DNA from: Desulfoscipio gibsoniae DSM 7213 | Lineage (GTDB): Bacteria > Bacillota > Desulfotomaculia > Desulfotomaculales > Desulfallaceae | NCBI RefSeq assembly: GCF_000233715.2 | Contig: NC_021184.1 | Location: 2,442,001-2,506,000 of the forward strand | DNA: 64,000 nucleotides | Direction: 5' to 3' | In this document: positions 1 to 64,000 of the stretch, in pieces | Layout of the letters: the number at the start of each line of letters is the position of its first letter | How positions within the stretch are numbered: position 1 is the first letter of the stretch | Notes under the pieces: generated by a model | What the model saw: only the letters and a program-made list of their open reading frames with translations | Told to the model about the DNA's origin: nothing | Database searches by the model: none | Program-made: the position numbers and the translations under genes

Positions 1-178
1 CATGAGAATTACTGGCTGCAGCAAGCACAACGTCCGCTAAGCTAAAAATTGTGCCACCATGAGTAACGCCTGCTCCATTGAGTAATTGTTTAGTAATTTT
101 TACGGTAGCTTTGGCATAGCCGGACTTTACTTCAAGCAGCTTAATTCCCAGGTGTCCTGCTAACGCATCTTTCTTCAT
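1..178 (-). CDS. PaaI-type hotdog thioesterase, N-terminal part (cut by window edge)
   Basis: About 59 N-terminal residues are visible, starting MKKDALAGHLGI, and the gene runs off the left edge. The stretch NGAGVTHGGTIFSLAD matches the hotdog-fold acyl-CoA thioesterase family (PaaI/YbgC-like), where the HGG segment lines the active site; such enzymes hydrolyse acyl- or aryl-CoA thioesters in the cytoplasm. An AAAGGTGAT ribosome binding site precedes the ATG. It is divergent from the MBL-fold gene. The real substrate cannot be told from this fragment; phenylacetyl-CoA or general CoA housekeeping are both possible. Confidence 0.75.
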   Translation of the reverse strand, partial: MKKDALAGHLGIKLLEVKSGYAKATVKITKQLLNGAGVTHGGTIFSLADVVLAAASNSH

Positions 179-476
179 GTATAATCACCTTTTTCTTTTC
201 TAACTTATTGAATTCCATCTCCGCGCCATCAATACAACAAAAATTTGCCCTTAAGGATTTCTTATGGGATTACCCAAGCATGTATGTTAATAAAATACGT
301 AATTAACTTTTAATTTCCTCTTTTCAAACTATTAGATACCAATAAAATAGATATATTTTATCAAAAGGCAAAGGAAAATAGAACTATTCAGAGAATATGC
401 CTATTATCATTTATGCCAACATTTTGTAGATGTTGGTTTTAAGGATAAATAAATATTATTTTTGGAGGTAGCAAAA
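179..476. other. Divergent AT-rich intergenic region, 298 bp
   Basis: This AT-rich stretch separates two divergent genes and presumably carries both promoters. I see ribosome binding sites at both ends (GGTGAT for the thioesterase, TTTGGAGG for the MBL gene). I see no gene, riboswitch or strong terminator in it. Confidence 0.5.
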
Positions 477-1328
477 ATGCAGGTTACCAAACATGTACAT
501 GCCCTGAGAATTCCCTTTCAAATAACTGTTAGCCCTGAATTAAAAATTGACAGGTTCGTGTATGCATATCTAATCTATGGTCCTAAAATTTGTCTCATTG
601 ATACCGGGGTAAAATCCGCAGAAACAATAATATTTGATTATTTGCGAAAAACGGGCCGCCAACCTGAAGAAATAGATATGATTGTACTAACTCACTCCCA
701 CCCTGATCATATTGGATCGGTACATTCCTTAAAAAAAGCTACCGGTTGTGTCATTGCGGCACACTCCGGAGAAAAAGATTGGATTGAAGATGTAGATTTG
801 CAATGCAGGGAGCGACCCGTTCCTGGCTTCCACTCTCTCGTAGGAGGTTCTGTTGAAATTGACCGTCTGGTGGAAGAAGGGGATATTCTAAATCTAGGGG
901 ATGGATTAAGCCTGGAGGTAATCCACACACCGGGCCACTCTAGAGGATCTATATCCCTGTATTTTCCCGCGGATAGGGTGTTATTTTCCGGCGATGCAGT
1001 GCCGCTGCCGGGAGATATACCTATTTATGATGATTATACATCATCCGTCAGCTCAATTAATAAGTTAAAGGATCTTGAAGGTGTTCATACTATGTTATCA
1101 GCCTGGGATATTCCGCGAGAGAGCGATGATTTGTATCAACTGATGGCAGAAAGTATAAGTTACCTTAATCGTATTCATAAGTTTGTTGCCCAAAATGCTG
1201 TTAATACCTCGCCGGATTTAATGGATTTGTGCAAACAGGTTGTATCTAACTTAGAATTGCCCACAGCAGCCGCAACGCCATTGCTGGCCAGGTCACTTCG
1301 GGCCAACTTAAAGGCACTTGGACGTTAG
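477..1328 (+). CDS. MBL-fold metallo-hydrolase
   Basis: This 283-residue metallo-beta-lactamase-fold protein carries the zinc-binding signature THSHPDHIGS near residue 75, a later HTPGHSRGS and a FSGDAVP segment, which together supply the dinuclear metal ligands. The family hydrolyses thioesters, lactones or phosphodiesters, or acts as a glyoxalase; the substrate here is not evident. I take the ATG at 477 because TTTGGAGG ends seven bases upstream; an in-frame TTG at 462 would lie inside that ribosome binding site. The gene is monocistronic, between a divergent thioesterase and convergent citrate synthase, and ends in a shared terminator. Confidence 0.85.
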   Translation: MQVTKHVHALRIPFQITVSPELKIDRFVYAYLIYGPKICLIDTGVKSAETIIFDYLRKTGRQPEEIDMIVLTHSHPDHIGSVHSLKKATGCVIAAHSGEKDWIEDVDLQCRERPVPGFHSLVGGSVEIDRLVEEGDILNLGDGLSLEVIHTPGHSRGSISLYFPADRVLFSGDAVPLPGDIPIYDDYTSSVSSINKLKDLEGVHTMLSAWDIPRESDDLYQLMAESISYLNRIHKFVAQNAVNTSPDLMDLCKQVVSNLELPTAAATPLLARSLRANLKALGR

Positions 1329-1371
1329 GAATTTAAATACGTAAATTTTCAAGTAACGTCTTCCTGGAAAT

Positions 1372-1418
1372 TTAAAAAAAAGCAGCTTCCATAATGGATT
1401 AGCTGCTTCTATCGTTTT
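1372..1418. terminator. Bidirectional terminator between MBL gene and citrate synthase
   Basis: The arms AAGCAGCT (1380-1387) and AGCTGCTT (1401-1408) pair around a 13-base loop. They are flanked by an A run on the left (about 1373-1380) and T-rich sequence on the right (1415-1419), so the hairpin can terminate both convergent genes. Confidence 0.75.
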
Positions 1419-1457
1419 TACAAAACTGAGGTTATTTTAAACCGGTTACACTTTAAG

Positions 1458-2828
1458 TTAGCGTTCATCCATAAAGGTGTAAGGTCGCCTTTTTGCCACG
1501 CATTTGTATGCGGGTCTAATAATCTTACCTGCGTTTACAATTTCTTCTATCCGGTGGGCGCTCCATCCTGATATTCTGGATATTGCAAAAAGCGGGGTGT
1601 ACATTTCAGGTGGAATATCCAGCATTCGGTACACAAAGCCTGAGTAAAAATCGACATTGGCACTGACACCTTTGTCCCTTTTATGAACTTTGCTAATTAC
1701 CTTGGGCGCCAGTGTCTCAACCTTGGAATAAAACTCATATTCATCCTGCAATCCCTTTTCTATGGCCAACCTGGCTATGTGATCTTTAAATATAACGGAT
1801 CTTGGGTCTGATATAGTGTATACCGCATGGCCCATGCCATAAATCAGGCCGGAGCGGTCAAAAGCCTCTTTGTTAAGAATTTTTTCCAGGTAGTTTTCAA
1901 TTTCTTCATCGTCTTTCCAACTTTTTAGATTTTGTTTCATATCCTCCAGCATTTGAATAACCTTAATGTTAGCGCCGCCATGCCTTGGCCCCTTTAATGA
2001 TCCCAGGGCAGCTGCCATTGCGGAATACGTGTCAGTCCCTGATGAAGTCACAACGCGGGTTACAAAGGTGGAATTGTTACCCCCACCATGCTCGGCATGA
2101 AGCACCAGGGCCAGGTCAAGAAGTCTTGCTTCCAGTTTTGTGAAGGTGCTGTCCGGTCTCAACATATGTAGAATATTTTCAGCGGTGCCATAATCAGCCC
2201 TGGGGCTGTGAATAAACAAGCTTTGGTCTGCGTAATACTTATTGAAGGCCTGGTAGCCATAAACGGCCATAGTTGGGAAAGAAGCAATAAGCATGACGCA
2301 TTGCTTTAACACATTTTTGATAGATGTGTCGTCAGCCCTATCATCAAAGGTATAAAGTCCTAATACGCTTCTTGCCAGTTTATTCATTATATTGTTGCTG
2401 GGCACATTCAATATCATGTCCCGGACAAAATGCTCGGGCAGTTTTCGATAGTTACCCAGGAGCTGCTGAAAGTCCGCAAGTTCTTCTTTATTAGGTAGAG
2501 CACCAAAGAGCAAAAGATAACAAGTTTCTTCAAAACCATAGCGATCATCCTTAAGAAAACCGTCCACTAGATCAGTGATGCTGATTCCCCTGTACATCAG
2601 CATTCCTGGAACAGGAATTATGTCACCTTCATCAACAATATATGAATGCACTTCACCGACTTCTGTTAGCCCAACAAGAACACCCCGGCCATCTGCATCC
2701 CGTAATCCTCGTTTTACCTGGTATTTATCGAATAAAGCCGTGTTTTTTAATAAATTACACTGCTCAGCTAGGTTCGTCAATTTATCAATTAGTATTCCTT
2801 CAAAGTCATCATGTTGTAAAATATCCAT
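1458..2828 (-). CDS. Citrate/2-methylcitrate synthase
   Basis: A 456-residue citrate synthase, which condenses acetyl-CoA with oxaloacetate in the cytoplasm. Visible catalytic-site segments are LVLHAEHGGGNN (first His), GPRHGGAN (second His), MGHAVY and SANVDFYSG (Asp). The N-terminal about 60 residues precede the usual core, as in long clostridial-type citrate synthases. The ATG at 2828 follows GGAAGAGGTG. In an anaerobe it would supply 2-oxoglutarate for glutamate synthesis or act in an oxidative acetate pathway; a Re-type citrate synthase is excluded because the fold signature is the Si type. It stands alone, convergent with the MBL gene. Confidence 0.9.
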   Translation of the reverse strand: MDILQHDDFEGILIDKLTNLAEQCNLLKNTALFDKYQVKRGLRDADGRGVLVGLTEVGEVHSYIVDEGDIIPVPGMLMYRGISITDLVDGFLKDDRYGFEETCYLLLFGALPNKEELADFQQLLGNYRKLPEHFVRDMILNVPSNNIMNKLARSVLGLYTFDDRADDTSIKNVLKQCVMLIASFPTMAVYGYQAFNKYYADQSLFIHSPRADYGTAENILHMLRPDSTFTKLEARLLDLALVLHAEHGGGNNSTFVTRVVTSSGTDTYSAMAAALGSLKGPRHGGANIKVIQMLEDMKQNLKSWKDDEEIENYLEKILNKEAFDRSGLIYGMGHAVYTISDPRSVIFKDHIARLAIEKGLQDEYEFYSKVETLAPKVISKVHKRDKGVSANVDFYSGFVYRMLDIPPEMYTPLFAISRISGWSAHRIEEIVNAGKIIRPAYKCVAKRRPYTFMDER

Positions 2829-3168
2829 ACTACACCTCTTCCTTTAAGTTTAATAAGCCAAGTCGGTACAATGGTTTAATTATACCTTGTTATACCAACC
2901 AATTTTTACCCAATAATATACAATAAATTATATATTTTCCCTTTTTAGATATTATATTGCAATGAATTACAAAAAAAAGAATATGCCGGCCAACGTCTTA
3001 GTTGTTGGCTGCATAAAGTTTCGAAATACGGGCATAACTTAGGATCAAATTTGGTTTATCTAGGGAGATTTAAGTGTTACTTACGGAATCAAGCCTGCTC
3101 TAAATAATACTTGAAACCCGTGAGGCCTTGATATAAAAGGTTTCACGGGTTTCAGAAAATAAATTACT
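2829..3168. other. Intergenic region with small hairpin, 340 bp
   Basis: The stretch is AT-rich next to citrate synthase and presumably holds that gene's promoter. A small inverted repeat, GCCAAC (2989-2994) with GTTGGC (3004-3009), lacks a T tail. The far end holds the tRNA terminator hairpin annotated separately. I see no convincing open reading frame. Confidence 0.5.
3105..3153 (-). terminator. Terminator downstream of tRNA-Pro
   Basis: Long stem made by GAAACCCGTGA at 3113-3123 with TTTCACGGGTTTC at 3141-3153, with further pairing inward. In the direction of tRNA transcription it is followed by a moderately T-rich stretch. Confidence 0.6.
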
Positions 3169-3246
3169 TGGTCGGAGCGACACGACTTGAACGTGCGGCC
3201 TCTACCACCCCAAGGTAGCGCTCTAGCCAAACTGAGCTACGCCCCG
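3169..3246 (-). tRNA. tRNA-Pro (anticodon GGG)
   Basis: The 78-base sequence folds into a full cloverleaf: acceptor CGGGGCG with CGCTCCG, D stem GCTC/GAGC, anticodon stem CTACC/GGTAG with loop TTGGGGT (anticodon GGG, reading CCC/CCU proline codons), and T stem GCACG/CGTGT with loop TTCAAGT. The discriminator base is A and the CCA end is encoded in the DNA. Confidence 0.95.
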
Positions 3247-3414
3247 CCGACATCTTTGTTCGGTTGCAATAGCTATTATATATTCAGCCCTCCTAAAAGT
3301 CAAGGATATTTTAATTGCCTAATCGTGACTATTCAACAATTTTTTTATTGTACAGGCACACTTAAAGTTAATCAATCATAAAATATATAACCTATTGCAT
3401 AAAAGGGGGAATGT

Positions 3415-4116
3415 GTGTTGCCCGGATTCTGGACCCTAGCGGTTGCGTCGGTAATCCAAGGGATCATGCTGCTTATCTCATATGTGGCGCAGAATAGTTT
3501 TCCCAAACCGCTAACGGAGGAGGAAGAACAGCTTTACCTGGAGAAATTGGCGCAGGGGGATGACAAGGCTAAAGAAGTTTTAATTGAGCGCAATCTCAGA
3601 CTGGTAGCCCATATTATAAAAAAATTTGAAAACAGTGGTGACGACTTCGATGATTTGATTTCAATTGGTACCATTGGCTTAATTAAAGCAGTTAACACAT
3701 TTAATGTGGAAAAATCCGCACGTTTGGCCACCTATGCTTCCAGGTGTATTGAAAACGAGATATTAATGTATATGCGCTCCAAGAAGAAAAAGCGTTCCGA
3801 AATGTCACTGTATGAGCCCATCGGCACAGATAAGGAAGGCAATGAAATACATTTCCTAGATGTACTTAGCACAGATGCCGAAGCGGTAGCTGAGATGGTT
3901 TCCCGCACTCTGGACAAAGAACAGTTATGGAAAAAGCTAAAAAAACTTCCCCCCCAGGAGAGAAATGTGTTGGTATTGCGTTTCGGTTTGCGTGGTAAAG
4001 GTCGTAAAACGCAAAAGGAAATCGCAAAAAAATTGGGAATCTCCCGTTCCTATGTAAGTAGAATAGAAAAGAGGGCCATTGATCGCTTATCGGAGCAATT
4101 TATGGCCGAAGCTTAA
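3415..4116 (+). CDS. sigK: Pro-sigma-K, late mother-cell sporulation sigma factor
   Basis: A 233-residue sigma-70-family protein with a hydrophobic N-terminal pro-sequence (about residues 1-28, ending SYVAQNSFPKPL) like the SpoIVFB-cleaved pro-peptide of Bacillus SigK. Region 2 (ERNLRLVAHIIKKFEN, DLISIGTIGLIKAV, LATYASRCIENEILM) and region 4 (TQKEIAKKLGISRSYVSRIEKRA) are complete. Active sigma-K directs coat and cortex genes in the mother cell. The gene is uninterrupted, so no skin-type excision is needed. AAAAGGGGGA ends at 3410; the start is GTG 3415 or TTG 3418. A terminator follows. Confidence 0.95.
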   Translation: MLPGFWTLAVASVIQGIMLLISYVAQNSFPKPLTEEEEQLYLEKLAQGDDKAKEVLIERNLRLVAHIIKKFENSGDDFDDLISIGTIGLIKAVNTFNVEKSARLATYASRCIENEILMYMRSKKKKRSEMSLYEPIGTDKEGNEIHFLDVLSTDAEAVAEMVSRTLDKEQLWKKLKKLPPQERNVLVLRFGLRGKGRKTQKEIAKKLGISRSYVSRIEKRAIDRLSEQFMAEA

Positions 4117-4162
4117 TTTATAATTGGCGTCTAAATAATTTAACAAGGTTTACTGATAAAAA

Positions 4163-4203
4163 GGTCAGCCATTCCTGTATGCTAAGGAAATGCTGACTTT
4201 TTT
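4163..4203 (+). terminator. Terminator of sigK
   Basis: GGTCAGC-ATTCC pairs with GGAAATGCTGAC, followed by TTTTTT at about 4198-4203. A classic rho-independent terminator 45 bases after the sigK stop codon. Confidence 0.85.
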
Positions 4204-4381
4204 GCAGTTTATAGTAACCAAAAAACGTTTCCTACATTAATGACAGCGCCTCCCCAACTGTTTAAATATTCGGAAGTCAGAATGCCTGAAAGTGTTGAAA
4301 ATAAAGGGAATAACGGGCTTGAATTAGTAGCAAATTAGTAGTAAACTGTTGCCAATATCTTAAAAAAGATGGGTGATCACC

Positions 4382-5644
4382 GTGGAACAGTATAATAATT
4401 ATATTCAATCTTTTACAAAAAGGTACTTAAACAAAAAGGAAATTATGTACCGACTCCCATCTGAATTAAAAATTTATGATTTTTGGCCAATGATATTGGA
4501 ATATAGAAAAAAGCATGGAAAAGAGATAACGCTAAAAGATCAGCAGGGAAATAATTTTTGGTATTGTTCTTTGCCATATATGGATAAAATGGCAATGATA
4601 GATAACTCTGCAAAATTTCATGTAGTAGAAAGAATAAAAACTATTTTTAAGAAGTCTCCTAAGATAGCAAAGGATTATTTGGTAGATGCATTAATTGACG
4701 AAGCTTTTAATTCTAGTGTTATTGAAGGTGCATTTTCCACCAAAAAAAGGACTGTTGAGCTTGTTAGTAAAAAAATTAAACCTGTTAATAATAGTGAGCA
4801 AATGATATTAAATAATTATAAGGCTCTTGAATATGTTCTTGAAAACCTTCATAGAACCATTGATGAGAATATAATACTTGAAATATACAGAATAATAACT
4901 TATAACACTTTAAAAGAAGATGATGTGGTTAAAAAGTATAGAAATGATAGTGTTGTAATTTGGGATAGTGGTACTCAAAAAGTTATATATGAAGGCCCCA
5001 ATTATATTGAGGTTCCCAAAATGATGAGGGATTTAGTTGAATTTATTAATACTGATCAGGATATGCATCCTATTGAAAAGGCAAGTATTATTCACTTCTA
5101 TTTTGTTTATGTTCACCCTTTTTTTGATGGTAACGGTAGAACGTCTCGCGCACTCCAATACATGTATTTATTACAACAAGGATATGACTTCTTTAAGTTC
5201 TTTTCCATATCAACTATTATTAGGGACCAAAAGATGAAATATTATAAATCAATCCAGAATGTGGAAGAATATAATAGCGATTTAACGTATTTTATCAATT
5301 TCAATACAAGTATGATAATAAACTCAATAGTTGCTGTTATTGATAGGTTGGGCAAAGAATTAGGTAAACATTTTATAATAAGTGAGTTGGAAAATAATGG
5401 TGTATTTTTGTCTGAACGAGTAAAAAAATGTTTGTTCTTTTTTATTAGAACAGAGAAAGATTATATAAGCATTGATGATTACAAAAAGAAGCACAAAGTA
5501 TCGTATGAAACAGCTAGGCAAGATTTAAATAAGCTTGAATCAGCCGGTATTTTTAAAAAGGTTAAGATTGGCAAGAAATATATATTTAAATTTATAGGTT
5601 TAAAGGGGTTAGGTCTAGGGGAATTTTCTTCAGCAAAGGACTAA
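4382..5644 (+). CDS. Fic-domain protein with winged-helix C terminus
   Basis: About 420 residues. Near residue 250 lies the Fic signature HPFFDGNGRTSR (HxFx[D/E]GNGRxxR), which catalyses AMP transfer from ATP to target hydroxyls. An N-terminal inhibitory motif SSVIEG fits [ST]xxxE[GN], so the enzyme is expected to be self-inhibited (class II Fic). The C terminus (from about residue 340) resembles a winged helix, with KKKHKVSYETARQDLNKLE as the recognition region. I prefer GTG 4382 because GGTGATC lies just before it; GTG 4373 is the alternative. The gene is visibly much more AT-rich than its neighbours, which suggests horizontal transfer. Confidence 0.85.
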   Translation: MEQYNNYIQSFTKRYLNKKEIMYRLPSELKIYDFWPMILEYRKKHGKEITLKDQQGNNFWYCSLPYMDKMAMIDNSAKFHVVERIKTIFKKSPKIAKDYLVDALIDEAFNSSVIEGAFSTKKRTVELVSKKIKPVNNSEQMILNNYKALEYVLENLHRTIDENIILEIYRIITYNTLKEDDVVKKYRNDSVVIWDSGTQKVIYEGPNYIEVPKMMRDLVEFINTDQDMHPIEKASIIHFYFVYVHPFFDGNGRTSRALQYMYLLQQGYDFFKFFSISTIIRDQKMKYYKSIQNVEEYNSDLTYFINFNTSMIINSIVAVIDRLGKELGKHFIISELENNGVFLSERVKKCLFFFIRTEKDYISIDDYKKKHKVSYETARQDLNKLESAGIFKKVKIGKKYIFKFIGLKGLGLGEFSSAKD

Positions 5645-5663
5645 ATGGTTAGAATGTTTTTTA

Positions 5664-5729
5664 TTAAAGGAGAAGCTCCCAAAAGCGAGCTTCTTCTTCG
5701 GTTCTAAACTTGGGTATTTTCTTGACCAC
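5664..5729 (-). pseudogene. Stump of a CopG/BrnA-like antitoxin gene
   Basis: A reading frame of 21 codons starts with GTG after AAGGGGGGAG and reads VVKKIPKFRTEEEARFWELLL before a stop. The IPKF-(K/R)-(T/S)EEEE-x-x-FW start is typical of small CopG/BrnA-type antitoxins of about 80-100 residues, but the rest is missing. The break coincides with the edge of the AT-rich fic module, so the gene may have been cut when that module arrived. A longer frame from ATG 5780 (39 residues) is possible. The assignment rests on a short match. Confidence 0.35.
5671..5694. terminator. Hairpin between fic and the antitoxin stump
   Basis: AGAAGCTC (5671-5678) pairs with GAGCTTCT (5687-5694). There is no clear T tail in either direction, so function as a terminator of fic is tentative. 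Confidence 0.4.
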
Positions 5730-5802
5730 CTTATTACTCCCCCCTTTCACGTAAGTAATAACGTCTTTAAGTATAATCATTGTAAAAAATTGTTGTTTTA
5801 TT

Positions 5803-6573
5803 TTACACTTCCCCCGCATAGCAATAAAGGCAGCCGGACTGGCAACGCATGTTGTACCATCCAATATCAATGCTTTTGGTGCAGCCGCATAGTTCACGCT
5901 GGCCGGAAGCCTTTTCCCGGTTGCACAGTTCCTTCCAAGGGTGCAGCTCTTGCAACAGCGCTCCGTCAATGCATTTGGACTTAGCAAACCCTGGCACCGC
6001 ACAGGTATATAACACCCCACCCCGCTTTTGGGTCACCTGCACCAGGCGTTTTATTACCTTTATCCTTTGCTCTTGACTGAGTGTAATAATTTCGTAGCCA
6101 TGTCCGGCCAACCTACGTTTTACTCGAGGATATTCTTCCATAAACGAAGTAGTAAAAGAGCGAATTCCTATTTTCGCTGCTTGCTCGATTATTTGTTCTG
6201 CAATAGGTATATTGCTTATTAACTTACCGTTTTTTTTGATCGCGACCAGCGGATCAACCCGTAGCCGGATCCTTTCCGGTGAACCCAAAAATGCCACTAA
6301 CTCCGGTAGTTTCTCAGTTGCATCCCTCCAACCGGGTACGTTCGGCTCCAGTGGGGATCCGCCAAGCCCCGTGATGGTCACATGGGCAAAAACATGATCA
6401 TATTTTTTCAGCACTTTTGCATAGGGTTCGTTATAAATACAGCCTGGAAACTTGGTTATACAAACAACCGTGTGCACCTTCTCCGGGGGGTATTTCTCCG
6501 ATAACACCAGTGTCATTTTCTCTGCAAACCAGCGCATATCAGTACGTCTCGACATGGTTATAACTTTTTTCAT
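5803..6573 (-). CDS. DUF1848 protein with C-terminal Cys cluster
   Basis: A 256-residue member of the DUF1848 family. It opens with MSRRTD-type sequence, carries GLGG and RVDPLV segments, and ends in a cysteine cluster including CGCTKS and CQSGCLYCYA, which resembles a radical-SAM or Fe-S binding motif placed at the C terminus rather than the N terminus. The biochemical function of the family is not established. It stands alone, between the antitoxin stump and the insertion sequence. The start is ATG 6573; the upstream ribosome binding site is weak. Confidence 0.75.
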   Translation of the reverse strand: MKKVITMSRRTDMRWFAEKMTLVLSEKYPPEKVHTVVCITKFPGCIYNEPYAKVLKKYDHVFAHVTITGLGGSPLEPNVPGWRDATEKLPELVAFLGSPERIRLRVDPLVAIKKNGKLISNIPIAEQIIEQAAKIGIRSFTTSFMEEYPRVKRRLAGHGYEIITLSQEQRIKVIKRLVQVTQKRGGVLYTCAVPGFAKSKCIDGALLQELHPWKELCNREKASGQRELCGCTKSIDIGWYNMRCQSGCLYCYAGEV

Positions 6574-6726
6574 GGCACATTCATTATACCGTGAACATAT
6601 TAGTTGTGGTCAATTTTCATCCCTTTATCATCAGGAGTGATAATCCATGAATGAATGCAATAAAATATGGATGAGAAGGCAACCGGTTTTCGCTATCTAA
6701 TTAGGGCTTGCTGAACCGAACTTATT

Positions 6727-7787
6727 TTAATTAAAACAGTATAATAACGGTTCTTGAAAACCCAGATTATACCGAAACAGACGCCGCATAAAAAAGAACA
6801 AAAGAACACGGAGCCTACGTTCCAAATTCATTACTAGGAACTGCAGGCAGATCACGCTTTCGGCGGTCTCTTTTAGACGTGCCATAATACGTGCCAATCC
6901 ATAGCGACGCTTGCCTTCTCCGAATTTCGCTTCTACAGCATTGCGTTCGCTGGCATCTTGCCGTTCTATGCGTCTCTGTTCTCTCTGTAGTACTTTATCA
7001 ATCAGTGGTCTTCCTAGCCGTGGTCCACTGAGCCGTATGTTATATCTATCGCAGAAGCGCAGGTTTTCCCTATTCCGGTATATTTTGTCTGCCTGAACGG
7101 CTTCAGGGTAGTACCCGTACTTTTGGCGGTAATATTCCACCGATTCTTGCAAGGTTACCCCTTCATTAAAGGCGTCCCAACTTAGCGTTTCCACAAAGGC
7201 GTAACCATCTATCATACTGATAGCGACTTTGGCACCGAACTCGACATCAGCTGTGGCTTTACCTCGGACAATGGGACGCACATGCGGCTGGCTGATGCTT
7301 ACAATGCGATCATTTATCTTGTGTTTGCGGTAGGTATACATATGGAGTTGTTGTTCATAGACCATACGTATGGTGCGCAATGTATCCTGTTGTTTCTGAC
7401 TTAGACCATGACTATCACCGGCCATAGCTAGTAGGCGGTCTACAGCACTTAGGTTGCGCCTCACATAGCGCAGCTGCTTGCCGATGGCTTTTCGGATAGC
7501 TTTTTTACCAGGCTTTCTGTTGTGAACAATGTTAAGGTAGGCTTTACGAGCTATTTGACGATAAGTACGTGGTCTTCTACCTGGCTTACCAAGAGTCTTG
7601 TGCACGAGATCGATAATGTTATCCAACTTCTCCCTAGCTTCGTTAAGCAAGGATAAGTCAGTGGGGTAGCGTATGTCTGCCGGGGCGCAGGTGGCATCCA
7701 AGATGAGTTTGCCTTTGTTTGCCGGATATACCTCAAAAGAAGAGGCTTTGCTTTTTGGGCTATTTGGTTCTTTCGCGTGCGTTTTTT
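6727..7787 (-). CDS. IS5-type transposase, second frame (DDE catalytic part)
   Basis: Read from the A6 tract this frame gives KTHAKEPNSPKSKASS, then the catalytic region LILDATCAPADIRYP (first Asp), AVQADKIYRNREN (second Asp) and RNAVEAKFGEGKRRYGLARI (Glu). The whole DDE triad is therefore here. An internal ATG at 7701 falls just after the first Asp codon, so independent translation from it would lose that residue; a -1 frameshift or transcript slippage joining it to the first frame is needed for an active enzyme. If the missing base is simply a mutation, the copy is dead. Confidence 0.75.
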
Positions 7788-8294
7788 GCCACCTGAAGGT
7801 GGTTTAGGCTTGTTGTCATCGTCCTTCTTTTGCTCTTCCGCTTTCTTGGCGGCACGACAGATTTCTTCGTTGATATCTTTTAGGGTTTCAGAGCCAAAAC
7901 GCTTACGAAAGTGGACCATTAGTGAAGAATCAAATGGCGGCCGATCATGGTATTCCCTTAGACCGATAAAGTATTGCAAATAGGGATTCTCAGTGATCTG
8001 CTCCACTGTTTCACGGTCACTATAGCCACATTTCTCTTTAATGATTAAGGCACCAAGGGCCATTCTGACGGGTTTAGCCAACTGTCCACGGTTGCTGGGA
8101 AAAAGATTGGCATAGCGTTCTTCGATGCTTTCCCAGGGGATAATTTTAGCTAGTTTTACCCAGCGGTTATCAGCTCTTAATTTGCCTTCAAAAGGCAATA
8201 TAAATTCTTCAAGATAATATTGGTTTTCCACTTTACGGAACATATTTTTTGCCTCCAGGTGCACGGTTTTTGCAATCTTTACCGCATTTTCCAT
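7551..8294 (-). CDS. IS5-type transposase, first frame (N-terminal part)
   Basis: The first roughly 170 residues carry the IS5-type N-terminal DNA-binding region (DUF772-like), with GALIIKEKCGYSDRETVEQI and PPFDSSLMVHFRKRFG. After GGKKRTRK the frame departs from the family. The family sequence resumes one frame back at the A6 tract 7782-7787. This part contains no catalytic acidic residues. The last about 75 residues of the frame are probably not part of the functional protein unless no frameshift happens. Confidence 0.75.
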   Translation of the reverse strand: MENAVKIAKTVHLEAKNMFRKVENQYYLEEFILPFEGKLRADNRWVKLAKIIPWESIEERYANLFPSNRGQLAKPVRMALGALIIKEKCGYSDRETVEQITENPYLQYFIGLREYHDRPPFDSSLMVHFRKRFGSETLKDINEEICRAAKKAEEQKKDDDNKPKPPSGGKKRTRKNQIAQKAKPLLLRYIRQTKANSSWMPPAPRQTYATPLTYPCLTKLGRSWITLSISCTRLLVSQVEDHVLIVK

Positions 8295-8364
8295 GCATCT
8301 TATTTCGACAAATATGCTCCTAAATCCTTGATTTTATTGGGTTTTTGTTTAGTTCAGCAAGTCC

Positions 8365-8557
8365 TAATTAACGCTCCATCAAAACGTTGTGTTTGTGAAT
8401 CATAATTTAACGAATAAAATTGCTAAATTTTTAATTAATATTTGACTATACTCCTATTTATAGTATATTATCCATTCTTTAATTGCACAAAAAAATCTAT
8501 CTTTGAAACTATCCAATATCGTTTAACGCTTTAGGATTACCCAAATTAGTAGCATGT
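8365..8557. other. AT-rich spacer between IS and ArAE gene
   Basis: About 190 bp of AT-rich sequence with no open frame, hairpin or promoter that I can defend. It lies downstream of the exporter gene. Confidence 0.4.
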
Positions 8558-9637
8558 TTATCGATTTATTGCACTGTTCAGGATTTTTTTGGCTTCCCTG
8601 GAAGCCCACCTGATTTCTCCGGCCACCATTGAAGCTTCTATTAAGGCGTGTAGATAATAACTTCCTGTTAGTCTGGACTGCCATTTATCAATGACCAATG
8701 TCAATTCCCCCCAGAACCTTTCGCTGATTTCTTCTGTCTCTACGGGCTTTTTGTCGCAGATCAATGATCTAAGCTTGTGGTTGATCCGAATGATTGTATC
8801 ACAGCCACTGTCCAGTATCTCCAGTATAGCCTTAAACTCTTGACTGATGGACTGATTGCCTGATTTTAACCGCCTTTCCAGCCTAGCTGGTAAAATATCA
8901 TATATTTGATCAGCTTTCTCGACAAGCAATCGGTTATATTTGGATAGCTTTTCTGCGCTATTAAACCATTCATTGGGATCGACCGAATCAAAACCTGCAT
9001 CGACTTGTTTTCTCTCTCGGCGATAATAATCTGCAAGAACGCAGCATTCTTCATATAAATTGATTACTTGCTGACGCATATCAAGTGGTTGCGGCAAATG
9101 TTGATTATCCATACGGACAAAGTCATGCACGGCCCGGCAAAAGTATTTCACCGCCATTTCATTACTTTCCCTGAGTAAATCGTTGAACCGGGATCCGTGC
9201 CGGGGCGGCCAAAGGATAATATTCACCAGCATGGCTACAATCAGGCCGGTAAATATCACTGCAGACCTGGTAAAGGCGTGATGAAAAAACTGGTCGGGAG
9301 AGGCGCTTAATATGAAAATAGCAGCTACAATACCCATCATTATACCGTTATGTAAATTTAATTTGTTATACAGTATAATTATGAAAATTGTAATGGCTCC
9401 CATAGTCAGGGGGGTTCCCCCCAACATGTAACCAAAAAGAATGCCTGCCATAACGCCCAGAATATGCACAATCACCTGCTCGCCGGCTTTTTTATAAGTC
9501 AGGTGCAGGGAAGGCTGCAGGTTGATAACCGCGGAAACAGCGCCAAAAACAGACGGTTCCAGGTTTAATTTTTGACAAATAAACATGGTGATGGTAACGG
9601 CAATGCCGGTTTTAATAATCCTGTGGCCTATTTTCAT
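8558..9637 (-). CDS. ArAE-family (FUSC-like) aromatic acid exporter protein
   Basis: A 359-residue protein with a membrane N-terminal half (residues about 8-150, some five or six hydrophobic segments such as GAITIFIIILYNKL and VIFTGLIVAMLVNIILW) and a soluble, helical C-terminal half. The arrangement fits the ArAE_1 (DUF939) family, whose members are thought to export aromatic carboxylates; the substrate is unknown. The ATG follows a GGAGGG-like site. It stands alone, tail towards the IS element and head towards the nif cluster terminator. Confidence 0.75.
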   Translation of the reverse strand: MKIGHRIIKTGIAVTITMFICQKLNLEPSVFGAVSAVINLQPSLHLTYKKAGEQVIVHILGVMAGILFGYMLGGTPLTMGAITIFIIILYNKLNLHNGIMMGIVAAIFILSASPDQFFHHAFTRSAVIFTGLIVAMLVNIILWPPRHGSRFNDLLRESNEMAVKYFCRAVHDFVRMDNQHLPQPLDMRQQVINLYEECCVLADYYRRERKQVDAGFDSVDPNEWFNSAEKLSKYNRLLVEKADQIYDILPARLERRLKSGNQSISQEFKAILEILDSGCDTIIRINHKLRSLICDKKPVETEEISERFWGELTLVIDKWQSRLTGSYYLHALIEASMVAGEIRWASREAKKILNSAINR

Positions 9638-9743
9638 TTTCCCTCCGAAAGTATTAAACGATAGAATTAAACAGCCGTTGAAGGATTTGATATCTGAATT
9701 GGTCCATATAGTTACCCATCGAAATATACAAAACAGTTAGTTC

Positions 9744-9785
9744 AAAGCACCAATAACGGCCTGGTTTGGCCGTTATTGGTGCTTT
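9744..9785. terminator. Terminator at the end of the nif operon
   Basis: AAAGCACCAATAACGGCC (9744-9761) pairs perfectly with its complement at 9768-9785 around a short loop. The stem begins right at the stop codon of the AnfO-like gene, so it closes the nif transcript. Confidence 0.9.
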
Positions 9786-10397
9786 TTAGCACGTTTTTGA
9801 TATGATTATCTTTTTACCACCTCCCGTGACTTCGCCCTTCCACGTTCCCGCAATAAATTCAGCTTCCAACCAGGGTGGAACGTGGTTGCAGATAACTTCA
9901 AGTTCGAAAAATTTGCCCCGGCTCAAAAATGGTTGCAAGACCTGCTTGGAAGTGATGCCGCCGCCGCTTTCCTGGATTTCCTTAATGGAAACACGGTAGC
10001 GTCCTGCTCCAATTTCCACCGGTGCCGGAACCAATACGGCGGCGTTTTTTTGCTCTGTGCTTTGTTCCTTTTCCTCACAGGATAGGATATAATCCAAAAA
10101 ATCCTCAGGTTTGCCCGGCATTTCCCAAACCGAGCACGTGGATTTTTCCAGCTCGAAATAAGGTATCCCGGTAACTTTTTGAGCTACAAAAATTTTACTT
10201 TTTCCCATAACCTCAAGTACTTCGCTCATCAACCGGCGCAACATGCTCATGCCCCCTGTTGAGGGCGGACTAATCACTTTATCCCGATCAGCTTTCCAAT
10301 TACCCTGCCATTTACGGTAAACCACAATTTTCCCCGGGGTGTTTAAAGTTGTCGTTTCACCATTTTCATTTACCCAAACTGCTATTTCACTACTCAT
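9786..10397 (-). CDS. AnfO-like nitrogenase accessory protein
   Basis: A 203-residue protein that matches my knowledge of the AnfO family (described as Fe-only nitrogenase accessory protein). It starts SSEIAVWVNENGE, has VYRKW..W and PPSTGGMSMLR segments, and ends in a region with LEVICNHVPPWLE. The name comes from the anf system, but the linked NifDK here is of the Mo type, so a general role in nitrogenase cofactor or subunit maturation is more likely. It is the last gene of the cluster, 54 bases after the ferredoxin gene. Its exact activity is unknown. Confidence 0.75.
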   Translation of the reverse strand: MSSEIAVWVNENGETTTLNTPGKIVVYRKWQGNWKADRDKVISPPSTGGMSMLRRLMSEVLEVMGKSKIFVAQKVTGIPYFELEKSTCSVWEMPGKPEDFLDYILSCEEKEQSTEQKNAAVLVPAPVEIGAGRYRVSIKEIQESGGGITSKQVLQPFLSRGKFFELEVICNHVPPWLEAEFIAGTWKGEVTGGGKKIIISKTC

Positions 10398-10451
10398 TAT
10401 AATTCACCTTCTTCTGGAAAGGATAAATGTCCAAACTTTTTAATATGCAAG

Positions 10452-10763
10452 CTACTTAATAAGCAATCGTTCCACAATGTTCCCTCCTAAAATATGTTCC
10501 TCCATGATCTCCTCTACGTCACCGGGAGTAACACCTCGGTACCAAACATTATCCGGGTAAATTATCACTACGGGGCCCTGGTCACAAAGTCCAAGACAAC
10601 CGGTATTAGAGATATAAATTTCCCCGGACAACCCTTGATCCTCTATTTCTTCCAGAAACGCAGACAGTATTTCCCCTGCGGACTTGCCCTGACACAATCC
10701 CTTCGGTAAGTTGTTGGTTCTGCTGCTGGTACAAACGAATATATGGTGTTTGGGTTTATTCAT
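10452..10763 (-). CDS. Thioredoxin-like [2Fe-2S] ferredoxin
   Basis: A 103-residue protein with the cysteine pattern of the thioredoxin-like [2Fe-2S] ferredoxin family: HIFVCTSSR near residue 11, KGLCQGKS near 24, and TGCLGLCDQGP at 55-60. It probably carries electrons to nitrogenase or to cofactor assembly; similar small ferredoxins often follow nifB in clostridial clusters. The ATG at 10763 follows AAAGGAGTGG and lies 16 bases after nifB, so the two are cotranscribed. Confidence 0.85.
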   Translation of the reverse strand: MNKPKHHIFVCTSSRTNNLPKGLCQGKSAGEILSAFLEEIEDQGLSGEIYISNTGCLGLCDQGPVVIIYPDNVWYRGVTPGDVEEIMEEHILGGNIVERLLIK

Positions 10764-10779
10764 AAAACTACCACTCCTT

Positions 10780-11745
10780 TCATGGTGCCATCGCCACTTT
10801 CCGTGCCGTGCCGCAGCCGCCGCAGGCAGCATCCGGCTTTTTGCCCGCAGTGTTAAATTCCAGGGACCGGTCTTCATGCAGCAGGCCGATGGCGTCGGCC
10901 CGGCATTGTTTGCAGTGGCGCATTTGCCGCATATCCTGGCCGCAAATTTCACGCATCCGGTCCAGTTCTGCGGGGTCGGTCGGCGCAAAATTCTCAAAAA
11001 CGCTGCCCGGGGCGGGCACCAGCGGCATAATGTTGGTAATGAATGCCCCAAGGTTCTTTGCTAACCGCACTACCTCCGGAATGCGTTTGTCGTTGATGCC
11101 CTTGACCATGACAATGTTTACTTTGACCAGTACCCCGTGTTTAGCCAGATATTTAATACCTTTTTGCTGGTTTTTAAGTAATATTTCCGCTCCCGCTTTG
11201 CCACGGTAAACTTTACCCCGGTAATTAACGTATCTGTATATTTTCGCTCCCGTAACAGGTTCAAGGCAATTTACGGTAACGGTGACGTGCTTGACACCCA
11301 GTTCCACAATTTCCAGGGCGTATTGGGGCAGCATTAAACCATTGGTGGACAGGCAGAAAATAACTTCCCGGTCAACTTCTTTAATCAGCTCAATAGATCT
11401 TCTGACGTTATCCCAGTTGGCCAGGGCATCTCCCGGCCCCGCTATACCAACTACGCTGAGATGCTCTATTTTATCCCGTACCAGTAAAAATTTATCCCGG
11501 GCGGCCTCGGGGGTAAGTACTTCGCTGGTCACCCCGGGCCTGCTTTCGTTAACGCAATCATACTTGCGATTGCAGTAGTTGCAGCTGATATTGCACCGGG
11601 GCGCTACCGGCAGGTGCATCCGCGCGTATTTGTGATGTGCTTCGTAAGAATAGCAGGGGTGCCGGTCGGTCATTGCCAAGGTGCTGGCATCCGCCTGCAA
11701 GATACTGTTGTTGTTACTTGCACAGTCATAGATCAATTTATTCAC
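10780..11745 (-). CDS. nifB: NifB, radical SAM FeMo-cofactor precursor synthase
   Basis: A 321-residue protein that makes NifB-co, the 8Fe-9S-C core of the nitrogenase cofactor. The radical SAM cysteine motif is CNISCNYCNRKYDC near residue 53; the C-terminal cysteines CKQCRAD and CGGCG can bind additional Fe-S clusters. The NifX-like C-terminal domain seen in some NifB proteins is absent, as in many Firmicutes and archaea. Its ATG overlaps the nifN stop by four bases (ATGA), implying translational coupling. Confidence 0.95.
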   Translation of the reverse strand: MNKLIYDCASNNNSILQADASTLAMTDRHPCYSYEAHHKYARMHLPVAPRCNISCNYCNRKYDCVNESRPGVTSEVLTPEAARDKFLLVRDKIEHLSVVGIAGPGDALANWDNVRRSIELIKEVDREVIFCLSTNGLMLPQYALEIVELGVKHVTVTVNCLEPVTGAKIYRYVNYRGKVYRGKAGAEILLKNQQKGIKYLAKHGVLVKVNIVMVKGINDKRIPEVVRLAKNLGAFITNIMPLVPAPGSVFENFAPTDPAELDRMREICGQDMRQMRHCKQCRADAIGLLHEDRSLEFNTAGKKPDAACGGCGTARKVAMAP

Positions 11746-13151
11746 CTCACCTTTTTCGCGCAGTACCGTTCTCCCCCGGTTTTGCTATAAAACTTGCGGT
11801 ACATGGTGGCACGATAGTTGTTATGTTTATTTTCCAATATGGTATTGACAACGCGGTCCAGAAACATGGTAGTACCGGCATAGCCTGTGGAGAGCAGCCG
11901 CTGGCCGCCTACCCGGTCGTGGATGGGAAAGCCCAGCCTGACCAGGGGGAGGCCTTCCTTTTCAGTCAGGTATTTACCGTCAGAATGACCGATGGCCAGG
12001 TTGGCCCCGGTTTCCCGGCAGGCCTTGCGGATAAGGGCAAAATCAGTTTCCTTAATAATGCGTACCTTTTTCGGCGACTCGGCCATGATGGGGCTTAATA
12101 ACTGTTCCAATCCGCTGCTTTTGCTGCCCGTGGCCAGTACCGCCGGGTACAGACCGTTTTCCGCACAGGTGCGGGCCACGGCGTAAACCAATTCAGGGTC
12201 GCCGAACACCACCGGGCTGCCCTGGGCGCTGTATTTATGGGCATCCACCATGCAGTCCAGGAGCCGGCCCCTTTCCATGGCCAGTGTTTGGGGTATGCTG
12301 CTGCCGCTTAATTTCGCCAGCAGGTTTACAAACATATCAGTAGCCTCTACGCCCATGGGCACGGGCAGGTTATACAGCGGCACTCCGAATTCCGATTGCA
12401 GGTAGTAGCCGGGCGATAGTTTTTCCTCCACAGTATGGCCGAATTGAATGGTGGCCACCGCTCCCGGCATGTTCCGGATGGCTTCCACGGGAGTGCCTCC
12501 CGGGGAAATCTTGGTATATGGCCGGGTGATGGGCCGGTCCAGGGTATCGGATATGTCCGGTACCAGGGTATACTGCAGACCCAGCAAATCCAGGATACGT
12601 TTGATTTCCCGGATGTCCGCGGGACTGAGGTTAGGCACTATGATGTTTACTCCACCATGGTTTTGGGTGGGCCGGGCCAGGTGAGACACAATATTTTTCA
12701 CAGCCAGCCAGTAGCCCTCACTGTGGGTGCCGCCGTAGCCGGGAGATGAAACGGCCACCAGGACAAAGCCCTCTGGTTTGCGCTGTTTTATATAATCCCG
12801 GGCGATTCCCTCTACATCCTCGCCGATGGTTTCTGCCAGGCAGGAGGTGAGTATGCCGATCAACCGGGGCTGGTAAACCTTACGGATATTGTCCAGGGCC
12901 TGGAACAGGTTCTGCGCCCCGCCATAGATGGTCCCTTTTTCGTTTAGTGAGGAGGACCCCACATCAATGGGCTCGTTAAAGTGTTCGGCGATGTGCCGGC
13001 GCATGTAGGTGCTGCAGCCCTGGGAGCCGTGGATAATGACCATAGTGTCTTCAATACCTTTGAAAGGCAATATAGCGCCCATGGGCATGCACATGTTGCA
13101 GGGATTGGTATTAACATTGCGGTAAGCTGCTTTACTTTCAGCTGCCGGCAT
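11742..13151 (-). CDS. nifN: NifN, nitrogenase cofactor scaffold beta-like subunit
   Basis: A 469-residue NifK homologue that with NifE forms the scaffold on which NifB-co matures into FeMo-co. NPCNMCMPMGA near the start and HGSQGCSTYMRRH supply Fe-S ligands, and SCLAETIGED is the third conserved block. I choose ATG 13151 because AGGAGGTG stands six bases before it; an upstream GTG frame at 13223 would overlap nifE by over 80 bases. The gene overlaps the end of nifE by 14 bases and nifB by four. Confidence 0.92.
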   Translation of the reverse strand: MPAAESKAAYRNVNTNPCNMCMPMGAILPFKGIEDTMVIIHGSQGCSTYMRRHIAEHFNEPIDVGSSSLNEKGTIYGGAQNLFQALDNIRKVYQPRLIGILTSCLAETIGEDVEGIARDYIKQRKPEGFVLVAVSSPGYGGTHSEGYWLAVKNIVSHLARPTQNHGGVNIIVPNLSPADIREIKRILDLLGLQYTLVPDISDTLDRPITRPYTKISPGGTPVEAIRNMPGAVATIQFGHTVEEKLSPGYYLQSEFGVPLYNLPVPMGVEATDMFVNLLAKLSGSSIPQTLAMERGRLLDCMVDAHKYSAQGSPVVFGDPELVYAVARTCAENGLYPAVLATGSKSSGLEQLLSPIMAESPKKVRIIKETDFALIRKACRETGANLAIGHSDGKYLTEKEGLPLVRLGFPIHDRVGGQRLLSTGYAGTTMFLDRVVNTILENKHNNYRATMYRKFYSKTGGERYCAKKVR

Positions 13152-14547
13152 AAATTCCACCTCCTGATCCCCGGGCATATTTCCAAACCGGCGAACAAAC
13201 CGTGTCGTGGACCTCCCGGGCAAAGTTCACCGCACCTACATAGCCGCTTAAGGGGTGCTTGCGGTCATGGTTATGGTCGATGAAAGCCACACCCAACTTA
13301 TAAGCCAGGGGTCTTTCTTTAACTCCCCCGACCAGCAGGTGAGCACCTTTTTCAGTCATAAACCGCTCCAGTTCGGAAGGATTGGCGTCATCCAGTATGA
13401 CCGTTCCATTGTCGGCAATATGGTGCAGCGTTTGATAATCCTCTTCCCGGCCGGTTTGGGTGCCTACCATAACCACATCAATGCCCAGTTCTCTGAACTG
13501 CTTAATTAGTGAAATTGCCTTAAAGCCGCCCCCCACGTAAATGGCAGCCTTTTTATGCCTAAGCTTGGCCCGGTAACCTTCCATTTGCGGTTTCACTGCA
13601 ACGGTCTCACGCCGGATGAGTTCCTCAGCCCGGCGCTGCATCTGTAAATCCTTGAAAAATGCGGCGATGCTGCGCAGCGAAGCCGAGGTGTCCTCCAGAC
13701 CCAGGAAAGAAACCCGCATGTAAGGGATACCGTAGAGTTCCTCCATACGCTGGGCCAGATAAGCCATAGAGCCGGCGCACTGGATAATATTTAGCGCCGC
13801 CCCTGGGGCCTTTTGCAAATTGTTGCATTTACTGTCTCCGGTAAATACCACGTTTACTTCCACGCCGATTTGTCGCAAGTATTCGGTGATAATCCAGGCT
13901 TCACCGGCCAGGTTAAAGTCCCCCAGATAGTTGATGCTTTTTATCCTATACTTATTAACGGGTGGGCGGGCCGCGCTGCGCGGCTCGATGAGCCGCAGCA
14001 GTGCATCGCAGGCCGCCCGGTAACCCGCCGATTTGTTGCCGATAAAGCCGCTGGACTGGACGGGTATCACCTGGATGCCGTGTTTTTGGGCCGCTTTTTT
14101 GCAAACTGCTTCCAGGTCATCACCGATTACACCCACCACACAGGTGGCATATACAAAAACCACCGGTGCTTTATACTTTTGTACCAGCTCGTCAATGGCC
14201 CGGGCCAGTTTTTTTTCACCGCCGAAAATGATATCGTTCTCTTTCAAGTCGGTTGAGAAGCTGTTACGGTAAAGTTCCGATCCACTGCTGAGGCTGCCCC
14301 GGATGTCCCAGGTATAGCTGGCGCAGCCGATGGGGCCGTGTACCAGGTGGATGGCGTCGGTAACCGGATTCAATACCACCCTGGCCCCGCAATATACGCA
14401 GGCCCGCTGGCTGATACACCCCGCAATACTATCGGCATCGCACTTGAGCTGGTTTTTCCTTTGCCCTCCCTTGATTAATATGGAGGATTCTCTTTCCTCT
14501 ATCAGGTGATCATTTATTAATTGATCATTGGGTACAGCCGCCGACAT
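13138..14547 (-). CDS. nifE: NifE, nitrogenase cofactor scaffold alpha-like subunit
   Basis: A roughly 469-residue NifD homologue, partner of NifN in the cofactor scaffold. Conserved cysteines appear in GCISQRACVYCGARV, GPIGCASYTWD and YATCVVGVIGDD, and the C-terminal block is GYVGAVNFAREVHD. It ends SGGGIYAGS. The ATG at 14547 follows GGGGAGGTGG; GTG 14556 lies within that site and is less likely. It sits 16 bases after nifK. Confidence 0.95.
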   Translation of the reverse strand: MSAAVPNDQLINDHLIEERESSILIKGGQRKNQLKCDADSIAGCISQRACVYCGARVVLNPVTDAIHLVHGPIGCASYTWDIRGSLSSGSELYRNSFSTDLKENDIIFGGEKKLARAIDELVQKYKAPVVFVYATCVVGVIGDDLEAVCKKAAQKHGIQVIPVQSSGFIGNKSAGYRAACDALLRLIEPRSAARPPVNKYRIKSINYLGDFNLAGEAWIITEYLRQIGVEVNVVFTGDSKCNNLQKAPGAALNIIQCAGSMAYLAQRMEELYGIPYMRVSFLGLEDTSASLRSIAAFFKDLQMQRRAEELIRRETVAVKPQMEGYRAKLRHKKAAIYVGGGFKAISLIKQFRELGIDVVMVGTQTGREEDYQTLHHIADNGTVILDDANPSELERFMTEKGAHLLVGGVKERPLAYKLGVAFIDHNHDRKHPLSGYVGAVNFAREVHDTVCSPVWKYARGSGGGIYAGS

Positions 14548-14563
14548 GCTTTCCACCTCCCCT

Positions 14564-15949
14564 TTACATCACCAGTTCCAAGTCTTCATCTGCGGCGTCA
14601 CGGTCCTGGCGATCCAGCAGGGCATTACTGATCATTTCCACCAGCCGCATGGCACCCCGGTAGCCCACGATGGGCAAATAGGGGTGGGTGCTGCGGTCCA
14701 GAATGGGGAACCCCACCCTAACAAAAGGAATGTCTTCGGCCCGCGCGATATACTTGCCGTAAGTGTTGCCCATTAACAGGTCCACGGGCTCATTTTTAAT
14801 CCACTGGTGCAGTTCAAACAGGTCTCCGGCCGCCTTAACCCGGCCCTCCAGACGGGCCGCAGCCAACATTTCATTAATTTCCTTTTCAAAAATACCCTGG
14901 GGGCCGCCCAGCGTGCCGCCGGGGGTGCCGGTAAGTACATGCACCGGTCGCATACCCAGGCTTAAAACAAACTCCGTTAACCCGGTGAGGATATCGGGAT
15001 CGCCAAAGATAGCTACTTTTTTACCGTAAAAATGGTGGTGGGTGTCGGTCATTACGTCCACAAGCTGGCCGCGCTCTTCCTCCAGTTCATAGGGTATCTC
15101 CCGGGTGAATTTGCCTCGCAGTGTCATTAGTAAATCATCGGTGGCTTTGATGCCAATGGGTGTTTTAATCGTCATGGCCGGCACCCGGCAGTTCCTTTCC
15201 AACTGGTGGGCCGGGTTGCTGGAAGCGTAGTAACCCAGGGCTATGGTCAGCCTGGAGTTGCCTGTATCTCTGATGTCTTCCACCCGGGCTCCCCCGGCGG
15301 GGAACATATGAAACTTACCGGTCATTGGTGAATCCATAACCCCCGAAGTGTCCGGAAACATAATGAACTTGATGCCCATCTTGCTTACCAGTCTTTTTAT
15401 TTCCCGCATGTCCCCGGGGTTAATAAAGCCGGGAATAATATTTACTTGTTCTTTTTTTTCATCCGTGTCAGACCGGGCCAAATAGTCTACCATGCCCTTG
15501 ACCATGTTGGAAAAACCGGTAATATGTGAACCCTGATAACTGGGTGTATTAGCGTGAATTACTACTTTGCCTTCGGGGACCTCGGCGGACTTGATGAGAG
15601 TTGGAATATCATCACCGATGGTTTCCGACAGGCAGGTGGTGTGCACCGCCATAACGTCCGGATTATAAATGGCAAAAACGTTTTTAATGGCGGTTTTCAG
15701 GTTGCCCCCGCCACCGAACACCGAGGCACCCTCGGTGAAGGAGCTGGTGGTGGCCATAACCGGTTCCCTGAAATGCCTGGTCAGGTGCGAGCGGTGATAA
15801 GCGCAGCAGCCCTGGGAGCCGTGGCTGTGGGGCAAACAGTTATGGATGCCCAGAGCGGCATACATGGCTCCGATGGGCTGGCAGGTCTTGGCGGGGTTGA
15901 TTACGCCGCCGGACCTTTTGATAATTTCCTTGGGTGTGCAATCTAACAT
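14564..15949 (-). CDS. nifK: Mo-nitrogenase beta subunit
   Basis: A 461-residue beta subunit of the MoFe protein. P-cluster ligand segments are CQPIGAMYAALG, HGSQGCCAYHRSHL and TTCLSETIGDD. It is shorter at the N terminus than proteobacterial NifK, as usual in clostridia. Its ATG shares one base with the nifD stop codon (TAATG), which should keep the two subunits in equal amounts. Confidence 0.97.
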   Translation of the reverse strand: MLDCTPKEIIKRSGGVINPAKTCQPIGAMYAALGIHNCLPHSHGSQGCCAYHRSHLTRHFREPVMATTSSFTEGASVFGGGGNLKTAIKNVFAIYNPDVMAVHTTCLSETIGDDIPTLIKSAEVPEGKVVIHANTPSYQGSHITGFSNMVKGMVDYLARSDTDEKKEQVNIIPGFINPGDMREIKRLVSKMGIKFIMFPDTSGVMDSPMTGKFHMFPAGGARVEDIRDTGNSRLTIALGYYASSNPAHQLERNCRVPAMTIKTPIGIKATDDLLMTLRGKFTREIPYELEEERGQLVDVMTDTHHHFYGKKVAIFGDPDILTGLTEFVLSLGMRPVHVLTGTPGGTLGGPQGIFEKEINEMLAAARLEGRVKAAGDLFELHQWIKNEPVDLLMGNTYGKYIARAEDIPFVRVGFPILDRSTHPYLPIVGYRGAMRLVEMISNALLDRQDRDAADEDLELVM

Positions 15950-17589
15950 TATACTGCTCCTACCTCCTTTACGCCCGGGTCAGCTGAACATGGCTCAATG
16001 GTGCCCTCCAGCAGGGGTTTTCCCTTCCAGGGTGGTGTGATATAGTTCCAGGTTGGGGTGGCAAAGCCCATGGCCACGTCCCGGGCGAAGTTCACCGCAC
16101 CCCGAAACCCTGCGTAAGGGCCGCTGTAATCATAGTTGTGCAGCTGTTTGGTGGGTATGCCCATTTTCTGGGGGATGTATTTATCTTTGATGCCGGAAGA
16201 AAAGATATCCGGTTTAAATATTTTTATAAACTCTTCGGTTTCATAATGGTTTAGGTCGTCAACTACAATGCTGCCCTCAGTCATGTCGCTAATCATACCC
16301 TTGTAATTGTTCAACGGCAGTTCTTGCTTGAGTGCTTCCAGCCTATCCGCCGGTATTTTTAACCGGTAGCGGTTTTCGTCCGGGGTTACGTGCAGTTCGG
16401 GAATGTTTTTGCTATCCGCGTCTGTTTTAAGGTGTGGTAAGACGTCCCGCCCTTCATAATCGTCCCGGTGGGCAAATTCATAGCCCGCCAGCACCGTGGT
16501 CACGCCCAGTTCCTCGTACAGGCCCTGATAATGGTGACCGCGGGATCCTCCCACAAAACAAAAGGCTATTTTCCCGGAGCAAATTTTACGGTATGGTTCC
16601 AGTTGCGGCTCAATCTCTGCCAGTTCTCTCTCGATAACTTCCTCGGTACGTGTGATCAAACTTTCGTCTCCAAAATATCTGGCCATGTTGCGCAACGATT
16701 CAATGGTGGCCCGGATACCGATGAAATTAACCTTTAGCCAGGGAGTACCGTATTTAATTTGCAGCATGTCGGCGATATAGTTGATGGAGCGGTGGCACTG
16801 CACCAGATTTAGCTGCGCCACGTGGGCGTTTTTCAGCTTGGCATAGGAACCGTTGCCGGTCATCACCGCCTGAACATCATAACCTATGTCGGTTAATACT
16901 CTTTCTACTTCCCAGCTGTCACCGCCGATGTTATACTCACCCAGAATGTTGATGGTATATCTTCCGGGCGGTTCTTCCATTTGGCCCTCACCTACGATAT
17001 TCTCCATTAAACCGTTATTAGCAATGTGGTGGCCTGCCGACTGGCTGACTCCCTTGTAACCCTCGCAGCTATAGGCTGTAATATTCAGGCTGTGCTTGGC
17101 CCGGGCCGCCCTGGCTACGGCCTGAATGTCATCGCCGATGAGGCCCACCGGGCAGGTGGCCGAGATGGTTATTCCGTTGGGCTTGAATATTTCTACCACT
17201 TCGTCGATCATACGGGCCAGTTTCTTTTCGCCCCCGAATACAATGTCGCTTTCCTGCATATCTGTAGATACACAATAGGCCAGGAAGTTTTTATTTGGTT
17301 CGTCCGTTTTGGCTTTGTTGCGCCGGGTTAGCCAGCTATAGTAACCACAGCCAACGGGGCCGTGTACGATGTGTACCATGTCTTTGAGCGGACCCAGCAC
17401 CACACCCTTGCAGCCGGCGAAGGCACAGCCCCGGTTGGTGACTATCCCTGGAATGGTCCGGGTATTGGCCTCTATTTCCTGCCGGTCCTGTTGCGGGTCC
17501 CTGATCACAATGTGTTTTTTGCGATTGCGTTTCACCTTGGCGGGGTATTTATTTAGAATTTCCTCCAGTATTTTTTCGCTTATGGCCAA
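15949..17589 (-). CDS. nifD: Mo-nitrogenase alpha subunit
   Basis: A 546-residue alpha subunit that holds the FeMo-cofactor. P-cluster cysteines lie in NRGCAFAGCKG, GPVGCGYYSW and SATCPVGLIGDD. Cofactor-site residues are present: GVSQSAGHHIAN (Gln and His), the Cys ligand in LVQCHRSINYI, and the His ligand in LHNYDYSGPYAGF. It has the extra block of about 50 residues (roughly 380-430) typical of clostridial NifD. The start is probably TTG 17589, after AGGGGGCG. All catalytic features argue for an active Mo enzyme rather than a Fe-only one. Confidence 0.97.
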   Translation of the reverse strand: MAISEKILEEILNKYPAKVKRNRKKHIVIRDPQQDRQEIEANTRTIPGIVTNRGCAFAGCKGVVLGPLKDMVHIVHGPVGCGYYSWLTRRNKAKTDEPNKNFLAYCVSTDMQESDIVFGGEKKLARMIDEVVEIFKPNGITISATCPVGLIGDDIQAVARAARAKHSLNITAYSCEGYKGVSQSAGHHIANNGLMENIVGEGQMEEPPGRYTINILGEYNIGGDSWEVERVLTDIGYDVQAVMTGNGSYAKLKNAHVAQLNLVQCHRSINYIADMLQIKYGTPWLKVNFIGIRATIESLRNMARYFGDESLITRTEEVIERELAEIEPQLEPYRKICSGKIAFCFVGGSRGHHYQGLYEELGVTTVLAGYEFAHRDDYEGRDVLPHLKTDADSKNIPELHVTPDENRYRLKIPADRLEALKQELPLNNYKGMISDMTEGSIVVDDLNHYETEEFIKIFKPDIFSSGIKDKYIPQKMGIPTKQLHNYDYSGPYAGFRGAVNFARDVAMGFATPTWNYITPPWKGKPLLEGTIEPCSADPGVKEVGAV

Positions 17590-17612
17590 ATTGGTCGCCC
17601 CCTTACATCATT

Positions 17613-17632
17613 TGGGGACAGGTGTGTCCCCA
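17613..17632. repeat. Palindrome between nifI2 and nifD
   Basis: TGGGGACA pairs with TGTCCCCA around a four-base loop, in the 48-base gap between nifI2 and nifD. There is no T tail. It could protect the 3' end of the upstream nifH-I1-I2 message or mark a processing point, so that regulator and subunit levels differ. Confidence 0.6.
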
Positions 17633-17637
17633 TACCG

Positions 17638-18018
17638 CTAAATTGCTGCTTCGCCCCGGTCGCCGGTTCTTACCCTTACGGCATCCCCAACGGGGCAAAT
17701 GAATATTTTGCCGTCGCCCTTATTGCCTTCTTTATTAACACTGATGATGGTATTTACCACTTTATCTATCTCGCTGTCCTGGACCAGGATGGTTAACATG
17801 CGCTTGGGAATCAGCCGGCTGCCCTTGGCCAGGCTGTCGGTAACAATGCCGGCTATTTCCTCGGTGGCACCTATATTGTCCAGCACGGTGAGATCTATGT
17901 GGATTTTGCCCCGGCCCATTACTTTAATAGCGTGCAGGCCGCAAACCCCTATATCAGCCAGAGCTTTCTTGGTGGGGTTAACCTTATTCATCCGGATTAT
18001 GGCGATAATCTCTTTCAT
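17638..18018 (-). CDS. nifI2: NifI2, PII-family nitrogenase switch-off protein
   Basis: A 126-residue PII-like protein (MKEIIAIIRMNKVNPTKKAL at the start, KGDGKIFICPVGDAVRVRTG near the end). With NifI1 it forms the complex known from methanogens that binds dinitrogenase in ammonium excess and is released by 2-oxoglutarate. The T-loop is longer than in NifI1 and contains GATEEIAGIVTDSLAKGSRLIP. It lies between nifI1 and nifD, the conserved position for this regulator. Confidence 0.93.
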   Translation of the reverse strand: MKEIIAIIRMNKVNPTKKALADIGVCGLHAIKVMGRGKIHIDLTVLDNIGATEEIAGIVTDSLAKGSRLIPKRMLTILVQDSEIDKVVNTIISVNKEGNKGDGKIFICPVGDAVRVRTGDRGEAAI

Positions 18019-18043
18019 GCCGACCCTCCTTGACTGTGTATTA

Positions 18044-18373
18044 TTAAAGGCCTTTGGTGCCGCTGCTGATGGTATACGCTTCCTCCACCGGAGTCACAAA
18101 AATTTTGCCGTCGCCGAAGGCACCCTTTTCACCGGTCTTGGCGTATTTGGAAATGATGCTGATGACATCTTCTTTGTCCTTTTCATCCTGTACAACCAGC
18201 ATGAGCATATCTTTGGGTATTTCATCGTAAACAACTTCACCCACCTTGACACCGCGCTGTTTGCCGCGGCCCACCACATCAATCCGGGTTACTGCGGGAA
18301 AACCGGCACTGTTTAATTCGGCCAGTATGGAGTTGGTCTTTTCGGGACGCACAATGGCCCTGATCATTAACAC
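18044..18373 (-). CDS. nifI1: NifI1, PII-family nitrogenase switch-off protein
   Basis: A 109-residue PII-like protein with the B-loop GDGKIFVTPVEEAY. The T-loop region RGKQRGVKVGEVVYDEIPK lacks the standard uridylylated tyrosine context of GlnB. It partners NifI2 in blocking NifH-NifDK docking when nitrogen is plentiful. GTG 18373 (after GGAGTGAT) and ATG 18367 are both possible starts. It is separated from nifI2 by 25 bases. Confidence 0.93.
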   Translation of the reverse strand: MLMIRAIVRPEKTNSILAELNSAGFPAVTRIDVVGRGKQRGVKVGEVVYDEIPKDMLMLVVQDEKDKEDVISIISKYAKTGEKGAFGDGKIFVTPVEEAYTISSGTKGL

Positions 18374-18433
18374 TTAATCATCACTCCTATTATAAGTATT
18401 ATTGTGTTTTCGCTATTGGGGCCGGAATCTCGT

Positions 18434-19270
<837 letters not shown>

Positions 19271-19284
19271 CTATATGTGATAAT

Positions 19285-19381
19285 AAAAAAGAGACACCTA
19301 CAGTCCCAAAAGACTGTAAATGCCTCAATGCATGTTTTACTTCCGTGTAAGGATAAAGGTTTACCGCGGATGTAACCGCAG
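19285..19381 (-). promoter_or_regulatory. nifH leader module 3: hexaloop hairpins plus strong terminator
   Basis: In transcript sense: CTGCGG[TTACAT]CCGCGG (19364-19381), TTAC[ACGGAA]GTAA (19337-19350), ATGC[ATTGAG]GCAT (19320-19333). Then comes a 15-bp stem, 19312-19326 with 19291-19305, followed by six U (19285-19290). The second and third hairpins have six-base loops with A at position 1 and G at position 4. The third overlaps the terminator's 5' arm (bases 19320-19326), so the two cannot form together. This is the layout expected of an ANTAR-protein antiterminator. It ends just before the nifH ribosome binding site. Confidence 0.7.
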
Positions 19382-19393
19382 TGTTAAAATTGA

Positions 19394-19452
19394 GGCGCCG
19401 GTAATGAATACCGGCGCCATCGCCTGTTCCCTTTTGATACTGCAATGTATCA
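19394..19452 (-). promoter_or_regulatory. nifH leader module 2: hexaloop hairpin plus terminator
   Basis: In transcript sense: TGATAC[ATTGCA]GTATCA (19435-19452; loop has A1 and G4), an 11-base linker, GGC[GATGGC]GCC (19413-19424; it may instead close as GGCG with CGCC), then a 10-bp GC-rich stem, 19409-19418 with 19394-19403, and a U-rich tail. The second hairpin again overlaps the terminator 5' arm. Its loop departs from the A1 pattern. Confidence 0.65.
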
Positions 19453-19482
19453 GTTATTAGTTTTTTAATTTTAAGCTAAAAT

Positions 19483-19560
19483 TATTGATAAAATAAATAT
19501 TAAACGCCGGCAATTAATTGCCGGCGTCTTTGCCATGTATATTTAGTACTTCAACGTACC
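19483..19560 (-). promoter_or_regulatory. nifH leader module 1: hexaloop hairpins plus terminator
   Basis: In transcript sense: GGTAC[GTTGAA]GTACT (19545-19560), an 11-base linker, GGC[AAAGAC]GCC (19523-19534), then a perfect stem ACGCCGGCAA with TTGCCGGCGT (19504-19527) and U-rich sequence. The AAAGAC loop has A1 and G4; the first loop has G1 and G4. The second hairpin shares GCC with the terminator. GGCAAAGACGCC recurs exactly in the nadE leader and with one change in the nifV leader. Confidence 0.7.
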
Positions 19561-19573
19561 GTTTACATTGATG

Positions 19574-19602
19574 ATTATAGCATTATTTTATATCAATTGC
19601 AA
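19574..19602 (-). promoter_or_regulatory. Sigma-A-type promoter of nifH
   Basis: In transcript sense: -35 TTGCAA (19597-19602), a 17-base spacer, and -10 TATAAT (19574-19579). The start point falls about 14 bases before the first leader hairpin. No NifA/sigma-54 type -24/-12 element is seen, so control is probably at the RNA leader. Confidence 0.75.
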
Positions 19603-19766
19603 GGGTATTTTTAATAAAAATATTTGCTAATATTTTTTATTAAAAATTAAGTTATCTAATAATTTAATTAGTACGTACTTTGTAATGTATTAATGACATA
19701 AATACCAAAGCGATGCTATGCTAACATTACTTTTGCGTTGTTCAATATACCCTGACTGTCAGGTGC
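19603..19766. other. AT-rich spacer between short nifV and nifH promoter
   Basis: Very AT-rich sequence with no open frame. It separates the nifV stop from the nifH promoter. I see no clear terminator hairpin for nifV, so read-through into the nifH leader is possible. Confidence 0.45.
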
Positions 19767-20690
19767 TCACCAGGCCTGCCCGTGTAAGCAAAAGACGGTC
19801 CTCTTGCTTCCGTGCTTTAGCTTATGGCAGTAAAGTTGCCGGTTAAAGGATTGGGCCGGTCTCTTGGCCGCCCGGGCTACAAAATTACCGAGCTTTTCCA
19901 GGATATCCGTTTTAATGGTACCCTCTTTGGAGCTGACACAGTTTTTAAATAACTTTACCATATCTTCTAGACAGGTATTCCCGGCCCGTTCTCCTATGCC
20001 ACCAACGGTTGTGTTAATGTAGTCGGCCCCGGCGGTAAACGCGGCCAAGCTGTTGGCTGTGGCTAGGCCGAAATCGTTATGCCCGTGGAACTCTACCGGG
20101 ATCGCCAGCTTTTCCACCATTAGACCTATAACTCTGCGGGTACCAAACGGTTCCATAACACCAACGGTATCGGCAAAACGCAGTCTTTCCGCGCCTGCCT
20201 CCTGAGCCAGTAGAGCGTATTCCAGTAAAAAACCGAAGTCTGCCCTGGAGGCGTCTTCGGCGCCTACAGATACCCGGCAGCCATAATCTTTGGCATAGCG
20301 TATAGCCCTGACTAAGCAGTCCATGACCCACTGCCTGTTTTTGCTAAGTTTATCCTTAATGTGCAGTTCTGATACCGGGGCACAAATATGAACATTACGG
20401 GCACCACAGGCTATAGATGCTCTAAGGTCAGCCAGCAATAGCCTGTTCCAAACAAATACCTGTGCTTTCAAATTTAAATTGCAAATTGCCTTTATCGCAG
20501 TCTGCTCAATTTTACCCATAGCAGGAATCCCGGCTTCAATAACCTCGACCCCAAGCGAATCCAACAGTCTTGCAATTATCACTTTTTCTTGTAGGGAAAA
20601 GGCCACCCCTGGTGCCTGTTCACCATCCCTTAGAGTTGTATCCACGAGAGCTGGTGAAAATCTGTATTTTTGTTTTAAATGCAATTGCAT
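19767..20690 (-). CDS. nifV: Short NifV-like homocitrate synthase (catalytic domain only)
   Basis: About 307 residues covering the TIM-barrel of the homocitrate/isopropylmalate synthase family: LVDTTLRDGEQAPG at the start, VSVGAEDASR, RFADTVGVMEPF, EFHGHNDFGLATANS and GGIGERAGNTCLEDMV. It stops after about 300 residues, before the FAHESGIH region that full NifV proteins have. Homocitrate is the organic part of FeMo-co. A split NifV (nifV-alpha and nifV-omega) is known in Clostridium pasteurianum; a full-length NifV gene lies at 52644-53801 here. ATG 20690 follows AGAGGTGAG; GTG 20699 overlaps that site. Confidence 0.85.
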   Translation of the reverse strand: MQLHLKQKYRFSPALVDTTLRDGEQAPGVAFSLQEKVIIARLLDSLGVEVIEAGIPAMGKIEQTAIKAICNLNLKAQVFVWNRLLLADLRASIACGARNVHICAPVSELHIKDKLSKNRQWVMDCLVRAIRYAKDYGCRVSVGAEDASRADFGFLLEYALLAQEAGAERLRFADTVGVMEPFGTRRVIGLMVEKLAIPVEFHGHNDFGLATANSLAAFTAGADYINTTVGGIGERAGNTCLEDMVKLFKNCVSSKEGTIKTDILEKLGNFVARAAKRPAQSFNRQLYCHKLKHGSKRTVFCLHGQAW

Positions 20691-20708
20691 ATAACTCACC
20701 TCTGTTAA

Positions 20709-20782
20709 AGATAAAATAAAACCCCCGTATAGAGGTTTATTCCACTATACGGGGGCATCTTTGCCTTTGATACAACATTGTA
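20709..20782 (-). promoter_or_regulatory. nifV leader: hexaloop hairpins plus terminator
   Basis: In transcript sense: TAC[AATGTT]GTA (20771-20782), a five-base linker, GGC[AAAGAT]GCC (20754-20765), then an 11-bp stem CCCCCGTATAG with its complement (20722-20755) and TTTTATTTTATC. Both loops have A at position 1 and G at position 4. The second hairpin shares two C bases with the terminator. The first stem is only three base pairs, so its stability alone is weak. Confidence 0.7.
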
Positions 20783-20807
20783 GAATAGTATTTGCAATTA
20801 ATATTGA

Positions 20808-20836
20808 ATTATAAAGCTAAGCCTGTAAAAAAGCAA
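20808..20836 (-). promoter_or_regulatory. Sigma-A-type promoter of nifV
   Basis: In transcript sense: TTGCTT (20831-20836), 17-base spacer, TATAAT (20808-20813). It would start transcription a short distance before the leader hairpins. Confidence 0.6.
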
Positions 20837-20961
20837 GAAGTAAAATACTGCAGCAAAAATTATTTGTTGGACCACTGTCCGAAGACATTTCCATTTCCAC
20901 TACGCTCACAACTTTTGTAGTTTATCTTATTTGTTGGAATCATTTTTTTGCAAAATAAATA
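20837..20961. other. Spacer between divergent nifV and nadE promoters
   Basis: About 125 bp separate two divergent promoters whose transcripts carry near-identical leader elements. I see no clear operator palindrome here. Confidence 0.4.
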
Positions 20962-20990
20962 TTCGCAACCAGCCTAACATGGTATATAAT
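20962..20990 (+). promoter_or_regulatory. Sigma-A-type promoter of nadE
   Basis: -35 TTCGCA (20962-20967), 17-base spacer, -10 TATAAT (20985-20990). The -35 matches the consensus at four of six positions. Confidence 0.6.
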
Positions 20991-21010
20991 CTTATACAAA
21001 GAAACAGCTC

Positions 21011-21087
21011 AGGTCATTAAAGATCTAAAACGTGGCAAAGACGCCCAGCGTTCCCCTTTGGGGAAATGCTGGGCGTCTTTATTTTAT
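21011..21087 (+). promoter_or_regulatory. nadE leader: hexaloop hairpins plus terminator
   Basis: AGGTC[ATTAAA]GATCT (21011-21026), a short linker, GGC[AAAGAC]GCC (21034-21045), then a long GC-rich stem (21037-21080) followed by TTTATTTTAT. The second loop has A1 and G4 and is identical to that of nifH module 1; the first has A1 but A at position 4. Hairpin 2 lies within the terminator's 5' arm, so terminator and hairpin exclude each other. It ends about 50 bases before the nadE start. Confidence 0.7.
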
Positions 21088-21135
21088 CAATACCGGTATT
21101 ATAAACAAATAAGCATTCTAACGGGAGTGGTAGAG

Positions 21136-22764
21136 GTGTTCATAGCTTTAGCTCAGATAAACCCAGTGGTGGGTGATTTGGATTACAATACAGGCAAAAT
21201 ATTTGAGTATATCAACAAGGCCAGAGCAGCCCAGAGCGATCTGGTAATTTTCCCGGAATTAACTTTGACCGGCTACCCGCCCCAGGACTTGCTTTTGAAC
21301 AAACAATTCCTGGATGCGGTGGAAATTAAGCTGCAGGAAATTAGTCGGTTCGCTGGTGATACCGGTATAATCTTGGGGGCGCCCATGAGAAGCCCCAATG
21401 GGCTTTATAACGCGGCGACGTTATTGTACCGGGGAAAATTGCAGGAGATGCGGTATAAGAGTTTGTTACCTGTTTATGATATTTTTGATGAAAAAAGATA
21501 TTTTAATCCCGCCAAAGAGAGAAGCTGCCTGGTATATAAAGGCAAAAAGCTGGGAGTAACCGTATGCGAAGATATCTGGAATGATAAAGATTACTGGAAC
21601 AGGCAGCGGTATGACATAGATCCCGTGGAAGAACTTGTACAGCAGGGTGCCGAGATCATTATCAACTTGTCAGCGTCGCCCTATCACTACGGTAAATATG
21701 CTCTACGTACCGACATGCTCAACAAGGTGGCATCCAAACACAAAGTGGATATGGTCTATGTCAACCAGGTCGGAGGCAATGACCACCTGATATTTGACGG
21801 GTCCAGCGTGGCCGTCAACAAGATGGGTAAATTATGCCTGCAATTAAATAAATTTGCCGAAGATTTTGCGGTTTTTGATACCTGTAGAACATGTAAAGGA
21901 GTTTTAGATAAATACGGGCGTGAAGATATTAGTTGGGTTTACGAGGCGTTGCTGCTGGGTACCCGGGACTACCTGCATAAAAATGGTTTTAGCCGGGCAC
22001 TGGTGGGCTTGAGCGGCGGCATAGATTCATCGGTAACCGCGGTCCTGGCCGTAGCTGCCCTGGGCCGGGAAAATGTCCTGGGTGTATCTATGCCATCCCG
22101 TTACTCTTCCCAAGGCAGCAGAGACGACGCCCGCTTACTGGCCGAAAACCTTGGTATTGAATACCGGTTCCTGACCATTGAAAATATCTTTAAGGCTTAC
22201 ATTGAACTCTTCAATCCAGAGGGCCACCCTATTATGGATCTGGCGGAAGAAAACATACAGGCCCGGATCAGGGGCAATATACTCATGTTCATCTCCAACC
22301 GCGAAGGTCAGATGGTTCTAACCACGGGCAACAAGTCGGAAATGGCTATGGGTTACAGCACAATATACGGGGATATGGCCGGGGGATTGAATGTGCTGGC
22401 GGATGTACCCAAAGTAATGGTTTACCGCCTGGCTGAATACATAAACCGGGGAAAGGAGATTATTCCCCGAAGCGTGATTTACAAACCGCCCTCCGCCGAA
22501 TTAAGGCCGGATCAGAGCGATGAAGACAGCCTACCTCCTTACCGAGTACTGGATCAAATTCTTAAAGCATATATAGAAGATATAAAACCCATCGACGAAA
22601 TTGTGGCTATGGGCCATTGCAGGGAACTTGTGCTGGATATAGCCCGCCGGGTGGACGCTGCTGAATATAAACGCCAGCAGGCCCCGACGGGTTTGAGGGT
22701 GACCTCCCGGGCTTTCGGGCCGGGACGCCGCATGCCCATTGCCCAGCGCTGGCGTTTAGAATAA
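21136..22764 (+). CDS. nadE: Glutamine-dependent NAD+ synthetase
   Basis: A 542-residue two-domain enzyme that amidates nicotinate adenine dinucleotide to NAD+. The N-terminal nitrilase-like domain frees ammonia from glutamine: Glu in LVIFPELTLTGYPP, Lys in EMRYKSLLPVYD, Cys in LGVTVCEDIWND. The C-terminal synthetase has the ATP-pyrophosphatase loop LSGGIDSSVTA and TTGNKSEMAMGYSTIYGD. I choose GTG 21136 because GGGAGTGG precedes it and the homology starts there (FIALAQINPVVGD); ATG 21058 lies inside the leader terminator. A glutaminase-type NadE behind a nitrogen-type leader is unusual. Confidence 0.93.
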   Translation: MFIALAQINPVVGDLDYNTGKIFEYINKARAAQSDLVIFPELTLTGYPPQDLLLNKQFLDAVEIKLQEISRFAGDTGIILGAPMRSPNGLYNAATLLYRGKLQEMRYKSLLPVYDIFDEKRYFNPAKERSCLVYKGKKLGVTVCEDIWNDKDYWNRQRYDIDPVEELVQQGAEIIINLSASPYHYGKYALRTDMLNKVASKHKVDMVYVNQVGGNDHLIFDGSSVAVNKMGKLCLQLNKFAEDFAVFDTCRTCKGVLDKYGREDISWVYEALLLGTRDYLHKNGFSRALVGLSGGIDSSVTAVLAVAALGRENVLGVSMPSRYSSQGSRDDARLLAENLGIEYRFLTIENIFKAYIELFNPEGHPIMDLAEENIQARIRGNILMFISNREGQMVLTTGNKSEMAMGYSTIYGDMAGGLNVLADVPKVMVYRLAEYINRGKEIIPRSVIYKPPSAELRPDQSDEDSLPPYRVLDQILKAYIEDIKPIDEIVAMGHCRELVLDIARRVDAAEYKRQQAPTGLRVTSRAFGPGRRMPIAQRWRLE

Positions 22765-23005
22765 TACATTTGGGGAAAAGGGATTTAATCTATATAGGTG
22801 GTGCGTTATTTTAAATATTATTAGTGAAATTATAAAAAAAATGATATTATACTTTGTTGTGCATTAAAGGACCGTCTTAAGAGCTTTGTGAAAATCAAAT
22901 ACCCCAAGTCTCTTTATAGATAATATAGTCCGGGCCAGGCTTACAGGAATATATGTCTGTTTAATGGATAGGATATGAGATACCTTTTCAATACTTTTTT
23001 CATAG
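22765..23005. other. Intergenic region after nadE
   Basis: About 240 bp of AT-rich sequence. I see no terminator with a convincing stem, no open frame, and only the ribosome binding site of the next gene at its end. Confidence 0.4.
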
Positions 23006-24355
23006 ATGGAGATGATTCGTTTGCAATATAACATATCGCAACCTGACTTAAGAAACCTGGTTGTCGGAGTGGATACAAAAGTACCTTTAGCAAATAATAC
23101 ATATGTAACAGCAGTTAACTTTGATAATGCAGCATCTACTCCACCCTTCTTTTCGGTTATGAAAGAAATAAATAATTTTGCCCCCTGGTATTCTTCTGTT
23201 CACCGGGGGGCAGGTTATAAATCAATTGTATCTACACAAGTTTATGAAGATGGCAGGCAGGTTATAAAAGATTTTGTAAAAGTGGATAAAGAGAAGGATG
23301 TTGTTATTTATACAAGGAATACAACAGAATCTATCAATATGCTGGCCTATCTATTGTGCGAAAATGATAAAAATCAGGTAATTCTTTCCACATGGATGGA
23401 ACACCTCGCCAATGACTTACCCTGGAGAGGTAAATTTACAGTTGATTATGTGGAAATAGATGATTACGGCAGGCTGCGTTTAGATGACCTGGAAAACAAA
23501 CTAAAAAAATACAGCGGAAGAGTTAAACTGGTAACGGTTACGGGAGCCTCGAATATAACAGGCTACGTTAATCCTATTCATGAGATAGCTAAAATAGTTC
23601 ATAAACACGGCACTAAGGTTTTAATTGACGGGGCACAATTAGTTCCGCATATAGGGGTTGATATGAAGCCTTTTGGTTCACCGGAACATATTGATTACCT
23701 GGTCTTTTCGTCGCATAAAATGTATTCTCCATTCGGAGTGGGAGTACTTATTGGCCCCCAAGAAGTTTTTGCAAATAGCGAACCTGTATATAAAGGCGGA
23801 GGAGACGTTAAACTCGTAACACACCAGTCTATATATTGGGAAGAACCCCCTGCAAGGGATGAGGCCGGTACTCCCAATGTTATGGGGGTGGCCGCGCTAA
23901 CTGCGGCTATAAAAACCATGCAAAGTATAGGTATTGAACGAATTGAAGCATATGAAAATGCTTTAACAAACTACGCTTTGAATAGATTGAAATACCTACC
24001 TCATATTGATATTTATGCATACAGCCAAATCAATAAGAGAAAAGTAAGTATTATACCCTTTAACATCAGGGGGGTACATCACGAACTGACAGCCAAAATA
24101 CTTTCCGGTGAAGATGGGATTGAGGTAAGAAACGGCTTGTTTTGCGCACATCCATACGCCTTAAGATTATTGAACTTGACTTCCGAGCATATAGATTATT
24201 TTGTCAACAATCCTGATATACCTTTCCCCGGTCTGGTGAGAGTCAGCTTTGGACTGTATAACAACAGTCTGGAAGTGGACAGATTTATCACAGCCCTGCA
24301 GAAAATTATCGCTGATAAAAGTTATTATATAATGAAATATAGCGACGGCAGATAA
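23006..24355 (+). CDS. Class V aminotransferase / cysteine desulfurase-like PLP enzyme
   Basis: A 449-residue fold-type I PLP enzyme. NFDNAASTPP opens the catalytic domain, TRNTTESINMLAY binds the cofactor phosphate, IDGAQLVPH gives the PLP-contacting Asp and His, and FSSHKMYSPFGVGV holds the Schiff-base lysine. A cysteine in NGLFCAHPYA near residue 380 is placed roughly where desulfurases have their active cysteine, but the local sequence is not the NifS/IscS type. The reaction is unknown. The start is ATG 23006, or TTG 23021 after GGAGATGATT. It is not obviously linked to the nif cluster. Confidence 0.8.
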   Translation: MEMIRLQYNISQPDLRNLVVGVDTKVPLANNTYVTAVNFDNAASTPPFFSVMKEINNFAPWYSSVHRGAGYKSIVSTQVYEDGRQVIKDFVKVDKEKDVVIYTRNTTESINMLAYLLCENDKNQVILSTWMEHLANDLPWRGKFTVDYVEIDDYGRLRLDDLENKLKKYSGRVKLVTVTGASNITGYVNPIHEIAKIVHKHGTKVLIDGAQLVPHIGVDMKPFGSPEHIDYLVFSSHKMYSPFGVGVLIGPQEVFANSEPVYKGGGDVKLVTHQSIYWEEPPARDEAGTPNVMGVAALTAAIKTMQSIGIERIEAYENALTNYALNRLKYLPHIDIYAYSQINKRKVSIIPFNIRGVHHELTAKILSGEDGIEVRNGLFCAHPYALRLLNLTSEHIDYFVNNPDIPFPGLVRVSFGLYNNSLEVDRFITALQKIIADKSYYIMKYSDGR

Positions 24356-24489
24356 TTTTACTGCGAGATGTCTAATGACTGTTTTTCCAAAATCCAACAC
24401 TAGCAAACACCGCTTTGAACTATTTCATCGGGGATAACATAACAGCCTCTTTGTTGGCATAAAGTTCCAGCGGCAGTATTAACGCACTG

Positions 24490-24535
24490 AAAAATATATA
24501 AGAGAGCCGGGCGATTATAAGCCACGACTCTCTTC
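24490..24535 (-). terminator. Terminator of the SLH-domain gene
   Basis: AGAGAG (24501-24506) pairs with CTCTCT (24528-24533), with further inner pairs (CG and GGC/GCC). In transcript sense it is followed by TATATATTTTT. Confidence 0.65.
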
Positions 24536-24572
24536 GTATGGGATACCGTTTTTTATTTTACTCCTTTATAAT

Positions 24573-25979
24573 CTAATCCAGTGATTCATTTTCCACGTCA
24601 TACTCATATTTTTCCAGCAAATGTGAATCTTCATCATATAAATTGATGTAAATCATTACCGGCTCAGCGTCAGCATCGTCTTGAAATGCTTGTGCAATTT
24701 CTTCGCAGATGATTTCCACGTCATCCTCAACGTCGCTGCTGTCCAAGTCATCCCATTGACTAGAGGAAATATCTTCTTGCGCCTCTAAATCGACCATGAT
24801 CTCATCATCTTCGTTGTAATTGATTGAAGTAATCTCGAATTCGATGTCGGCTATATCAAATTCATCGCCTTTTAGTTCATCCTCCACGTCGTTCACATCG
24901 TCGATAATATAACTTATAGAAAGATCATCGGTCCCGTCTTTTCTAAATCTGACCAACACTACATCGTTATCACTGTTGATAATTTTGCCGCTAACGATGG
25001 TATCCTTGGAGAGTTCGCCCTGGATATCGCCCACCAGGTCTTTCAACCAGTCCTTGATATCACTGTTATTCAAATCGGCCCACTCGTCCTCGTAATCGTC
25101 CAGGTCAACCTCTACCTCAACGTAAACTTTATCCTCGTCGCCATCCAGCTTGATATTATCTACAGGCACATTTTCAATTTCGTCGTAGTCGCTTAACAGA
25201 TCGTTTTCCAGGTCGGAAAGATCAACTTCATCTTCATCTTCATCTTCATCGTCTTCTTTAAGGTCGGCCAGAATTCTTTCCAAGATGGCAGCCATTTCAG
25301 CCCTAGTTATGCCATTTTGGGGTAAGAAGTAATTACCCGGCGCACCCTTGATATAACCTGCCTGATACATAGCCAGAATATATCCAAGATCCTCTTCGTC
25401 AATCAGTAATTTATCGGCAAAATTTACTTCATCGATATCAATCGGATCTAAATCCAATGCTTTGGCAAATGCCACACATGTTTGAGCCCGAGAAGCCTGC
25501 TGTGCAGAATGGAACCGGTTTAAGCTCATTATTTGTAAATTTGCGGCTTTTATAACCGAATTCCTGGCCCACTCAGGGACTTCCTTAATCTTTTCACTGT
25601 AATTGCTTACGTTATCTTCTTCTTCGTCATCGTTGCTATCGGTGTCCACCAATCTCATCAGCAGCGCAATCATCTCCGCCTGGCTCATGTTGTTGTTGGG
25701 CTTAAAAGTGCCGTCATCGTACCCGGCGAATAGCCTCATAGCCGCCATCCGTTGTATTGAAGCGCTGCCCCAGTGATTTGCAGTGTCATTAAAATTATTG
25801 CTCTTAACTGAAATCTCACCGTCCACCATGGCCTTGTACTGGGTCTTGTACATCTGCATTGCCTTTACTTTGGTTTGTCCCTCTTCCTTTTTAGCATTGT
25901 CCGGCTTAGCCCAAGCTGCACCGGCCGACAGGGCCATTACCAGCAGGCCGGTCATCATTAAGATCAGGATCCTTTTCAA
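24573..25979 (-). CDS. S-layer-homology protein with highly acidic C-terminal half
   Basis: A 468-residue exported protein. Residues 1-24 form a signal peptide ending AGAAWA. Three SLH-type repeats follow: NHWGSASIQRMAAM with GYDDGTFKPN (about 65-115), EWARNSVIKAANL (about 140-175) and a third with ITRAEMAAILERIL (about 190-235). SLH domains bind pyruvylated cell-wall polymer. From about residue 235 the protein is extremely rich in Asp and Glu (EDDEDEDEDEVDLSDLEND), with two similar DLEDD-like blocks of unknown role. This half may bind cations at the cell surface. The gene is monocistronic. Confidence 0.8.
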   Translation of the reverse strand: MKRILILMMTGLLVMALSAGAAWAKPDNAKKEEGQTKVKAMQMYKTQYKAMVDGEISVKSNNFNDTANHWGSASIQRMAAMRLFAGYDDGTFKPNNNMSQAEMIALLMRLVDTDSNDDEEEDNVSNYSEKIKEVPEWARNSVIKAANLQIMSLNRFHSAQQASRAQTCVAFAKALDLDPIDIDEVNFADKLLIDEEDLGYILAMYQAGYIKGAPGNYFLPQNGITRAEMAAILERILADLKEDDEDEDEDEVDLSDLENDLLSDYDEIENVPVDNIKLDGDEDKVYVEVEVDLDDYEDEWADLNNSDIKDWLKDLVGDIQGELSKDTIVSGKIINSDNDVVLVRFRKDGTDDLSISYIIDDVNDVEDELKGDEFDIADIEFEITSINYNEDDEIMVDLEAQEDISSSQWDDLDSSDVEDDVEIICEEIAQAFQDDADAEPVMIYINLYDEDSHLLEKYEYDVENESLD

Positions 25980-26173
25980 ACATCATACCTCCTTTTAGTT
26001 TTCTACTAATTAATTCGCAGGCAGGTATTTTTTTGAGGGGACATTGCGATATTGTTTTATTCGGAACCCCAGGGATTTAGCACGCCTATAGTCTAAATAA
26101 TTTATCTGGGTTATTGACAACCAATCACCTTAGTTGATAAACTAATATAGCAATAAAAAATGAATAATTAAGT

Positions 26174-26290
26174 GCTCTTATCCGGAGTGGTGGAGGGACT
26201 GGCCCTATGAAGCCCGGCAACCAGCTTTTGTTTTTCCTGAAAGTATGGTGCTAATTCCTGCAGAAGCAAAGCTTCTGGCAGATAAGAGGT
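26174..26290 (+). promoter_or_regulatory. SAM-I (S-box) riboswitch
   Basis: P1 is formed by GCTCTTATC (26174-26182) with GATAAGAG (26281-26288). Conserved aptamer blocks are present: GGTGGAGGGACTGGCCC, TGAAGCCCGGCAACC and GGTGCTAATTCC. SAM binding should favour the downstream terminator and shut off the homocysteine genes. Confidence 0.95.
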
Positions 26291-26303
26291 GCAGATATTA
26301 TGC

Positions 26304-26339
26304 AAACCTCTTCTGTGCTTGGAAGAGGTTTACATTTTG
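26304..26339 (+). terminator. Expression-platform terminator of the SAM riboswitch
   Basis: AAACCTCTTC (26304-26313) pairs with GAAGAGGTTT (26322-26331). The 5' arm is also complementary to the P1 strand AAGAGGT (26284-26290), which gives the alternative antiterminator when SAM is absent. Confidence 0.85.
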
Positions 26340-26378
26340 TCGGAGCAGAGCACAAAAATGTGGAGGTGTGTTACGTAA

Positions 26379-27575
26379 ATGGCAGTGGAAAAAACTTTCC
26401 AGGAGATTAATGAACGAATTAAAAAAGGCCAGGCCGTAGTGGTAACCGCTGAGGAACTGGTCAATATGGTTAAAGAAAAAGGAGTAACACGTGTCACATC
26501 TGAAGTGGATGTGGTAACGACAGGAACATTCGGTCCCATGTGCTCTTCCGGCGCTTTTTTAAGCTTGGGTCATTCCAAGCCACGTATTAAAATGAATAAA
26601 GTTTGGCTGAACGATGTACCTGCCTATAGTGGCATCGCCGCTGTTGACGCCTTTATCGGGGCCACTGAGGTGCCCGAAGATGATCCTTTAAACAGCGTTC
26701 ACCCGGGTGAGTTCCGGTATGGCGGCGGACATGTCATCCAGGACCTGGTAGCCCGCAAAAAGGTGCTGCTTAAAGCCACCGGCTATGGCACGGACTGTTA
26801 TCCCCGCAGGGAAATAGAAACTGAAATTACTATTGACGATATTAATGAAGCCATACTTTTCAACCCGCGTAATGCTTACCAGAACTATAACTGCGCCGTC
26901 AACTTGAGCACCCGGACCATCTATACCTACCTTGGCATGCTCAAAGCCAACCTGGCCAACGCGCACTACTCTACGTCGGGACAGCTCAGCCCACTGCTAA
27001 AAGACCCTATGTTTAAAACTATCGGGGTGGGCACGCGCATTTTCTTAGGCGGCGGCATTGGTTACGTGGTTTGGAACGGTACTCAGCACTTCCCGGGAGT
27101 TAATCAGGATGATAACGGCCAAAGCTATGGCCATGCCGGTGCCACTCTGTCAGTACTGGGTGACTTAAAACAAATGAGCCCGCGCTGGCTGGTGGGTACC
27201 AGCATGCTCGGTTACGGAGCTACCTTAACGGTGGGAATTGGCATACCCATACCGCTGCTTAATGAGGAAATCTGCCGTTATGCGGCGGCCGGGGACGATG
27301 AATTATACGCCCCCATCATGGATTACAGCGATGCGTTCCCCAACCTCAACTCATCCAACCTGGGCTATGTCAGTTACGCCGAGCTAAAAAGCGGCAAAAT
27401 AACTGTCAACGGCAAAGAAGTACCCACAGCGCCGGTTTCCAGCTACCCGCGGGCTCGGGAAATAGCTGGTACGTTAAAGCAGTGGATTCAAAAAGGCGAC
27501 TTTTTGCTTGGTGAACCGGTACAGCTATTACCGAATGCGGACGCGGGAATCAAGGTCAACACCTTGAAGGGTTAA
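26379..27575 (+). CDS. Homocysteine biosynthesis protein (HcyBio, DUF39)
   Basis: A 398-residue DUF39 protein. This family, with the ferredoxin encoded next to it, is known from Methanosarcina and sulfate reducers to make homocysteine directly from aspartate semialdehyde with reduced sulfur, without O-acylhomoserine. Visible blocks include TGTFGPMCSSGAFLS, GVGTRIFLGGGIGYV and LVGTSMLGYGATL; the cysteine in PMCSSGA is a plausible sulfur carrier. The ATG follows GTGGAGGTG. It is first in a three-gene operon behind the SAM riboswitch, which supports a methionine/SAM role. Confidence 0.92.
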   Translation: MAVEKTFQEINERIKKGQAVVVTAEELVNMVKEKGVTRVTSEVDVVTTGTFGPMCSSGAFLSLGHSKPRIKMNKVWLNDVPAYSGIAAVDAFIGATEVPEDDPLNSVHPGEFRYGGGHVIQDLVARKKVLLKATGYGTDCYPRREIETEITIDDINEAILFNPRNAYQNYNCAVNLSTRTIYTYLGMLKANLANAHYSTSGQLSPLLKDPMFKTIGVGTRIFLGGGIGYVVWNGTQHFPGVNQDDNGQSYGHAGATLSVLGDLKQMSPRWLVGTSMLGYGATLTVGIGIPIPLLNEEICRYAAAGDDELYAPIMDYSDAFPNLNSSNLGYVSYAELKSGKITVNGKEVPTAPVSSYPRAREIAGTLKQWIQKGDFLLGEPVQLLPNADAGIKVNTLKG

Positions 27576-27599
27576 TTTGCGCAAAAGGAGCGTGTAAAA

Positions 27600-28001
27600 A
27601 TGTCCTCAAAAAAAGTAGTGCTGCGTTTCGGCGCTGACATAGCAGATCAACCTATCATATATAAGCTGGTAAAAGATTATGATTTGGTTATAAATATATT
27701 AAAGGCCAATGTCAACCCGCAGAAAGAAGGCACCCTGGTAATGGATATTACAGGGGTTAATACCGAGCAAGGTATTGAATACCTGCGCCGGTTAGGTGTA
27801 CGTGTACAATCGCTGACGGAGGAAATCATCCAGAATGAAGAAAAATGTGTGAGCTGCGGCGCCTGCACCGATATTTGCCCAACCGGGGCCCTGTATATGG
27901 AAAGACCCGACATGGTGGTGCGGTTTAACAGTGATCGCTGCGTAGTTTGCCATTTGTGTGTTAAAGCATGTCCAATGAAAGCTATGGAGGTTCGTTTTTG
28001 A
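27600..28001 (+). CDS. NIL-domain 2[4Fe-4S] ferredoxin
   Basis: A 133-residue protein with an N-terminal NIL domain (about residues 5-75, VVLRFGADIADQPIIYKLV) and a C-terminal pair of 4Fe-4S motifs, CVSCGACTDICPTGA and CVVCHLCVKACPMKA. It is the known partner of the DUF39 homocysteine protein and probably supplies electrons for sulfur insertion. AAAGGAG precedes the ATG. Its stop codon overlaps the start of the next gene. Confidence 0.93.
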   Translation: MSSKKVVLRFGADIADQPIIYKLVKDYDLVINILKANVNPQKEGTLVMDITGVNTEQGIEYLRRLGVRVQSLTEEIIQNEEKCVSCGACTDICPTGALYMERPDMVVRFNSDRCVVCHLCVKACPMKAMEVRF

Positions 28002-28741
28002 AGGAATACGTGGAACGGTCTTACAGGCTGCTGCACCGACAGCAGGACCTGGTATTTTTTCAAATCGCCATTAAGGAAACAGACCTGGATATAGGCATTG
28101 CCCATGACAAGCTGACTGCCGGGCTGGTGGATGGTGTAAAACAAGAAATAATTAAAATCCGCTCGCAACTGGAACAATACATTACAGCAGATCACACTTT
28201 TTATCACACGTTGGAACCATATACGCCAGGCCCGGGCGCTCCCGAGATCGCCAGAATTATGGCCCGGGCCGCCGCCACCGCCGGCATCGGTCCCATGTCT
28301 GCAGTAGCCGGGGCAATTGCCCAGCACATGGGTTTATATCTGGCCAGGCGCTGCCGGGAAGTGATCGTTGAAAACGGCGGTGATATTTATATGCGTTCCG
28401 AACGGAAACGCAAGATCGGTGTTTTTGCAGGGTCCTCCCCCTTCACCAACCGGCTGGCCCTGGAAATTGAGTCACACCGCATGCCTCTGGGTATTTGCAC
28501 CTCATCAGGCACCGTAGGTCACTCCCTAAGCCTGGGCCATGCAGACGCAGTGGTGATTATGGCGCCATCGGCTGCACTGGCTGATGCCGTGGCTACAGCT
28601 GCAGCAAACCAGGTACAAAATGAAGACGATCTGCAAACAGCAGTTGAATTCGCTATGAGTATCAATTCAGTTACCGGGGCATTGGCTATAAAAAATGATC
28701 AACTGGCCGCTGCCGGTGCCATTAAGCTGGCACCGGCGTGA
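27998..28741 (+). CDS. UPF0280 (ApbE-like) protein of the homocysteine operon
   Basis: A 247-residue UPF0280 family protein, distantly related to ApbE flavin transferases. Blocks include MARAAATAGIGPMSAVAGAIAQ, VENGGDIYM and GICTSSGTVGHSLSLG, which match the ApbE-like substrate and metal sites. Genetic work in sulfate reducers has linked this family to homocysteine formation with DUF39 and the NIL ferredoxin. I take TTG 27998, because TATGGAGG lies before it and it overlaps the ferredoxin stop (TTGA); ATG 27968 is the alternative. Confidence 0.85.
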   Translation: MKEYVERSYRLLHRQQDLVFFQIAIKETDLDIGIAHDKLTAGLVDGVKQEIIKIRSQLEQYITADHTFYHTLEPYTPGPGAPEIARIMARAAATAGIGPMSAVAGAIAQHMGLYLARRCREVIVENGGDIYMRSERKRKIGVFAGSSPFTNRLALEIESHRMPLGICTSSGTVGHSLSLGHADAVVIMAPSAALADAVATAAANQVQNEDDLQTAVEFAMSINSVTGALAIKNDQLAAAGAIKLAPA

Positions 28742-28781
28742 TATAACCCAAACTTCAACCTGGAGCACTCCTATACAGAAC

Positions 28782-28823
28782 ACAGCAAGTACCAGCTATT
28801 TAGCCGGTACTTGCTGTTTTTTA
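28782..28823 (+). terminator. Terminator of the homocysteine operon
   Basis: ACAGCAAGTACC (28782-28793) pairs with GGTACTTGCTGT (28806-28817), followed by TTTTTT. It also stands between two convergent genes. Confidence 0.9.
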
Positions 28824-28861
28824 TAGATCACAACTTTTATTTTTATTTCACGCTTCAAGCA

Positions 28862-30466
28862 TTAATTGACCTTTTTCTCACGCCCCGCCCATTCCTTGGC
28901 CCGGAGCTTGTATTTCATTATTTTGCCGGTGGATGTCTTGGGTAGTTCACCAAACTCAATTTCCTTGGGTGCCTTGAACCGTGCTATTCTTTCCTGGCAA
29001 AACTTGATGATATCCTCTGCGGTGGGGCTGGTACCTTCCTTCAAAGTTACAAATGCCTTTGGTACCTCACCCCATTTTTCGTGGGGCATTGCCACTACAG
29101 CCACTTCCAGTACGTCCGGATGCTGGTAAATAACATTTTCAACTTCCACAGTGGAAATATTCTCGCCGCCACTGATGGTAACATCCTTCATCCGGTCTTT
29201 AATTTCTATATAACCATTGGGGTGGGTGACTGCTAAATCACCGCTGTGAAACCAGCCGCCCCGGAAAGCTTGTTCTGTATCCTCGGGTTGATTATAATAA
29301 CCGGCCATGACATTATTACCCCGCATGACTATTTCACCAATAGTTTCCCCATCATGAGGCATCGGTTCCATTGAAGCCGGATTAACAACATCCATATAAG
29401 TAGCGGTTACATAAGGAACACCTTGTCTAGCTTTAATCTTGGCCCGATCTTCAATAGCCAGATCATTCCATTGAGGCTGCCACTCACATACGCTGTGCGG
29501 TCCGTATACTTCGGTGAGACCGTAAGTTTGTATTACAGTACATCCAACAGATTCCATATTTTTAATAACGGTTGGTGAAGGCGGCGCGCCGGCCGTCATT
29601 ATGTTCAAATGTTTTTTCATCTGCACATCCCCAATACCCTTATAGTTCGCCATACCTATCAAGACTATGGGAGCTGCGCTGAGGTGCGATACTTCATGCT
29701 TTTGAATTTGTTTATATATTTCATCAGGCACCACTTTCCTTAAGCATACGTGAGTGCCGCCAATGGCGGTGATAGCCCAAGTAAAACACCAGCCGTTGCA
29801 GTGAAACATGGGCAAAGTCCATAAATATATGGTGGAAGGATTGCATTGGAACTCCAACAACTCCCCCAATGCGTTTAAATAAGCCCCCCGGTGGGTATAC
29901 AGCACACCTTTGGGCTTGCCGGTGGTGCCGCTGGTGTAATTAAGGGTTATGTGCTGTAGTTCATCGTCCACCCCAAAGGTAAATTCATCGGGGTCTACAG
30001 ATATGAATTCCTCGTAATCCGGACCGTCAAAAACTTTGGACTCCACATCGCAAATGTTTACGATCTTGACGTCCCCTATTTCACTCATAATAGGTTTGAT
30101 AACACCGGCAAATTCAGTATCGACAAACAGCATTTTACTTCCCGAGTGCTGTAAAATGTAAGCAACTTCTTGAGGGGCCAGGCGGATATTAATGCTCACC
30201 AGCACCCCGCCAACCAGGGGAACCGCATAGTGTGCTTCCAAAAGAGGCGGCAAGTTCGGGCAAAGAAAAGCCACCTTATCCCCTTTTTCAATGCCCTGTT
30301 GTTTTAGCGCAGTTGCAAACCGCTGCACCCGGTCTTTAAACTCAGCATATGTGAAGGACTGGTCGTTATAAATAATCGCTTTTTTGTCTGGATAAACAAA
30401 GGCGCTTCTTTCCAGAAAGGCCAGAGGTGATAAAGGCTCATAATTAGTTGTTCTCATTATAGACAT
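28862..30466 (-). CDS. Acyl-CoA synthetase (AMP-binding family)
   Basis: A 534-residue ligase of the ANL superfamily that activates a carboxylic acid to acyl-AMP and then acyl-CoA. The P-loop-like motif is YTSGTTGKPKGVLYTHRG near residue 180; other blocks are IQTYGLTEVYGP, GWFHSGDLAV, and the C-terminal catalytic lysine in PKTSTGKIMK. The sequence is close to medium/long-chain fatty acid and dimethylmalonate-type ligases; the acid is not identifiable. It is monocistronic and convergent with the homocysteine operon. Confidence 0.85.
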   Translation of the reverse strand: MSIMRTTNYEPLSPLAFLERSAFVYPDKKAIIYNDQSFTYAEFKDRVQRFATALKQQGIEKGDKVAFLCPNLPPLLEAHYAVPLVGGVLVSINIRLAPQEVAYILQHSGSKMLFVDTEFAGVIKPIMSEIGDVKIVNICDVESKVFDGPDYEEFISVDPDEFTFGVDDELQHITLNYTSGTTGKPKGVLYTHRGAYLNALGELLEFQCNPSTIYLWTLPMFHCNGWCFTWAITAIGGTHVCLRKVVPDEIYKQIQKHEVSHLSAAPIVLIGMANYKGIGDVQMKKHLNIMTAGAPPSPTVIKNMESVGCTVIQTYGLTEVYGPHSVCEWQPQWNDLAIEDRAKIKARQGVPYVTATYMDVVNPASMEPMPHDGETIGEIVMRGNNVMAGYYNQPEDTEQAFRGGWFHSGDLAVTHPNGYIEIKDRMKDVTISGGENISTVEVENVIYQHPDVLEVAVVAMPHEKWGEVPKAFVTLKEGTSPTAEDIIKFCQERIARFKAPKEIEFGELPKTSTGKIMKYKLRAKEWAGREKKVN

Positions 30467-30572
30467 CCCCCTTATATTATTGGATTATCACTAGTACCAT
30501 TACCTAGGTATAAACAGCTTAATGAATACGGTTTATCTCTGTTGATTTACTACATTGTAAATTAGAGACATC

Positions 30573-30674
30573 ATATTCTTTATATCTTGCAATAATTATA
30601 CCACGTGACGGCTTTATACAGCGGTGATGATTACGACGATATTCTTTATATCTGAATTGCAATAATTGTACCAC
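30573..30674. repeat. Imperfect direct repeat upstream of the acyl-CoA ligase
   Basis: Two copies of an about 32-36 base unit share ATATTCTTTATATCT and GCAATAATT(A/G)TACCAC (30573-30604 and 30639-30674). They lie 107-208 bases upstream of the ligase start. In the ligase direction each copy contains a TGGTA(T/C)AAT element like an extended -10, so tandem promoters or two protein sites are possible. Confidence 0.55.
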
Positions 30675-30827
30675 TTTTCAAAATAATTAATTTAATTCCC
30701 TGTTTAATTGTATTTATAGCTATTTTTATCGAATGTTAACGGTGTTCTGGTGATAATCCAATAAATTGGCCTGCATTGAGAGGGATAATGATCAACAGCA
30801 GCAATGTAAACAAATGTATACATTTTC

Positions 30828-30869
30828 ATGTAAAGTATAGTGTTAGCCAGCAAACACTATACTTTACAT
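30828..30869. terminator. Perfect 17-bp inverted repeat after the SGNH gene
   Basis: ATGTAAAGTATAGTGTT (30828-30844) pairs perfectly with 30853-30869 around an eight-base loop. It sits 18 bases past the SGNH stop. The stem is AT-rich and has no T run, so it may end or protect the transcript, or be a protein-binding palindrome. Confidence 0.5.
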
Positions 30870-30886
30870 AAATTGGACGGCTACGG

Positions 30887-31474
30887 CTACAGCAATTTTA
30901 ATACTGCTCTTTCAGCTATCTCCGCCATAAGCATATAACCCTTATCGTTAAGGTGACATTCATCATAAAAATATTGACCATCACCCTGGCCAGTTCCCGG
31001 AATACATAACGGTGTATAATAATCAATCAACATAATAGACTCGCTGACTGCATAATCGCTCAGCCAATTTCTATATCGAGCCAACCAGCTGACCATCGCT
31101 TCCATACCAAAGGGTAAAAAAGTGCCACCCTCGATCGGGTCGGAGGTAAGGGGGGTAACCAAGCCCAGCATAGGTATAATACCTTGCTGCCTGCTTAACT
31201 TCACCATCTCTTGGATATTGCGCTTTGTTGCAGCCATATCCAACCCCATCCAGGCATCATTGGCGCCGCCCAGTATATGTACATGTGTCACCTTTGATGC
31301 CGGAACATATCGTTCATAGCGGCGCAGCATGTCCAAAGTGGTGTCCCCATTAACACCGCGATTCACCAGGTTTATCCCCGTACGCCGATATAAATGATTT
31401 ACCCAGGAAAATTCAGGCCCCAGGGGGTAACCAAAGGTAATGCTATCACCCAGACAGATAATAGTGTTGGTCAT
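30887..31474 (-). CDS. SGNH/GDSL-family hydrolase
   Basis: A 195-residue esterase-type protein with all four SGNH blocks: CLGDSITFGYPLG (Ser nucleophile), NRGVNGDTTLD (Gly), ILGGANDAWMG (Asn) and DECHLNDKGYM (Asp and His). No signal peptide is seen, so it acts in the cytoplasm on an ester not identifiable from sequence. Its start overlaps the end of the DedA-family gene by four bases (ATGA), so the two are coupled. Confidence 0.88.
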   Translation of the reverse strand: MTNTIICLGDSITFGYPLGPEFSWVNHLYRRTGINLVNRGVNGDTTLDMLRRYERYVPASKVTHVHILGGANDAWMGLDMAATKRNIQEMVKLSRQQGIIPMLGLVTPLTSDPIEGGTFLPFGMEAMVSWLARYRNWLSDYAVSESIMLIDYYTPLCIPGTGQGDGQYFYDECHLNDKGYMLMAEIAERAVLKLL

Positions 31475-32079
31475 ACCTTTTCACTCCTTATGGCATGAAA
31501 ATAATTAATAATCAATTTGACGGCTACATAAGTCAGCAGCAAAACCAGCGCCGCCAATGGCACCTGTTGCTGAAAATAGCCTGCTATGGCGGGCCACTTA
31601 TAACCAAATAACATACCCACGGATATATTGAAGGAAACCCAAATTAGCGAAAATATCATGTTATATAATAAAAATCTGGTCAGCTTAAGTCCGCTGGCAC
31701 CGGCTATATACGGGGTAAGGTTACTGACCATTGGCACAAACCTACCTACTATAATGAACAGGGCTGCAGATTGCTGCATCCAACGGCGAGCCATCTCCAA
31801 CTTGTGGGGGTTAATACGCAAGTATTTGCCATAGCGGTACAGCACGGGTTCCCCCATATAGCGACCTACATAAAATGCTGCCGTGGCACCGATATTAAAG
31901 GCCAATACCGCAATCAAAAATACACTGTAAAAGTTAAGCCTGTTCTGGTTAACCAAAAAGCCGGTAAACATGATCATTACCCCACCGGGAAAGGGCAGGC
32001 CCAGAGCCTCGATAATTAAACCGCCCAGCAACCCGCCCAAACCCAGCGTATCTATATAGTTTACCAAGTAATCCTGCAC
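31471..32079 (-). CDS. DedA-family membrane protein
   Basis: A 202-residue integral membrane protein of the DedA/SNARE-associated family (VTT fold), with GLPFPGGVMIMFTGFL, FYVGRYMGEPVLYRYGKYL and IIVGRFVPMVSNLTPYIAGAS blocks. Family members scramble or flip undecaprenyl phosphate or phospholipids across the membrane. First gene of a two-gene operon with the SGNH hydrolase, which hints at a linked lipid-ester role. Confidence 0.88.
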   Translation of the reverse strand: MQDYLVNYIDTLGLGGLLGGLIIEALGLPFPGGVMIMFTGFLVNQNRLNFYSVFLIAVLAFNIGATAAFYVGRYMGEPVLYRYGKYLRINPHKLEMARRWMQQSAALFIIVGRFVPMVSNLTPYIAGASGLKLTRFLLYNMIFSLIWVSFNISVGMLFGYKWPAIAGYFQQQVPLAALVLLLTYVAVKLIINYFHAIRSEKV

Positions 32080-32188
32080 GCTATAATCGCCTCCACGGTT
32101 TATAGCATAACCTGCGACAAGGCGGTTTTTACAAAGATTATAATATTTATCTACAGGTCATTGAAATTTATGCCAATAAAAAATACGT

Positions 32189-33940
32189 TTATAAAACCTT
32201 TGCCGTGCCTCTATATACCAGACCCCGCTGACCATCCACAGTTACCACTTCCCCGTCGGGGATTATCCTGGTAGCCTCCTCCACCCCCACAATCACCGGT
32301 ATGCCGAACTCCAGGCCAACGATGGCGGCATGGGAAGTTAACCCGCCCGTCTCAGTAATTAGAGCTGCAGCCTTTTCAATAGCCGGAATAAAATCGCGAT
32401 CTGTGTCATGGGTTACCAGTACACTACCATCCTCCATCTTCTCCATCGCCTCACGAGCACTATCGGCCACACATGCCTTGCCGGTCACCGACCGTTTAAT
32501 GATCCCCGTGCCTTTAGCTATGATTTCACCCACGGTATGTACCTTAACAAGATTGGTGGTGCCATGCACCCCCACGGGCACGCCCGCGGTGATAACTATT
32601 AAATCCCCGGCTTTGATCAGCCCGGCAGCCAGAGAAACTTCCACAGCCGCAGAGATCATGCTGTCTGTATCCTCAGTGCGACCTACCAGCAGCGGCTGCA
32701 CCCCCCAGACCAGCGCCATTTTACGCAGTACCGTCCTCTTGGGGGTAACAGCAATGATTGGTGCCTGGGGCCTGTACTTACTAACCATTTTAGCAGTATA
32801 GCCTGATTCCGTGGAAGTGATAATAGCCGCGGCTCCCAAGTCCAGAGCAGTAGACACGGTAGCATGGCTGATGGCGTCGGTAACGGTTTTAGATAGCACC
32901 CGGCGCCTGTTTTTCAGCAATTCATCAAATTTAATTGCTGATTCAGCCCGGGCGGCAATACGGGCCATAGTTTCCACTGCTTCCACAGGGTATTTGCCGG
33001 CAGCGGTCTCACCGGAAAGCATCACCGCATCGGTACCGTCCAAAATGGCGTTGGCCACATCACTGGCTTCGGCCCTGGTGGGACGCGGGTTTTGAATCAT
33101 TGATTCCAGCATTTGAGTAGCTGTAATCACTGGCTTGCCTGCTTGCTTACATTTATCAATGATGGTTTTTTGAATCAACGGCACTTCCTCCGGAGGGATC
33201 TCCACACCCAGGTCACCTCGGGCCACCATTATACCATCAGACACTTCAATTATTTCATCTAGCTTATTGACGGCCTCCCGGTTCTCAATTTTGGAAATTA
33301 TATCCATTTGGCCGCCGTTATCTTCAATGATTTTACGAATAATTAGTATATCGTTAGCCCGGCGCACAAAAGAAGCGGCTACAAAGTCAAAGTTATTTTC
33401 TATGCCAAAAATAATATCACGCTCATCTTGTTCAGTGATGGCCGGCATTTTTACATAAACATCGGGGACATTAACCCCTTTTTGACTGGTAATCTCACCG
33501 CCGTTTTCCACGGTACAATTAATTTTCTCTCCGGCTATGCTATTCACCCGCAAGGCAATCAATCCATCGGATATTAATATCCGGTCATTGGGTTTAACGT
33601 CTTTGGGCAATCCCCGGTAGCTGACGGGAAGAATCCTCTCATTGCCTTTAATTGTCTCGGTGGTCAGGGTAATACTATCGCCGGTTTTAAGCCGCACAAA
33701 ATCCTTTTCCAGATAACCCAGCCGTATCTCAGGCCCCTTGGTATCAAGTAAAATGGCTATATTTTTGCCCACATTACCGGCGGCTTTACGTACGGCTGCC
33801 AGCCGGCGGGCATGATCATCATGGGTACCGTGGGAAAAGTTCAGCCTGGCTACATTCATACCGGCCAGCATTAATTGCTCCAATATAGTTATGCTCTCAC
33901 TGGTCGGTCCAATAGTGCATACTATTTTGGTGCGCCGCAT
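32189..33940 (-). CDS. pyk: Pyruvate kinase
   Basis: A 583-residue enzyme converting PEP and ADP to pyruvate and ATP. The catalytic core starts MRRTKIVCTIGPTSES; KIENREA and MVARGDLGVEIP hold the active-site residues, and CKQAGKPVITATQMLESM the conserved helix. The last about 100 residues form the extra PEP-utilising H-type domain (GGLTSHAAIVGLEFG) seen in Geobacillus and other Firmicutes pyruvate kinases. It lies 12 bases after pfkA, in one operon. Confidence 0.96.
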   Translation of the reverse strand: MRRTKIVCTIGPTSESITILEQLMLAGMNVARLNFSHGTHDDHARRLAAVRKAAGNVGKNIAILLDTKGPEIRLGYLEKDFVRLKTGDSITLTTETIKGNERILPVSYRGLPKDVKPNDRILISDGLIALRVNSIAGEKINCTVENGGEITSQKGVNVPDVYVKMPAITEQDERDIIFGIENNFDFVAASFVRRANDILIIRKIIEDNGGQMDIISKIENREAVNKLDEIIEVSDGIMVARGDLGVEIPPEEVPLIQKTIIDKCKQAGKPVITATQMLESMIQNPRPTRAEASDVANAILDGTDAVMLSGETAAGKYPVEAVETMARIAARAESAIKFDELLKNRRRVLSKTVTDAISHATVSTALDLGAAAIITSTESGYTAKMVSKYRPQAPIIAVTPKRTVLRKMALVWGVQPLLVGRTEDTDSMISAAVEVSLAAGLIKAGDLIVITAGVPVGVHGTTNLVKVHTVGEIIAKGTGIIKRSVTGKACVADSAREAMEKMEDGSVLVTHDTDRDFIPAIEKAAALITETGGLTSHAAIVGLEFGIPVIVGVEEATRIIPDGEVVTVDGQRGLVYRGTAKVL

Positions 33941-33952
33941 AATAATCCCTCC

Positions 33953-35196
<1,244 letters not shown>

Positions 35197-35439
35197 TTAT
35201 GTCTGGTCTGTTCTTAGGTTACCGTGCTTGGTCATTATCTCTGCCCGGCCGCGTATTTTAATAGCTGAAGTATGTTGAGTAAACTGGGCAATCATTATTT
35301 CACCCTTGTCCAGTTTTTCAGAATGATGGAACTTTGTATCACGCCCGCGGGTGAGACCGATGATGGTTACACCGTTTTCCAGCGCCTTAACTACAATATA
35401 TTCCCCGGCTAATTCGTTGTATTCGCTCATATTTTTCAC
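35197..35439 (-). CDS. mtrB: TRAP, tryptophan RNA-binding attenuation protein
   Basis: An 80-residue protein nearly identical in its core to Bacillus [35 protein letters not shown] and [19 protein letters not shown] forms an 11-subunit ring that, loaded with tryptophan, wraps (G/U)AG repeats in trp leaders and causes termination or blocks translation. No trp gene or anti-TRAP gene is in the window and mtrB is not next to folE (mtrA) as in Bacillus. It lies 46 bases after dnaE, possibly in the same transcript. Confidence 0.93.
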
Positions 35440-35485
35440 CCCATAAAAATTACCTTATTATAGCAGTCATCATAACACAGCCTCA

Positions 35486-38400
35486 TCAGTTTGACAAGCT
35501 ATTTACTTGCCCGGCCGCAGCGGGGTTATCTTGGTTTGCCAGGGCATCCTTTATTTTTACCCGTTCCTGGCCCAAAAAACCGGTTAACTGCTGTACCACA
35601 TCGGAATCCAGGTTAACCCAAAAGCGGCTGTCCGCCAGGGCCAGCTTTTTGTCCCGGGGAAAGTAAAGGTAAACCGGGCACTCACCGGGATGGGAGCATA
35701 AAACCATCTGTACTTTGGAAATGGTATCCATAGTAACGTCCTCAATCTTTAGGTATAGCTCTCCGTATTTGCGCAAGGTCATAGTTTCCAGCATATTAAC
35801 AATAACCTTGACATCTTCTCCGTTAATATTAGTTACTCCCCTGGCCAGTACCGGGCTGTCAACTTTAAGCAACGAAGCACATTGCTGGTAGCAACGCGGA
35901 AAGATAACCAGTTCCACCGTACCGGACAAATCCTCCAGATTGGCAAAGGCCATGTTGTCACCCTTTTTTGTAGTTATTCTCTTCACCGCATTTATCATGC
36001 CCCCTACCACTACTTCGGTGCGATCCTCCAGTTCCGCCAGGGTTACTGTCTGGTGAGTGGTGTGCCTTAAAATTGTTTCCCGGTACTGCGATAGCGGGTG
36101 TCCACTAACATAAAGGCCCAGCGCCTCCTTTTCCATAACCAGTAAATCCCCGGGATCAAACTCCTCGATACTGGGCATATCCAGCGACAGCGTTTTTTTT
36201 ACATCTTCTCCCCAAAAGTCCAGCAACGATCGCTGACCGTTTTGGCGATCTTGCTGGGTAAGTTGAGCCAACCCCAACCCCGCGTCTATGGCAGCCATCA
36301 TTTGCGAACGGTGATGACCCAGGGAATCCAGAGCGCCGCTCTTAATAAGATTTTCCAGCACCCGGCGGTTGATTAACCGGGTGTCCACTCGCTGGCAAAA
36401 ATCCGCAAATGCTGTATATGGGCCGCCGCTCTCTTTAACATTAATGATGCACTTAACAGCATTTAAACCCACGTTTTTTATCGCAGCCATACCAAACCTT
36501 ATACTGCCACCCGCCACTGTAAAATCCACGCCGCTAATATTTACGTCAGGCGGCAGCACATCAATACCCATGCGGCGGCATTCCTCGATATAAAAAGAAA
36601 CTTTATCCGTATTATCCCTCACTGATGTCAAAAGCGCGGCCATAAACTCCACCGGGTAGTTGGCCTTTAAATAAGCCGTTTGGTAAGAAACCAGCGCATA
36701 AGCTGCCGAGTGGCTCTTATTAAACCCGTATCCAGCAAAGTACTCAATTAAATCAAATACCTGTCCGGCAATATTGCCGTCCACATTGTTTTTCTCCGCG
36801 CCCTCGGTAAACTGGACCCGCAGCCCGGCTAGTATTTCCGGCTTTTTCTTACCCATGGCCCGGCGCATCATGTCGGCCTCGCCCAGGGAAAATCCCGCCA
36901 GGTCACTGGCAATACGCATAACCTGCTCCTGGTAAAGAATTACACCGTAAGTATCCCTTAAGATGGGCTCCAGTATGGGGTGCAGGTAAACCACTTTTTT
37001 CTCGCCGTGTTTGTTTTTAATAAAGTCCTCCACCATGCCGCTGCCCAGCGGTCCGGGACGGTACAGGGCCACCAAGGCGATGATATCCTCAAACACCTCA
37101 GGCCTTAAATCCTTTAAGATGGCGCGCATACCACTGCTTTCCAGCTGGAACACGCCCACCCCGTCACCACGGCAGAGCAGGTCAAATGTCAGCGGGTCGT
37201 CAAGGGGTATTTCATTAATGCTTATTTTTACACCGTGGTTTTGGCCGATCATGCGCACCGCATCGGCAATCACCGTCAGGGTACGCAGCCCCAAGAAGTC
37301 CATTTTCAAGAGGCCCAGTTCCTCCACCGGATCCTTGGCAAACTGGGTAGTCAGCGGTCCGTCCGCAGCCTTATACAGCGGCAGGTAATGGGTCAGGGGT
37401 TGCCTGGTGATCACCACCCCGGCGGCATGGGTGGAAGCATGCCGGGGCATGCCCTCCAGCAGAGCAGCCATGTCAATCAGCCTTTGCACCTGACCATCCT
37501 CCCGGTATACCTGGCTCAATTCGGGGGACTCCTGCAAAGCTTTTTCAATGGTAATTTTTAAATCGTTGGGCACCAGCTTGGCAATACGGTCCACATCACC
37601 GTAAGCCATACCCAACACCCGGCCCACATCACGAATAGCTCCTTTGGCAGCCATCGTACCAAAGGTGGCAATCTGGGACACCCGGTCCGAGCCGTATTTC
37701 CTGGCCACGTACTCAATGACCTCGCCACGCCTTTCAAAGCAAAAGTCTATGTCTATATCAGGCATGGACACCCTTTCGGGATTTAAAAACCGCTCAAACA
37801 GCAAATCATACTTTAGCGGGTCAAGTTCAGTAATACCCAGCACGTAGGCCACCACGCTGCCTGCTGCCGAGCCGCGGCCCGGCCCTACCGGAATGCCCTG
37901 TTGCCTGGCGTAATGAATAAAATCCCAAACAATTAAGAAATAAGCTGAATAACCCATTTGTTTAATTACGCCCAGCTCATAATCAAGCCTTTTCCGCACT
38001 TCATCATTTATACCACCATAGCGCCAGTTGATACCCTCAAGGCACAGTTCCCGCAGGTAAGAGTCCAATGTATGCCCGTCGGGCACTTGATATTCGGGCA
38101 GGTGCAGTTTGCCGAATTCCAGTTCCACATTACAGCGATCGGCAATACGCACGGTATTCTCCATAGCCTCGCCAAGCTCGCCGAACAATCCGGCCATTTC
38201 CTGCTCACTTTTCAGGTAGAGCTCCTGAGACTGAAATTTCATGCGCCCGGGGTCATCCAGAGTCCTACCGGTCTGAATACATAGCAGTACATCCTGCATT
38301 TCAGCATGCTCCCGCAAAACATAGTGTACGTCGTTGGTGACTACCAGTGGTATACCGGATTTTTGGTGCAGCTGCAGCAGCCCACGGTTGGCGGTTCTTT

Positions 38401-38941
38401 GCTCGGCAAAACCATGGTCCTGCAGCTCCAGGTAATAATTACCTTTACCAAATATATCTACATAATCAGCCGCGCTTTGAGCCGCCTGCGCCGGGTTATC
38501 CTTTATGATATGAGAGGCCACTTCACCGGCAATACATCCGCTTAAAGCAATTAACCCCTGACTGTGGGCGGCCAGCAGCTCTTTATCCACCCGGGGCTTG
38601 TAGTAGAAGCCCTCGGTAAAAGCCAGGGAAACCAGCTTGAACAAATTTCTCAGCCCGGTATTATTCTCGGCCAGCAGCACAAGGTGATGCAGATTATCGT
38701 CCACCCGGGGCGTGCGGTCGTGCCTGGTACGCGGTGCCACGTATACCTCACAGCCTATGACCGGCTTGATATTTTGTTTTTTACAAGTCTTGTAAAAATC
38801 CACAACACCATACATAACCCCGTGGTCGGTTATAGCCAGTGAGGGCATACCCATTTGTACGGCGGTTTTTACCGCATCTTTAATCCTGGCTGCCCCGTCC
38901 AAAAGGCTATATTCAGTGTGCACATGCAGGTGGACAAACAA
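35486..38941 (-). CDS. dnaE: DNA polymerase III alpha subunit (DnaE)
   Basis: An 1151-residue C-family polymerase. The N-terminal PHP domain begins FVHLHVHTEYSLLDGAARI; the catalytic palm has GPGRGSAAGSVVAYVLG and PDIDIDFCFERRGEVIEYV with the metal-binding aspartates. An OB domain (about residues 990-1070) follows. The start is TTG 38941, after GGGGGT, where family similarity begins. Firmicutes usually also have PolC, so this may be the lagging-strand or repair polymerase. Confidence 0.95.
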   Translation of the reverse strand: MFVHLHVHTEYSLLDGAARIKDAVKTAVQMGMPSLAITDHGVMYGVVDFYKTCKKQNIKPVIGCEVYVAPRTRHDRTPRVDDNLHHLVLLAENNTGLRNLFKLVSLAFTEGFYYKPRVDKELLAAHSQGLIALSGCIAGEVASHIIKDNPAQAAQSAADYVDIFGKGNYYLELQDHGFAEQRTANRGLLQLHQKSGIPLVVTNDVHYVLREHAEMQDVLLCIQTGRTLDDPGRMKFQSQELYLKSEQEMAGLFGELGEAMENTVRIADRCNVELEFGKLHLPEYQVPDGHTLDSYLRELCLEGINWRYGGINDEVRKRLDYELGVIKQMGYSAYFLIVWDFIHYARQQGIPVGPGRGSAAGSVVAYVLGITELDPLKYDLLFERFLNPERVSMPDIDIDFCFERRGEVIEYVARKYGSDRVSQIATFGTMAAKGAIRDVGRVLGMAYGDVDRIAKLVPNDLKITIEKALQESPELSQVYREDGQVQRLIDMAALLEGMPRHASTHAAGVVITRQPLTHYLPLYKAADGPLTTQFAKDPVEELGLLKMDFLGLRTLTVIADAVRMIGQNHGVKISINEIPLDDPLTFDLLCRGDGVGVFQLESSGMRAILKDLRPEVFEDIIALVALYRPGPLGSGMVEDFIKNKHGEKKVVYLHPILEPILRDTYGVILYQEQVMRIASDLAGFSLGEADMMRRAMGKKKPEILAGLRVQFTEGAEKNNVDGNIAGQVFDLIEYFAGYGFNKSHSAAYALVSYQTAYLKANYPVEFMAALLTSVRDNTDKVSFYIEECRRMGIDVLPPDVNISGVDFTVAGGSIRFGMAAIKNVGLNAVKCIINVKESGGPYTAFADFCQRVDTRLINRRVLENLIKSGALDSLGHHRSQMMAAIDAGLGLAQLTQQDRQNGQRSLLDFWGEDVKKTLSLDMPSIEEFDPGDLLVMEKEALGLYVSGHPLSQYRETILRHTTHQTVTLAELEDRTEVVVGGMINAVKRITTKKGDNMAFANLEDLSGTVELVIFPRCYQQCASLLKVDSPVLARGVTNINGEDVKVIVNMLETMTLRKYGELYLKIEDVTMDTISKVQMVLCSHPGECPVYLYFPRDKKLALADSRFWVNLDSDVVQQLTGFLGQERVKIKDALANQDNPAAAGQVNSLSN

Positions 38942-38961
38942 TTTTCAAAACCCCCGTCTTG

Positions 38962-39028
38962 GTTAGTTTGGTTACCAGTTAGTTGGTAGTTAGTTGATTA
39001 ATTGTTTGTGGTTTGTAGTTAGTAGTTT
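38962..39028. repeat. Low-complexity GTTAGTT repeat upstream of dnaE
   Basis: A run of imperfect GTTAGTT/TAGTTAG units lies in the 113-base gap between dnaE and the methyltransferase gene. In the dnaE transcript direction it reads as AACTAAC units with almost no G. It may form part of an unstructured leader or a slipped-strand tract. Confidence 0.55.
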
Positions 39029-39054
39029 GATCTAACTCAATAACAATAACTACA

Positions 39055-39672
39055 CTATGAGTTAAACCTGATATGGTGGATATGAATTTCGTAATAAGGG
39101 AAAAAGGGATCATCTATAGTTATCGGTACCATCCAGCGCTTTTCATCCAGCGGGGCCACTGCCCCCAGTTCTTCCACAAACGCGAAACTGGCCGGCCTGC
39201 CCGGATGAGCTATTAAAAGATTTCCCCCGCCTGACGCTAACCGTGGTATTAACTCTTTTAAATATATATTTAATTTAGTGTCATAAAAAATATCCGATCC
39301 TATGACCCAGGGGAACTTCTTTGCCAACTTAAAATCACGCCAATCTCCCAGGTAGGTATAAAAATTATGCAAACCGTTACGATTGGCGTTTAGGCGCACC
39401 AGGTCCAGAGCAGATGAGTTGAAATCCGAAAAGGTAACCTGCGCTCCCTTAATGCCACAAACTATGCCCGGTAGCCCCAATCCGGCACCCAATTCCAGCA
39501 AATGGACACCATCAAAATTTATGTTTTCCCATATCCATTGCGACAGCCCGCGGGCTGCCGGCCATATCTCCGCCCAACAGGGCACTTTATCTTCATCTGT
39601 AGGGTCGGTGATTAGTTTTTCCACATCTTTGACCCCCAACAAACGCACCTGCCGCCCAGGCAGATCGAACAC
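39055..39672 (-). CDS. Class I SAM-dependent methyltransferase
   Basis: A 205-residue Rossmann methyltransferase. Motif I is LLELGAGLGLPGIV near residue 60, acidic motif II is VTFSDFNSSAL, and IGSDIFYD is motif IV. It resembles the METTL/Nnt1-like protein lysine methyltransferase group. The target is unknown. GTG 39672 is the start, after CAGGAAAAT. It lies downstream of the sigma-54 activator but is separated by a terminator. Confidence 0.8.
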   Translation of the reverse strand: MFDLPGRQVRLLGVKDVEKLITDPTDEDKVPCWAEIWPAARGLSQWIWENINFDGVHLLELGAGLGLPGIVCGIKGAQVTFSDFNSSALDLVRLNANRNGLHNFYTYLGDWRDFKLAKKFPWVIGSDIFYDTKLNIYLKELIPRLASGGGNLLIAHPGRPASFAFVEELGAVAPLDEKRWMVPITIDDPFFPYYEIHIHHIRFNS

Positions 39673-39733
39673 TATTTTCCTGGTTTCAAATGGTATTATT
39701 TTAAACCACCACCTTATTATTTTACCACCGCGA

Positions 39734-39772
39734 TAAAAATTCCCCTTGCTCTCAAGGGGAATTTTATCTTAA
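39734..39772 (-). terminator. Terminator after the sigma-54 activator
   Basis: TAAAATTCCCC-type arms (39734-39748 with 39753-39766) form a stem with AT-rich flanks that supply a T run on either strand. Confidence 0.8.
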
Positions 39773-39794
39773 AAAGATTTGTTATACAATGTTT

Positions 39795-41510
39795 TTACAG
39801 TTCTATTTGATACTGTTTAATCTTTTTATATAGCCAGGCCCGGGAGATTCCCAGCAATTTAGCAGCCTGCAGCTTATTACCGCCCGTTTTTCCCAACGCT
39901 TCCAACAGCGCCTCCCGCTCCACGTTTTCCAGCAAAGCCGGCAGTGCTTTTTCTATAAGAGGCTGTCGATATTTTTCTTTTTGTTTTAGCAAATAATGTG
40001 GTAAATGTTCCAATTCGATCACTTTTCCATCCACCAGATTAAAAGCTCTCTCAATAATGTTTTCCATTTCACGAACATTACCTGGCCAATGATACCCCAG
40101 GAATATATTGGTGACATCTTCGCTACAGCCGGTCACCTGAAGATTAAATGAGTGATTGAATTTTTCAATAAAATGGCTCACCAGAGCACCAATATCCTCT
40201 CTTCTTTCGCGCAGTGCCGGTATGTTTATATTTACGACATTGAGCCGGTAGTATAGATCCTGCCTGAATTCACCATTTTCAATCATCTCTGTCAGATCCC
40301 GGTTTGTAGCGGCAATTACTCGCACATCCACTTTTTTTGTGCTGCGTCCGCCCAGTCGCTCAATTTCCTTTTCCTGCAACACTCTGAGCATCTTGGCCTG
40401 CATGGTTAGGGGCATATCCCCTATTTCATCTAGAAATATTGTACCCCCGTGGGCCAATTCAAATTTACCGATTTGGCCGCCCTTTTTAGCACCTGTGAAA
40501 GCGCCCTCATAGTATCCAAACAGTTCGGATTCCAGCAGGTTCTCAGGTACTGCTGCGCAGTTAACCTTGATATAAGGTCCTTTGCCACGAGGTGAATGAC
40601 TGTGCAGGGCGTGGGCAAAAAGCTCCTTACCAGTACCGCTTTCCCCTGTAATCAGCACCGTGGATGGTCCTCTGGCCACCCGCCGCACAATATCCTTGAG
40701 CTGGCCAATGGATTTACCTGTGCCGATAATTTCTTTTAGCGTGTAATGTACACCCGATAAGTTTGGCTTCGTTTTATCTTGCATGCTTCGGTTAGCCAAA
40801 GCCGCCAGCTTATCCAGGTCCTGATAAACCACTTTACTTACAGCGCCTTCCACTTTACCGCCAGTAACCACCGGATAGCGGCTAAACAGCACTTTTTTAT
40901 TACCGATGCGCATGATTTTGCTTTGCTGAGCATTACCGTTAATCTTCATTAAATGAATATCGGCCTCAGGAATTATTTCCGTTATATGTTTATTTATAAT
41001 ATTCTTTGGTTCCCGGTTTAGTAATTTAGCCATAGCATGATTGATAAAATTTATATAGCCTTCACTGTTAATAGAAATATACCCTTCATTGGTATTATTA
41101 AATATTGACTCCAAAGCGTTTTTTTGATCGGTTACCTGTTTAAGCTCTTTAGCCAAATAGTGCAATTCGGTAATCTCCTGAATTACCCCAATGGCTCCCA
41201 CAATGCTGTTACCTTGAACTATGGGAGTTCTGTTCGCAACATAAAGGGCATTACCCAGCACGAATTTTCTTCCAATGTGTGCTTTGCCAGTTTTCAAAAC
41301 TTTTATTAATCCGGTATATGGAATAATTTCCGCTACCAACTTGCCCATAACCTGGTTATTGGTTAATCCGAACAATTTTTCACATGCCTGATTAAACAAA
41401 GTAATACGTCCACGATTATCAACTGCTATAATCGGGTTGGCAATACTACCAATAATATGGTTGTCATCCTTTACCGGCAATTGTTTCTTTAAACTGTTTT
41501 GCAGAGCCAT
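39795..41510 (-). CDS. Sigma-54-dependent activator with PAS domains
   Basis: A 571-residue bacterial enhancer-binding protein. Two PAS-like sensor segments (about residues 20-120 and 135-235) precede the AAA+ core with GESGTGKELFAHALH (Walker A), the sigma-54 contact GAFTGAKKGG, and GGTIFLDEIGDM (Walker B). The C-terminal Fis helix-turn-helix is GGNKLQAAKLLGISRAWLYKKIKQY. ATG 41510 follows GGGGGTGG; the upstream TTG at 41531 is less likely. Signal and targets are not evident; no ligand-specific motif stands out and the nearby genes are unrelated. Confidence 0.9.
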   Translation of the reverse strand: MALQNSLKKQLPVKDDNHIIGSIANPIIAVDNRGRITLFNQACEKLFGLTNNQVMGKLVAEIIPYTGLIKVLKTGKAHIGRKFVLGNALYVANRTPIVQGNSIVGAIGVIQEITELHYLAKELKQVTDQKNALESIFNNTNEGYISINSEGYINFINHAMAKLLNREPKNIINKHITEIIPEADIHLMKINGNAQQSKIMRIGNKKVLFSRYPVVTGGKVEGAVSKVVYQDLDKLAALANRSMQDKTKPNLSGVHYTLKEIIGTGKSIGQLKDIVRRVARGPSTVLITGESGTGKELFAHALHSHSPRGKGPYIKVNCAAVPENLLESELFGYYEGAFTGAKKGGQIGKFELAHGGTIFLDEIGDMPLTMQAKMLRVLQEKEIERLGGRSTKKVDVRVIAATNRDLTEMIENGEFRQDLYYRLNVVNINIPALRERREDIGALVSHFIEKFNHSFNLQVTGCSEDVTNIFLGYHWPGNVREMENIIERAFNLVDGKVIELEHLPHYLLKQKEKYRQPLIEKALPALLENVEREALLEALGKTGGNKLQAAKLLGISRAWLYKKIKQYQIEL

Positions 41511-41605
41511 ACTTCCACCCCCTTGTCGCAAATGTTTGACAATTAAAAAAATTCAACAAAAAAAAATAAATTCCTTCCTACAGCTCAAAATTATAAATTT
41601 CCAAT

Positions 41606-42556
41606 TTATGAATGCTTATGGTTCTTATGAACATGGTTTGCATGGCAGGAACATCCTGATCCATAGGCGGTTGTGGCGGTTTGTGTAATTTGTACCAGAT
41701 TATCAATACCAGTATCATTTCTCAACAATTCTTGATCATCTTTATTCTTTAACAAAACATTTAATGTTTTGTTTACACTATTACTGTCCAATGACTGCAC
41801 ATCCAAAGCTGATAGAGCCCTGGCCCAATCAATGGTTTCAGCAATGGAGGGTTTTTTGCGTAAATTTAAGTTAGCTCTAATATAGTTGGCTGCATTGGCA
41901 ATTTGCTCAGTTATTTTAACGCCGGCCCCGGGCACTTTAACTTGTAATATGCAGGTTTCTTTTTCAATAGAAGGAAAATCAATATAAAGATAGATGCAGC
42001 GTCTTTTCAGACCATCGGACAGTTCCCTTTCCCCGTTGCTTGTAAGTACAACTATGGGAATATGTGTTGCGTAAACAGTGCCCAACTCAGGTATGGAAAC
42101 TTGGAAGTCGGATAAAACCTCAAATAAGAAGGCCTCAAATTCCGCCTCAACCTTATCCACCTCATCAATGAGTAAAACCTTTTTTTCACTGGCCCGGATA
42201 GCCCTGAGCAATGGACGCTCCAATAAATATTCCTCACTAAATAAATTACGCTCCAGCTGTTCGCCCTGTGCATTATCCCGGGAAATTTGAATTTTGATCA
42301 ACTGGCGCTGGTAATTCCATTCATATAACGCTTTATTCTCATCCAGTCCTTCGTAGCATTGTAAACGTATCAGTTCTGTATTAAATATGGCGGCCAGCAC
42401 CTTGGCAATTTCAGTTTTTCCAACGCCGGGCGCTCCCTCCACCAGCAGAGGTTTATTGAGAGTAAGGGCCAGGTAGATGGTCACAGCCACTTCTTCTTCG
42501 CATATATAACCTTCACGTTCCAATGCCGAGCGCAATTCAGGTATAGTCATTAACAT
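41606..42556 (-). CDS. MoxR-family AAA+ ATPase with His/Cys-rich tail
   Basis: A 316-residue MoxR/CoxD-type ATPase: EGAPGVGKTEIAKVLA (Walker A), KVLLIDEVDKVEAEFE (Walker B), and LTSNGERELSDGLKRRCI (sensor). Family members help insert metals or assemble complexes, often with a VWA-domain partner, which is absent here. The last about 18 residues are unusually metal-binding in character: GSGCSCHANHVHKNHKHS. That tail suggests binding of nickel, copper or another ion. It is a single gene. Confidence 0.88.
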   Translation of the reverse strand: MLMTIPELRSALEREGYICEEEVAVTIYLALTLNKPLLVEGAPGVGKTEIAKVLAAIFNTELIRLQCYEGLDENKALYEWNYQRQLIKIQISRDNAQGEQLERNLFSEEYLLERPLLRAIRASEKKVLLIDEVDKVEAEFEAFLFEVLSDFQVSIPELGTVYATHIPIVVLTSNGERELSDGLKRRCIYLYIDFPSIEKETCILQVKVPGAGVKITEQIANAANYIRANLNLRKKPSIAETIDWARALSALDVQSLDSNSVNKTLNVLLKNKDDQELLRNDTGIDNLVQITQTATTAYGSGCSCHANHVHKNHKHS

Positions 42557-42638
42557 ATTAGGCCCCCCAATTCAAAGTTTTATTATTTAGCAAATCCAAT
42601 GTATTTGGCAAGGGTTTAGCATCCCGTTGGGAAAATCA

Positions 42639-43118
42639 TCAACCACGTTGTACAGCTGTTTGCCGAAGTCCGGGAAATCCGTTTTGCCGTAGGGCTTCGA
42701 ACAATATTACGGCCACCGAGTTAGATAGGTTTAAAGACCGGGCCTCGCTGAGCATGGGAATGCGAATACAGCGATCCATAAAACGCCGGATAATATCCTC
42801 CGGTAATCCGGCAGTTTCTTTTCCAAACACTAAAAAGTCATCCGGCCCGTATTGCACATCGGTATATACTCGCCCGGCCCGTGTTGTGGCCAGGTAAAAG
42901 CTGCAGCCAGGATAGGCTTTGAGAAAATCTGTAAAATTATCATGGTAATGGATAGTTAATAGGTGCCAGTAATCAAGACCGGCCCTTTTCAAATGTTTGT
43001 CATCAACTGAAAAACCCAGTGGCTTTACCAGGTGCAGTTCAGCACCGGTAACAGCACAAGTGCGGGCCACATTGCCTGTGTTAGCCGGTATTTCCGGTTC
43101 CACCAGCACCAAATGCAT
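42639..43118 (-). CDS. trmL: tRNA (cytidine/uridine-2'-O-)-methyltransferase TrmL
   Basis: A 159-residue SPOUT methyltransferase that modifies wobble position 34 of tRNA-Leu. Motifs are VEPEIPANTGNVARTCAVTG near the start, FGKETAGLPEDI and PMLSEARSLNLSNSVAVILFEA, forming the knotted SAM site. AAGGAG lies before ATG 43118; TTG 43127 would be too close to that site. It overlaps or abuts the end of nth, in one operon with nth and the CoA-binding gene. Confidence 0.93.
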   Translation of the reverse strand: MHLVLVEPEIPANTGNVARTCAVTGAELHLVKPLGFSVDDKHLKRAGLDYWHLLTIHYHDNFTDFLKAYPGCSFYLATTRAGRVYTDVQYGPDDFLVFGKETAGLPEDIIRRFMDRCIRIPMLSEARSLNLSNSVAVILFEALRQNGFPGLRQTAVQRG

Positions 43119-43123
43119 AATAA

Positions 43124-43770
43124 TCAATTCTCCTTACTCAAGGTTTGAGTCTGCTTTTTTGCTTTTGGGCAATACTGCGCCACTACACAATCAATACAGA
43201 TCGGATTTCGCGCCGTACAACAAGACCGCCCGAAATGTATCAACCTGTGATGCCAGATACCCCGTTCGGCCTCGGGTATCAGGTCGGTTAAATCCCTTTC
43301 CACCCTGCGGGGCGTATTACCGAAGGAAAGTCCCAATCTGCGGGCTACTCTGTAAACATGTGTATCAACGGGAAAGGTAGGTTTACCAAAGGCCAGGTTC
43401 AGTACCACATTGGCAGTTTTACGGCCTACTCCTGGCAAAGCCTCTAAATCAACAAGATTATCCGGCACTCGCCCCCCGTATCTTTCCGACAGTATTTTAC
43501 ACGTTTTAATGATGTGTAAGCTTTTGTTGCGATACAGGCCGCACCCCTTTATTTCATCTGCCAACTGCTGCTGGCTTAAAACCGCAAAATCTTGCGGTGT
43601 TTTATATTTTTCAAATAAACCGGCCGTGGTTTTATTTACCTGTTTATCAGTGCACTGGGCGGATAAAATAACAGCTATCAATAATTCAAAAGGGTTACGG
43701 AAATGCAAAGTGGGTTCGGCATGTGGAATATATTCAGCCAGCAGCTCTAGAATTTTTTTTTATTAACCAT
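43124..43770 (-). CDS. nth: Endonuclease III, frame broken at an A9 tract near the start
   Basis: The body (43124-43750) encodes Nth: the helix-hairpin-helix with LPGVGRKTANVVLNLAFG, catalytic Asp in FPVDTHVYRV, and the 4Fe-4S cysteines CCTARNPICIDCVVAQYC. ATG 43770, after GGGGAGG and one base from the upstream stop, reads MVNKKKF then a stop, because 9 A precede TTC (43753-43761). Ten A would give MVNKKKILELLAEYIPHAEPTLHF, the normal Nth N terminus. So expression needs slippage, or the copy is off, or a base is missing from the sequence. A TTG at 43708 would remove the first helix. Confidence 0.8.
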
Positions 43771-43771
43771 T

Positions 43772-44203
43772 CTAAACCTCCCCGGGCAAAAGTTTGGCAT
43801 GCTCTACTTTAATACATTTATTCATAATTACAGGGACCCCATTGGCACTACATTTTTCGGCCGCCTCATCATTAATAATACCCAATTGCATCCATACAGC
43901 GCCAGAATTAATTTTAAGCGCTTCATCCACAATGGGGGGTACTTGATCGCTGCGGCGGAATATGTTGACTATATCCACCTTTTCCGGGACGGACAATAAA
44001 TCAGGGTAAGCAGTTTCACCAAGTACTGTTTTAATCCGTGGGTTTACGGGAATAATACGGTATCCCCTAGCTTGCATATATTGGGCTACCTGGTAACTAT
44101 CCCTATGGGTTTTATGAGATAGGCCAACCACCGCAATAGTGCGGCTGTTTTGCAGTATTTCGCGTACTTGCTGATCCGTAGCAATGTTGTACATATGATT
44201 CAC
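43772..44203 (-). CDS. CoA-binding domain protein (YccU-like)
   Basis: A 143-residue Rossmann-fold protein of the CoA_binding_2 family: SRTIAVVGLSHKTHRDSYQVA near residue 20 and PVIMNKCIKVEHAK at the C terminus. It binds a CoA-type or nucleotide ligand; function is unknown. It is the first gene of a three-gene operon with nth and trmL and ends one base before the nth ATG. Confidence 0.85.
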   Translation of the reverse strand: MNHMYNIATDQQVREILQNSRTIAVVGLSHKTHRDSYQVAQYMQARGYRIIPVNPRIKTVLGETAYPDLLSVPEKVDIVNIFRRSDQVPPIVDEALKINSGAVWMQLGIINDEAAEKCSANGVPVIMNKCIKVEHAKLLPGEV

Positions 44204-44445
44204 TCCCGGTAATCATAAAAATATTTAATCTTTCTCGCATTTAAATAAATATACCTGCCTGGTTGATTAATATTTTTTCGCAATCTATATCATAAGCTAC
44301 AAAAGCATTATATTCAATAAAGGTTGTGGCAATAATAAAAAAGGCTTTGAGGATAAAACAATTATACCGCGGAAATGTTAAGTTTATTAATTTACCGCCG
44401 GTTTTTTATTTTGCTGATAATAATTTCATACAAGGAGGGCATTGC

Positions 44446-45174
44446 ATGATCGCTACTTTTACCTGGGTTCTGGGGGGCGCACTAATATTGGTGCTCCTGG
44501 CCGTTTTTTTATGGTCGGCCCATAACAAACAAAAAAAACCTGTACCTCGGCAAGTCCCGATGGTAACCCGGGAAGAATTTGCAGAAGAACTGGCTATTCC
44601 CGTGACATTTCCACCTCAACCGGCAGCAAAACCCAACATGCCTGAGATACCATGGCATTATGGTATGGATCGCATGGTACTAATGGTGCGCGATCCTAAT
44701 TGGATCTTTGCTTACTGGGAAATATCGGCCACCAAGCAGCAAGAATTCAGCAATCAGTACGGGGCCGACGCATGGAGCAGCTCTCGGTCTGTTTTGCGGG
44801 TATACGATATAACAGGTATTGATAGTTTTAACGGTGCCAATGCCAACGACTTTATGGACATTCCCATCAGTGATTATGTGGATAGCTGGCATATAGACGT
44901 AGCACGTCCCAATTCTACATTTTGTGTAGACTTGGGCAGGCTTTTTCCAGATGGTACGTTTATTACCCTGCTGCGTTCCAATATAGTGCAAACACCCAGC
45001 ATGGCCATCTCCAACTTGCTGGATGAAGAATGGATGTGGATTGAGGGAATTTATCGCACTATCACCCGCCTGCATATGGGCAGTTCCCCCATGGTGACAG
45101 AGGAGGTTGCCAGGGGTATGGGCATTATCCCTCTGGGAATAAGCTCACCCGGCCTCGGCAATAAGAAAAAATAA
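44446..45174 (+). CDS. DUF4912 protein, membrane-anchored
   Basis: A 242-residue protein with an N-terminal membrane anchor (residues about 5-27, VLGGALILVLLAVFLW) and a DUF4912 domain (DRMVLMVRDPNWIFAYWEIS, WSSSRSVLRVYDIT, VDLGRLFPDGTFITLLRS). DUF4912 genes are usually found beside GH57 alpha-glucan branching enzymes, as here, and its sequence pattern is like a carbohydrate-binding fold, so glucan binding is a fair guess. ATG 44446 follows AAGGAGGG. It is 30 bases upstream of the GH57 gene. Confidence 0.82.
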   Translation: MIATFTWVLGGALILVLLAVFLWSAHNKQKKPVPRQVPMVTREEFAEELAIPVTFPPQPAAKPNMPEIPWHYGMDRMVLMVRDPNWIFAYWEISATKQQEFSNQYGADAWSSSRSVLRVYDITGIDSFNGANANDFMDIPISDYVDSWHIDVARPNSTFCVDLGRLFPDGTFITLLRSNIVQTPSMAISNLLDEEWMWIEGIYRTITRLHMGSSPMVTEEVARGMGIIPLGISSPGLGNKKK

Positions 45175-45204
45175 TATTAGATTACAAATAAAGGAGAGTA
45201 AATT

Positions 45205-46815
45205 TTGGGTAAAGGATACCTTTGTTTTGTATTGCACGCACATTTACCGTTTGTTAGACATCCGGAACACGAGCATTTTTTAGAAGAGAGATGGCTTTAC
45301 GAGGCCATTACAGAAACTTATTTACCATTAATTGACGCATTTGATGAACTTGTCGAGGAAAACATACCTTTTCGGGTAACCATTTCCATATCACCGCCAC
45401 TATTAACCATGTTAACGGACGAACTTTTGCAGGAAAGGTACCTCAGGCATTTAAATAAATTAATAGAGCTGGCCGAAAAGGAAACGGTGCGCACCAGGGA
45501 CACTGTCTTTTATCCCACTGCGCTAATGTACAGAGATCGGCTTTACCGCATCAGATATCTTTTTGCGGAAAAATATCACCGCAATATTATAAGCGCATTT
45601 AAAAAACTGCAGGATTACGAGCGGCTTGAGGTGATTACCTGCGCGGGAACACATGGTTTTTTGCCGCTGCTTATTAATCAGCCCGAAGCAGTTCGCGCCC
45701 AGGTGGGCGTAGCAGTGGATCTTTATACCGCGCACTTCGGCCACAAGCCACCTGGCATTTGGTTGCCTGAATGTGCTTATACTTACGGTGTGGATAACAT
45801 ATTAAAGGAATTCGGCATTAAGTACTTTTTCACGGATACCCATGGAGTGTTGTTTGCATCACACCGTCCCAAGTATGGCATTTATGCCCCTATTTTTTGT
45901 CCCACCGGGGTAGCTGTTTTCGGACGGGACGTGGAATCATCCAAGCAAGTCTGGAGTTCCAATGAAGGATACCCGGGTGACTATGACTACCGTGAGTACT
46001 ACAGAGATATCGGGCACGATTTACCATACGATTACATTCACCCTTACATTCATCCGGACGGTATTAGAGTCAACACCGGAATAAAATACTTTCGCGTAAC
46101 TGGCAAGGAAGGTAACAAGGAACCCTATTGCCGGGAAAATGCACTGCGTAAAACCGAAATCCATGCCAGCAACTTCTTGTTCAACCGGGAACACCAAATA
46201 GCGCACTTAAATTCGCTCATGGACCGGGAACCCATTATTATTGCTCCCTATGATGCCGAACTGTTTGGTCACTGGTGGTTTGAAGGACCGGACTGGCTGA
46301 AAAACGTGCTGCGTAAAATATATTATGATTTTCCCAACATTGCAACAGTTACGCCGCAGGATTATTTGAAAAAATATCCTTGCAATCAGGTAGCCCGCCC
46401 CTGCCCCTCCACATGGGGCAACAATGGCTATAACGAAGTATGGCTAAGCCGGGAAAACGACTGGGTTTACCGGCACCTGCACATTATGGCCAGCAAAATG
46501 ACCGAGTTGGTGGAAACTAACCCCTACGCCAGCGGTGTTAGGCTTAGAGCAATAAAGCAGGCCGCTAGAGAGTTGTTACTGGCCCAGAGCAGCGATTGGG
46601 CATTTATCATGTTTACGGGAACTATGGTGGATTACGCTATAAGGCGCACCAAGCAGCATGTGCATAATTTTCTGCAGCTATATCAGCAAATCAAAAGCAA
46701 TAGTTTAGACGAAGGTATGTTAGGTGATTTGGAGTATAAAAATAATATATTTCCCGACATAAATTTAAATTATTTTAAAAATATGAATGGACAGGTATAC
46801 TCCGCCACCGGCTAA
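45205..46815 (+). CDS. GH57 1,4-alpha-glucan branching enzyme
   Basis: A 536-residue GH57 (DUF1957) protein. FVLHAHLPFVRHPEHEHFLEE opens the barrel; the nucleophile Glu is in GIWLPECAYTYG and the acid Asp in APYDAELFGHWWFEGPDWL. DUF1957 covers the C-terminal part. The enzyme adds alpha-1,6 branches to glycogen. The start is TTG 45205 after AAAGGAGAG. It forms an operon with the DUF4912 gene. Confidence 0.9.
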   Translation: MGKGYLCFVLHAHLPFVRHPEHEHFLEERWLYEAITETYLPLIDAFDELVEENIPFRVTISISPPLLTMLTDELLQERYLRHLNKLIELAEKETVRTRDTVFYPTALMYRDRLYRIRYLFAEKYHRNIISAFKKLQDYERLEVITCAGTHGFLPLLINQPEAVRAQVGVAVDLYTAHFGHKPPGIWLPECAYTYGVDNILKEFGIKYFFTDTHGVLFASHRPKYGIYAPIFCPTGVAVFGRDVESSKQVWSSNEGYPGDYDYREYYRDIGHDLPYDYIHPYIHPDGIRVNTGIKYFRVTGKEGNKEPYCRENALRKTEIHASNFLFNREHQIAHLNSLMDREPIIIAPYDAELFGHWWFEGPDWLKNVLRKIYYDFPNIATVTPQDYLKKYPCNQVARPCPSTWGNNGYNEVWLSRENDWVYRHLHIMASKMTELVETNPYASGVRLRAIKQAARELLLAQSSDWAFIMFTGTMVDYAIRRTKQHVHNFLQLYQQIKSNSLDEGMLGDLEYKNNIFPDINLNYFKNMNGQVYSATG

Positions 46816-46870
46816 TAAAGCTCCTAAAGGATGCTTAAAATGTATACAGTGTAAATAGAGATTTACACTT

Positions 46871-46901
46871 AACCCAACCCTGATTAAGGGGTTGGGTTTT
46901 T
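46871..46901 (+). terminator. Terminator of the GH57 operon
   Basis: AACCCAACCC (46871-46880) pairs with GGGTTGGGTT (46889-46898), followed by TTTT. Confidence 0.9.
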
Positions 46902-47206
46902 GCGACTTTGCAAGCAAGTTATATTGGCTGAATTAACTGAATATTTATTTTTGTGTAAACTATATGATAATTCGAATTGGCATTTAAAAAATGTTGAAAC
47001 CGTTAGTATAACCGTTAAGGTAGCCAGAATTACATTTCATGGGGTATATTAAACCGTTTGTAATTTCCTTAACTAACTGACATGCTTTTTGCAAATAACA
47101 ATTTATGATTAATTGTGTTAATAAAACAAAAATTTCCGGGAGGTGATATCCCCTGCAGGACGGTTAGTTAACACCGCACCAATTATACATTAAAAGGAGG
47201 TATCCT
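46902..47206. other. Intergenic region upstream of the YaaH-family gene, 305 bp
   Basis: AT-rich, no open frame. A weak -24/-12-like sequence TGACATGCTTTTTGCA at 47078-47093 is noted but unconvincing. AAAGGAGG at about 47192-47199 is the ribosome binding site of the next gene. Confidence 0.5.
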
Positions 47207-47821
47207 ATGTCTCACGGACACGCACCGGCAAACCCGGGACCCGCGGGCCTGGTGGCCCTGGCAATGGCTTGTTTTACATTTTACGCTGTGCATACCGGTA
47301 AAGTTGAAAGTTCCGCCATAGCTTTATTGGGAATCTGGCTCATTGGCGGTTTTGTTGTGCAGGTTATTGTAGGCATCATGGAACTAAACCACGGTAATAT
47401 ACTGGGCGGCAATATCTTTACTTTTTTCTCGGCCTTCTTTATGCTTGTAACCGGCCTGGAACTAATATTTAAGTACTTTGCGGGTATATACGGCTGGACG
47501 GTGGATGCCCGTATTGATGGCTGGGCCTGGCTGGCTCTGTCCATAGCGTTATTAACCTGGACGCCGGGGTATTTCAAGTCACCATTAAGCCTATTAGCTG
47601 TGGTGCTGGCCCTTGACATAGCAGTTCCCGTAGTAGCTTTTATGGATATGGGTGTACTTGGTCATGAATGGCACGTAATATCCGGAAACTTCCTTGGTAT
47701 TGCCGGTGTATTTGGCTTATATACCGCCTGGGGTGTAGTGTTAAACACAACTTTTGGAAGGACAGTTATTCCCCTGGGTGCACCAATTATAAAAGATAGT
47801 CAAATAAGCGTAGGTAAATAG
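47207..47821 (+). CDS. GPR1/FUN34/YaaH (SatP) acetate transporter-family protein
   Basis: A 204-residue protein with six predicted membrane helices. NPGPAGLVALAMACFTFY at the start matches the family signature NPAPLGLxxF. Members move acetate or succinate with protons. The ATG follows AAAGGAGG. Monocistronic, lying within the alpha-glucan gene region but not clearly part of it; a link to carbon storage or acetate use is possible. Confidence 0.88.
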   Translation: MSHGHAPANPGPAGLVALAMACFTFYAVHTGKVESSAIALLGIWLIGGFVVQVIVGIMELNHGNILGGNIFTFFSAFFMLVTGLELIFKYFAGIYGWTVDARIDGWAWLALSIALLTWTPGYFKSPLSLLAVVLALDIAVPVVAFMDMGVLGHEWHVISGNFLGIAGVFGLYTAWGVVLNTTFGRTVIPLGAPIIKDSQISVGK

Positions 47822-47856
47822 GTTAACAGGGTTATATGATTAAGTGGCCGCAACAA

Positions 47857-47892
47857 GGTTAGAAATAGGGGCTTAAGCCCCTATTTCTAACC
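47857..47892. terminator. Bidirectional terminator, convergent genes
   Basis: GGTTAGAAATAGGGGC pairs perfectly with its complement around TTAA. It lies between the YaaH-family gene and the convergent nucleotidyltransferase gene. Confidence 0.8.
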
Positions 47893-47893
47893 T

Positions 47894-50395
47894 TTAGCCC
47901 GTTTTATCGACCGGGCCAACAATTTTATTGATCTTGTCGATATAAAAATCAGCCAGCGATTCCGCTATCTCCATAGTACTACCCTCACTAAACACCCGGC
48001 AGACAGGCTCTTCAGGGTCCGGCAGTACCAGTGCCCAGCCTTCGGGATGATAAACCTTAACCCCATCCAACAATTCCAGGTTCCCCTGGGATTCCATCTC
48101 CTCGATCAAGCTGCGGATAACCGTCCCTTTGGTTGCCCATGGCACTGCAGTTGCTCTGTTCTCCATGAAAAATGCCGGAATCTCATCAACTAGACCGGCC
48201 AAATCGGTTTTCTTTACTGATACATACTCAGCTATTTTTATTACCGTTGCCAGCGCGTCAAAATGCAGCAGGGCCTGTGATATCTGCGAAGCCGGCTCGT
48301 TATTGGACAAGCTGTCCTGGTATACCAGTTTTTCATAAAAATCCTGCACGGCAGTTTTAGTACGTATCACCCGTGCACCGAATTTTTCAGCCAATAAATC
48401 TACTGCCCGGGGAGCTGTTACAGGTACCACCACGGCATTCCCCCGAGAGCGCAATATCAGCAATGCCATTAGGGATACCAGCAGGTTATCCTGCACTGTC
48501 CGTCCCCGGTTATCAATCAGCGCCAGGTGATCGGCACCGGAATCCATAATCAGTCCCATGGATAACCCCTGACCGGTCACAGCAGCTGCCACCTGGCTGG
48601 TCATTTCCCTGTATTTGGACCAGTTCAGGGGCAGTCTCACCGGTCCATTCAAAGTAAGCCTATGCAGACTAATGTTCAACTCCCTGCACAACGGCTTTAA
48701 AAACTGACCTGAACAATCAGGGTCATAAATAGTTGCAATACTCAGTCCCTTTTCTCTGATCGCTTTTTTATCAACACTTTGCAATAGAAATTGCAAGTAG
48801 TTATCCGCGATTTCCGGGACCAGCCGGGCTTCTGTAATTTGGTCAAATCCCGCCCGTTTAAAATCTTCCCGGGCCAACAGATTTTCCACTTTACGCTCCA
48901 CGCTTCGGGATATATTGCCACCATTTTGGTTGGTAAAAACTATATTAACAGCTCCTGGTTGTCTGGGAGATATCCTTACATGCATCCCCCCGGCACACTT
49001 TAACTGGCGAACCCCATAACGGTGTACGGGGGTAACACCGTCGGTTAATTGGCATACCTGTGCCCCAGCCGACCGCAAACCACAGTTCAATGCATCCCTA
49101 ATTAGCTTTGACGAAAGGTAAACATCACTGCTTAAGCAAATACGCGGTTTTGCACCCAACGCATCTGCAAAGGCCGCTGCCACCCGGGCCGCCAATTCCG
49201 GGGTGATTTCCACATTGGCAATACCGGATACGCCTTCCAGCCCAAAAATACGCCTGGGGGCACGGCTGCCCCAAACCATACTTTCCCGTACCACCGAACC
49301 GGTTTCTACCATTTTATGCGGCCATAACTTAATATCGGGGTTAACAACACATCTTTCTTTAATTACCGTGTCATTGCCAATAACCGCCCCTTCATAAATA
49401 CTGCTTCCAGATTGCACCTGCACCCTGCTTGCAAGCACAACCCCGCGCAGGTTAACCCCTGGAGCGATAAACACGTTATTCCAGAGCACGCTTCGTTTAA
49501 TGGAGGCACCGTCTTGTATCGTGCATCCCGGGCCGATTACTGTATATTGATCTATTTTAACCCCTTTGCCTATGGTAGCACCATCGCCCAGCAGCACAGG
49601 CCCACTGATTATAGCTGTGTCATCTATGTTTACTTCCCGGCCGGCATATACTCCCGGCATAATTTCCTTTTCAGGCAAAGTCAGGTTAACGGCACCGGAG
49701 AGAAAATCGTAATGAGACTGTAAATATTGCCTTAGGTCTCCTATATCGCACCAGTAACCGTCCAGCACCACACCAAAAAGCGGCTTACCTTCATTCAAAA
49801 GCAAAGGGAATAAATCTTTGCTAAAGTCAAACTTCTGACCCGCCGGTATATAATCCAGCACCTGGGGTTCCAAAATATAAATACCTGTATTGACGGTATC
49901 GCTAAACACCTCGCCCCAGCTGGGTTTCTCCAAAAACTGTTTAATCTGCCCTCCGGCACTGGTGATAACCACCCCGTATTCCAGCGGACAGGGTACTTTA
50001 GTCAATACCAACGTAGCCATAGCCCCTTGTTTTTTATGGAATGCCATAGCCTCGGTAAGATTAAAGTCAGTCAGCGCATCACCGCTGATGACCATAAAGG
50101 GTTCATCCAAAAATTGCTCAGCGTTTTTCACACTGCCGGCCGTACCTAAGGGAGTCTCTTCAATGAAATATTTTAAATTGATATCATATTCACTGCCGTT
50201 ACTAAAATAATCACTGATGACTTCAGGCATATATTGCAAGGTAACCCCGATATCCGTAAAGTTATGCTTGCGTAAAAGGTCGATGATACTGGTCATAATA
50301 GGGCGATTCATCACCGGAACCATCGGTTTGGGTATCCCGCAGGTGAGCGGCCGCAAGCGTGACCCTTCGCCACCTGCCATAATAATGGCTTTCAA
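47894..50395 (-). CDS. Sugar nucleotidyltransferase fused to phosphomannomutase-like domains
   Basis: An 833-residue fusion. Residues 1-235 form an NDP-sugar pyrophosphorylase domain ([29 protein letters not shown]); 250-370 are left-handed beta-helix repeats ([15 protein letters not shown]); 380-830 have the phosphoglucomutase/phosphomannomutase fold. In that last part the TASHNP serine loop is replaced by [11 protein letters not shown] and the metal loop DxDxDR by DSGADHL, so mutase activity is unlikely. TTG 50395 follows GGAGGG. It lies upstream of the GT4 glycogen synthase region and may make or sense the sugar nucleotide. Confidence 0.85.
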
Positions 50396-50455
50396 CCTAC
50401 ATCCCTCCAAAAATAATCTCGGGCATTACTCTTATACCCCATACAAAATGCCAAA

Positions 50456-51700
50456 CTAACTATAATTTCTACCCAGCACCTTGGAGAAACGGCCAAACAA
50501 GCCGCCTTGCCTGACATGCCAGTTGCTGCTGCGGTGCTCATCCCACACCTTTTTATATATATGCAGCGTTTTAGCCGCTATATCTTGCCAGCTGAACTTT
50601 TGTAAAACTGTTTGGTAAGCGTTATGCCGGAGTTGCTGTGCCTGCCGGGGGTTTTGCAGCACACTTATTATCATATCGGCCAGTGAGCGCGGGTTACCCG
50701 GGTAGGCTTTTAAGCCATCCACATTATGTCTGATTATTTCACTTAGACCACCGGTATCGGAAACCACCACCGGTGTGCGGGCCGCCATGGCCTCCAAAGC
50801 CACAATGCCAAAGGGTTCATATAAACTGGGGAACACCGCCACATCCGACCAGCTATACAGTGAATTACGAGTATAATCATCAATGTAACCGGTAAAATAT
50901 ATACTTTTGGCTATACCCATGCGGGCAGCTTGACCCTGTAGTTCCTGCATATAGGGACCTTTCCCGGCAATGACGAATTTGGTATTGGGCACCCTGGCCA
51001 GTATCATGGGTACAGCATCCAGCAACACCTGCACGCCTTTCTCACGCACCAGCCGACCTACATAAAAAACAATTTTCTCATTAGGAGAGGCATAGTCATC
51101 GCGTGTTCGTTTGTCGTTTTTGTGCACAAAATTTTCAGGATCCACACCGTTTGGTATAACCCTCAATTTATCATCGGGAATTTGAAATACATATTTCATC
51201 TCCCCTTCCATGTAGTGACTACAGCAGATCACCTGCCAGGCCTCGTAGCAAAGCCACCACTCCACATCGCTGATATGCCGCTGGGTATCATTGTGTAAAC
51301 CATAGTTTCTGCCGTATTCCGTAGCATGAATGGTTGCCACAAGCGGTATACGAAAGGCATGTTTTAAAGCCCTAACTGCATAGGCCACCAGCCAATCATG
51401 ACCGTGCACAATATTAAAGCCCTCATTTTCACTCAACACTGGAATGGCTCTTTCCAGCATGGCTACGTTTAGCTGTGCTACCCAAGTGGTGAAGTCAGGG
51501 GACGAAACATTATATGGGATCACCCGGTATACCTGAACACCGTTTACCCTTTCCATTTCAGGCAACCCCGGTTCACCCATCGTGAAAAGATGTATCTCAA
51601 CCCCCATATCGGAAAGGGCATTGGTCAGGTCATACACATGCTGTGCCAATCCACCCACACTTTTAGGGGGGTATTCCCAGGAAAACATAGCCACGCGCAT
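50456..51700 (-). CDS. GT4 glycogen/starch synthase-type glycosyltransferase
   Basis: A 414-residue GT4-family enzyme. MRVAMFSWEYPPKSVGGLAQHV is the GT-B N-terminal signature; VIPNGVDPENF and FPSLYEPFGIVALEAMA form the nucleotide-sugar site in the C-terminal domain. It probably extends alpha-glucan from ADP- or UDP-glucose. ATG 51700 follows GAAGGAGGA; an in-frame TTG/ATG further upstream adds an unlikely cysteine-rich stretch. It lies 60 bases upstream of the nucleotidyltransferase gene. Confidence 0.85.
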   Translation of the reverse strand: MRVAMFSWEYPPKSVGGLAQHVYDLTNALSDMGVEIHLFTMGEPGLPEMERVNGVQVYRVIPYNVSSPDFTTWVAQLNVAMLERAIPVLSENEGFNIVHGHDWLVAYAVRALKHAFRIPLVATIHATEYGRNYGLHNDTQRHISDVEWWLCYEAWQVICCSHYMEGEMKYVFQIPDDKLRVIPNGVDPENFVHKNDKRTRDDYASPNEKIVFYVGRLVREKGVQVLLDAVPMILARVPNTKFVIAGKGPYMQELQGQAARMGIAKSIYFTGYIDDYTRNSLYSWSDVAVFPSLYEPFGIVALEAMAARTPVVVSDTGGLSEIIRHNVDGLKAYPGNPRSLADMIISVLQNPRQAQQLRHNAYQTVLQKFSWQDIAAKTLHIYKKVWDEHRSSNWHVRQGGLFGRFSKVLGRNYS

Positions 51701-51866
51701 TAATGGTCCTCCTTCTACGGGTTTTAAGCTTACTAAAAGGCAACATTTATATATTATGTAAATGGCAGTTAAATTATTATAAATTCTGCACAGGTTTCTA
51801 TAAAAACAGCAACGTTTACCAAAACCTTTTATAGGGCAAATAAAAAATAACATTCTTTACAAAATA

Positions 51867-51896
51867 AAACACCTGCCCTTACGCCGACAGGTGTTT
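51867..51896 (-). terminator. Terminator of the CBM gene
   Basis: AAACACCTG (51867-51875) pairs with CAGGTGTTT (51888-51896). In transcript sense it is followed by TATTTTG. Confidence 0.8.
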
Positions 51897-51968
51897 GTTG
51901 AGCCAAATACTGTTGTGGTGCCGGTTAATACCACATAGTAATGGGCAGGTTTACTAAGATTTATTTTA

Positions 51969-52340
51969 TTAGTGCCTTCTGCCGTTATGAATTTCAAAAC
52001 TCCAGTTAAGACCGTTATTATTATCCCAGTTGCCGTATCCATCATGGAAACAGAAATTAAATCGACTGTCGTCCGGCATTTCTAAAGTTTTCACCCATCC
52101 CCAGCCTGTTTTCGACATTCGATGGGCCTTAATATTGCGCCAATCCCTAGCATCACCATACCCTACATGTAAGTAGATCTGAGTAGCACCGCTGGCCGCC
52201 AGTAACCCGTCGTACAGTACAGTAATTTCTTCACCACTCGTAATAGGGGTGGGATCCACCACAACCCCTCCCGGGTATCGTGCTTCGTGCATAGCCTTTA
52301 GTTTATATTCTCCAGAACCGAAATTGGTTGGATTAGCCAA
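51969..52340 (-). CDS. Free-standing starch-type carbohydrate-binding protein (CBM25/53-like)
   Basis: A 123-residue protein without a catalytic domain. YLHVGYGDARDWRNIK and NFCFHDGYGNWDNNNGLNWSFEI match CBM25/CBM53 starch-binding modules, where the aromatic residues stack on alpha-glucan. No signal peptide is visible, so it may bind stored glycogen in the cytoplasm. TTG 52340 is the likely start because GGAGGGTGAT lies just before; GTG 52349 is inside that site. Transcribed alone, upstream of the glycogen synthase. Confidence 0.78.
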   Translation of the reverse strand: MANPTNFGSGEYKLKAMHEARYPGGVVVDPTPITSGEEITVLYDGLLAASGATQIYLHVGYGDARDWRNIKAHRMSKTGWGWVKTLEMPDDSRFNFCFHDGYGNWDNNNGLNWSFEIHNGRRH

Positions 52341-52643
52341 GATTATCACCCTCCATTTTACTATTTAAGAATCATTGTTCCTGCAGAATATTATCCTTCG
52401 TGATACCCTGTTTTATACACAAAGCCGTAGTTCGTTTGGCTATTTGACAACTTTTTGATTAGCCATTATATCTGAAAAAAATCAAGCTTTCGTCGACCCG
52501 CTGATTACTACACAAAAAAAAGCGCTCAGCATCCCAATATAAGGGATCTACTGAACGCTTTTGCCAAACCTAAAGATAATATTAAACGTCTGATCAACTT
52601 AGTGCCAATAACTGAATAAAAGTAAAAAATGTATAGCAATTAG
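52341..52643. other. Intergenic region, 303 bp
   Basis: Holds the terminator of the downstream-transcribed nifV gene and, presumably, the promoter of the CBM gene. No open frame is seen. Confidence 0.5.
52513..52562 (-). terminator. Terminator of full-length nifV
   Basis: In transcript sense AAAGCGTTCAG with ATCCC pairs to GGGAT and CTGAGCGCTTT, followed by TTTTTTTT. A strong intrinsic terminator about 85 bases after the stop. Confidence 0.85.
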
Positions 52644-53801
52644 CTAGTCTCTTATAATGCCCCCGAAATAATCTTCATAAATGTAAACCAACTCTTTGTC
52701 AAACAAGGGACGCTTCAATGAAACCGTATAGGAGCGAATTTTGGGTAATAATTCTTCGGCCTGGTGTTCCGATAAGCGAATACCATATTCAGCATATTTA
52801 GCTTTAAGAGCCGCGGTGCCCGAGTGTTTACCAACCACAATCTGCCTTTCCAGACCCACTTCCTCAGGCTGGAACGGTTCATAGGTTTTCGGGTTTTTCA
52901 GTGCCCCGTCAGCATGGATACCTGATTCGTGAGCAAACATGTTGGATCCAACGATGGCCTTCCAAGCCGGTAATTCTCTACCCGAGGCACGGGATACATA
53001 TTCCGCCACTTCGCGAAACATTTCTGTTTTAAAACCAAGATCAAGTTTATGCAAATGTTTTAAAGCCATAACCACTTCTTCCAATGCCGAGTTACCAGCC
53101 CGTTCACCCAGGCCCATTACGGTCACGCCAATCCACCTGGCACCAGCCATTACACCGGCCAGAGCATTGGCAGTGGCCATGCCAAAATCATTATGGGTAT
53201 GCATTTCAATGTCAATATCTACATTCTCCAGTATATACTTGATATTGTTATATGTGGTAAACGGCTCTAATATGCCCACTGTATCACAATAGCGCAGCCG
53301 GTCGGCACCGGCTTCCCTGGCGGCCTTCGCATATTGGACCAAAAATTCCAAATCACTGCGGGAAGCATCCTCGGCGTTAACGGAAATGTACATGCCTTCC
53401 TTTTTAGCAAATTCTACCGCTGCAACCATATGTTCCAGTACCCATTCCCGGCTGGTTCTGAGCTTGTGTTTAATATGAATATCGGAAGTGGATATAGAAA
53501 TAGCTACTGCGTCTACTCCGCATTCGATGGAGGCTTCAAGATCCTTAATTACCGGGCGATTCCAACCCATAATACTGGCTTTGAGTCCCGACCGGCATAT
53601 TTGGGTTATGGCTTTCTTTTCATCGCCGCCCATGACGGCAACACCTGCTTCGATTTGGTGCACACCCATCTCATCCAAAAACTTGGCAATTCTCACTTTT
53701 TCCCTATTAGCAAATACTACACCGGCGGTTTGTTCACCGTCCCGTAAAGTGGTGTCAATAATCTTAATGTCTTCAGCTGTTAGTTTTGGTCTTTCAATCA
53801 T
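52644..53801 (-). CDS. nifV: Homocitrate synthase, full length
   Basis: A 385-residue NifV-family enzyme joining acetyl-CoA and 2-oxoglutarate to homocitrate. The TIM barrel has KIIDTTLRDGEQTAG, NAEDASRSDLEF, RYCDTVGILEPF, EMHTHNDFGMATANA and GLGERAGNSALEE; the C-terminal part has SNMFAHESGIHADGAL. It is about 32 kb from the nif cluster and monocistronic, with an ordinary AT-rich upstream region and no hexaloop leader. An alternative is lysine or isopropylmalate-like synthesis, but the NifV signature is stronger. The ATG follows GGAAGGAAG. Confidence 0.87.
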   Translation of the reverse strand: MIERPKLTAEDIKIIDTTLRDGEQTAGVVFANREKVRIAKFLDEMGVHQIEAGVAVMGGDEKKAITQICRSGLKASIMGWNRPVIKDLEASIECGVDAVAISISTSDIHIKHKLRTSREWVLEHMVAAVEFAKKEGMYISVNAEDASRSDLEFLVQYAKAAREAGADRLRYCDTVGILEPFTTYNNIKYILENVDIDIEMHTHNDFGMATANALAGVMAGARWIGVTVMGLGERAGNSALEEVVMALKHLHKLDLGFKTEMFREVAEYVSRASGRELPAWKAIVGSNMFAHESGIHADGALKNPKTYEPFQPEEVGLERQIVVGKHSGTAALKAKYAEYGIRLSEHQAEELLPKIRSYTVSLKRPLFDKELVYIYEDYFGGIIRD

Positions 53802-53979
53802 TTAGTTATCTTCCTTTCCTTCCAGGTAATTTATTTTATATAAAATATTTAGTATAATTATGAGTACCAAAATTATAATACAATTATAATTTTATCATAT
53901 TACCTCAAAAGTGAAAAGATTTAGCGCATCATAATGCTGTATACATAGCCATATGTCCATAATGCAAATTATGCATAAA

Positions 53980-54012
53980 ATGTATTAGAGCAGGGGGTTC
54001 CCTGCTCTTGGT
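53980..54012 (-). terminator. Hairpin after gatB
   Basis: AGAGCAGGG pairs with CCCTGCTCT around 53989-54009. The T-rich tail is weak in transcript direction. Confidence 0.6.
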
Positions 54013-54015
54013 AAT

Positions 54016-55458
54016 CTATTTATCCAGTTTTTCTTTAAGCAGTTTATTAACCATACCCGGGTTGGCTTTACCCTTGGTGGATTTCATCACCTGGCCCACC
54101 AAAAAACCAATGGCCTTTTCTTTGCCGGCCCGGTAATCCTCCACCGATTTGGGGTTGGCGGCAATTACTTCCTCTACCACCTTATCGATCAGTCCAGCAT
54201 CGCTAATCTGCACCAGTCCTTTTTCTTCCACCACTTGACCGGGATCTTTACCGGTGTTAAACATCTCCTCAAATACAGTCTTGGCAATTTTACCGCTGAT
54301 AGTGCCCTTATCCAACAATTGCAACATTTTGGCCAGTTGGGCGGGACTGATGCGCACATCGCCGATTTCCTGACCGCTGGCATTCATCATCCTGGCCAGA
54401 TCCCCCATTATCCAGTTGCTGACCAGCTTGGGATTATTAAATAGTTCTACACATTGTTCATAATAATCCGCCAGCTCACGAGTGGTAGTCAGCACCGCGG
54501 CATCGTACTCGGGCAGTCCATAGGCGCTTACCAAACGTTTCCTGCGCTCATCCGGCAATTCGGGCAGGCTGGCCTTTATTTCATCAACCCATTCCCGGGC
54601 AATCACCAGAGGGGCCAAATCGGGGTCGGGAAAATAACGGTAATCGTGGGCTTCCTCCTTGCTGCGCATGGACAGGGTTACACCCCTGGCTTCGTCCCAG
54701 GTTCTGGTTTCCTGCACCACCTTTTCCCCGTCTTCCAGCACTTCCATCTGGCGCTCAATTTCGTAACTTATCGCTTTATGCAATGCTTTAAAAGAGTTCA
54801 TATTTTTAAGCTCGGCCTTGGTGCCTAGCTCGGTCTGTCCCACCGGCCTTACGGATATATTGGCATCGCAGCGCAACGAACCCTCCTGCATTTTACAATC
54901 ACTCACTCCGGTATACTGGATAATCGCCTTTAGTTTTTCCAGGTAGGCCACAGCTTCATCGGCACTGGTCATATCGGGCTCGGAAACAATTTCTATCAGC
55001 GGCACTCCGGTGCGGTTGTAATCCACCAGTGAATATGGAGTGGTGGAAATAGTGCCCTGGTGCACCAGCTTACCGGCGTCCTCCTCCATATGCACCCGGG
55101 TAATACCAATGCGCTTATCCGTGCCGTTAACATTTATCTCCAGGTGGCCATGTTCAGCGATAGGTAAATCATACTGGGATATTTGGTAGTTTTTCGGCAA
55201 ATCAGGGTAATAATAATTCTTACGATCGAATTTAGAGAAAGAAGCAATCTGGCAATTCAGTGCCAGACCGGCTTTAATGGCATATTCCACTACTTTTTTA
55301 TTCACTACGGGCAGCACTCCGGGCAACCCCAGGCACACCGGGCATACGTGATGGTTGGGATCGGCACCGAACTCGGTGCTGGAATGACAGAAAATCTTGG
55401 TATTGGTTTTTAATTCAACATGCACTTCCAGGCCGATAACAGCCTCATATTGAGCCAA
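54016..55458 (-). CDS. gatB: Aspartyl/glutamyl-tRNA amidotransferase subunit B
   Basis: A 480-residue GatB, which binds mischarged Glu-tRNA-Gln or Asp-tRNA-Asn and hosts the kinase step. Signature [16 protein letters not shown] at the N terminus, [20 protein letters not shown], and the C-terminal YqeY-like tail. Last gene of gatC-gatA-gatB, 20 bases after gatA. Confidence 0.96.
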
Positions 55459-55478
55459 ATTGGTACACCTCCAGGGAT

Positions 55479-56933
55479 TTACTCGGGTAACTTACGGTGG
55501 TGATCGGTATTTTGTTCAAAGGCATAGGCAGCCCGCAGTATATCACCCTCGCCGAAAGGCCGGCCCATTAATTGCAGCCCTACGGGCAGGTTGTCGACCA
55601 TACCGGCGGGGATGGAAATGGCGGGAATACCGGCCAGGTTGACCGCCAGAGTGCAGATATCAACCATGTACATCTGCAGCGGGTCGTTCACCTTTTCACC
55701 CCGCTTGAATGCGGTAACCGGGGCGGTGGGCCCCAGCAACAGGTCAAATTGTTCAAAGGCCCGGTCGAAGTCAGCTTTAATCAGCGTACGTACTTTTAAA
55801 GCTTTGTTATAATAGGCATCGTAATAGCCTGCGGAAAGGGCATAGGTGCCCAGCATAATTCTTCTTTTCACCTCGGGGCCGAATCCCTCGCTGCGGGTTT
55901 TCACGAACATATCTACCAAGTCTCCGGCGTCCTCAGCCCGGTACCCGTAGCGCACCCCATCATAGCGGGCCAGGTTGGAACTGGCCTCGGCCGGGGCAAT
56001 TAGATAATAGGCCGGCAGGGCGTACTCGGTGTGAGGCAGAGTGGTTTCCTCCAATACAGCGCCCAGCCCGGTAAATATATCAATGGCTTTTTTTATGACT
56101 TCCCTGACCGCCGGGTCGATGCCTTCACCCATATATTCGCGGGGCACCCCTATTTTTACGCCCTTGATATCCCCGGTAAGAAATGAAGTATAATCCGGCA
56201 CATCATATGGCGCCGATGTAGAGTCCAGCGGATCATGCCCGCAAATGACATTCAACAGCAGAGCACAGTCTGTAACATCCCTGGCAAAGGGGCCGATCTG
56301 GTCCAGCGAGGAGGCGTAAGCCACCAATCCATAACGAGATACTGCACCATAGGTGGGTTTCATGCCCACCACCCCACAAAATGACGCCGGCTGGCGGATA
56401 GAACCGCCGGTGTCCGAACCCAGGGCCAGGATAGCTTCCCCGGCCGCCACTGCGGCCGCCGAACCGCCGCTGGACCCACCCGGCACCCGGTTGGTATCCC
56501 AGGGGTTGCAGGTGGTAAAAAGAGCCGAGTTTTCGCAGGATGAACCCATAGCAAACTCATCCATATTAGTTTTCCCCACCATAACGGCTCGGGCTTCATT
56601 TAAATGTTCCATGACGGTAGCGTTATAAGGGGGTATGTAGTTATATAAAATTTTGGATGCACAGGTGGTGCGCACCCCTTTGGTACACATATTATCCTTT
56701 ACAGCTACCGGTATACCAGCCAGGGGCGGCAATGCTTCACCCTCCATCCTGGCCTTGTCCACCAAACGGGCACAGCTGACTGCCTGTTCTTTGGTCAAAG
56801 TAACGTAGGCACGTATCTTTTCCTCCACCTGCTCGATGCGGTCAAATACTGACCTGGTAATTTCCTCAGCACTGATTTTCTTGCTAACCAGCATATCATG
56901 TAACTGGTGTGCAGTTAAGTAATGTAATTGCAA
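55479..56933 (-). CDS. gatA: Aspartyl/glutamyl-tRNA amidotransferase subunit A
   Basis: A 484-residue amidase that frees ammonia from glutamine for GatB. The Ser-cis-Ser-Lys triad lies in [27 protein letters not shown] and [20 protein letters not shown] 56933 follows GGAGGGAAATGTA and gives the usual length; TTG 56999 upstream would read through the ribosome binding site. It lies 66 bases after gatC. Confidence 0.96.
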
Positions 56934-56999
56934 TACATTTCCCTCCAACCATTGATCCAATAAACATAGTCTTGTCGGGTAAATACTTTTTTCAAGCAA

Positions 57000-57281
57000 C
57001 TAAACAATTTTGGGCACTTTAAAAAAGTTATCCTGCCGATCTGGTGCATTGGCCAGCACTTTGTCCACCAGCATATGCTCGCCCACCCGGTCTTCCCGAA
57101 AGACGTTCTGTAAGGGCAATACATGCGCGGTGGGCGGTATATTATCAGTATTCAAATCCTGCAGTTTACGAGCGTGCTCCAATATATCACTAAGCTGTTT
57201 GGCATAAACTTGCTTTTCCTCATCGGTAAATGACAAACGTGCCAGCACCGCCACGTGTTCAACATCTTTGATACTAACCAT
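57000..57281 (-). CDS. gatC: Aspartyl/glutamyl-tRNA amidotransferase subunit C
   Basis: A 93-residue GatC, the small stabilising subunit. Typical start KDVEHVAVLARLSFTDEEKQVY and end segment RQDNFFKVPKIV. First gene of the gat operon. AAGGAAGG lies before the ATG. Confidence 0.93.
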   Translation of the reverse strand: MVSIKDVEHVAVLARLSFTDEEKQVYAKQLSDILEHARKLQDLNTDNIPPTAHVLPLQNVFREDRVGEHMLVDKVLANAPDRQDNFFKVPKIV

Positions 57282-57517
57282 GATGCTACACCTTCCTTAT
57301 CTATCAAAAACTGACATTATTATACCAAAGCTCCCCAAAGCGGGCAACTCAGCCAATACCGCCCGGTAGTTGTATAGATAATCCACTTTCGAAACCGAAA
57401 AGCGCCCGGTCAACCCGCTAAAAAACATCCCTGACACACGAGCGGTATTAATAGTAGAATGTAAAATTAATTTCCAGATAGTTACATAGTCATATTATAG
57501 CCAAGAATGCCCCCTGG
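57282..57517. other. Intergenic region between ligA and gatC
   Basis: About 236 bp with no open frame. It presumably carries the gat promoter. I see no strong hairpin. Confidence 0.4.
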
Positions 57518-59545
<2,028 letters not shown>

Positions 59546-59557
59546 TCAATCCCCCTT

Positions 59558-61747
59558 CTAACGTTCCAGCGGTGCGTAGCGGGCCAGGAGCGTCTTAATA
59601 CCCAGCCCGGGAAAATCTATTTTCAACTCGGCATTATCTCCTTTACCCCTTACATCGACGATGGTGCCCTGCCCCCATTTGCGATGGTACACCTGTTCCC
59701 CGGCGCTATAGAATATATTTTTGCCCGGACGCTGACCGGCTTGACTGTCCTTTAGTGGCCCCATGTTTGCTGGATTAGCTGAAGAAGGTTCCTTAACCGT
59801 GCTGCTCCTTACTTGTTTATCCAAAGGATCCTGGGTGTTCAGCAAATCAGGGGGCAATTCCTGTAAAAAGCGGGAAGGCTCATTCATCCTGGTATAACCA
59901 TAAAGGGTACGCTGCCAGCAATGGGTCAGATACAGGTGCTCCATCGCCCTGGTTATGCCCACGTAACACAGCCTTCTTTCTTCCTCCAATTCATACCTGT
60001 CATCCATAGAACGGGAGTGAGGAAAGACGGTTTCTTCCAGGCCAGTTATAAATACCACAGGGAATTCTAACCCTTTGGCACTGTGCATGGTCATTAAAGT
60101 AACTTGGTCCGCGTCCTGCTCATAATTATCCAGATCCGTAACCAGGGCCAGAGAAGCCAGGAAATCCTCCAGGCCACTGCCATCACCCAGCCCATCATAC
60201 TCACCGGTAACCGAGTAAAACTCACGCAGGTTTTCCATACGGGTTCTGGATTCCACAGTACGCTCGTTATCCAGCGCCTGCCAGTAACCGGTTTCCTCCA
60301 GCACCATCTGCACCAGTCTAGTAATAGGCAAAGCTGACATCCGTTTTCTGATATCACCCATAGTTTGGCCAAAAAACCGGGCTGCATTAGCAGCTTTGCC
60401 GGTTAGGCCGGGAATACTGGAAGCGTTTTCCAACAGGGTAAGGGGCGCCTGGCCGGTCTCATCCGCTCTGGTAAATATTTTATTTAATGATGCAGCACCA
60501 ATGCCCCTTTTAGGCTCATTAATAACCCGCCGCAGGCTCAACCGGTCATTAGGGTTGACCAGCAGCCGCAGGTAAGCTAACAGGTCCTTAATTTCCTTAC
60601 GCTCATAAAAGCGCAGCCCGCCCACGATGGTGTACGGTATTCCGGTGGTTAGGAATTTTTCTTCAAGCACCCGGGACTGGGCGTTAGTGCGATATAAAAC
60701 TGCGAAATTCCGGTACGGTTTTTTAAATACGTGGTGCCAGCGACTAATCCGGTCCACCACATAACGCGCCTCGGAATGCTCATCCCGAGCAGTAAAAACT
60801 GTAACGGGATCGCCCGGAGATCCGGCGGTCCACAGCTTTTTTTCCTTGCGGTCCTGGTTATGCCGGATTACTGCATTGGCGGATTCCAGTATAGTGCGGG
60901 TAGAACGGTAATTTTGCTCAAGAACAATGGCAGCAGCATCCGGGTAGTCCCGCTCAAAACTCATGATATTTTGAATGTCCGCCCCCCGCCAGCCGTAAAT
61001 ACCCTGATCCGGGTCTCCCACCACGCATAAATTGCGATACTTCTGAGCCAATAAATTAACCAGTACATACTGGGCATGGTTGGTATCCTGGTATTCATCC
61101 ACCAGTATGTAACGGAATTTCTCCTGGTAATAGTCCAGCACAGCCTGGTTATTTTGCAGCAGCCGCACTGTTTGCATCAGCAAGTCATCAAAATCCAGCG
61201 CGTTATTTTGCCGCAGCTTGTCCTGGTAAAGTTTATATACCTTGCAGGCAGTTTGGCTGAAATAATCGTAAGACTTCTTTTCCATCTCCGCCGGCCCGTA
61301 AAGCATATTTTTAGATTGAGATATGGCCGCCGACATAGCCTGCGGAGAAAATTTTTTATCATCCAGGTTTAATTCCTTGAGACACTCCTTAATAACAGTT
61401 TTCTGATCATCCGCATCGTAAATGACAAAATTAGCTGTATACCCGGCAAATCCGGACTGCCGTCTCAAAATACGCAGACAAGTGGCATGAAAGGTAAACA
61501 CCCAGAGATCATGCACCAGCTCCGGTACTGCGGCCGCAATCCTTTCCCGCATTTCCCTGGCCGCTTTATTGGTAAACGTGATAGCTAAAATGTTATACGG
61601 GTCAACACCCCTTTCCAGTAGTAAATAAGCAATTCTGGTGGTGAGCACCCGGGTTTTGCCGCTGCCCGCCCCGGCCAGCACCAAAAGCGGCCCGTCATGG
61701 TAAGTAACTGCTTTTTTCTGCGCCTCATTCAGCGCGGTTAAATCCAT
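59558..61747 (-). CDS. pcrA: ATP-dependent DNA helicase PcrA
   Basis: A 729-residue superfamily 1A helicase of repair and plasmid replication. Motifs are LAGAGSGKTRVLTTRIA (I), LVDEYQDTNHAQ (II), VVGDPDQGIYGWRGA (III), and VTLMTMHSAKGLEFPVVF (V). ATG 61747 follows TTGGAGG and matches the family start MDLTALNEAQKKAV; an upstream frame beginning at 61795 is less likely. First gene of pcrA-ligA. Confidence 0.95.
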   Translation of the reverse strand: MDLTALNEAQKKAVTYHDGPLLVLAGAGSGKTRVLTTRIAYLLLERGVDPYNILAITFTNKAAREMRERIAAAVPELVHDLWVFTFHATCLRILRRQSGFAGYTANFVIYDADDQKTVIKECLKELNLDDKKFSPQAMSAAISQSKNMLYGPAEMEKKSYDYFSQTACKVYKLYQDKLRQNNALDFDDLLMQTVRLLQNNQAVLDYYQEKFRYILVDEYQDTNHAQYVLVNLLAQKYRNLCVVGDPDQGIYGWRGADIQNIMSFERDYPDAAAIVLEQNYRSTRTILESANAVIRHNQDRKEKKLWTAGSPGDPVTVFTARDEHSEARYVVDRISRWHHVFKKPYRNFAVLYRTNAQSRVLEEKFLTTGIPYTIVGGLRFYERKEIKDLLAYLRLLVNPNDRLSLRRVINEPKRGIGAASLNKIFTRADETGQAPLTLLENASSIPGLTGKAANAARFFGQTMGDIRKRMSALPITRLVQMVLEETGYWQALDNERTVESRTRMENLREFYSVTGEYDGLGDGSGLEDFLASLALVTDLDNYEQDADQVTLMTMHSAKGLEFPVVFITGLEETVFPHSRSMDDRYELEEERRLCYVGITRAMEHLYLTHCWQRTLYGYTRMNEPSRFLQELPPDLLNTQDPLDKQVRSSTVKEPSSANPANMGPLKDSQAGQRPGKNIFYSAGEQVYHRKWGQGTIVDVRGKGDNAELKIDFPGLGIKTLLARYAPLER

Positions 61748-61829
61748 AACAACCTCCAACTTATTTTTCACTAATATGCGACACTGCATGTGCACAAAAT
61801 TTAAAATATACTAAATCCACGGTAATATT

Positions 61830-61857
61830 AGATTAAAATGCCACCTTGCGGTGGCTT
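61830..61857 (-). terminator. Terminator of the his operon
   Basis: In transcript sense GCCACC-GCAA-GGTGGC (61840-61855) with a GNRA-like tetraloop, then ATTTTAATC. It lies about 105 bases past hisI. Confidence 0.8.
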
Positions 61858-61961
61858 TACATAGCGGTAATCACAGTTCTATTTTCTCCCTACAGCTCAA
61901 AGCAGAGGGCCAATGCCCCCCGGCTGAAAAATATATCATACCGTCTGCGCAAAATCAACAA

Positions 61962-62378
61962 CTACTTTCCTTCTTTACCGTATACTTCTTCGGGATCAAA
62001 CAGTGGTTCTCCCTTAACGGTAACTGTACCGTCCCCTGCCAGCGCGTAGTGGAAACAACTGTAATACCCCTCGTGGCAGGCCGCACCCTTTTGCTCCACC
62101 AGCAAGAGCAAAGTATCCCGGTCGCAGTCAAAATACAGTTCCTTTACTTTTTGTACATTACCGGATGATTCACCCTTATGCCAAAATTTTTGCCTGCTCC
62201 TGCTCCAAAACCAGGTTTCACCGGTGGAGAGCGTTCTGGCCACCGATTCGCTGTTCATATAGGCCAGCATCAGTACTTCTTTGGTCGCCACATCCTGCAC
62301 AATGGCCGGTATCAATCCATCACTGTTATATTTAAGTTCTTCAGGTCTTATTTGCTTTACTTGCACCTTGTCACACAC
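61962..62378 (-). CDS. hisI: Phosphoribosyl-AMP cyclohydrolase
   Basis: A 138-residue single-domain HisI for the third step of histidine synthesis. [48 protein letters not shown] and [12 protein letters not shown] hold the metal-binding cysteines and histidine. The HisE pyrophosphatase domain is not fused, so hisE must be elsewhere. The start is GTG 62378 or GTG 62366, close to GAGGTG. It follows hisF by 27 bases. Confidence 0.94.
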
Positions 62379-62405
62379 CTCAGTTATATTTAATGTTTTG
62401 TTAAG

Positions 62406-63164
62406 CTAAATGCGCACGGGCACATTGTGTTTTTGTAAATACTGTTTGGCTTGTGCAATGGAATAGGTACCAAAGTGAAAAATGGAAGCGGCGAGAGCGG
62501 CATCGGCCTCGCCAATTGTGAGCCCGTCAACAATATGATCAAGGTCACCGACCCCGCCGGAGGCAATCACCGGTATTTGCACAGACCGGGCAATAGCCTT
62601 GGTCAGTGGTATGTCATAACCATCCTTGGTTCCGTCCCGGTCCATGCTGGTCAGTAATATTTCACCAGCCCCCAACTCTTCCATCCGCACCGCCCAGGAC
62701 ACAGCATCAATGCCGGTAGGTGTACGTCCCCCGTGAATATATACTTCCCATTTATCTTGCCCCACACGGCGGGCATCTATGGCCACCACAATACACTGGC
62801 TGCCGAACCGGGCCGACGCCTCGGCGATCAGGCGGGGATTTTTCACTGCAGCGGTGTTAATAGAAACTTTATCCGCACCGGCGGAAAGCATGGCCCGGAT
62901 GTCCTCCAATGTGCTGATTCCCCCGCCTACGGTGTAGGGGATAAATACCTCGGCAGCCGTGCGGTACACCATATCCAGCACAGTTTTACGCCCCTGGGCG
63001 GACGCGGTGATATCCAAAAAAACCAGCTCGTCCGCACCCTCCCGGTCGTAAAATGCGGCCAGTTCCACTGGATCCCCCGCATCCCTTAAATTAACGAAGT
63101 TGGTACCCTTGACCACACGCCCGCCGGTGACGTCCAGGCAAGGGATGATTCTTTTCATTAACAT
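62406..63164 (-). CDS. hisF: Imidazole glycerol phosphate synthase cyclase subunit
   Basis: A 252-residue TIM barrel that uses ammonia from HisH to make imidazole glycerol phosphate and AICAR. The catalytic aspartates are in [14 protein letters not shown] and [14 protein letters not shown] 63164 overlaps the hisA end; ATG 63158 (MKRIIPCLD) is the usual start and equally possible. Confidence 0.96.
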
Positions 63165-63904
63165 GATACTGACTGTTTTTTCCCTTCTAATGCCAGGGCC
63201 TCGTCAATGTTTACAGTACCGGCGTATAGCGCTTTACCTACGATAACTCCCTCAACACCAAGGGGAGCCAGCTCATTAAGCGCAACAATATCCTCTATGG
63301 TGGACACACCACCCGAGGCAATCACTTTCATTTTACTGGACATAGCTAACTTTTTAATAGCCTCAGTGTTTGGCCCCTTTAAAGTACCGTCGCGGGAAAT
63401 ATCAGTGAATACCACCCTGGTGATCCCCATTTGGCTGATTTCATCAGCCAATTCCAATGCATCCTTTTCCGCAGTCAGCCCCCAGCCCTCAATGGCCACT
63501 TTACCATCGCGGGCGTCAATACCCACCACAATATGTTCGCTGCCGAAGCGCGCACAGGCATCCGCCACCAGCGCCGGGTTCTGGATGGCCACCGTACCCA
63601 AAATAACCCTGGCCACTCCCATTTGCAGTAACCGTTCAACGGTGATCAAATCACGAATGCCGCCCCCTACTTGCACTGGTATATTTAAAACTTTGATAAT
63701 TTCCTGAATAGTTTCCAGGTTCCTGGGCGAGCCGGCAAAGGCGCCATCCAGGTCTACCAGGTGCAGCATGCGGGCACCGCTGCCCTGCCATACTCGGGCT
63801 ACAGCGGCCGGATCATTGGAATAGACGGTCTCGCGGTCCAGTTTACCCTCCACCAGGCGTACACACTTCCCAGCCCGCAGGTCTATAGCCGGGATAATTA
63901 ACAT
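63158..63904 (-). CDS. hisA: ProFAR isomerase
   Basis: A 248-residue TIM barrel isomerising phosphoribosyl-formimino-AICAR-P. Catalytic aspartates lie in [14 protein letters not shown] and [17 protein letters not shown]. It overlaps both hisH upstream and hisF downstream by a few bases. Confidence 0.96.
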
Positions 63905-64000
63905 TTTTCAACCAACCTCCCAAAATTCTCTAAAATGCGCAGGCCCAGGGCGCTGCTTTTTTCCGGATGAAATTGAATACCAAACACATTGGCCTTGGCG
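63898..64000 (-). CDS. hisH: Imidazole glycerol phosphate synthase glutaminase subunit, C-terminal end
   Basis: Only the last 34 codons are in the window, ending [22 protein letters not shown] is the conserved end of the HisH glutaminase, with the catalytic His and Glu. Its stop overlaps the hisA start, as in the usual hisH-hisA-hisF order. Confidence 0.93.

Follow-up and report, generated by a model that had tools for sequence, protein, structure and literature searches.

Control of nitrogenase genes by ANTAR proteins has already been proposed (PMC3369931). The text of that study covered here predicts ANTAR regulons that take in nitrogenase and other nitrogen genes in Pelobacter carbinolicus and Desulfotomaculum acetoxidans, and lists for the latter at least 13 predicted ANTAR sites in six units, so that some units hold more than one site. 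It also reports that an A-to-U change at position 1 of the loop impairs the function of EutV; a change from A to G does not figure in that text. In the part covered of a crystal structure report, no specific contact to loop A1 is described, and a role in folding is suggested (PMC8934654). The genome paper of Desulfoscipio gibsoniae reports a nitrogenase cluster and states that N2 fixation had not been analysed (PMC4148979).

This analysis addresses the leader of nifH in D. gibsoniae DSM 7213. The genome is a single contig of 4,855,529 bases, and the window, the whole stretch of 64,000 nucleotides that was analysed, corresponds to 2442001-2506000; positions below are counted within it. From its sequence, the nifH leader probably holds three transcription attenuators in a row, all responsive to an ANTAR protein. 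We will discuss the anatomy of the stack, its conservation in relatives, the regulator that would act upon it, and its relation to the systems already described.

The nif operon, its promoter and the three modules

The nif genes are on the minus strand, where a nifV-like gene is followed by the nifH leader, nifH, two PII-like frames, nifD, more nitrogenase-type frames and nifB. The NCBIfam matches of nifH, nifD and nifB are all over cut-off. The nifH gene (18434-19258, ATG at 19258, TIGR01287) is the first gene of the operon expected under control. The two frames after it are read as PII-like, the first having no NCBIfam match at 1e-20, and the further frames between nifD and nifB are named by position and reading alone. 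Upstream of the leader, the nifV-like gene (20699-19767) has nifV as its best NCBIfam match, below the cut-off of that model. It is short, with 310 amino acids covering 3-268 of the 365 positions of the model; a longer homocitrate-synthase-like open reading frame, recognised by reading, is found at 52644-53801 (minus strand).

The predicted nifH promoter (19574-19602, minus strand) is of sigma-A type, TTGCAA-17-TATAAT with a TG before the -10, and matches at 10 of 12 positions, in a region where promoter-like sites are not rarer than chance (9 against 6.1 expected in 18000-21000). It looks like a housekeeping promoter, and its TATAA is unchanged in 8/8 family leaders. Transcription would start near 19567, as placed from the predicted promoter. 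With the -10 hexamer at 19579-19574 and the ATG at 19258, the distance of about 315 nucleotides given by an earlier note on this DNA is confirmed. A candidate internal promoter in module 3 (9 of 12 matches, 19309-19280) was rejected, its -35 not being kept in the family alignment A3, as judged by eye.

The earlier note also suggested a nif switch that works without NifA or sigma-54. The opposite view is that NifA with sigma-54, or another DNA-binding activator, controls nif while the hairpins are incidental; sigma-54 is indeed encoded in the genome, and 31 proteins score at least 292 bits with the NifA model. However, none reaches the NifA cut-off of 529 bits (the best protein scores 391), and on the strand of nifH no -24/-12 element, with up to two mismatches allowed, occurs upstream of the gene as far as 24682, the window as a whole holding 38 against 39 expected. 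The conserved TATAA stands at the nifH promoter instead. Control by such an activator is thus very unlikely, and the suggestion is supported.

Between promoter and gene, the leader carries three modules on the minus strand, each with two hexaloop hairpins (P1 and P2), of which P2 overlaps a terminator-like hairpin of the same module. In module 1, P1 is GGTAC[GTTGAA]GTACT (19545-19560, loop in brackets, G1/G4) and P2 is TGGC[AAAGAC]GCCG (19522-19535); the latter overlaps hairpin 1 (19502-19529, -19.4 kcal/mol), the tail of which is interrupted by an A and has a U score of 1.69. In module 2, P1 is TGATAC[ATTGCA]GTATCA (19435-19452), which shows covariation, and P2 is GGC[GATGGC]GCC (19413-19424, alignment A4), in which the loop G1 could pair with C6; folded alone, this P2 becomes a 4-pair stem with a tetraloop. 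The hairpin of module 2 (19394-19418, -20.5 kcal/mol) combines a strong stem with a U-poor tail (TCAATTTT; U score 1.36). In module 3, P1 is TTAC[ACGGAA]GTAA (19337-19350, A1/G4), weak alone at -0.1 kcal/mol, and P2 is ATGC[ATTGAG]GCAT (19320-19333, A1/G4), with covariation of one pair. The terminator of module 3 (19285-19326, hairpin 19326-19291) is canonical, with 16 pairs, a T6 tail, -22.1 kcal/mol and a U score of 4.41. Measured between the inner three pairs of the stems, the P1-P2 linkers of modules 1, 2 and 3 are 12, 13 and 5 nucleotides.

Folded alone, the P1 and P2 hairpins reach -0.1 to -4.8 kcal/mol, against -19.4, -20.5 and -22.1 for the terminator hairpins. The terminator hairpins are far stabler, so the open form would need something to hold it. 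An extra small hairpin, GCGG...CCGC, lies between modules 2 and 3 (19380-19364, minus strand), and by eye several relatives seem to carry other small hairpins there.

Much of what the earlier note had read in the leader is borne out by this anatomy. It assigned an overlapping hairpin pair to each terminator, and in three of three cases the P2 of the module's own hexaloop pair overlaps the hairpin. It described two A1/G4 loops and a run of six U in module 3, as found here (ACGGAA, ATTGAG, T6); the module 3 stem, put at 15 bp, is scored here as 16 pairs. Its three terminators in series stand as three terminator-like hairpins, but a strong U-tract is present at module 3 only.

A leader that is structured and holds terminator-like hairpins could be under the control of a known RNA family such as a riboswitch. 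Rfam at gathering threshold, however, finds in the whole window a SAM riboswitch only (26175-26288, plus strand, over gathering score, upstream of an open reading frame at 26379), and a permissive scan of 19240-19640 returns eight matches, each below half its gathering score. Such an origin is the most improbable of the explanations considered.

Chance controls and conservation in relatives

Terminator-like sites alone are not enriched in 18000-21000, with 4 against 3.4 expected in shuffles. Full modules number three in the real 330-nt leader and zero in 1000 dinucleotide shuffles of it, and 1200 shuffles of 30 nifH leaders likewise gave zero. With a relaxed scanner, one module appeared in 1500 shuffles of the 30 leaders. 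Since shuffling destroys terminators, the window left unshuffled gives the stricter test; on both of its strands the relaxed scanner found four modules, the three of nifH and one in the nifV-like leader. A module before a nadE-like gene, described below, is missed because this scanner needs G4 in both loops. A chance origin of the stack was rejected on the shuffle counts and the unshuffled-window scan. Through anatomy and shuffle specificity, the stacked antiterminator/terminator modules proposed earlier are supported as being of ANTAR type. A 12-base P2 pattern has five exact matches in the genome, three of them inside the window; of the other two, one precedes a response-regulator gene where no P1 was recognised, and one lies, by reading, inside a tRNA-synthetase-like gene. 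Matches with one mismatch include two before the second glnA.

Conservation was followed in 113 genomes of the order, 30 of them with a NifH match at E <= 1e-130. In these 30 nifH leaders, the relaxed scanner detected one or more modules in 26, two or more in 16, and three in 2. It undercounts, since the family alignment shows, by eye, three modules in six of eight leaders (the leader itself, G001, G006, G007, G008 and G010). In G010 the P2 of module 2 carries a mismatch; by eye, G004 has two modules and is without module 2, and G009 has three, partly eroded. A leader of another family, L041, has three modules by pattern. Among the best 80 named NifH loci of the matches listed, 65 are without a module by the relaxed scanner, and a stricter scan found modules in 14, about ten of which are Desulfotomaculum relatives or unclassified Bacillota/Peptococcaceae, with one Thermincola and one Clostridium. 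The two scanned leader sets overlap, as some named loci share leaders with genomes of the order. A 46% identical NifH-like locus (L040) was excluded from the leaders, and L057, with 136 nucleotides upstream of nifH, was counted as having zero modules.

The pairing of the modules is maintained in these relatives. For module 2 (15 leaders), P1 and P2 are paired in 93.9% of cells, with a covariation score above all 500 shuffles and compensating changes in P1; its hairpin stem is paired in 97.7% of cells, with a covariation score that is equalled or exceeded in 28 of 500 shuffles. Module 3 (13 leaders) is 97.4% paired, its covariation exceeding all shuffles by way of a T-A/G-C exchange in P2. Module 1 (8 leaders) is 97.2% paired, with 11 of 500 shuffles reaching its covariation score, and its terminator has no covariation in the 8 leaders. 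There is hardly any variation in P2 of the first two modules. Alignment A4 includes a G010 row that is too short and misses the 5' arm of P1. A pool of 37 modules was aligned by removing 6 of 40 reference rows for redundancy and adding three window rows and L022, the 40-row reference list having excluded L044, L047, L055 and L059 as near-duplicates or odd. Pairing holds in 98.8% of the cells of this pool, with changes on both sides in 22 cells, most rows having been chosen by a scanner that requires pairing. The pair counts of A8, and partly those of A4-A6, lean towards structure because the scanners and patterns required purine-1, G4 and paired stems. The pairing statistics are therefore supporting, not decisive, evidence for the predicted structure, given that kin sequences can beat such shuffles without structure.

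The same alignments bear on leader-peptide attenuation, in which ribosomes on short frames would choose which hairpin forms. In modules 1 and 2, short frames open with an ATG at P2, and by eye the ATG of module 1 is present in 5/8 rows of alignment A6. That of module 2, however, is present in only 5/15 rows of A4 (by eye), and no run of regulatory codons was noticed in the short frames, which were read informally. We consider this mechanism extremely unlikely here.

One further locus was observed in G003 (L188, G003:C73:8500-15000), a genome with no NifH match at E <= 1e-60. By eye, it retains a shortened nifV-like frame, modules 1 and 2 of the nifH leader and a short remnant of the start of nifD. 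Module 3 and nifH have gone from this place, as has the greater part of the PII-like genes. It looks like a nif operon undergoing loss.

Loop rule, tail strength and the standing of module 2

Position 4 of the loop is G in six of six nifH loops. Position 1 is A in both loops of module 3 and of the nifV-like leader, and is not in P1 of module 1 and P2 of module 2; with one G1 loop each, modules 1 and 2 are called variants. Alignment A3 was collected by NifH alone. Inspected by eye, it has G at position 4 in every placeable loop and A or G at position 1, the eroded P1 hairpins of G009 being set aside. The P1 loop of module 1 begins with G in 6/8 leaders and the P2 loop of module 2 in all seven having it (A3, by eye). 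Alignment A6 also gives 6/8 for the former, and A4 gives 15/15 for the latter under a search pattern that required that G.

Tail strength is uneven. Weighted U-tract scores in this genome are about 1.7 for module 1, about 1.4 for module 2 and 4.41 for module 3, and of the three modules only module 3 thus ends, in D. gibsoniae, in a clearly canonical terminator. In relatives, module 3 scores 4.2 to 4.4 across five family leaders (G007, G008 and G009 were missed by the pattern) and 4.5 in L041; module 2 scores 0.2 to 2.8 across seven family leaders and L041. A value of 0.03 for module 1 of G006 is an artefact of an over-extended hairpin. In family f8, module 3 scores are mixed (1.1 to 3.5).

Given such tails, only module 3, perhaps with module 1, could be a working ANTAR gate, and module 2 a decaying duplicate that no longer terminates. 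The low scores of module 2 in the family favour this, as do its absence from G004 and the P2 mismatch in G010. Against decay, the P1/P2 pairs and hairpin stem of module 2 are kept as described above, with compensating changes; by eye, its stem in G003 differs from that in G001 by one compensating G-C to A-T change, and the tail of the corresponding module is better in family f8, where it scores 2.5 to 4.3 in 7/9 leaders and 1.3 in 2/9. A decaying module 2 is possible, though doubtful. Within the proposed stack, the role of main gate falls most likely to module 3 and that of second gate to module 1, with module 2 weak or factor-dependent.

The ANTAR regulator, its predicted targets and known systems

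The genome has one ANTAR gene (E 1.6e-22), located between gdhA and a type I glnA. Its product consists of a receiver and an ANTAR domain, and aligns over both with EutV (6wsh/6ww6, E 3e-32) and, at E 7e-43, with 1s8n, a putative antiterminator. By eye, it keeps the receiver Asp and the Met, and has an aromatic Phe at the site where the text covered of PMC8934654 names Tyr164, alongside Met172. No histidine kinase was noticed by eye in the 12 kb around the gene. ANTAR domains occur in 99/113 genomes of the order and in 29/30 nifH-positive genomes, so common in the order that their co-occurrence with nifH discriminates little. The exception is G099, a 64% complete genome that holds a module but gives no ANTAR match.

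Other leaders extend the predicted regulon. A single ANTAR module with terminator precedes the nifV-like gene (20719-20784, minus strand; TAC[AATGTT]GTA and GGC[AAAGAT]GCC), and an ANTAR-like module with terminator precedes a divergent nadE-like gene (21011-21080, plus strand; AGGTC[ATTAAA]GATCT and GGC[AAAGAC]GCC), the product of which has NAD synthase and carbon-nitrogen hydrolase domains. In the latter, position 4 of the P1 loop is A, not G (21011-21046, plus strand), and the module would be a weaker site or else an unusual member of the regulon. Modules with A1/G4 in both loops precede the glnA beside the ANTAR gene, a second glnA and the nifV-like gene. The second glnA (L030 1500-1660, plus strand) has two such modules in tandem, so stacking is not limited to nif. 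Imperfect modules precede a PII-family gene (matches below cut-off), with a P2 lacking a clean hexaloop, and the ANTAR gene itself, with a P2 loop of 5 or 7.

Model searches returned the same leaders. Model R1, made from six modules, gave as new genome matches the second glnA and the PII gene, with weak E-values of 0.19 and 0.73 but in fitting context; module 3 was omitted from its matches, though trained on, because 150 of 1296 candidates were scored. With model R2, each of the eight best genome matches precedes a nitrogen-linked gene, at E 3e-6 to 0.14, and E rises to 2.7 at the ninth. The eight comprise one module each in six leaders (both glnA, nifV-like, PII, nadE-like and ANTAR) and modules 1 and 2 of nifH; six were training sequences, and the PII and ANTAR leaders were not. 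Further regulon members may exist, since R2 scored 150 of 3458 candidates. On the window, R2 lists module 3, a training sequence, at E 0.0012.

In the proposed mechanism, transcription would begin at the constitutive housekeeping promoter, and by default each P2 would be taken into its terminator-like hairpin, making RNA polymerase stop early. Nitrogen shortage would be the signal for read-through. The ANTAR protein, presumably phosphorylated by a kinase, would in its active form bind the hexaloop pairs as these emerge and keep P2 outside the hairpin, so that polymerase could continue into the nif operon.

The earlier note suggested a very tight nif switch through serial gates. The stack might act in this way if all three hairpins terminate efficiently and leaks multiply; gates in series would be expected to leak less. 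As an illustration, a toy model in which every gate is given an invented leak of 0.1 yields a range of 10-fold with one gate, 100-fold with two and 1000-fold with three, but an effective Hill number that rises only from 2.0 to 2.4; uneven invented leaks (0.1, 0.5, 0.3) give a 67-fold range. The modules might also form a graded series instead of copies, with module 2 as a site of loading or pausing that arms the ANTAR dimer, module 3 as the decisive step, and a nif threshold for the same regulator above that of single-module genes. The base at loop position 1 follows the module, being mostly G in P1 of module 1, G in all P2 of module 2 seen and mostly A in P1 of module 3, and family tail strength is tied to it as well, weak at module 2 and strong at module 3. 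We regard the graded series as an unlikely, speculative extension.

The leader bears on nitrogenase control in bacteria of this group, D. gibsoniae having no identifiable NifA in its genome. It offers a test system, with one ANTAR protein, a nif operon behind three predicted gates and one- or two-gate genes in the same cell, and it poses the question whether stacked attenuators tighten or time a switch. The published A1 loop rule may be too strict in this group, and searches seeded with A1 may have missed sites. Among the ANTAR and nif papers listed, in part by title and abstract start, none deals with a stacked nifH leader. Within that scope, three details are new: the conserved triple stack, the module-tied G1 loops and the uneven tails.

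Among known systems, GnfK/GnfR of Geobacter reportedly also place nif genes under an ANTAR protein, in another phylum and a sigma-54 context. The nitR antiterminator of Clostridium is tied to ammonia assimilation, and unlike the nifH leader it has no nif link in the text covered (PMC4676874). As in the P. carbinolicus and D. acetoxidans regulons described in the main text of PMC3369931, nif and other nitrogen genes are predicted to be controlled together. The leader resembles the ANTAR dual-hairpin antiterminators of that text (Enterococcus faecalis eut and the targets of AmiR and NasR) in its two hexaloops, closing pairs and G4, and also in the receiver-ANTAR protein and the nitrogen-linked genes (PMC3369931). 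Where P2 overlaps a terminator there, it overlaps a terminator-like hairpin in all three modules here, with a strong U-tract at module 3. The seed alignment there, as its main text describes it, kept A1 in both loops, a rule that modules 1 and 2 break. Unlike those published antiterminators, the nifH leader of D. gibsoniae has three modules, G1 in two loops and a U-poor tail at module 2 (PMC3369931, as covered).
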